Shown in pieces: positions 1-21,612 of a DNA stretch of 21,612 nucleotides (the first letter of the stretch is position 1; each line of letters opens with the position of its first letter). The notes beneath the pieces were generated by a model, which did no database searches, was not told the DNA's origin, and saw nothing but the letters and a program-made list of their open reading frames with translations. The stretch is from a virus. A program made the translations under genes and the position numbers. Location of the stretch: positions 1 through 21,612 of the IMG/VR virus record IMGVR_UViG_3300008266_000571. One strand, written 5' to 3'.

Positions 1-1
1 C

Positions 2-1165
2 GTGTCGATTACCGACAACGTGATGACCACGCAAGGGCTGACCGCTTATCTGGTCGATGGGGTCAATAGGTATTACTACGTCGTGGCGACCAACACGTTT
101 GTGACCTTGCCACCGTCGGATGGTGACTGGCAGGGCGCAAATACCGTCGATACGGTGGATAACTATGTGGCCTACAACGAGCCTGGAACGCAAAACTGGG
201 CTGTGACTGACTTGGGGTCGCCGCTATCCACCACGGGGCTGTACGGGGCTAAGGATGGGTCGCCAGATAAGCTGGTGGCGCTGATTATCGACCACCGTCA
301 GGTTTATCTAATGGGTGAGGTCACGACCGAAGTCTGGATCGATGTCGGCAGTCAGATACCCAACATCATCACGTTCCCGTTTCAGCGGGTATCTGGCACC
401 AGCTCACAGAATGGCTGCGGTGCGCCGTTTTCGATTGTCCGCTTTGCTGAAACGTTCATGTTTTTGGCGCGGGATACGCTGGGAACCGCGACGATTGGCA
501 TGATGAAGGGCTATGAGTTTCAGCGCTTATCGACCCACGCAGTCGAGAATAGTCTGGTCGGGCAGGTTGTCGAGGACGCAAGGGCTTGGTCGTTTCAGAT
601 TGAAGGCCATGAGTTTTACGTTATTAATTTCCCGTCAATTGACCTGACATGGGCTTATGACCTAGCGACCGGCCAATGGATCAAATGGCTGTGGTGGGAT
701 GCGCCAAATGCTGTGTATAAACGCCACCGCGCCCAATGCGGCATTGCGTTTGCAAATAAGAACTTAGTAGGCGATTACGAAAACGGCAAGATTTACAGCC
801 TCGACTTTGACGCTTACACCGACGCTGGCAACCCAATCCGCAGGCTGCGCAGAGCGCCGCACCTGACCACGGATTTGCAGCGGCAGTATTTCGAGGAATT
901 CCAGATTCAGTTTCAGCCCGGTGTTGGCCTGACCAACGGGCAGGGGCAAGACCCACAGGCCATGCTGCGCTGGTCAAATGATGGCGGCAGCACTTGGTCA
1001 AACGAGCATTGGGTCAGCATGGGTCGTGAGGGCAATTACGTCAACCGTGCGATTTGGCGGCGGTTGGGCTGGTCGCGGGATCGGATTTTTGAAGTGGCAA
1101 TTACCGACCCGGTAAAGGCTGTAATTGTGTCGGCGAATCTGAAGGCATCGGCAGGCGATAACTAA
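2..1165 (+). CDS. P22 gp10-like tail accessory / packaged-DNA stabilisation protein, 5'-truncated
   Basis: The reading frame is open from the first bases to a TAA at 1163-1165 and gives 387 residues. P22 gp10 has about 470 residues, so roughly the first 85 probably lie upstream; the GTG at position 2 is likely internal. The product is Trp/Tyr-rich and beta-strand-like. Blocks seen in the gp10 family are present: a receptor-like stretch with VTTEVWIDVGS (about residues 103-113), NGCGAPFSIVRFAETFMFLAR (about 137-156), and a C-terminal WSNDGGSTWS block followed by RAIWRRLGWSRDRIFEV. In P22, gp10 is added under the portal ring after packaging and helps keep DNA in the head while joining the tail. 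Portal and terminase at the other end of the window support this. The call rests on recalled family patterns, not alignment. Confidence 0.8.
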   Translation: MSITDNVMTTQGLTAYLVDGVNRYYYVVATNTFVTLPPSDGDWQGANTVDTVDNYVAYNEPGTQNWAVTDLGSPLSTTGLYGAKDGSPDKLVALIIDHRQVYLMGEVTTEVWIDVGSQIPNIITFPFQRVSGTSSQNGCGAPFSIVRFAETFMFLARDTLGTATIGMMKGYEFQRLSTHAVENSLVGQVVEDARAWSFQIEGHEFYVINFPSIDLTWAYDLATGQWIKWLWWDAPNAVYKRHRAQCGIAFANKNLVGDYENGKIYSLDFDAYTDAGNPIRRLRRAPHLTTDLQRQYFEEFQIQFQPGVGLTNGQGQDPQAMLRWSNDGGSTWSNEHWVSMGREGNYVNRAIWRRLGWSRDRIFEVAITDPVKAVIVSANLKASAGDN

Positions 1166-1404
1166 TGGTCGCGCTTACCAATATTCGGTTCCCGACCAGC
1201 CCGTTTATTGAACCGGCCACAGGCCGACCATCGCGTGAGTGGATTATTTGGCTGCAAAACCCGAACGTAGTCAGCAGCACCGTGGAATACCAGATTATTA
1301 ACGGTGGCGAGATTAACAACACGGTCATCGGCAACATTACGCCAGCGGCAGGCACTTTTACTTTGCTGACCGCTTTGAATGGCATCGGTGGGGGTACGTT
1401 TTGA
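1165..1404 (+). CDS. Small tail-fibre-like stub protein
   Basis: A 79-residue protein that starts on the last base of the preceding stop (TAATG), so it is translationally coupled to the gp10-like gene. The N-terminal half has a pattern often seen at the head of podovirus tail proteins: FPTSPFIEP followed by SREWIIWLQNP (about residues 8-34). Residues about 46-70 contain INGGEINNTVIGNITPAAGTF then TLLTALNG. This matches the common phage fibre motif in which 'IGxxTPAxGxFTxLTA' precedes the shaft, but here the protein stops at once after GIGGGTF. It may be a trimerising collar/adaptor or the remnant of a longer fibre. Its exact role is not known. Confidence 0.7.
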   Translation: MVALTNIRFPTSPFIEPATGRPSREWIIWLQNPNVVSSTVEYQIINGGEINNTVIGNITPAAGTFTLLTALNGIGGGTF

Positions 1405-1859
1405 ACGTCAGGCCAGCCACCGTCGCCGACTTGGATGCTTATGTGGAACTGTTATCAGACTTTCACGAAGCATCGCCGATGAAAGGTGTGGCTGATTACG
1501 ATGTAGCGGGAATTCGTGCTTTTTTGACCGCTTCATTAGAAAATGCCAACATTTTGTTATTGGTTGGTGAGCTGGATGGCAAGATTGTCGGCGTAACATC
1601 ATGTTTGCTGTATCCGCTGTATTTCAGTCCGAATTACCATGTTGCGCAAGAATTGTGGTGGTGGCTTACACCAGAGGCGCGAGGTAGCGGAATCGGTCAG
1701 GCAATGTTCAAAAACATTGAAAATTGGGCAAGGTTAAAAAACGCAAGGGCGCTGTTTATGATTGCATTAGAAGATGAACGCGCAGCAGCGATGGAAAAAG
1801 TTTATTGTCGGGCTGGTTTTAGACCGCTTGAACGGACGTTCATTAAGGAGTTGACATAA
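1401..1859 (+). CDS. GNAT-family N-acetyltransferase
   Basis: A 152-residue single-domain GNAT protein. It starts with TTG at 1401, overlapping the preceding stop by four bases; no closer ATG keeps the family N-terminus (NVRPATVADLDAYVEL). Motif A is visible: WWWLTPEARGSGIGQAMF, with the acetyl-CoA pyrophosphate loop R94-G-S-G-I-G99. The C-terminal YCRAGFRPLERTFIKEL is the usual strand beta6-beta7 end. The family transfers an acetyl group from acetyl-CoA to an amine. Acetyltransferases occur among late tail genes of several podoviruses. The substrate cannot be read from sequence; a virion protein, host protein or toxin-like target are all possible. The gene is A+T-richer than the gp10-like gene before it. 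Confidence 0.85.
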   Translation: MNVRPATVADLDAYVELLSDFHEASPMKGVADYDVAGIRAFLTASLENANILLLVGELDGKIVGVTSCLLYPLYFSPNYHVAQELWWWLTPEARGSGIGQAMFKNIENWARLKNARALFMIALEDERAAAMEKVYCRAGFRPLERTFIKELT

Positions 1860-2536
1860 TGGCAATCGGAACTGGAACCGCTTTATTGCTAGGGGCTGGC
1901 GCTGGTCTTATCGGATCAGGGATGCAAGCTGGCGCTGCCGAACGCGCTGGCGAAATGCAATCAGGGGCAGCGCGGTATGCAGCGGACATCCAAAAACAAA
2001 TGTTCGATATTCAAAACGAACAACAAAAACCATATCGTGAAGCTGGCTATGGAGCGTTAACAAGAATTGGCGAATTACTGCCGGGGCTGACTGCGCCAAT
2101 TAGCCGCGAAGAAATCTTAGGATTGCCGGGCTATCAGTTTGGTATAGAGCAAGGTACGGGCGCGGCGCGGCAAATGATGAACGTCGGCGGCGGTGGATCA
2201 AACGTTGATCGCGCAGCCCAAAAGTTTGCTATTGATTACACCGTTGGCACGGCGATGCCACAGGTATTGGCGCAGCGGCAAAACATTTACAACACGCTGG
2301 CAGGCATTGCGGGCATCGGTCAAACCGCACAAGGGCAAACAACCAATTTAGCATCAAATGTTGCTGGCAATATTGGTCAAGCCGCAATTGGCGGCGCTTC
2401 TGCAATTGGCGCTGGCATGATCGGATCAGCTAACGCGCTGGCTGGTGGATTGGGTGGCATAGGAAACACGGCGATGATGTATTCGTTACTTAACAGACAG
2501 CCGCCAGTTAATAACTGGACAAGCTCATATTATTGA
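1859..2536 (+). CDS. DNA transfer / ejection protein (P22 gp7-like)
   Basis: A 225-residue protein that begins at TAATG with an AAGGAG box nine bases upstream. Residues about 5-26 form a Gly/Ala hydrophobic stretch (LLLGAGAGLIGSGMQAGA). A charged helix (about 27-60) follows with DIQKQMFDIQNEQQKPYREAGYGAL, then a conserved-looking block EEILGLPGYQFGIEQGTGA...NVGGGGSNVDRAAQKFA. The C-terminus is again Gly/Ala-rich (IGGASAIGAGMIGSANALAGGLGG). This arrangement is typical of phage proteins annotated as DNA transfer or injection proteins. These leave the head with the DNA and line a channel across the cell envelope. Its place between tail genes and two large internal-protein candidates fits. Moderate certainty on the exact P22 counterpart. 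Confidence 0.7.
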   Translation: MAIGTGTALLLGAGAGLIGSGMQAGAAERAGEMQSGAARYAADIQKQMFDIQNEQQKPYREAGYGALTRIGELLPGLTAPISREEILGLPGYQFGIEQGTGAARQMMNVGGGGSNVDRAAQKFAIDYTVGTAMPQVLAQRQNIYNTLAGIAGIGQTAQGQTTNLASNVAGNIGQAAIGGASAIGAGMIGSANALAGGLGGIGNTAMMYSLLNRQPPVNNWTSSYY

Positions 2537-2560
2537 TTAGCGTGAAAAGAGGAAGCAATA

Positions 2561-4282
2561 ATGGCTGATCTATCTGTTACCCCTGTTGGCGCTGGCATAA
2601 AACCTGTGCCGGGCATGAGCCTTGCCGAAATGATGCAAATGGCAAGAGGTGCGCAAGAATATCAAGCGCAAGCAGAAATATTGCCCGAAAGCATTACGCA
2701 AGCAAAACAAAAAACGCAATCAGAAGCAAGTGATTTGCGTTTAAAAATGCAAAAAGAAAAAGAATATCAAACTTTAATTCAACAACTTGAACGCAACCCA
2801 CGTTTGTTTCAAGACGAAAACGGTCGTTTTGACATCAACAAAGTTTACGAACAAATGCCGAAAATAGCGCCGCTATTAGGGCCGGAGTTGATTACAAAAT
2901 ATCAAGACTTAGCGAAATCACAGTCGGATGTTGATAAATCAATTACAAATTTAACACAAGAAAACCGTGAGATTGTTGGCCGTAGTTTGGTGGGTTTAGG
3001 TTTAGAAGGCAAAACAAAAAAACAAGATTTTACAAATGCATTTACTGATTTACAAACTCAGTTTCAAGGCAATAAGCCAATGCAAGCGGCTATTGCAAAC
3101 ATTAAAAATTATGTAGAAAAATTGCCGGAGGATGCAAACATAGGCCCAGCCGCCATTTCTTATGGCATGAGAATGTTGCCTGTTGACAAATTGAAAGAGT
3201 TTTTCCCGCAGCTAAAAACTATTAGCACCGATGCTGCTACGTTTGCTGGTGTTCAAACACAGCCAATCACGGGCGCAGCTCCAACCATGCAAGTTGGAGA
3301 AGCACCAATTGCTGTATCAATGGCAAGACCAAGCGATTTGGTTGAATTAACTTCACAAAAAGATATTCGAGGAATACCGCTTTTGTCTGTTAAAGATGCC
3401 AAAACTGGCATTCCTGCGTTTTATCCAATCGACCAAATACCGTCAAATGTAACGGTGCCAGCTAATGTAAGAGATGCCATCGGCAACATTCGTAGCCAAG
3501 CAGCGCCAGCCGCAGCGCCACCGGCTGCAACGAGAGCGCCGACTGCAACCGCTGGTCGTGAGCCAGCAAGCATTCAATTTATACCGCCTGGAGAAACTGT
3601 AGAAAGCCAAACCAATTACAGAAATCAAACTTTGCAATCGCGGGATCAGGTAGGACGCGCAAGGGAAGCGTTAGATAGTATCGCCAATATTCGTTATTCG
3701 TTGGATAAAGCGCTAACTGGTGATTACACCGGCGCTGCTGCTGCCGCCCAATCTGTGTTTGCCCAAATTACTAGCAGCAAAAAAGAAGAATATGCTGCTT
3801 CGATGCGGAATATTGTAAAGAAAGAATTGCAAGAGTTAGCAAACTTAAAAAGCGCTTTTAGAGGTACGCGATTTGCTGGTGAGGTTCAAAACGTTGTAGA
3901 TTCATTAGCAACCGTAGAATCGAACCCAACAGCCATAGCAAAAGTTTTGAAATCTGTAGAAACTTTAGCAAACCACACAATTAATTATTCTAGCGGTTTA
4001 GATAAAGTGGTTATGCGTAACCCAAAAAATTATTTTGCCAAACCAGAATTTGATTCCAGAATGGCAGAAGCGTACGATCCTTTAGCTTTGGGATTAAAAA
4101 TTGCCTATGATCGTGGTGGTAAAAAAGAAGTTGATAAATACACAAAAGAAAAAAATATTAATTTATCGCAACAACAAAAATTGTTGGGAAAATTAGAAAG
4201 ATACAAAGCGCTGGTTGATGGCGATATGGACAAATATGACAGTTTGTTGTCGCAACAATCAAGACAAGGGCAAGCAAGATGA
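2561..4282 (+). CDS. Probable internal virion / ejection protein, 573 aa
   Basis: I do not recognise a named family. The start is ATG 2561, with an AGAGGA box eight bases before it. The first 60 residues carry an amphipathic Met/Gln/Glu-rich helix (SLAEMMQMARGAQEYQAQAE) that resembles the N-termini of phage structural or ejection proteins. The rest is largely helical, Gln/Lys/Ala-rich, without Cys-rich or membrane segments. An Ala/Pro-rich linker lies at about residues 310-340 (AAPAAAPPAATRAPTATAGR), then a helical domain (about 355-500). The gene is strikingly A-rich, with CAA, AAA and TTA codons preferred, unlike the terminase and portal genes. The 3' end overlaps the next gene by ATGA. Position between the gp7-like gene and the lysis cassette suggests an ejection-complex protein; this is inference. 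Confidence 0.6.
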   Translation: MADLSVTPVGAGIKPVPGMSLAEMMQMARGAQEYQAQAEILPESITQAKQKTQSEASDLRLKMQKEKEYQTLIQQLERNPRLFQDENGRFDINKVYEQMPKIAPLLGPELITKYQDLAKSQSDVDKSITNLTQENREIVGRSLVGLGLEGKTKKQDFTNAFTDLQTQFQGNKPMQAAIANIKNYVEKLPEDANIGPAAISYGMRMLPVDKLKEFFPQLKTISTDAATFAGVQTQPITGAAPTMQVGEAPIAVSMARPSDLVELTSQKDIRGIPLLSVKDAKTGIPAFYPIDQIPSNVTVPANVRDAIGNIRSQAAPAAAPPAATRAPTATAGREPASIQFIPPGETVESQTNYRNQTLQSRDQVGRAREALDSIANIRYSLDKALTGDYTGAAAAAQSVFAQITSSKKEEYAASMRNIVKKELQELANLKSAFRGTRFAGEVQNVVDSLATVESNPTAIAKVLKSVETLANHTINYSSGLDKVVMRNPKNYFAKPEFDSRMAEAYDPLALGLKIAYDRGGKKEVDKYTKEKNINLSQQQKLLGKLERYKALVDGDMDKYDSLLSQQSRQGQAR

Positions 4283-6732
4283 GCGATTTTGATATATCTG
4301 GCCTTCGGGAATCTTTAGGATTTGCGCCACCTAAAGCGCCATCAAAAACGGTTTCCAAATCACCATCAGATTTTGATGCTGATTTAAAAAGAACTGTTAC
4401 GCCTGCTGACCAAGCAATATTGTTAAATAATGAACGCAACAAATTAAACGCTGCTTTGCAAAATGCAGGTTTATCTGTAACAGATCGCGCAAGATTACAA
4501 AAAGATTTAGAAGCATTGGATCGTGAAATTGGGCTGTTGCCAGCCAATGTAAGAAATATGCAGCCTGCAATTGTGGAACCACAAAGCGACTTTATGCTGG
4601 AAGGTTTGCGCGACGCGATGGTAGCGCCATCCACAGAAGTTGAAAAACCGGTTGCAGCATCGGCGGCAGCGCCAGCACCCGTTGTTAAAAAAATGTTTGA
4701 ACCATCACCCGGCAGCGTAGGCAAAAAATTCGAACAAGCGGTCGAATCTATTCCCGGCGTTAAAGAAATCGGTGCTTTTGGCAACGTAGCTGCTGGTCAA
4801 GTATCAAAATCTATTGGCGCTGTACAACAATTAGTCGGGCAATACTTTCCCGGCCTTGATGAATCAACGCGCCAAGCAATTATGAGTAATGCGGAGCGAA
4901 ACATCGGTTTGGCTGAAGCTGCTATGGCACCGGCCAAAAAAGAGTTTCCTAAAACCGCGATTGCTGGCGAGGTGGCTGGATACATTGCCAGCCCAGTTTC
5001 AAAGCTAATTCCCGGCATGGGGCCATCAACATCACTTGTTGGTGCTGGCGCAAAAGGTGGTGTGCAAGGCGGTTTGGCTGGCACGTTAATGGAACCAGTT
5101 ACCGATAAAGAACAGCCATTTTTTACTGAAAAAGCAAAACAAGCAACAACGGGCGCTTTGTTTGGTGCTGGTGGCGGCGCGGTGTTTCAAGGGCTGTCAA
5201 CGGCAGGCGGCAAAACCATTGACACAATTAGGCAAAAATTTGGCGGCTTAGTTCCTGATAATCAATTAAACCAACAAGCTGACGAAGTATTAAAAGCCGC
5301 TGGCATTACGGCAAACAATGTGCCAAAAGAATATTTTAAGGGTTTGCAAGATCAAGCAAAACTTGCGTTGCAGACTGGCGATGTAAAAGGTTTTCAAAAA
5401 TTTGCGCGTAACTTTAGCGAAGCTGACGAATTGGGTATTCCCATGTTGCGTGGTCAATTAACTCGCGACCCAATGCAATATGCAGTAGAACAAAACATTG
5501 CAGGAATTAAAGGCGTTGGCGAACCTATTCAAACGGTTATGGCTGCACAAGTTCGTGCCATGCTTCAACGATTAGATGATTTTGGTGCGGCTAAAGGCAC
5601 TTCAATTACTAATAGTGGATTTACGTTAAACAATGCATTAAATCAAGCTGACGAGATTGCATCTCAACGTGTTCGCGATGCTTATGCGGCATATCGTCAA
5701 TCAACTGGACGTAACATAGACGTACCGTTGACAGGATTAGCACAAGATTATGCGCGAGTATTAAAAGATTATGGGAAAGAAAATATACCAAGCGGCGTAA
5801 GAAATAATTTAAATGAATTAGGTTTATTAAGCGGCAAGCAATTAAAAGTCACGACTATTGATGATGCTGAAAGATTAATTAAAGTAATTAATCAAGTATA
5901 TGATCCAAGCAAACAAACTAAAGGCACTTTAAATGCTTTAGATGAATTACGTCGGTCATTAAATAATTCAATCAATCAAGCAGGTGCTAATTTACCCGGT
6001 CAAGCTGGAGCCGCAGCGCGTGAAGCTAGAAAAGCCGCGCAAGAACGATTTCAAACTATTGAAAGCATTCCAGCATTACGCGATGTAATACGAGGCAAAG
6101 AACCTGACAAGTTTGTGCAAAATCATATTTTGCAAGGCAACGTCAATCAAATTTCCAAGATGCGGGATTACCTGCAAACTAATAATCCTGAAGCGTTGGC
6201 GCAAGTGCAAAGCGATATTATTAAGCACATTAAAAATCGCGTAACTGGAAACATTAGCGATGAAAATGCCAAGTTTAGCCAAGCTGGATTAAAAGAATTT
6301 TTATCTGGCCCAATGGGTGACAGGGTAAAAAACTTTCTCACTCCGGAACAATTCAACAATCTAAACAAGCTAAATCGCGTTGCAGAAAACGCATTTGTTG
6401 AGCCTGTTGGTGCAAGAGTGAACCGAAGCAACACGGCATCGGCGGCTGCAAATTTGGTTAAAAGCACCGTTCAAACTGGCGAAATTAATAATTTGCTTTC
6501 GTCAATTGCTGGCTTGCAATGGCCGCTAGTTACAGGTGCGGCACGGTATGCGCAAGAAAGAATTCAAGGCGCAAAAGCGCGGGGTATGCTGCGCGAAGCA
6601 TTAGAACCTACACAACCACGCGCACCGCAAACAACGATACCATTATCGCAAATCGTTAAACCCGGTGTTGCTGGTGCTGGTGCTGGTCGTGGTTACGTTG
6701 AACAAAGAAATCTTGAAATGGAGAATCGGTAA
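4279..6732 (+). CDS. Large internal virion / DNA ejection protein candidate, 817 aa
   Basis: No family is recognised with confidence. ATGA overlap with the preceding gene means coupled translation. The N-terminus (about 1-120) is charged and partly coiled. Residues about 140-310 are Gly/Ala-rich with small hydrophobic segments (GVKEIGAFGNVAAGQVSKSIG; GAGAKGGVQGGLAGTLMEP; GALFGAGGGAVFQGLSTAGG), as in membrane-inserting ejection proteins such as P22 gp16. The remaining 500 residues look all-helical with many Asn/Gln/Lys (LNALDELRRSLNNSINQAG). The tail ends with a Gly/Ala stretch and YVEQRNLEMENR. Long size, last place before lysis genes and the glycine-alanine segments all fit an internal protein delivered with the genome. 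No transglycosylase motif was seen. Codon use is A+T-rich as in its neighbour. Confidence 0.6.
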   Translation: MSDFDISGLRESLGFAPPKAPSKTVSKSPSDFDADLKRTVTPADQAILLNNERNKLNAALQNAGLSVTDRARLQKDLEALDREIGLLPANVRNMQPAIVEPQSDFMLEGLRDAMVAPSTEVEKPVAASAAAPAPVVKKMFEPSPGSVGKKFEQAVESIPGVKEIGAFGNVAAGQVSKSIGAVQQLVGQYFPGLDESTRQAIMSNAERNIGLAEAAMAPAKKEFPKTAIAGEVAGYIASPVSKLIPGMGPSTSLVGAGAKGGVQGGLAGTLMEPVTDKEQPFFTEKAKQATTGALFGAGGGAVFQGLSTAGGKTIDTIRQKFGGLVPDNQLNQQADEVLKAAGITANNVPKEYFKGLQDQAKLALQTGDVKGFQKFARNFSEADELGIPMLRGQLTRDPMQYAVEQNIAGIKGVGEPIQTVMAAQVRAMLQRLDDFGAAKGTSITNSGFTLNNALNQADEIASQRVRDAYAAYRQSTGRNIDVPLTGLAQDYARVLKDYGKENIPSGVRNNLNELGLLSGKQLKVTTIDDAERLIKVINQVYDPSKQTKGTLNALDELRRSLNNSINQAGANLPGQAGAAAREARKAAQERFQTIESIPALRDVIRGKEPDKFVQNHILQGNVNQISKMRDYLQTNNPEALAQVQSDIIKHIKNRVTGNISDENAKFSQAGLKEFLSGPMGDRVKNFLTPEQFNNLNKLNRVAENAFVEPVGARVNRSNTASAAANLVKSTVQTGEINNLLSSIAGLQWPLVTGAARYAQERIQGAKARGMLREALEPTQPRAPQTTIPLSQIVKPGVAGAGAGRGYVEQRNLEMENR

Positions 6733-6734
6733 AA

Positions 6735-6965
6735 ATGCAACCGGACATTGATCCAGTCCGTTACGGCGTTTTGTGGCAAAAGGTTCAGGACTACGAACGC
6801 CGGTTTGACGTAATGGACAAGAAAATGGACAAGATGGAAAACCAGCTCGAACACTTGGTGGCTTTAGCCAATCAAGGGCGCGGCGGGTTCTGGGTCGGTA
6901 TGTCTATCGTTTCGGCAGCATCGGCAGCGGCAGGCTATGTCATGTCGTTTTTTGGTAAACATTGA
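6735..6965 (+). CDS. XhlA-like coiled-coil membrane protein (lysis cassette)
   Basis: A 76-residue protein that starts two bases after the preceding stop. The N-terminal half is a charged heptad-like helix (residues about 12-44, with VMDKKMDKMENQLEHLVAL). After a Gly/Arg hinge (GRGG) there is one transmembrane segment (about 51-72, FWVGMSIVSAASAAAGYVMS). Coiled coil plus C-terminal membrane anchor is the layout of the haemolysin XhlA family, small proteins beside phage and prophage holin/endolysin genes. The next two genes are a holin candidate and an endolysin, so a role in lysis is likely. It could also be an i-spanin-like or antiholin-like protein; no lipobox or separate o-spanin was found. 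Confidence 0.65.
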   Translation: MQPDIDPVRYGVLWQKVQDYERRFDVMDKKMDKMENQLEHLVALANQGRGGFWVGMSIVSAASAAAGYVMSFFGKH

Positions 6966-6976
6966 AAGGGATCGCC

Positions 6977-7141
6977 ATGAAAGCCTATATTCTTGATCGC
7001 GCAAGAGAGCCATCCACATGGCGCGGCATTACCCTGCTGTTGACTGCGTTGGGCGTACCGTTGGCACCAGCCTTGTCCGAGGCGATTGTCAGCGCTGGGC
7101 TGGCTGTGGCGGGTCTGATCGGGGTTGTGACTAAGGGATGA
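6977..7141 (+). CDS. Small holin candidate, 54 aa
   Basis: This short gene begins at ATG 6977 after a GAAAGGG box and ends in TGA that overlaps the endolysin ATG (ATGA). The product starts MKAYILDRAREPSTWRGI, a lead-in often seen in small phage holins. Two hydrophobic stretches follow: ITLLLTALGVPLAP (about 18-31) and AIVSAGLAVAGLIGVV (about 36-51), joined by a short turn with Glu35. It ends in Lys-Gly. Placement directly before, and coupled to, the endolysin is the usual holin position. A holin makes the membrane lesion that frees or activates the endolysin. Family match is by pattern only. Confidence 0.7.
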   Translation: MKAYILDRAREPSTWRGITLLLTALGVPLAPALSEAIVSAGLAVAGLIGVVTKG

Positions 7142-7593
7142 CATTCAAGCTATCGTCACGTTCGGTCAAGATGTTGACCGGCGTTAATCCGCAGTTGGTC
7201 GATGTCGTTCAATACGCTATTACCGTCACCAAAGTCGATTTCGCAGTCATTGAGGGTGTTCGCACGATGGCACGGCAGCGTGAGCTGGTGAAGCAAGGTG
7301 CCAGCCAAACGCTCCAAAGCAAGCACCTAGACGGTCGTGCGGTCGATCTGATGGCCTATATCGGCAGTCGGCCTAGCTGGGAGCTGAACCTATACGATGA
7401 CATCGCCGATGCGGTGAAAGAAGGTGCATTAAAGGTTGGCGTGGGTATTCGTTGGGGCGGCGCTTGGTCGGTGCCAAACATCGCAAAGTGGCCGGGAACA
7501 ATGCAAGCAGCGCAGGACTCTTATGTTGACCTGCGCCGCAAGCAAGGGCAGCGCGTATTTATCGACGGGCCGCACTTTGAGTTAGCGCAGTAA
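7138..7593 (+). CDS. Endolysin, M15-family (VanY/T5-like) peptidoglycan peptidase
   Basis: A 151-residue single-domain enzyme. The M15 zinc site is clear: the SxHxxGxAxD motif appears as S61-K-H63-L-D-G-R-A-V-D70, and the C-terminal zinc histidine as DGPHFEL with H146 and E148. H63, D70 and H146 would bind zinc. Length and the motif order fit phage L-alanyl-D-glutamate or D-Ala-D-Ala type peptidases such as the T5 endolysin, which cut peptide stems of Gram-negative murein. There is no signal peptide, so release depends on a holin. Its 3' end overlaps by 12 bases the 3' end of the opposite-strand winged-helix gene. Confidence is high for family, lower for the exact bond cut. Confidence 0.88.
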   Translation: MTFKLSSRSVKMLTGVNPQLVDVVQYAITVTKVDFAVIEGVRTMARQRELVKQGASQTLQSKHLDGRAVDLMAYIGSRPSWELNLYDDIADAVKEGALKVGVGIRWGGAWSVPNIAKWPGTMQAAQDSYVDLRRKQGQRVFIDGPHFELAQ

Positions 7594-7788
7594 GCGGTAA
7601 AACCACTTATTCGCTCGGCGCTGGCAGGTTATCTGGTAGCCATGCTGCCGTAGTTCGCTGACGATGCTATTGACTGCGCACACCCCAGCGCGTTGGATAA
7701 TATCCAGCGTCGTGTACTCGCCGCCCTTTTTGAGCAGTTTGTACACGCGCTGAAGCCGGTCTGACTTCTCAAAGGTCGCGGCGTTCAT
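7582..7788 (-). CDS. Winged helix-turn-helix small protein
   Basis: A 68-residue basic protein, last gene of the leftward recombination operon. Residues 8-66 read as a winged helix: a helix (DRLQRVYKLLKKG), a second helix and turn (YTTLDIIQRAGVCAVNSIVSELRQHG) and a beta wing (YQITCQRRANKWFYRL). This is the layout of the small phage HTH domain proteins (Pfam HTH_39 type). Its ATG overlaps the stop of the SSB-like gene by one base, so the two are coupled. The target is unknown; a role as a regulator or as an accessory to recombination are both possible. The 3' end runs 12 bases into the convergent endolysin gene. Confidence 0.7.
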   Translation of the reverse strand: MNAATFEKSDRLQRVYKLLKKGGEYTTLDIIQRAGVCAVNSIVSELRQHGYQITCQRRANKWFYRLLR

Positions 7789-8051
7789 TAGTTAAAGTCC
7801 GGGATGTCATCATCAAAATCGACTGGCTGGCGCTGCGGCACCGTCAGGCCACCTTCTTTGGGCTTTGGATCGTTGATGTAGGCCCAGCCATCCCAGCCAC
7901 CTTCTTTCAGCGGGATAACGTCAATCTTGAGCATTTCGCCGTTGCGGGTGGCAATGACCGAGCCGATCCGTTGGTAACGGTTTTTCTGCTGGCCCTGTGC
8001 GTTGGTGTAGGTGCCAACGATGCAGCTAATTTCTTTAAGAACTTTTGACAT
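7788..8051 (-). CDS. SSB-like single-stranded DNA-binding protein candidate, 87 aa
   Basis: The open frame reaches 8093, but ATG 8051 is chosen. It has a GGAG box six to nine bases upstream, inside the last codons of the exonuclease gene, and gives a natural start MSKVLKEISCIVGTYTNAQG. The body is predicted beta-rich (GTYTNAQGQQKNRYQRIGSV, then EMLKIDVIPLKEGGWDGWAYI). The C-terminus is acidic with an SSB-like tip, PVDFDDDIPDFN; bacterial SSB ends in DDDIPF, which docks partner proteins. Location beside an annealing protein and exonuclease fits. The N-terminal part is not clearly an OB fold by eye, so the call is tentative. Confidence 0.6.
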   Translation of the reverse strand: MSKVLKEISCIVGTYTNAQGQQKNRYQRIGSVIATRNGEMLKIDVIPLKEGGWDGWAYINDPKPKEGGLTVPQRQPVDFDDDIPDFN

Positions 8052-8052
8052 T

Positions 8053-8679
8053 TTATTCTCCAATAATTTTGCGTAGCGCTTCAACTTTGGCATCGACTTC
8101 TGCCAAAAACTTTTTCACTTCAACTTCGGTGGCTTTGATCCATTGGTCATCGCGCATGACCCGGTGAACGAACAACTGCGCTTTGGCAGGCATCCGTGGG
8201 TCGAACACAACGTAGTCGCACCATATCCTGCCAGCGCAGGCCATTTGCCATTGCATTTGGGCGAAATATTTGGACTCCACCGGATCAGCGGCCAGCCAGC
8301 ATTCCAGCGCGGTCTTAGAGCTGGGGCATTTAATCTCGACCATGCCATCGTTGCCCACTAGCCCGTCAGGACTAGCACCAGACATTTCGATGGTCGGGTG
8401 CTGTAAGAAACCCACCTCATCCACCAAAACGCTTCTGGCGGCTTCGTATGCAGCCCGTGCGAAGGGTTCCTGATCAATACCCCATTGCATTTCGAAGTTG
8501 GTGTATCCATCCGCTTTGGTGCCGGTGACACGTTCCAGTACAAGCTGGGTCATGTAGTTCGCACGGTCAGCGCCATATCCGGTTTTGGTCTTGGCTAAGA
8601 CTTTGTGCAAGCTGCTGGCGGTCGCTTTGCCCAGCCGAATAGCAAACCAATCTTCTGTGCGTTGATCTAAATTATTCAT
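8053..8679 (-). CDS. Lambda-Exo / YqaJ-type 5'-3' exonuclease
   Basis: A 208-residue nuclease of the PD-(D/E)XK fold. Visible motifs are QRTEDWFAIRLGKATAS near the N-terminus (helical entry with Arg15), WGIDQEPFARAAYE with E71, the core motif GASPDG with D105 followed by VEIKCPSS with E115 and K117, and a later helix YFAQMQWQMACAGRIWC. This is the signature of lambda exonuclease and YqaJ viral recombinases, which digest one strand of duplex DNA and leave a 3' single strand for the annealing protein. The ERF gene lies two genes upstream. The start overlaps the previous stop (TAATG on this strand). Length fits the family (about 200-226). Confidence 0.9.
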   Translation of the reverse strand: MNNLDQRTEDWFAIRLGKATASSLHKVLAKTKTGYGADRANYMTQLVLERVTGTKADGYTNFEMQWGIDQEPFARAAYEAARSVLVDEVGFLQHPTIEMSGASPDGLVGNDGMVEIKCPSSKTALECWLAADPVESKYFAQMQWQMACAGRIWCDYVVFDPRMPAKAQLFVHRVMRDDQWIKATEVEVKKFLAEVDAKVEALRKIIGE

Positions 8680-8894
8680 TAATAATCGTCCTCATCTTTG
8701 CCTGCGGTTTCAACGTCCAATTCGCCGCCAAAAATCAAAGCAATTTCATCAAATTCCACTTTGTTGTCGCGCAAGATTTTCAAAATTTCATTGCATCGAT
8801 CTGCCAGCGGCGCAATTTGTTCCCACAACTCGCGGCCTTTTTCGACCGTTTCGTTGTATTCTTTTTCGAGGGCTTTAATTTCATGGTTTTTCAT
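8679..8894 (-). CDS. Small coiled-coil protein of unknown function, 71 aa
   Basis: The frame extends to 8924, but ATG 8894 is preferred because it follows an AAAGGA box by eight bases. Translation then gives MKNHEIKALEKEYNETVEKG. The protein is a charged helix (about 1-45) followed by an acidic C-terminus (ETAGKDEDDY). It sits between the ERF and exonuclease genes and overlaps ERF by 14 bases at its start. No family is recognised. A role as a partner or modulator of the recombination proteins is only suggested by position. Confidence 0.7.
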   Translation of the reverse strand: MKNHEIKALEKEYNETVEKGRELWEQIAPLADRCNEILKILRDNKVEFDEIALIFGGELDVETAGKDEDDY

Positions 8895-9498
8895 TTTCTT
8901 TTTCCTTTCTAACGCGATCAACACGGGCTTTCTTTGCTGCGATTACTTGCGCCAATAAATGCTGGTTATTGCCGCAAGCCTCGACTGCTGCTTTAAAAAC
9001 TGTCGCCAGTTCGTCGCTGCTGGCGGTTGCCTCGATAGCTGATAAGTGGTCGGTAATGTCCACCACCGCTACTGAATGAGTGCTGGAATCGGCATCATTA
9101 TCGGCTTCGGTTGGGATGCTGAACGCTTGAAAGCAGGCGTATTTATAAGCCGCCGACATAGCCTTGTTGGTGGCTTTGTCGCCGCTATCCATAGCTTCGC
9201 CAAAAGTCTTGACAATATGCTTGGAGCCGTCTTCAGCGGCCACAAAGTCAAATTCAACTTCAACTGTGACATAAAACAAAGCGCCACCTTTTTGGCTGAC
9301 ACGTTCAGTTACTTCGCGGCTGAGAACGCGCGGCAAGATGCACAAACCATGCTTTGCCAATAGCGGGGCGATGGTGTTGTAAACATCGTCGATGCCGCGA
9401 AAGTTATAGCCGGAACCCTGCTGGTTGCGCCGGTCTTTAGTAATGCCGACGGTGGCTAAATCGGCTTGTACTGCGTTGATCGCTTTGTAAACATTCAT
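8881..9498 (-). CDS. ERF-family single-strand annealing protein
   Basis: With ATG 9498 the product has 205 residues and begins MNVYKAINAVQADLATVGI, the usual ERF start. A GAGGA box lies eight bases upstream. A longer in-frame start (ATG 9558 or 9555, or 9573) has no such box but lies two bases past the stop of a small upstream gene, so it cannot be excluded. Family blocks are GYNFRGIDDVYNTIAPLLAKHGL and GEAMDSGDKATNKAMSAAYK followed by YACFQAFSIPTE. The C-terminal part is a helical, lysine-rich tail. P22 Erf anneals complementary single strands and circularises terminally redundant genomes. With the exonuclease it forms a Red-like pair. Confidence 0.9.
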   Translation of the reverse strand: MNVYKAINAVQADLATVGITKDRRNQQGSGYNFRGIDDVYNTIAPLLAKHGLCILPRVLSREVTERVSQKGGALFYVTVEVEFDFVAAEDGSKHIVKTFGEAMDSGDKATNKAMSAAYKYACFQAFSIPTEADNDADSSTHSVAVVDITDHLSAIEATASSDELATVFKAAVEACGNNQHLLAQVIAAKKARVDRVRKEKENEKP

Positions 9499-9560
9499 TA
9501 TGGTTTCCTCGAATTCTTGTTGTCGTTGGACTGTTTCGTAATAAGCCTGATCCATCATGG

Positions 9561-9707
9561 TTATTTGCTGCAATTAAACTTGCAAGGCAAAATTGGTTTC
9601 TCGATGCCAAGTTGCTGCTGTGCGCTTGGCGTTTCACTTGGCGATGTTTTAGAAAACCCGACGATAACAATTAAAGAAATCCAAGCTGCTGGTTTTATAT
9701 ATTTCAT
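9561..9707 (-). CDS. Small exported or membrane-anchored peptide, 48 aa
   Basis: ATG 9707 is preceded by an AAAGGC box at five to six bases. The product begins MKYIKPAAWISLIVIVGFSK, a positively charged start plus a hydrophobic core like a signal peptide or single membrane anchor. A Ser/Thr/Pro/Gln-rich stretch follows, and the C-terminus has two cysteines (PCKFNC). There is no clear lipobox. The gene fills the gap between the 32-residue gene and ERF in the same direction. Function is unknown. Called from start signal, position and composition only. Confidence 0.45.
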   Translation of the reverse strand: MKYIKPAAWISLIVIVGFSKTSPSETPSAQQQLGIEKPILPCKFNCSK

Positions 9708-9734
9708 AGTTGCCTTTCATAGACCCAGAGGGCG

Positions 9735-9833
9735 TTAAAAAATAGCCATCGCTACCCAGAGCAATGGATACAAAACGGCGGCGATACAAATTGTTGCCAA
9801 AACTAGAACGAGGTCGGAAGGTTCGCGGTTCAT
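9735..9833 (-). CDS. 32-residue single-span membrane peptide
   Basis: Its ATG overlaps the TGA of the upstream 60-residue gene (ATGA), so translation is probably coupled. The peptide MNREPSDLVLVLATICIAAV continues to a hydrophobic end with LYPLLWVAMAIF. It is almost entirely one membrane helix after a short polar start. No family is recognised. Small membrane peptides are common in leftward phage operons, but its role cannot be read from sequence. Confidence 0.5.
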   Translation of the reverse strand: MNREPSDLVLVLATICIAAVLYPLLWVAMAIF

Positions 9834-10012
9834 GCTGTGCGCACCGTAAAGCCTTCTGCTTCAAGCTGGTCGGCTACGATTGGAGCCGCGCTCTTGCGCA
9901 CTTGAATGGAGATTGCACCGTCGAAACGCGCTTTGGCTGCGGTCGTTTCGGCGACAAAGGTGATCGTGGTGTCGTGGAATTCGGAAGGGAGGATAACGAA
10001 GTCGATGAACAT
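9830..10012 (-). CDS. Small early protein of unknown function, 60 aa
   Basis: This gene has a strong start: an AGGAG box six bases before ATG 10012, and a promoter 38 bases upstream (10050-10078). The product begins MFIDFVILPSEFHDTTITFV and continues with AETTAAKARFDGAISIQVRK and a short C-terminal ADQLEAEGFTVRTA. It looks like a compact alpha/beta protein with no membrane segment. No family is recognised. It is the first gene read from the nearer leftward promoter. A plus-strand frame (9764-10045) covers the same stretch but has no good start signal, so it was not called. Confidence 0.7.
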   Translation of the reverse strand: MFIDFVILPSEFHDTTITFVAETTAAKARFDGAISIQVRKSAAPIVADQLEAEGFTVRTA

Positions 10013-10041
10013 TTGAAGCTCCTAAAAAGACCCGTGAGGGC

Positions 10042-10078
10042 ATAAACAGATAGTAAGCTGGCTTTACGCAGTAGTCAA
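10042..10078 (-). promoter_or_regulatory. Leftward sigma70-type promoter 1
   Basis: On the minus strand a -35 box TTGACT (10078-10073) and a -10 box TACTAT (10055-10050) are separated by 17 bases. The predicted start of transcription is near 10043, about 30 bases before the 60-residue gene. The spacer holds GTAAAGCCAGCTTAC, a near-palindrome also found in promoter 2. It overlaps the 3' end of the 56-residue gene. Confidence 0.7.
10053..10067 (-). promoter_or_regulatory. Operator-like site O-a
   Basis: The minus strand reads GTAAAGCCAGCTTAC, an imperfect palindrome inside the spacer of leftward promoter 1. It matches O-b (10280-10294) at 11 of 15 positions. A bound repressor would block this promoter. 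Proposed ligand: the Cro-like protein at 10348. Confidence 0.45.
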
Positions 10079-10234
10079 GCGGTCAATCATCATATAAGCG
10101 ACTACAAGGGATTCGGCTTCGGCCTGATTGTCGCAGCGATCAATCGTTATGCCGCGATGCGGATTTTCTGACCATTCCACAACGCACCAGACTGGGCGCA
10201 TATCTTCATCGTCGTAGTATTCAACTGTGTACAT
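10064..10234 (-). CDS. Small acidic early protein, 56 aa
   Basis: ATG 10234 follows an AGGAG box by six bases. The product begins MYTVEYYDDEDMRPVWCVVE and contains an ITIDRCDNQAEAES helix and a VVAYMMIDRLTTA end. It is acidic and compact, with two Trp and two Cys. It is the first leftward gene after the divergent control region and its 3' end carries promoter 1. No family is recognised. The place corresponds to where lambdoid phages carry immediate-early leftward genes; there is no CI-type repressor here. Confidence 0.72.
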   Translation of the reverse strand: MYTVEYYDDEDMRPVWCVVEWSENPHRGITIDRCDNQAEAESLVVAYMMIDRLTTA

Positions 10235-10269
10235 AAGTTGCTCCTGTTAAAGACCGCGATGTAGCGGCA

Positions 10270-10305
10270 TGGACAGATATTAAGCCACCTTTACACCTAT
10301 GTCAA
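10270..10305 (-). promoter_or_regulatory. Leftward sigma70-type promoter 2 (near-consensus)
   Basis: On the minus strand the -35 box is TTGACA (10305-10300), identical to consensus, and the -10 box is TAATAT (10282-10277), five of six. The spacer is exactly 17 bases and holds the operator-like sequence O-b. The predicted start is near 10270, giving a leader of about 35 bases before ATG 10234. It is back to back with the cro promoter. Confidence 0.8.
10280..10294 (-). promoter_or_regulatory. Operator-like site O-b
   Basis: The minus strand reads GTAAAGGTGGCTTAA, covering the spacer and the edge of the -10 of leftward promoter 2. It is a 22-base-shifted copy of O-c, so both lie on the same face of the helix. 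Called by repetition; no protein binding is shown. Confidence 0.5.
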
Positions 10306-10316
10306 GCCACCTTTGC
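10302..10316 (-). promoter_or_regulatory. Operator-like site O-c
   Basis: The minus strand reads GCAAAGGTGGCTTGA. It matches O-b at 13 of 15 positions, and the two form a direct repeat of AAGCCACCTTT on the plus strand. It overlaps both the -35 of leftward promoter 2 and the -35 of the rightward cro promoter. Occupancy would affect both directions. Confidence 0.5.
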
Positions 10317-10348
10317 AAAATAATTTAATCTGGCTTACAATCCGCGCA
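10313..10348 (+). promoter_or_regulatory. Rightward cro promoter, predicted start on the ATG
   Basis: A -35 box TTGCAA (10313-10318) and a -10 box TACAAT (10336-10341) are 17 bases apart. Seven bases after the -10 lies the A of ATG 10348, so the transcript is predicted to be leaderless. No ribosome-binding site precedes that ATG. A further operator-like copy (GTAAGCCAGATTAAA on the minus strand, 10324-10338, weaker) lies in the spacer and -10. Confidence 0.65.
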
Positions 10349-10506
10349 TGGACACTAAAACCGCGATTTCCCTAGCTGGCAGCGCAACAGAGCTTGCCAA
10401 ATTGCTAGGTGTTACCAGACAAGCAATTGGCCAATGGGGTGAGAACTTGCCGCAACAGCGTGTTTGGCAGCTACAGGTATTGCGCCCCAAATGGTTTAAG
10501 AGCTAA
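10348..10506 (+). CDS. cro: Cro-like DNA-binding regulator, 52 aa
   Basis: A 52-residue protein, too short for many gene finders. It contains one helix-turn-helix: ATELAKLLGVTRQAIGQWGE (about residues 13-32), with the second (recognition) helix at VTRQAIGQW. The C-terminal LPQQRVWQLQVLRPKWFK fits small Cro proteins of P22/434 type. It is the first gene of the rightward operon and sits by the divergent operator repeats, as expected for Cro. No Shine-Dalgarno sequence precedes the ATG; the promoter places the transcript start at the start codon. A lambda-type CI partner is not found in the window. The gene symbol is by analogy. Confidence 0.8.
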   Translation: MDTKTAISLAGSATELAKLLGVTRQAIGQWGENLPQQRVWQLQVLRPKWFKS

Positions 10507-10525
10507 AATTTGCGAAACCCGGCTA

Positions 10526-10547
10526 GGTAGAGATTGGCCTCTCTGCC
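10526..10547 (+). other. Hairpin in the cro to replication-gene leader
   Basis: GGTAGAGA (10526-10533) pairs with TCTCTGCC (10540-10547) with one G-U pair around a six-base loop. No U-run follows, so it is not an intrinsic terminator. It lies between the cro stop and the next start, where lambdoid phages keep nut-like or processing sites. No boxA was recognised. Function unknown. Confidence 0.35.
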
Positions 10548-10604
10548 GAAAAGCGAACTCCCCGCCTGCCGTTGGTTTCACTTTGGGAGCGATGCGGAGA
10601 TGCA

Positions 10605-11321
10605 ATGCACTACTACCAACACCACATTGGTGACTTCATTCGAGCCACCGCGCGTTTGACTGATGCTCAAACGATGGCTTATTTGCGCTTAATTTGGATG
10701 TATTACGAAAGTGAAAAGCCACTTAAGCCAGATTCCAAAATACTATCTTTCCAAATTGGCACAGATTTAGAAACGACTGAATTGTTGCTGGAGTCGTTTT
10801 TTATCCTTTGTGACGACGGTTGGCATCACGCTCGATGTGATCGAGAAATTGCAGAATATCGAACGTTTCGCGGCAAAAAATCTAAAGCTGGTAAAGCATC
10901 TGCTGAACAACGGAAGAACAGCCGTTCAACACCTGATGAACACCTGTTGAACGAGTGTTCAACGGACGTTCAACTAACCAATAACCAAGAACCAATAACC
11001 AATAACCATAAACCAAAGGTAGAGAGGCAGCGCGGATCGCGCTTGCCTGCTGACTGGCAACCCAGCGATGAAGATGTAGCCTATTGCCAAAAGGAAAGAC
11101 CTGATCTGCAATGGCAGCGGGTCGCCGAGAATTTCCGCGACTACTGGCTGGCGCAGGCCGGAACTAAAGCCACCAAGCTGAACTGGGCGCTAGTCTGGAA
11201 AACTTGGGTGCGAAACGAAAAGGGCGCGAGAACGTTTGAAAGCACACGGGACGCTGAACGCAGAAAAGTTATTGAACAAGTGATGGGGGTGAAAAATGAC
11301 CGAATTATCGACATCAACTAA
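10605..11321 (+). CDS. DUF1376 (YdaU-like) replication initiation protein, O-like
   Basis: The frame is open from 10572, but ATG 10605 is chosen: a GGAG box ends five bases upstream and translation begins MHYYQHHIGDFIRATARLTD, the typical DUF1376 start. Residues about 1-95 form this winged-helix-like domain (LRLIWMYYESEKPL, FQIGTDLETTELLLESFF). A low-complexity linker (about 100-145, with NNQEPITNNHKPK) follows. The C-terminal domain (about 165-205) has VAENFRDYWLAQAGTKATK and LNWALVWKTWVRNE, resembling the DnaT/phage replisome organiser end. It probably binds the origin and recruits the loader encoded next. The linker region carries 11-bp-phased repeats that are likely the origin itself. The last 26 bases overlap the P-like gene. 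Confidence 0.8.
   Translation: MHYYQHHIGDFIRATARLTDAQTMAYLRLIWMYYESEKPLKPDSKILSFQIGTDLETTELLLESFFILCDDGWHHARCDREIAEYRTFRGKKSKAGKASAEQRKNSRSTPDEHLLNECSTDVQLTNNQEPITNNHKPKVERQRGSRLPADWQPSDEDVAYCQKERPDLQWQRVAENFRDYWLAQAGTKATKLNWALVWKTWVRNEKGARTFESTRDAERRKVIEQVMGVKNDRIIDIN
10924..11017 (+). other. Candidate origin of replication: phased iterons plus A-rich repeat tract
   Basis: Five heptamers lie exactly 11 bases apart: GTTCAAC at 10924, GATGAAC at 10935, GTTGAAC at 10946, GTTCAAC at 10957 and GTTCAAC at 10968. Since 11 is not a multiple of three, the repeat is held at DNA level and not as a protein repeat. It is followed by an A-rich, G-poor tract (10977-11017) with two copies of ACCAATAACC and further AATAACC and ATAAACC copies. 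Iterons plus an easily melted tract inside an O-like gene is the lambda ori plan. Inferred by pattern. Confidence 0.65.
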
Positions 11322-11979
11322 GCCAGTCACGCAGGGCTGGATCGACGCGCTATTTGTGAAAATGCTTAACACCTTTGGCAGCAGGTTTGCCGATATGTGG
11401 CGCGGTACGGACATTGATTCAGTTAAAGCAACATGGGCACCAGAGCTGTCGAAACTTAGCCGGGAAGAATTCGCAAAAGGCGTTCAGGCTTTGGCAACAT
11501 TGAACTGGCCGCCTACGCTCGGTGAATTCATCAACCTGTGCCGCCCAAAGCTAGACGCTCAAAAAGCCTTCACAGAGGCCATAAACGGGCTTCTGGCGCG
11601 AGATCGGGGCGAGGTTGGGGTATGGAGCCATCCCGCGATATTTTGGGCTGCTGTGCGCGTTGGTTCGTTTGATATGAAAAACTCAACTTACCCGCAAATC
11701 AAGGGTCGATGGGAAGGCGCACTCGGCGATGAGTTAGAAAAATCGCAATGGCAGGAAATTCCAAAGCCTGTGGTGGCTTTACCTGTGGCAAAAGTTTCTA
11801 AGGAAATTGCAGAAAAATATGTTGCAAAGCTGCAAGCGCTTAATGTAGAGTCAAGCCAGATTGACCACAAGCGCTGGGCAAAGCGAATTATGGAACGGCA
11901 CCAGAGGGGCGATAAAACGCTTTTGCCGGTTCAGGTATCGATGGCTAAGGCAGCGCTAAACGCATCGGAGGCACTTTGA
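11296..11979 (+). CDS. Lambda P-like replication protein (helicase loader)
   Basis: A 227-residue protein with a GGGGGTG box before ATG 11296. Family features: TQGWIDALFVKMLNTFGSRF and WAPELSKLSREEFAKGVQAL (about 13-68), then the hallmark NWPPTLGEFINLCRP (about 69-83). A helical C-terminal half with many Lys and Gln follows (about 150-227), including IDHKRWAKRIMERHQRGDK. Lambda P binds the O protein at the origin and brings host DnaB helicase. Following an O-like gene with an internal iteron array, this role fits well. The 5' end overlaps the O-like gene by 26 bases; the 3' end overlaps the HTH gene by four. Confidence 0.8.
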   Translation: MTELSTSTKPVTQGWIDALFVKMLNTFGSRFADMWRGTDIDSVKATWAPELSKLSREEFAKGVQALATLNWPPTLGEFINLCRPKLDAQKAFTEAINGLLARDRGEVGVWSHPAIFWAAVRVGSFDMKNSTYPQIKGRWEGALGDELEKSQWQEIPKPVVALPVAKVSKEIAEKYVAKLQALNVESSQIDHKRWAKRIMERHQRGDKTLLPVQVSMAKAALNASEAL

Positions 11980-12221
11980 GAAAAAATCCAATTCCACCGC
12001 ATCCACTTTTGGATGATCTGGCAAACCGTTTAGGCTGCGCCAATGACCGCGAACTGGCGCATGAAATTGGTTGCGCACCGTCGATGATTTCAAAATTTCG
12101 GCATAGAACCTGCAACGTGTCAGCGGCCTTGATTATTGAAATGCACGAAAAATTTGGAATGTCGATTGCTGAAATTAAATTGTTAATCGAGCAAGCCAAT
12201 GACCAGCACGTTCGTAGCTAG
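11976..12221 (+). CDS. HTH (Cro/CI-type) regulator, 81 aa
   Basis: The start is TTG 11976, overlapping the P-like stop, with a GGAGG box four bases upstream. The HTH lies at about residues 22-45: NDRELAHEIGCAPSMISKFR. The C-terminal segment (VSAALIIEMHEKFGMSIAEI) continues the helical fold of small phage regulators. It differs from the Cro-like protein at 10348. Its position after the replication genes suggests a second early regulator, perhaps for late genes or for the host. The target is unknown. Confidence 0.75.
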   Translation: MRKNPIPPHPLLDDLANRLGCANDRELAHEIGCAPSMISKFRHRTCNVSAALIIEMHEKFGMSIAEIKLLIEQANDQHVRS

Positions 12222-12321
12222 TGTGATCTTAATTGTGGCCGGTGGGCTAATCGGCGCTGGGTTGGCTATTTTGATCGGCGCAATTGTTGGGTTGCTAATT
12301 CTTGATGATCCAGAGCGATGA
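12199..12321 (+). CDS. 40-residue single-span membrane peptide
   Basis: This ORF overlaps the HTH gene by 23 bases and the next gene by 17. The peptide starts MTSTFVASVILIVAGGLIGA and continues with a Gly/Leu/Ile-rich span to LLILDDPER. Repeated small-xxx-small glycines (GGLIGAG, IGAIVG) suggest helix packing in the membrane. Called because it fills the gap, is co-directional and has a strongly membrane-like composition. Function is unknown. Confidence 0.55.
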   Translation: MTSTFVASVILIVAGGLIGAGLAILIGAIVGLLILDDPER

Positions 12322-12520
12322 AGAATGGCGGCGGGAATGCGAAGCGCGTGACTGGATTAAGCGTTACAAGGCGCACCGCAAAGAGCATGGCGCAAAAGAA
12401 GCTGCAACGTGGTGGGAAGATATAAAGCGCCTGATTGCCGCTAAACGAGGGCAAAAGGCAGTCCAAACCTTAATTGAAGATATGAATGCGCAGAGCAGCA
12501 AGAATAGACAAAAACCATGA
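12305..12520 (+). CDS. Small charged early protein, 71 aa
   Basis: ATG 12305 (a TTG directly before it is also possible) opens a charged helical protein. It has DEEWRRECEARDWIKRYKAH and RLIAAKRGQKAVQTLIEDMN. The WRRxCEARxW entry, the AxKRG turn and the final helix recall a widespread family of small phage proteins found near replication and nin-type genes. No function is known for that family. It overlaps the next gene by 35 bases. Confidence 0.65.
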   Translation: MIQSDEEWRRECEARDWIKRYKAHRKEHGAKEAATWWEDIKRLIAAKRGQKAVQTLIEDMNAQSSKNRQKP

Positions 12521-12773
12521 TGACATCGTTCAGGCGCTTCGTGCGGTTGGTGCAACGGTTCAATCGTTGGCTGCGGTGGGTTCGGGCGTACCGGATTTGC
12601 TTGTGGGATTCAGGAAACAAACATTTCTGGTCGAGGTCAAAGACGGTCAAGCGTCGCCATCGGCAAAGAAGCTAAACCCAGCGCAGGTGATTTGGCATCA
12701 CAACTGGACGGGTGGGCCATTAGCGGTGGTGGAGTCGGTTGAAGATGCGCTGAAGCTAATCGGGGTTAAATGA
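12486..12773 (+). CDS. Resolvase-like PD-(D/E)XK nuclease (VRR-NUC / Hjc-type)
   Basis: A 95-residue nuclease domain. The core reads GSGVPDLLVGFRKQTFLVEVKDG, with D37, E50 and K52 as the catalytic Asp-Glu-x-Lys. The N-terminal helix (KNHDDIVQALRAVG) and the C-terminal GGPLAVVESVEDALKLIG fit small phage VRR-NUC or Holliday-junction-resolvase-like proteins. It likely cuts branched DNA intermediates of recombination and replication before packaging. Neighbours are NinB and replication genes. The stop overlaps the NinB start by four bases. Confidence 0.82.
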   Translation: MRRAARIDKNHDDIVQALRAVGATVQSLAAVGSGVPDLLVGFRKQTFLVEVKDGQASPSAKKLNPAQVIWHHNWTGGPLAVVESVEDALKLIGVK

Positions 12774-13171
12774 TTTTTGATTTGGAAACCGTACCGCAGG
12801 CAAGAGTTGCGCTGACAACATTGTGGGCTAAATTAAAGCCTGCGCTGGAGGCCGGTAAAGCCTGCCAGCTAGAGGTGCGGCCATTAAAGCGAACGCTGGA
12901 TCAGAATGCTAAGTTTCACGCAATGATCGGCCAGATTGCCGACCAAATGGGCGCAGCAGGGTCGAGCTGGACGGTGGAAGATTGGAAACGGTTATTGATT
13001 GACCAATGGGCCTGTGACACAAACCGTCGCATCGGGTCGGTGGTGCCAAGCCTAGACGGGCAGCGAGTGGTTCAGTTAGGCCTACAAAGTGCAAAATTCA
13101 GCGTTGCTGACGCGACCGAGTTTATTGAATGGCTGGACGCTTGGGCTGCGCAAAAAGGTATTGAGTTTTGA
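12770..13171 (+). CDS. ninB: NinB/Orf-family recombination mediator
   Basis: A 133-residue protein with the NinB layout. An N-terminal strand region ends in VRPLKRTLDQNAKFHAMIGQ (about residues 37-56), whose 'R(S/T)LDQNxK' block is characteristic. Then come WTVEDWKRLLIDQW, a SVVPSLDGQRVVQLGLQSAK strand pair and a C-terminal helix FIEWLDAWAAQKGIEF. Lambda NinB (Orf) binds single-stranded DNA with SSB and acts in Red and RecF-type recombination. Here it would assist the ERF/exonuclease pair encoded leftward. Placement next to a resolvase-like gene resembles the nin region. Confidence 0.85.
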   Translation: MIFDLETVPQARVALTTLWAKLKPALEAGKACQLEVRPLKRTLDQNAKFHAMIGQIADQMGAAGSSWTVEDWKRLLIDQWACDTNRRIGSVVPSLDGQRVVQLGLQSAKFSVADATEFIEWLDAWAAQKGIEF

Positions 13172-13182
13172 CGGAGGTGACA

Positions 13183-13365
13183 ATGCTTAGAGATGGAAAA
13201 TTCATCAAAGAGGAACCTATCAAGATCGGGGCGCATTACACGCCGTGTTACCGACCCGGCTTTTTCAGCAAGGAAGAACAATTTATGCAGGCCGTGCTGC
13301 TGGGTATCGAGCAGCGCCGGGAGTCGGTTTTATCGAAGGTTTTAGGGTTCATGCTTCGCGTATGA
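13183..13365 (+). CDS. Small early protein, 60 aa
   Basis: The frame opens at TTG 13168, but ATG 13183 has an almost perfect ribosome-binding site (GGAGGTG) and is chosen. The product starts MLRDGKFIKEEPIKIGAHYT and has a C-terminal helix QFMQAVLLGIEQRRESVLSK. No membrane segment or known family is seen. Its TGA overlaps the next ATG. Confidence 0.7.
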   Translation: MLRDGKFIKEEPIKIGAHYTPCYRPGFFSKEEQFMQAVLLGIEQRRESVLSKVLGFMLRV

Positions 13366-13538
13366 ATACCGACGAAATCCTAAAGTCGGCCATCATGCTG
13401 CACAGCGATACCCGCGATGCGGTGCGCTGGGCGATTAAACGAGAACGCGCAGAGTGCGCCAAGCTATGCGAGGAATCTAACCGCGCAGCGCAGCCGGTAG
13501 AGCTGGCTGATTTGATTCGGCAGAGGAATTTAGGATGA
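13362..13538 (+). CDS. Small helical protein, 58 aa
   Basis: The start ATG 13362 overlaps the preceding TGA. The product begins MNTDEILKSAIMLHSDTRDA and contains WAIKRERAECAKLCEESNRA, a short helix-rich pattern seen in many small phage proteins whose role is unknown. An upstream in-frame extension to 13245 was rejected because it is out of phase with a better gene. ATGA coupling joins it to the following gene. Confidence 0.65.
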   Translation: MNTDEILKSAIMLHSDTRDAVRWAIKRERAECAKLCEESNRAAQPVELADLIRQRNLG

Positions 13539-13768
13539 CCCGCGATGACATTATCCGCATGGCGCGGGAGGCTGGCATTCCCGAAACGGCGACCGAAGGA
13601 GTGTTCATTGCAAATTCAGACGATCTTGGGCGACTGATAGCAGCGGAGCGCGAGGCGTGTGCGAAGGTGGCTGAAGATACGGGCAACATAAGCGGAAACA
13701 TGAACAAAACATGGCGCAACGGATGTTTTGACGCTGCTTTTGCTATCCGCGAGAGAGGACAACAATGA
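13535..13768 (+). CDS. Small helical protein, 77 aa
   Basis: ATG 13535 overlaps the previous stop (ATGA). The product reads MTRDDIIRMAREAGIPETAT, then LGRLIAAEREACAKVAEDTG and a FDAAFAIRERGQQ end. The 'xxFAxLIAAEREACAKVAE' pattern is common in small phage genes of early operons, of unknown function. It is coupled by ATGA to the next gene. Confidence 0.65.
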   Translation: MTRDDIIRMAREAGIPETATEGVFIANSDDLGRLIAAEREACAKVAEDTGNISGNMNKTWRNGCFDAAFAIRERGQQ

Positions 13769-13953
13769 CAAATTATAACTACGAAATGCAGCGGCAAACC
13801 CTGATTGATTACCTGCAACTGATGGTGTCGCGGGCCGATTGGCATGGCGTATCGGATGCGGCCAACGACCTGCGGGTGCTGGAAGCTGAGAACCGCAACA
13901 ACGATGCTGATTTAGAAAAAGGTGGCATAAAAAAGGGGGCTTGGCTTGGGTGA
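13765..13953 (+). CDS. Small early protein, 62 aa
   Basis: ATG 13765 overlaps the previous TGA. The product is an Asn/Asp-rich helical protein, with MQRQTLIDYLQLMVSRADWH and AANDLRVLEAENRNNDADLE. No family beyond generic small phage proteins is recognised. It overlaps the start of the HNH gene by eight bases. Confidence 0.6.
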   Translation: MTNYNYEMQRQTLIDYLQLMVSRADWHGVSDAANDLRVLEAENRNNDADLEKGGIKKGAWLG

Positions 13954-14308
13954 AATCATCAGCATTCCAAAGCGCCAGTATGTGCGCAGCCAGAAGCTAT
14001 TGCGGTTGGTTTCTACCATTCCGTGCCAGCTCTGCGGGTCGTGGGATTTTGTCCAAGCCGCGCACACCAACTGGGGCGGCGGCAAAGGGCGGTCGATTAA
14101 GTCGGATGACAACTTGATTGCGGCGTTATGCGCGTCGTGCCATTTCGACATCGATCAGGGCAGCAAATGGTCGCGCAAGGAACGGCAGCAAGCGTGGTGG
14201 CTGGCGCACCGCAAGACCGTGGAACATTTAGTGGACGCAGGATTATGGCCTGTTGACGTACCTGTGCCGAATGATACAGAATGGCAGCGACTTTTCTCTC
14301 TCCTATGA
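13946..14308 (+). CDS. YbcO-like HNH/zinc nuclease (DUF1364-type)
   Basis: A 120-residue protein that starts at TTG 13946 after an AAGGGGG run. Zinc-finger nuclease features are present: C27-x2-C30, then AAH with H40, K47/R49, and C62-x2-C65-H66 followed by FDIDQG. The order CxxC-AH-K-D-CxxCH-ID is that of YbcO and related phage HNH nucleases, which cut DNA or help recombination. It is the last gene before a strong terminator, so it closes the rightward early operon. A Ref-like recombination enhancer is an alternative reading of the same fold. Confidence 0.72.
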   Translation: MGEIISIPKRQYVRSQKLLRLVSTIPCQLCGSWDFVQAAHTNWGGGKGRSIKSDDNLIAALCASCHFDIDQGSKWSRKERQQAWWLAHRKTVEHLVDAGLWPVDVPVPNDTEWQRLFSLL

Positions 14309-14324
14309 GTTGAATCGCTGCTTT

Positions 14325-14351
14325 GACCCGTGCTATGCGCGGGTCTTTTTT
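14325..14351 (+). terminator. Strong rho-independent terminator
   Basis: GACCCGTGC (14325-14333) pairs with GCGCGGGTC (14337-14345), nine pairs including one G-U, with a TAT loop and a six-T run (14346-14351). It ends the early rightward operon 17 bases after the HNH stop. The T-run ends nine bases before ATG 14361, so distal genes need read-through or antitermination. Confidence 0.85.
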
Positions 14352-14360
14352 GGGTGGAAC

Positions 14361-14720
14361 ATGGACGAAGAAGCCGCACATTTTATAGCCACGCTATTAC
14401 ATAGCAGCACCGTGGCGCATTTCATGCACCTATCCACCGATTCGTACTCGCGGCATAAAGCGCTTGGCCGTTACTACGAGGACATCATCGAGCTGGCCGA
14501 TAGCTTCGCCGAGGCGTATCAGGGCCGGTACAACAAGATAAAAAAGTACCCTGACGATTACCATGCGGGTACTGATCCGGTGGAATATCTCAAAAATATG
14601 CAGAAATTTGTGGATGACGCAAGGGAGCATTTGCCCCAAGACAGCGAAATTCAGAATATTATTGACGAAATTACCGAGCTGATCGACAGCACGTTGTATA
14701 AACTGAAGTTTTTAGACTGA
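14361..14720 (+). CDS. Dps-like mini-ferritin (DUF5856-like), 119 aa
   Basis: ATG 14361 is chosen; the frame upstream runs through the terminator. The first helix reads HFIATLLHSSTVAHFMHLST and the next SYSRHKALGRYYEDIIELAD. His20, His32, Asp47 and Glu51 are spaced 12, 15 and 4, exactly as His51, His63, Asp78 and Glu82 of E. coli Dps (ferroxidase site). The rest is helical (FAEAYQG, VEYLKNMQKFVDDAREHL, IIDEITELIDSTLYKL). It is shorter than Dps (about 167). Possible roles are iron or oxidative protection of DNA or a virion-linked binding protein. The ribosome site is GGTGG. It is the first gene after the early terminator. Confidence 0.75.
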   Translation: MDEEAAHFIATLLHSSTVAHFMHLSTDSYSRHKALGRYYEDIIELADSFAEAYQGRYNKIKKYPDDYHAGTDPVEYLKNMQKFVDDAREHLPQDSEIQNIIDEITELIDSTLYKLKFLD

Positions 14721-14730
14721 AAGGACTACC

Positions 14731-14949
14731 ATGAAAGACAACGCAGAAATGACCCCAAAGGGCTATGGTTCCGGCACCAAACCGCCTGCTGGCGCATCGG
14801 CAAGCGACTCCAGCGGTGAGCGTCATGGCCGCATCGTCAATGGTGTGGGCATGGGCAAGGCTGACGGTACTGGCAAAAACAGCCAGTTCGACGGTGGCCG
14901 CAGCAAGGGTATGTGCTACACCCACGACCGTTCGTCCTATCAAAAGTGA
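14731..14949 (+). CDS. Gly/Ser-rich small protein, 72 aa
   Basis: ATG 14731 has an AAAGGA box. The product is polar and Gly-rich: MKDNAEMTPKGYGSGTKPPA and GRIVNGVGMGKADGTGKNSQ, ending GMCYTHDRSSYQK. It appears disordered, with no membrane segment. No family is recognised. Location in the late small-protein cluster suggests a minor virion or assembly protein, without proof. Confidence 0.6.
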   Translation: MKDNAEMTPKGYGSGTKPPAGASASDSSGERHGRIVNGVGMGKADGTGKNSQFDGGRSKGMCYTHDRSSYQK

Positions 14950-14974
14950 TTATCAATAAAACAACGGGCATCCT

Positions 14975-15190
14975 ATGAGCGATGTCCGTTGCAAATCTTG
15001 CCGATTCTTTACGCAAGCTCAAGTAATGGGCTTGTGTCGTCGTTTTCCCGAAACTCAAAACAAACACGAAATGGACTGGTGCGGCGAACACCAGTTAAGC
15101 GTTGTTACGTCGGTGCCGGTCTATGACGTTATGGCGCAAGCGGAACCTAAAAAAAGAGGGAGAAAACCTAATGCTAAAGCCGTTGCGTGA
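14975..15190 (+). CDS. C4 zinc-ribbon-like protein with AT-hook tail, 71 aa
   Basis: Cysteines C6-x2-C9, C21 and C36 form a four-cysteine pattern: CKSCRFF, GLCRRFPET, DWCGEH. Small proteins with this 'CxxCxxF-GxCxRxP-DWCGE' layout are common in phages and bacteria. They probably bind zinc or an iron cluster. The C-terminal tail PKKRGRKPNAK (58-68) carries the AT-hook core GRKP, suggesting A+T-rich DNA binding. The last 20 bases overlap the GroES-like gene, whose ribosome-binding site lies in the tail codons. Function is inferred only. Confidence 0.65.
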   Translation: MSDVRCKSCRFFTQAQVMGLCRRFPETQNKHEMDWCGEHQLSVVTSVPVYDVMAQAEPKKRGRKPNAKAVA

Positions 15191-15428
15191 TCGTATTGTT
15201 GTAAAGCCTGAAGTCCGCAGACTGTCGGACATTCTTTATGTTCCCAACAAGGAACCGTTTAACGAAGGCACCGTGGTGGCAGTTGGCCCAGCTGTGCGCG
15301 ACACGAAGGTGGGCGACTTTGTTAAATACGGCAACGGCAGCTATTTAGACTGGCCTGTTCACGAGTTTGAGGGTCAGGACTACCAGATCATTCAGGAAGG
15401 CGATGTCGCCATGATCGTGGAGCATTAA
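15171..15428 (+). CDS. GroES-like co-chaperonin (Cpn10 family), 85 aa
   Basis: ATG 15171 is preferred over upstream in-frame starts because it restores the family N-terminus MLKPLRDRIVVKP and has a GAGGGAG box. Blocks are LRDRIVVKP (5-13), EGTVVAVGPA (32-41), KVGDFVKYGNGSYLDW and the end IIQEGDVAMIVEH, all typical of Cpn10. The mobile loop (about 14-28, with ILYVP at 21-25) keeps a hydrophobic tripeptide like the IVL contact of GroES. The protein is shorter than the usual 95-97 residues, chiefly in the roof region. It likely pairs with host GroEL for folding virion proteins, as T4 gp31 does for the coat protein. Confidence 0.82.
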   Translation: MLKPLRDRIVVKPEVRRLSDILYVPNKEPFNEGTVVAVGPAVRDTKVGDFVKYGNGSYLDWPVHEFEGQDYQIIQEGDVAMIVEH

Positions 15429-15701
15429 ATGGCAAAGCACGACAAACCGATACCCAAAACGACCACCGGCAAGGGCAAGAACTACAACCCGACCGAGAAG
15501 GGCGCGGGTATGACCGCGAAAGGCCGTGCTGAATACAATCGCAAGAATGACTCAAATCTAAAACCACCAGCACCAAACCCAAAGACAAAAGCCGACGCTG
15601 GACGCAAGGCAAGTTTCTGCGCGAGAATGGAAGGGGTGGTCAAACACGCCAAAGGCCCAGCAGAACGGGCAAAGGCATCATTAAAGAACTGGAATTGTTG
15701 A
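15429..15701 (+). CDS. Basic small protein, DUF6321-like, 90 aa
   Basis: ATG 15429 directly follows the GroES-like stop. The product is rich in Lys, Asn and Gly: GMTAKGRAEYNRKNDSNLKP, then KADAGRKASFCARMEGVVKH and the end AKASLKNWNC. The blocks 'GxTAxGRxxYNRKxxSNLKPP', 'RKxSFCARMxGV' and 'LKxWNC' are found in a conserved small phage/bacterial family (DUF6321-like, recalled). The role is unknown; a basic, nucleic-acid-binding or virion-associated protein is possible. Confidence 0.75.
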   Translation: MAKHDKPIPKTTTGKGKNYNPTEKGAGMTAKGRAEYNRKNDSNLKPPAPNPKTKADAGRKASFCARMEGVVKHAKGPAERAKASLKNWNC

Positions 15702-15711
15702 AAGGAAAATT

Positions 15712-16299
15712 ATGTCTAATACCCAAGCCATTGGCGTGGCCTACGCCGACCCAGCCCTGAACAGTTTTGAAGTTGGCACCGCGACGGTTCCTATCGCCGC
15801 AACCGCTTCGGGCAACCTGAACCAAGTGTATTCCCGCACCACCCATACATCGGGTGATTTCCGTGGTCTGTATTCCCGTGTGGAATTTGCTGGCGCTGGC
15901 GCTGGTGAAACCCTGCGAGCTTTGTCGCGTGTAACCGCTGCGCAGGGCGCTGGTCAGACCACCAACGGCGCACACGTTAGCCTGTCGATAAATACTGGCG
16001 GCACGATTAGCGGTGCTGGCAACGCGCTACGCGCAACGCTGGGTGTTGCAACGGGTGTCACACCGGGCGGCACGTTGGCTGCGATTCAGGTCGATTCGGA
16101 TTTCCCGAATACCGTGACGTTGCCGGGTTCGGCTGCATTCCTGCGGTTCACCAACAGCAATACCGGCACTATCACCAACCTGATGAACGTTCCTGCGGCG
16201 ATGGTTGCGGCTGACGTTGGTTCGGGCGTGAGCCACACCATTCGGATCGTTGCCAGCGATGGCACACCGTACTACTTGATGGTGTCGGATCAGCCGTAA
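15712..16299 (+). CDS. Beta-rich Gly/Thr/Ala protein, possible virion protein, 195 aa
   Basis: ATG 15712 follows a GAAAGGA box. The product is mainly Thr, Gly, Ala, Val and Ser: MSNTQAIGVAYADPALNSFE, then GTATVPIAATASGNLNQVYS and a terminal RIVASDGTPYYLMVSDQP. No Cys, no signal peptide and no membrane segment are seen. Composition suggests a beta-sandwich like head decoration or fibre proteins. It lies among late genes upstream of terminase. The family is not recognised, so the virion role is inference. Confidence 0.6.
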   Translation: MSNTQAIGVAYADPALNSFEVGTATVPIAATASGNLNQVYSRTTHTSGDFRGLYSRVEFAGAGAGETLRALSRVTAAQGAGQTTNGAHVSLSINTGGTISGAGNALRATLGVATGVTPGGTLAAIQVDSDFPNTVTLPGSAAFLRFTNSNTGTITNLMNVPAAMVAADVGSGVSHTIRIVASDGTPYYLMVSDQP

Positions 16300-16496
16300 T
16301 GTTGAAGCACCCCGATGCTGAAGTACAGTTTTTGATTGAAATGCTTGAAGGGCAACGGGATCAGGCGGTGGCACAAGCTGCCGCCTATTTCTGCATGACG
16401 CAGGAATTACAAACGGAAATTGATAAATTAAAAATGACAGTCGCAAAAGGCCATGATGCTGGATGCGGCGAAACAAGGGGCAAAAATGGCGACTAA
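16299..16496 (+). CDS. Small coiled-coil protein, 65 aa
   Basis: ATG 16299 overlaps the previous TAA (TAATG). The product reads MLKHPDAEVQFLIEMLEGQR and QELQTEIDKLKMTVAKGHDA, one long helix with heptad-like spacing, then a Gly-rich tail. No family is recognised. It overlaps the next gene by 11 bases. Confidence 0.6.
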   Translation: MLKHPDAEVQFLIEMLEGQRDQAVAQAAAYFCMTQELQTEIDKLKMTVAKGHDAGCGETRGKNGD

Positions 16497-16650
16497 ACCG
16501 GGTTTGTACGCAAACATTCATGCCAAGCGTGAACGGATTGAGCGCCAGAAGGCCGCAGGCAAAACACCAGAACGTATGCGCAAGCCGGGGTCAGAAGGCG
16601 CACCCACGGCTAAAGCGTTCAAACAAAGCGCCAAGACTGCAAAAAAATGA
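16486..16650 (+). CDS. Lysine-rich small protein, 54 aa
   Basis: ATG 16486 with an AAGGGG box is chosen over a longer frame. The product MATKPGLYANIHAKRERIER continues MRKPGSEGAPTAKAFKQSAK and ends TAKK. The pattern 'KPGLYANIHAKRxRI...KMRKPGxxGAPTAxAFKxSAKTAKK' is a conserved small phage family of unknown role. It is strongly basic and likely binds nucleic acid. Confidence 0.7.
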   Translation: MATKPGLYANIHAKRERIERQKAAGKTPERMRKPGSEGAPTAKAFKQSAKTAKK

Positions 16651-16808
16651 CCATTGAACAAATGCAAACTCGTCTGGCTGAACTCAGAGAACTGGCGAAA
16701 CAGCATGAAAGCATCCTTCTCCAGATCAGCGGCGCGATTCAAGAATACACACGCGTAATTGCCGAGGAAGAATCCAAAGCTAAAGGAGAGGAAGATGTCG
16801 CTGGTTAA
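16647..16808 (+). CDS. Small coiled-coil acidic protein, 53 aa
   Basis: ATG 16647 overlaps the previous TGA (ATGA). The product MTIEQMQTRLAELRELAKQH continues LLQISGAIQEYTRVIAEEES and ends in an acidic tail. It is a single helix with heptad-like leucines, and could dimerise. It overlaps the next gene by 14 bases. No family is recognised. Confidence 0.6.
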   Translation: MTIEQMQTRLAELRELAKQHESILLQISGAIQEYTRVIAEEESKAKGEEDVAG

Positions 16809-16941
16809 ATCTGCAAGCCAAAAGGCGTTTCAAAAGAACATCAAAACCGAGGTGAAGTCCGGCAAGCCTGTGAAGCAGGCCGTGGCGATAAGTTACGCCG
16901 TGAAACAAGCCGCGCAAAAGAAGGACAAGGGCAAAAAGTAA
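16795..16941 (+). CDS. Lysine-rich small protein, 48 aa
   Basis: ATG 16795 is chosen over the TTG at 16759; it has an AGGAGAGG box. The product MSLVKSASQKAFQKNIKTEV continues KSGKPVKQAVAISYAVKQAA and ends in a lysine run. The 'KSxSxKAFxxNIKxE-GKPxKQAVAIAY' pattern is a conserved small phage family, role unknown. It overlaps the next ATG by one base. Confidence 0.7.
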   Translation: MSLVKSASQKAFQKNIKTEVKSGKPVKQAVAISYAVKQAAQKKDKGKK

Positions 16942-17678
16942 TGCCCACGCTGGCCGACATTTATAATTTGTCAAATTCGCAAAAAACAAAAAATGCGAAT
17001 GGGGCAGATAAACCGTCAACGAGTCTGCAAAAATTAGTTGCGACGGACAAGAAAAACTCTCAAAAACACTCTGTTGAGGTGTACCAAGTTAGCCCAAAAT
17101 TAATGTTTGTTGGGCAGGTACACGGTCAAAAAGCCACAATCGCACCGGAAGTTAAAGAAGCTGCCCGTAAATATGGCGGGTGGTATGAGGGTAACGGCGA
17201 TGACCGCATTGCTGGCGTGGAATATCAAGGATCATGGGATGACGAACTGGCAAAAGATGTGCGAGGGTATCCGAAAGAATTTCTTTTTGTAATTTTTACG
17301 AATACAGCAGTAAACGAACAAAAAGACATTTTAAAAGGGAGTGGCAGCATTTTTGACCGCATTTTAAAAACGCAAAATCAATTCGGTTATTTCAAAAAAA
17401 GAAAATTTAAGCCAGAAACGTTGATTGCATTCTTGAAACAAATGGGTTCTGATTATTTAGAAAAAAGCCGAAAGCAAGCAACGCAAACCAATGTTGCGAA
17501 ATTTATTGATGATGGCGAAAAAGAAATGTGGGAATCAGGTAAAACAGCAGCAAGCGGAATGGCAGAAAAAGCGAACAAACATAGAGATGAATGGTTGCTA
17601 AAACAGCCACAAGGCGTTTATTTTGTAGGATCAGATCACTTAAAAGAATTGAAACAAATAAAAAACAACAAAAAATAA
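16941..17678 (+). CDS. A+T-rich protein of unknown function, 245 aa
   Basis: ATG 16941 shares its A with the previous TAA. I do not recognise a family. A Ser/Asn/Lys-rich linker opens the protein (about 8-45). A mixed domain follows (about 46-130) with VEVYQVSPKLMFVGQVHGQK, an AARKYGGWYEGNGDDRIAG block and YPKEFLFVIFTNTAVNEQKD. The last half is helical and Lys-rich. The Gly/Trp/Tyr block and strands look like a compact binding domain. Base use is clearly A+T-richer than the terminase gene, with AAA, TTT and AAT codons. It could be a late-acquired accessory (moron) gene or a virion component. No signal peptide or membrane span is seen. Confidence 0.7.
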   Translation: MPTLADIYNLSNSQKTKNANGADKPSTSLQKLVATDKKNSQKHSVEVYQVSPKLMFVGQVHGQKATIAPEVKEAARKYGGWYEGNGDDRIAGVEYQGSWDDELAKDVRGYPKEFLFVIFTNTAVNEQKDILKGSGSIFDRILKTQNQFGYFKKRKFKPETLIAFLKQMGSDYLEKSRKQATQTNVAKFIDDGEKEMWESGKTAASGMAEKANKHRDEWLLKQPQGVYFVGSDHLKELKQIKNNKK

Positions 17679-17682
17679 ATAA

Positions 17683-17711
17683 TTGATTAAGCGGTAGAAA
17701 CTTATCAATAA
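17683..17711 (+). promoter_or_regulatory. Possible weak promoter upstream of terminase
   Basis: The gap 17679-17737 between the A+T-rich gene and small terminase is A+T-rich. TTGATT at 17683-17688 and CAATAA at 17706-17711 are 17 bases apart. The match is poor in the -10 box and chance is possible in such base composition. No hairpin terminator is seen here. Confidence 0.25.
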
Positions 17712-17737
17712 ATCAATGAGTTAAGGATAAAGTCAAT

Positions 17738-18013
17738 ATGTCAAGTGCTGGCGCACCTTTGGGCAATAAAAATGCAGCTAAGGGCAAAATGTTTTACGAC
17801 CAGTTGCGTAAGATTGCCGTGCAAGAACCTGAGAAACTGCGCAGGATTGCAGAGGGTTTGTTCGAAGCGGCTGAAGCTAGGGAGCCGTGGGCGGTCAAGG
17901 AGCTAATCGACCGGCTAGACGGCAAGCCTGTTCAGGCGCAAGAGATCACAGGGGCCGATGGTGAGCCGCTATCTGGCATTCAAGTGTCATTCGTAATGCC
18001 CGATGAGCGTTGA
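17738..18013 (+). CDS. Terminase small subunit (putative)
   Basis: ATG 17738 with a TAAGGA box gives a 91-residue protein. The N-terminal GAPLGNKNAAKGKMFYDQLR and the helical middle (RRIAEGLFEAAEAREPWAVK, ELIDRLDGKPVQAQE) are typical of short phage small terminase or terminase-associated proteins. It lies directly before the large subunit and overlaps it by 11 bases. The small subunit recognises the packaging site and feeds DNA to the motor. A clear HTH is not obvious at this length. Confidence 0.75.
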   Translation: MSSAGAPLGNKNAAKGKMFYDQLRKIAVQEPEKLRRIAEGLFEAAEAREPWAVKELIDRLDGKPVQAQEITGADGEPLSGIQVSFVMPDER

Positions 18014-19274
18014 GCAGGCCATCGCCAAAGCGGAGTTCCCGCTAAAACTTCAACCGCTGTTTCGGCAGTCGCGCTACAAGGTCTTGTATGGTGGCCGAGG
18101 CGGGGCTAAGTCTTGGGGCATCGCTAGGGCGTTGCTAATCCTGGCCGCCCGTAAGCCGCTGCGCATCCTCTGTGCGCGGGAGTTCCAGACATCCATCAAA
18201 GACTCGGTTCATAAGCTGCTGGTTGACCAGATTGTCGATCTTGGCCTGCAATCGTTCTACGAGATTACTGAGAGGGCGATTCGAGGGGCTAACGGCACGG
18301 AGTTTTTCTTTACCGGCCTGAAGAACAACCCGACGAACATCAAATCGTTTGAGGGCGTGGACATTTGCTGGTGCGAGGAAGCGCAGTCCATTAGCCGGAT
18401 GAGTTGGAAGATTCTGATCCCAACGATCCGTAAGCCGGGGTCGGAAATCTGGGTGAGCTTCAACCCAGAGCTGGAAACCGACGAAACCTATCAGCGGTTC
18501 GTCATCCACCCACCGCAAGATGCCATCCTGATTAAGATCAATTACTGGGACAACCCGTGGTTCCCTGAAGTCTTGCGCATGGAGATGGAAAGCCTAAAGG
18601 CGCTTGACCACGAAGCCTATATGCAAGTGTGGGAAGGGGTTTGCCGCCAGACGATCGACGGGGCGATCTTTGCCAAAGAGATGATGCGGGCCGATGCCGA
18701 AGAACGCATCACAAAGGTGCCATATGACGCAAGCAAGCCAGTCCACGCGATATGCGATTTAGGCTGGTCGGACGCGACTGCGTGGTGGCTGGTGCAGTTC
18801 GTCGGCATGGAAACCCGTCTAATCCGGTATTTCGAGGGCAGTCAGCGGACGATGACCAGCTACTTAGCCGAGCTGCAATCGTTTGGCTATGTGTACGACA
18901 CGATCTGGCTACCGCACGACGCGCAGAACAAGACGCTGGCAGCGGCAGGTCGGAGCATTGAGGACATTGTTCGCGGCGCGGGGTTCAAGACACGGGTGCT
19001 TGAGCGAGTGCCGACGATTGATTCGATTAACGCAGCGCGGACAATATTCCCAAATTGTTATTTTGATAGAGAAAATTGTGCCGATGGTCTAAACTGCCTG
19101 CGCCATTATCGCTACGAAGTTGACCCCGAAACTGGCAACTTCAGCAAAATGCCGCTGCACGACCGCTACAGCCACGGGGCTGACGCTTTTAGGTATATCG
19201 CGCTGATGGTCAAGGAACCGGCAAAGGTGCGCAAAAAGCCTGCGGTCGCTATGGCTGGCGGCTGGATGAGTTAA
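18003..19274 (+). CDS. Terminase large subunit, PBSX/P22-type
   Basis: A 423-residue packaging motor. The ATPase domain shows a Walker A-like P-loop G30-G-R-G-G-A-K-S37 and a Walker B FEGVDICWCEEAQ with the catalytic E125/E126. Adenine and coupling residues lie around LCAREFQTSIKDS. The nuclease domain (about 240-410) has AICDLGWSDATAWWLV with the first metal Asp near residue 252, a WLPHDAQNK block, and the C-terminal SHGADAFRYIALMV. Length (about 420-450) fits the PBSX-type family. The enzyme cuts concatemers and translocates DNA through the portal encoded next. Codon use is G+C-richer than the A+T-rich gene before it. Confidence 0.93.
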   Translation: MSVEQAIAKAEFPLKLQPLFRQSRYKVLYGGRGGAKSWGIARALLILAARKPLRILCAREFQTSIKDSVHKLLVDQIVDLGLQSFYEITERAIRGANGTEFFFTGLKNNPTNIKSFEGVDICWCEEAQSISRMSWKILIPTIRKPGSEIWVSFNPELETDETYQRFVIHPPQDAILIKINYWDNPWFPEVLRMEMESLKALDHEAYMQVWEGVCRQTIDGAIFAKEMMRADAEERITKVPYDASKPVHAICDLGWSDATAWWLVQFVGMETRLIRYFEGSQRTMTSYLAELQSFGYVYDTIWLPHDAQNKTLAAAGRSIEDIVRGAGFKTRVLERVPTIDSINAARTIFPNCYFDRENCADGLNCLRHYRYEVDPETGNFSKMPLHDRYSHGADAFRYIALMVKEPAKVRKKPAVAMAGGWMS

Positions 19275-19284
19275 AGGGGAAATC

Positions 19285-21519
19285 ATGGCGTTTCAAGACA
19301 TGGACATGGATGGCAGGATTGGCGAGGCCATCAAGTTTTTACGGTTGGTCGGCGAAGCTGACAGCCAGAACCGCGCAGAGGCGCTGGGCGACCTAAAGTT
19401 TGCCGCTGGCGACCAATGGCCGGTGGAGATTCAAAACAGCCGCAACCTAGAATCGCGGCCTTGCCTGACCATCAACAAGATCGACGCTTATGTGCGGCAG
19501 GTGACGAACCAGCAGCGCCAGCAGCGGCCACGCATCAAAGTCCACCCGGTCAACAACGAAGGCGATCTAAAGGTCGCGCAGGTCATCGAAGGGATTACCC
19601 GGCACATCGAGGTCAATTCCAACGCCGATACCGCTTACGACACGGCGTTCGAGTACGCAGTCAAGATGGGCTGGGGCTACTGGCGGGTCAATACTAATTA
19701 CGTTTCTGAAGATAGTTTCGATCAGGAAATATTTATCGACGCGATTGATGATCCGTTCTCGGTCTATTTCGACCCGAACTCGGTGATGCCTGACGGGTCG
19801 GATGCCGAGCGTTGCCTGATTACGAGCGTGATGTCTAAGGCAGCGTTCCGTCGGGAATATCCGGGCGCTGACGATGGCGCAAACTTTAGCGCTAGAGCCA
19901 CGGGCGACTCGGATGCCGAGTGGGTGACGAAAGAGGACATCCGACTCGCTGAATATTGGTACGTTGAGCGCGTGAAGTCGAAGCTAGTCCTGTTATCTGA
20001 TGGCACCAAAGTGTACAAGGACGAACTGCCTGACGTTGAAATGATGGCCGCGAGTGGCATCACCATCGTTGACGAGCGTGATTCCTATAAGCGCAAGGTC
20101 AAGTGGTGCAAGCTGACCGCGATGGAAGTGCTGGAGGAGCGCGAGTGGCCGGGCAAGTACATTCCGATCATCCCGTGCTACGGCGCTCAAGTGGTAGTTG
20201 AGGGCAAGCGCAAGAAATACGGCCTTGTCCGCTTCGCCAAAGACCCGCAGCGGATGTTCAATTTCTGGCGCACGGCGCTGACCGAATCGATTGCGTTGGC
20301 ACCGAAACCCAAGTGGTTGATCGCCGAGGGCCAAGACGAAGGCCACGAGAGCGAATGGGCGCTGGCGAACATCAAGTCCACGCCTGTGCTGCGCTATAAG
20401 CAAAAGGACATCGAAGGCGTACCAGCGCCAGTTCCGCAGCGCATCCAGCCGGAACCGCCGCCTGATGGGATTATGGTCGCGTCCGGCGCTATTGCTGACG
20501 ATCTAAAGACCGTGTTGGGTATCTTCGACCCTGCGCAGGCATTACCCGGCAACATTTCGGGCAAGGCGCTGCAAGGCCAGCAAATGCAAGTGGATTTGAG
20601 CAATTTCCACTTCTACGACAACATGACCCGCAGCATCAAGCAGACGGGCAAGATCATCCTCGACCTGATCCCCAAAATCTACGACACCGAGCGCGTACTG
20701 CGAATCATTGGGGTTGATGGAAAACCTGACATGGTGACGATTAACCAAGAGGAAGCCACCGGCGAGGTAATGAACGACGTTACGGTCGGTTTGTACGACG
20801 TAGTGATGGACGTTGGCCCCGGTTACAACTCGAAGCGCCAGCAGGCTGTGGACACCATGATGCCGCTAATGGCCGACCCGCAGATATTCCAAGCCGCAGG
20901 CGACCTCTTGTTCCGCAACATGGATTTCCCCGGCGCGGATGTGATTGCTGATCGGCTGGCTGCGATGAACCCGTTGAGCCAGATCGACGAGAAATCCGAC
21001 ATTCCACCGCAGGCGCAAATGCAACTGCTACAGTCGCAAAAGACTATTGCTGATATGCAACAGCAAATGATGGCGATGCAGTTGGAAATACAGAACCGTG
21101 GTCAGGTCGCGCAGATCAGGGAAGAAGGCCAGAGCCGCAGGAAGCTAATGGATGTAATTTCCCGCGCTTACAACACCGACACGATCAACGAGGCCAAGAT
21201 CAACCAAGCCAACCTGAAGGCCACGACCGACCAGAACAAGGTCGAGCTGGACGCTATGCTCAGGCTGATTCTGGCGGGTGTGCCGATTGGGTCGCTGAAC
21301 GCCGAGATTGCCCGACGCGATGCCGAGCAGCAGCAGCAAATGGCGTTTGCCGAGAACGAAGTCAACGACACCGCCAACCCGTTTATTCAGGCTGGGCAGG
21401 AAATGATGGTTCAGGCAGCACAGGCAGAGCAAATGCAAATGATGGCCGCGCAGCAAATGGCCCAGCAGCAGCCGCAGGCTATGCCAGAGCAAATGCCGCC
21501 TGAACAGCCGATGGTTTGA
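19285..21519 (+). CDS. Portal protein, P22-type
   Basis: A 744-residue portal. It is close to P22 gp1 in length (725). N-terminal features are a helical entry (RIGEAIKFLRLVGEADSQNR), then SRPCLTINKIDAYVRQVTNQ, RPRIKVHPVNNEGDLKVAQV and a W-rich core MGWGYWRVNTNYV. The middle holds the stem region and the helical block FNFWRTALTESIALAPKPKW. The C-terminal 130 residues are Gln/Met-rich (QLLQSQKTIADMQQQMMAMQ, then QQMAQQQPQAMPEQMPPEQP), likely a coiled barrel within the head. It forms the DNA entry ring. ATG 19285 has a GGGGAAA box and lies 10 bases after terminase. Confidence 0.9.
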   Translation: MAFQDMDMDGRIGEAIKFLRLVGEADSQNRAEALGDLKFAAGDQWPVEIQNSRNLESRPCLTINKIDAYVRQVTNQQRQQRPRIKVHPVNNEGDLKVAQVIEGITRHIEVNSNADTAYDTAFEYAVKMGWGYWRVNTNYVSEDSFDQEIFIDAIDDPFSVYFDPNSVMPDGSDAERCLITSVMSKAAFRREYPGADDGANFSARATGDSDAEWVTKEDIRLAEYWYVERVKSKLVLLSDGTKVYKDELPDVEMMAASGITIVDERDSYKRKVKWCKLTAMEVLEEREWPGKYIPIIPCYGAQVVVEGKRKKYGLVRFAKDPQRMFNFWRTALTESIALAPKPKWLIAEGQDEGHESEWALANIKSTPVLRYKQKDIEGVPAPVPQRIQPEPPPDGIMVASGAIADDLKTVLGIFDPAQALPGNISGKALQGQQMQVDLSNFHFYDNMTRSIKQTGKIILDLIPKIYDTERVLRIIGVDGKPDMVTINQEEATGEVMNDVTVGLYDVVMDVGPGYNSKRQQAVDTMMPLMADPQIFQAAGDLLFRNMDFPGADVIADRLAAMNPLSQIDEKSDIPPQAQMQLLQSQKTIADMQQQMMAMQLEIQNRGQVAQIREEGQSRRKLMDVISRAYNTDTINEAKINQANLKATTDQNKVELDAMLRLILAGVPIGSLNAEIARRDAEQQQQMAFAENEVNDTANPFIQAGQEMMVQAAQAEQMQMMAAQQMAQQQPQAMPEQMPPEQPMV

Positions 21520-21589
21520 CATGGAATGAATACAGGATGACAATAAACCTACCGGCGGGTAACACCGGGTCAATTCTTAGGGAAAACCT

Positions 21590-21612
21590 ATGTCTGAAGT
21601 GGAAGCAAGGCT
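21590..21612 (+). CDS. Start of the next late gene (probable scaffold), truncated by the window
   Basis: After a 70-base gap with a TTAGGG box, ATG 21590 begins MSEVEAR and runs off the window. An acidic N-terminus directly after a P22-type portal is the usual place of the scaffold protein gene. Only seven residues are visible, so this is a positional inference. Confidence 0.4.

Follow-up and report, generated by a model that had tools for sequence, protein, structure and literature searches.

In lambdoid phages, the N-terminal domain of the initiator and its iterons form a type-specific unit. In the Gram-positive phages A118, SPP1 and TP901-1, whose initiators are replisome organizers or DnaD-like proteins, the origin is found inside the initiator gene. 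The iterons of the plasmids RK2, P1, R6K and pSC101 are about 17-22 bp long and lie outside the rep gene. Lambdoid origins place their iterons and an AT-rich tract in the middle of the gene, and extra iterons lengthen the O protein; lambda has four iterons of 18-19 bp, which are imperfect inverted repeats 20-24 bp apart (PMC7466680). The origins of the four plasmids named above combine helix-phased direct repeats and winged-helix initiators with an adjoining AT-rich element (PMC5043065), and plasmid Rep proteins are reported to make sequence-specific contacts with the single strand of the unwinding element once it has opened (PMC4081077). The Rac prophage carries an active, normally repressed origin, oriJ (PMC3945230).

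Here, we focus on a viral locus that shares the layout of oriLambda. The window is the whole stretch of DNA that was analysed, one strand of 21,612 nucleotides (positions 1-21,612 of IMG/VR record IMGVR_UViG_3300008266_000571). It contains a gene of the DUF1376 family, which is listed in Pfam as a protein of unknown function, and two adjoining repeat arrays within that gene. Across its relatives, such arrays are conserved at the DNA level, specific to the family and fixed in their order, and the iterons co-segregate with the N-terminal domain. We consider it very likely that a lambda-type origin lies in the linker-coding part of the gene, with both the binding of the protein and the replication starts being inferred. 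The initial annotation had proposed such an origin as a candidate, and this is now supported by DNA-level arrays and by the oriLambda layout, in the absence of binding or replication data. Four properties were required of a lambda-type origin: iterons kept at the DNA level within the coding sequence of an initiator, an easily melted tract beside them, a helicase-loader gene directly downstream, and type specificity, meaning that the DNA-binding domain and the iterons are exchanged together.

The DUF1376 gene and its two arrays

The features of the locus are listed below by their coordinates in the window.

10605-11321, plus strand: DUF1376 gene of the putative initiator, 238 amino acids and stop (PF07120, E=1.7e-21; PHROGs; AlphaFold models)
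10608-10853, plus strand: DUF1376 domain, predicted winged-helix-like and DNA-binding (Pfam stretch; pLDDT mostly 94-98)
10631-10976, plus strand: cassette exchanged between relatives, comprising N-domain, box and iterons (window against relative L036, DNA alignment)
10875-10919, plus strand: basic peptide box KKSKAGKASAEQRKN at the end of a long helix; box type correlates with iteron type
10902-10923, no strand assigned: two weak in-phase units, GCTGAAC (10902) and GAAGAAC (10913), from a repeat search, spacing 11
10924-10974, no strand assigned: five strong heptamers at 11-bp pitch, GTTCAAC, GATGAAC, GTTGAAC, GTTCAAC and GTTCAAC, called iterons here without binding data
10975-11016, plus strand: six 7-bp units TAACCAA, candidate DNA unwinding element (TRF), G-free save one base
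11040-11216, plus strand: C-terminal domain of the putative initiator, weak DnaT-like match (Pfam DnaT, E=0.14, below the family cut-off)
11296-11979, plus strand: P-like helicase loader, overlapping the DUF1376 gene (PHROG 109, E=5.8e-16; Pfam Phage_lambda_P, E=0.012, below the cut-off)

The gene begins with an in-frame ATG at 10605 and ends at 11321. Membership of its product in DUF1376 is well supported, at 76.8 bits against a curated cut-off of 30.1, and PHROGs labels it a 'primosomal protein' or 'replication initiation protein'. AlphaFold predicts a confident winged-helix-like domain, followed by a long helix ending at the box, a disordered linker and a C-terminal domain. Viral fold matches of the N-domain were to DUF1376 and Lin1244-like proteins and, weakly, to 'replisome organizer' proteins. 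The likeness to the A118, SPP1 and TP901-1 systems is thus a weak one of fold, with no Pfam sequence match and different iterons. Foldseek against the PDB returned only winged-helix matches, all non-significant, and neither sequence nor fold searches of the PDB revealed a convincing relative; a PDB sequence match to LTV1 (E=0.002) was judged to be a chance similarity of helical sequence. The product has no match to Phage_rep_O (PF04492) up to E=1, matching only DUF1376 and, weakly, DnaT; lambda O itself matches PF04492 at E=5.7e-36. The 'O-like' label first given to the protein therefore holds for the layout and not for the family.

As required, the helicase-loader gene (PHROG 109) lies directly downstream. 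The NinB gene is found further on at 12770-13171, and the recombination genes ERF (8881-9573) and YqaJ (8053-8679) lie upstream on the minus strand. In relatives, the genes after the DUF1376 gene encode P-like or DnaC-like loaders, DnaB and primases, as well as DNA methyltransferases and unknown proteins. A DNA methyltransferase (C5-cytosine where typed) was seen at or near the DUF1376 gene in L046 (3989-4708), L225 (2271-3101) and L484 (2922-3477). GC skew over the 21.6-kb fragment is confounded by gene orientation and is uninformative for an origin because the fragment contains a strand switch.

The strong heptamers, GTT(C/G)AAC being a 7-bp near-palindrome, start at 10924, 10935, 10946, 10957 and 10968, exactly 11 bp apart as initially reported. 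The weaker copies at 10902 and 10913 extend the phase to seven units spanning 10902-10974. Within the window, the pattern GWTSAAC-N4-GWTSAAC is unique to this array, and it appears in none of 100 dinucleotide shuffles. In its three reading frames GTTSAAC encodes ST, then VQ or VE, then LN or FN; because the 11-bp step runs through all three, the apparently unrepeated linker peptide is the translation of the array. Directly abutting the last heptamer, without a gap, is the A-rich, G-poor repeat tract noted from the outset. It is a real 7-bp array of 42 bp with 31% GC and one G, which shuffles of the sequence do not reproduce. The tract is among the weakest 3% of 42-bp windows, meeting the requirement for an easily melted tract, but its weakness is only moderate and is slightly exceeded by one other stretch elsewhere in the gene. 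In type-A genes, those with GTTSAAC heptamers, AACC starts exactly 1 nt past the last heptamer in 103 of 140 cases. By analogy, the regular 7-bp units on the G-free strand suggest sequence-specific single-strand contacts, for which there are no binding data.

The lambda-like placement recognized in the initial annotation is therefore upheld: iterons and then a G-poor tract lie within the gene of the putative initiator, and the gene of a P-like loader follows. In both oriLambda and the window, iterons and an AT-rich tract sit mid-gene and the loader gene follows. However, the oriLambda geometry of 18-19-bp inverted repeats at 20-24 bp is not met in the window, which instead has 7-bp near-palindromes one helical turn (11 bp) apart and a melting tract that contains a conserved 7-bp array. 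Iteron plasmids share the phased direct repeats, the winged-helix or winged-helix-like initiator and the adjoining AT-rich element, but the repeats in the window are only 7 bp long and lie inside the gene, and a Pfam search of the window found no plasmid Rep domain. The best reading, which rests on sequence comparison, is of an initiator family unrelated in sequence to O that would use one-turn, 7-bp iterons of several recognition types.

In theory, the arrays could also be an operator through which the DUF1376 protein represses or pauses transcription of its own operon while replication starts elsewhere. The sites are inferred to lie in an early operon next to regulatory genes, and 7-bp near-palindromes may be taken to resemble small operators. 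Yet the window has no heptamer copy near a promoter and only one other GTTSAAC, at 6697. Moreover, the sites are mid-gene, phased at 11 bp and, in most genes, abut a G-poor 7-bp array, an arrangement needless for a simple operator. We consider this explanation improbable.

Heptamer types and exchange of the N-domain with its iterons

Not all relatives carry GTTSAAC. L009, L036, L039, L040, L043 and L045 lack it; their heptamers, again with an 11-bp pitch, are GCAWTGC-like (type B). De novo extraction yielded further types, among them ACCCA, CACCCTA, AACGCGT and others. The early suggestion that the recognition code might be new is borne out and extended, with several codes travelling with the N-domain.

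This can be seen where relatives of different type are compared. The window and L036 match over 10241-10630 (93%), not at all from there to 10976, and again from 10977 (85%), so that the edges of the exchange fall just past the start codon and in the first bases of the 7-bp array. The window (type A) and L009 (type B) have 96.6% DNA identity after the arrays and 53.5% in the N-domain, and their iterons differ; for L003 (A) and L039 (B) the values are 95.3% and 53.5%. The same-type pairs show the opposite, with 80% identity in the N-domain and 92% in the iterons for the window and L003, 81% and 86% for L039 and L009, and diverged C-terminal parts (76-77%) in both pairs. Because the identities of mixed-type and same-type pairs switch at the array boundary, the N-domain and iterons move as one cassette, which satisfies the requirement of type specificity and is a likeness to the type-specific unit of lambdoid phages. 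Such joint exchange would be expected if one binds the other, although no binding data exist. On the N-domain tree, types A and B form clusters, with 12 changes compared to 32.5 for shuffled labels, and at least 6 of the 12 are forced by well-supported branches.

The type is also mirrored in the basic box. Type-A genes have an AG[KR]AS box in 71 of 89 cases and never RW, type-B genes have RW in 41 of 46 and never AG[KR]AS, and a GGR box is found in 17 of 18 ACCCA genes. These counts were made after the sequences had been inspected. In phylogenetically independent pairs on well-supported branches, box and type agree in 5 of 5 (p=0.06). With only these five pairs available, and with the box DNA of one lineage itself in phase with the iteron array, we do not claim the box as a proven determinant of specificity; that it might read the heptamer makes it a candidate.

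Could the arrays serve primarily as a recombination hot spot, or as a partition or centromere site, for module exchange or segregation? In-phase 11-bp repeats are known from plasmid centromeres, and the exchange junctions between relatives lie at the edge of the 7-bp array. However, an initiator and the sites it uses would be expected to show a link between N-domain and iteron type, whereas a neutral hot spot would not, and shared repeats can readily give rise to exchange as a side effect. As for partition, no ParA/ParM-type gene was noticed adjacent to the arrays, the neighbours being replication genes. Such a role is very improbable.

Some type-B genes carry more than one array. In L307, L332 and L348, two GCAWTGC arrays are found about 195-245 bp apart; their coordinates suggest that one is within the part coding for the N-domain and the other in the linker, perhaps as a two-site arrangement. 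In L302, two type-B arrays (5206 and 5550) are 344 bp apart, each beside a TTGGTT-type (AACCAA) tract, which possibly reflects two initiator genes.

Selection on the linker DNA

Repeats within a coding sequence can be read as DNA or as protein, and the two were separated with a test set of 133 non-redundant DUF1376 genes, for which protein similarity was the sole criterion of choice, with E. coli ydaU added. The relatives sampled are biased toward phages near the window. Each linker was recoded synonymously, using the gene's own codon usage and a small pooled-gene weight, and p<=0.01 was taken as the threshold. Blocks beyond this null were found at period 11 in 62 of the 133 genes and at period 7 in 87, with harmonics at period 22 (28 genes) and period 14 (23 genes); every other period from 8 to 25 gave 0-4 genes. 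The control, 160 other ORFs from the same loci, gave 7 at period 11 and 3 at period 7, and the positive control, lambda O, returned its known iterons at period 23 (p 0.000 with three units and 0.004 with four). As periods 11 and 7 beat the synonymous null and the controls are low, both arrays are under DNA-level selection, and the requirement for iterons kept at the DNA level within the initiator coding sequence is met. Codon bias in the linker points toward the repeats as well, with ATA used for 101 of 137 Ile residues, compared to 151 of 698 elsewhere in the gene, and CTA for 67 of 165 Leu residues, compared to 88 of 1248.

The initial annotation had held that the pattern is kept at the DNA level and had asked whether the 11-bp phase persists in relatives while the protein drifts. 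The phase does persist: across 41 non-redundant genes, type-A heptamers are spaced by multiples of 11 in 82 of 87 intervals. The recoding tests agree with DNA-level maintenance, but close relatives conserve the linker peptide as well. Protein drift alone is therefore undecisive, and the evidence rests on synonymous codon choice and array spacing. Among genes taken from bacterial genomes, about half have neither array beyond the synonymous null (35 of 62 do), so either the rule does not hold throughout or the test is underpowered there. That the pattern is a mere by-product of protein selection on the linker peptide STxVQ..LN..STDVQLTNNQEPITNN is scarcely credible despite the good conservation of this peptide in close relatives, since synonymous recoding of the same peptides yields no such periods, codon choice leans toward the repeats and the linker is predicted to be disordered; with the null and controls it is refuted at the family level, while single genes with few repeats could be neutral.

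The Rac prophage of E. coli K-12 offers a partial likeness: its ydaU (L402, 7120-7977) is a DUF1376 gene that encodes an AGKAS box and whose linker holds degenerate GTTSAA sites, and Rac has the origin oriJ, with the relative positions of the two unchecked. It was rejected as a ready positive case, as its sites are only degenerate and their spacing has decayed, failing the p<=0.01 threshold.

Family-wide distribution and a proposed mechanism

A DNA-only scan of IMG/VR for three GWTSAAC heptamers at 11 bp found at least 120 stretches, where a rough count gives a chance expectation of about one. Among the 120 listed, 80 lie in DUF1376 ORFs, 15-56 amino acids after the domain, bar one extra copy. 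Of the remaining 40, inspection places about 29 in Lin1244-like (Lin1244_N) or diverged DUF1376 genes, where the heptamers again follow an AGKASAEKRK-like peptide. A second DNA-only scan with (AACCANN)x4 gave 100 DUF1376 members in 110 readable ORFs, and some five of the others appear to be truncated members. In the open literature on DUF1376, YdaU, Lin1244 and oriJ, we found no report of arrays or in-gene origins; most subscription journals were not covered, and a prior mention is not excluded. Open-access articles naming DUF1376 make no link to an origin in their titles or abstracts.

Evenly spaced repeats that are kept in hundreds of related viruses beyond the needs of the protein are likely the place where genome copying starts. 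From the features above, the following steps can be proposed for the origin, with every step from protein binding through melting and helicase loading to the start of synthesis being inferred. DUF1376 subunits would line up along one face of the DNA, probably one per helical turn, and occupy the 5-7 heptamers; the contacts would be made by the winged-helix-like domain and by the basic box that ends the helix after it. This nucleoprotein row would strain and open the adjoining 7-bp AACCAAT array, and the initiator or a partner of it may then hold on to the G-free strand of this array. Through its C-terminal domain, the initiator would pass the process on to the P-like loader, which would load the helicase.

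A broader proposal is that DUF1376 and Lin1244 proteins are very widespread phage initiators with the origin in their own linker, that the box (AG[KR]ASA.R, SA..RW or GGRPK) specifies the heptamer (GTTSAAC, GCAWTGC or ACCCA, respectively) at a fixed one-turn pitch, and that the universal AACCAAT array is a sequence-specific unwinding element bound as a single strand. We put this forward tentatively, as a hypothesis slightly more likely to fail than to hold. Were the box code true, the location and specificity of the origin would be predictable in thousands of uncultured phages. Short of that, the DUF1376 family gains a likely function and a mapped cis-acting site, along with a rule for locating origins by sequence that applies to hundreds of genomes of viruses and prophages. 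The linker is also a clear-cut example of the same DNA carrying two codes, and with several heptamer types at one pitch and natural swaps between them, initiator-origin recognition becomes directly testable.

Outside DUF1376 itself, Lin1244_N (PF14297) genes in L086, L111, L146 and L163 have the same GTTSAAC array and an AGKASAEKRK-like box. GTTSAAC arrays were also seen in an ORF without an obvious helix-turn-helix domain in L097 (5551) and L192, which may represent another gene family using these repeats. In Vibrio phage 1.183.O (L484, 1861-1890), an annotated CRISPR spacer match falls in the linker region of the DUF1376 gene. Clear arrays are found in two cultured phages, Bordetella phage vB_BaM-IFTN2 and Pseudomonas phage MR13. 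In the latter (L492, gene 1498-2292), the heptamers are CGTGCAC at 11-bp pitch (p=0.003), beside a CTAACCA 7-bp array.
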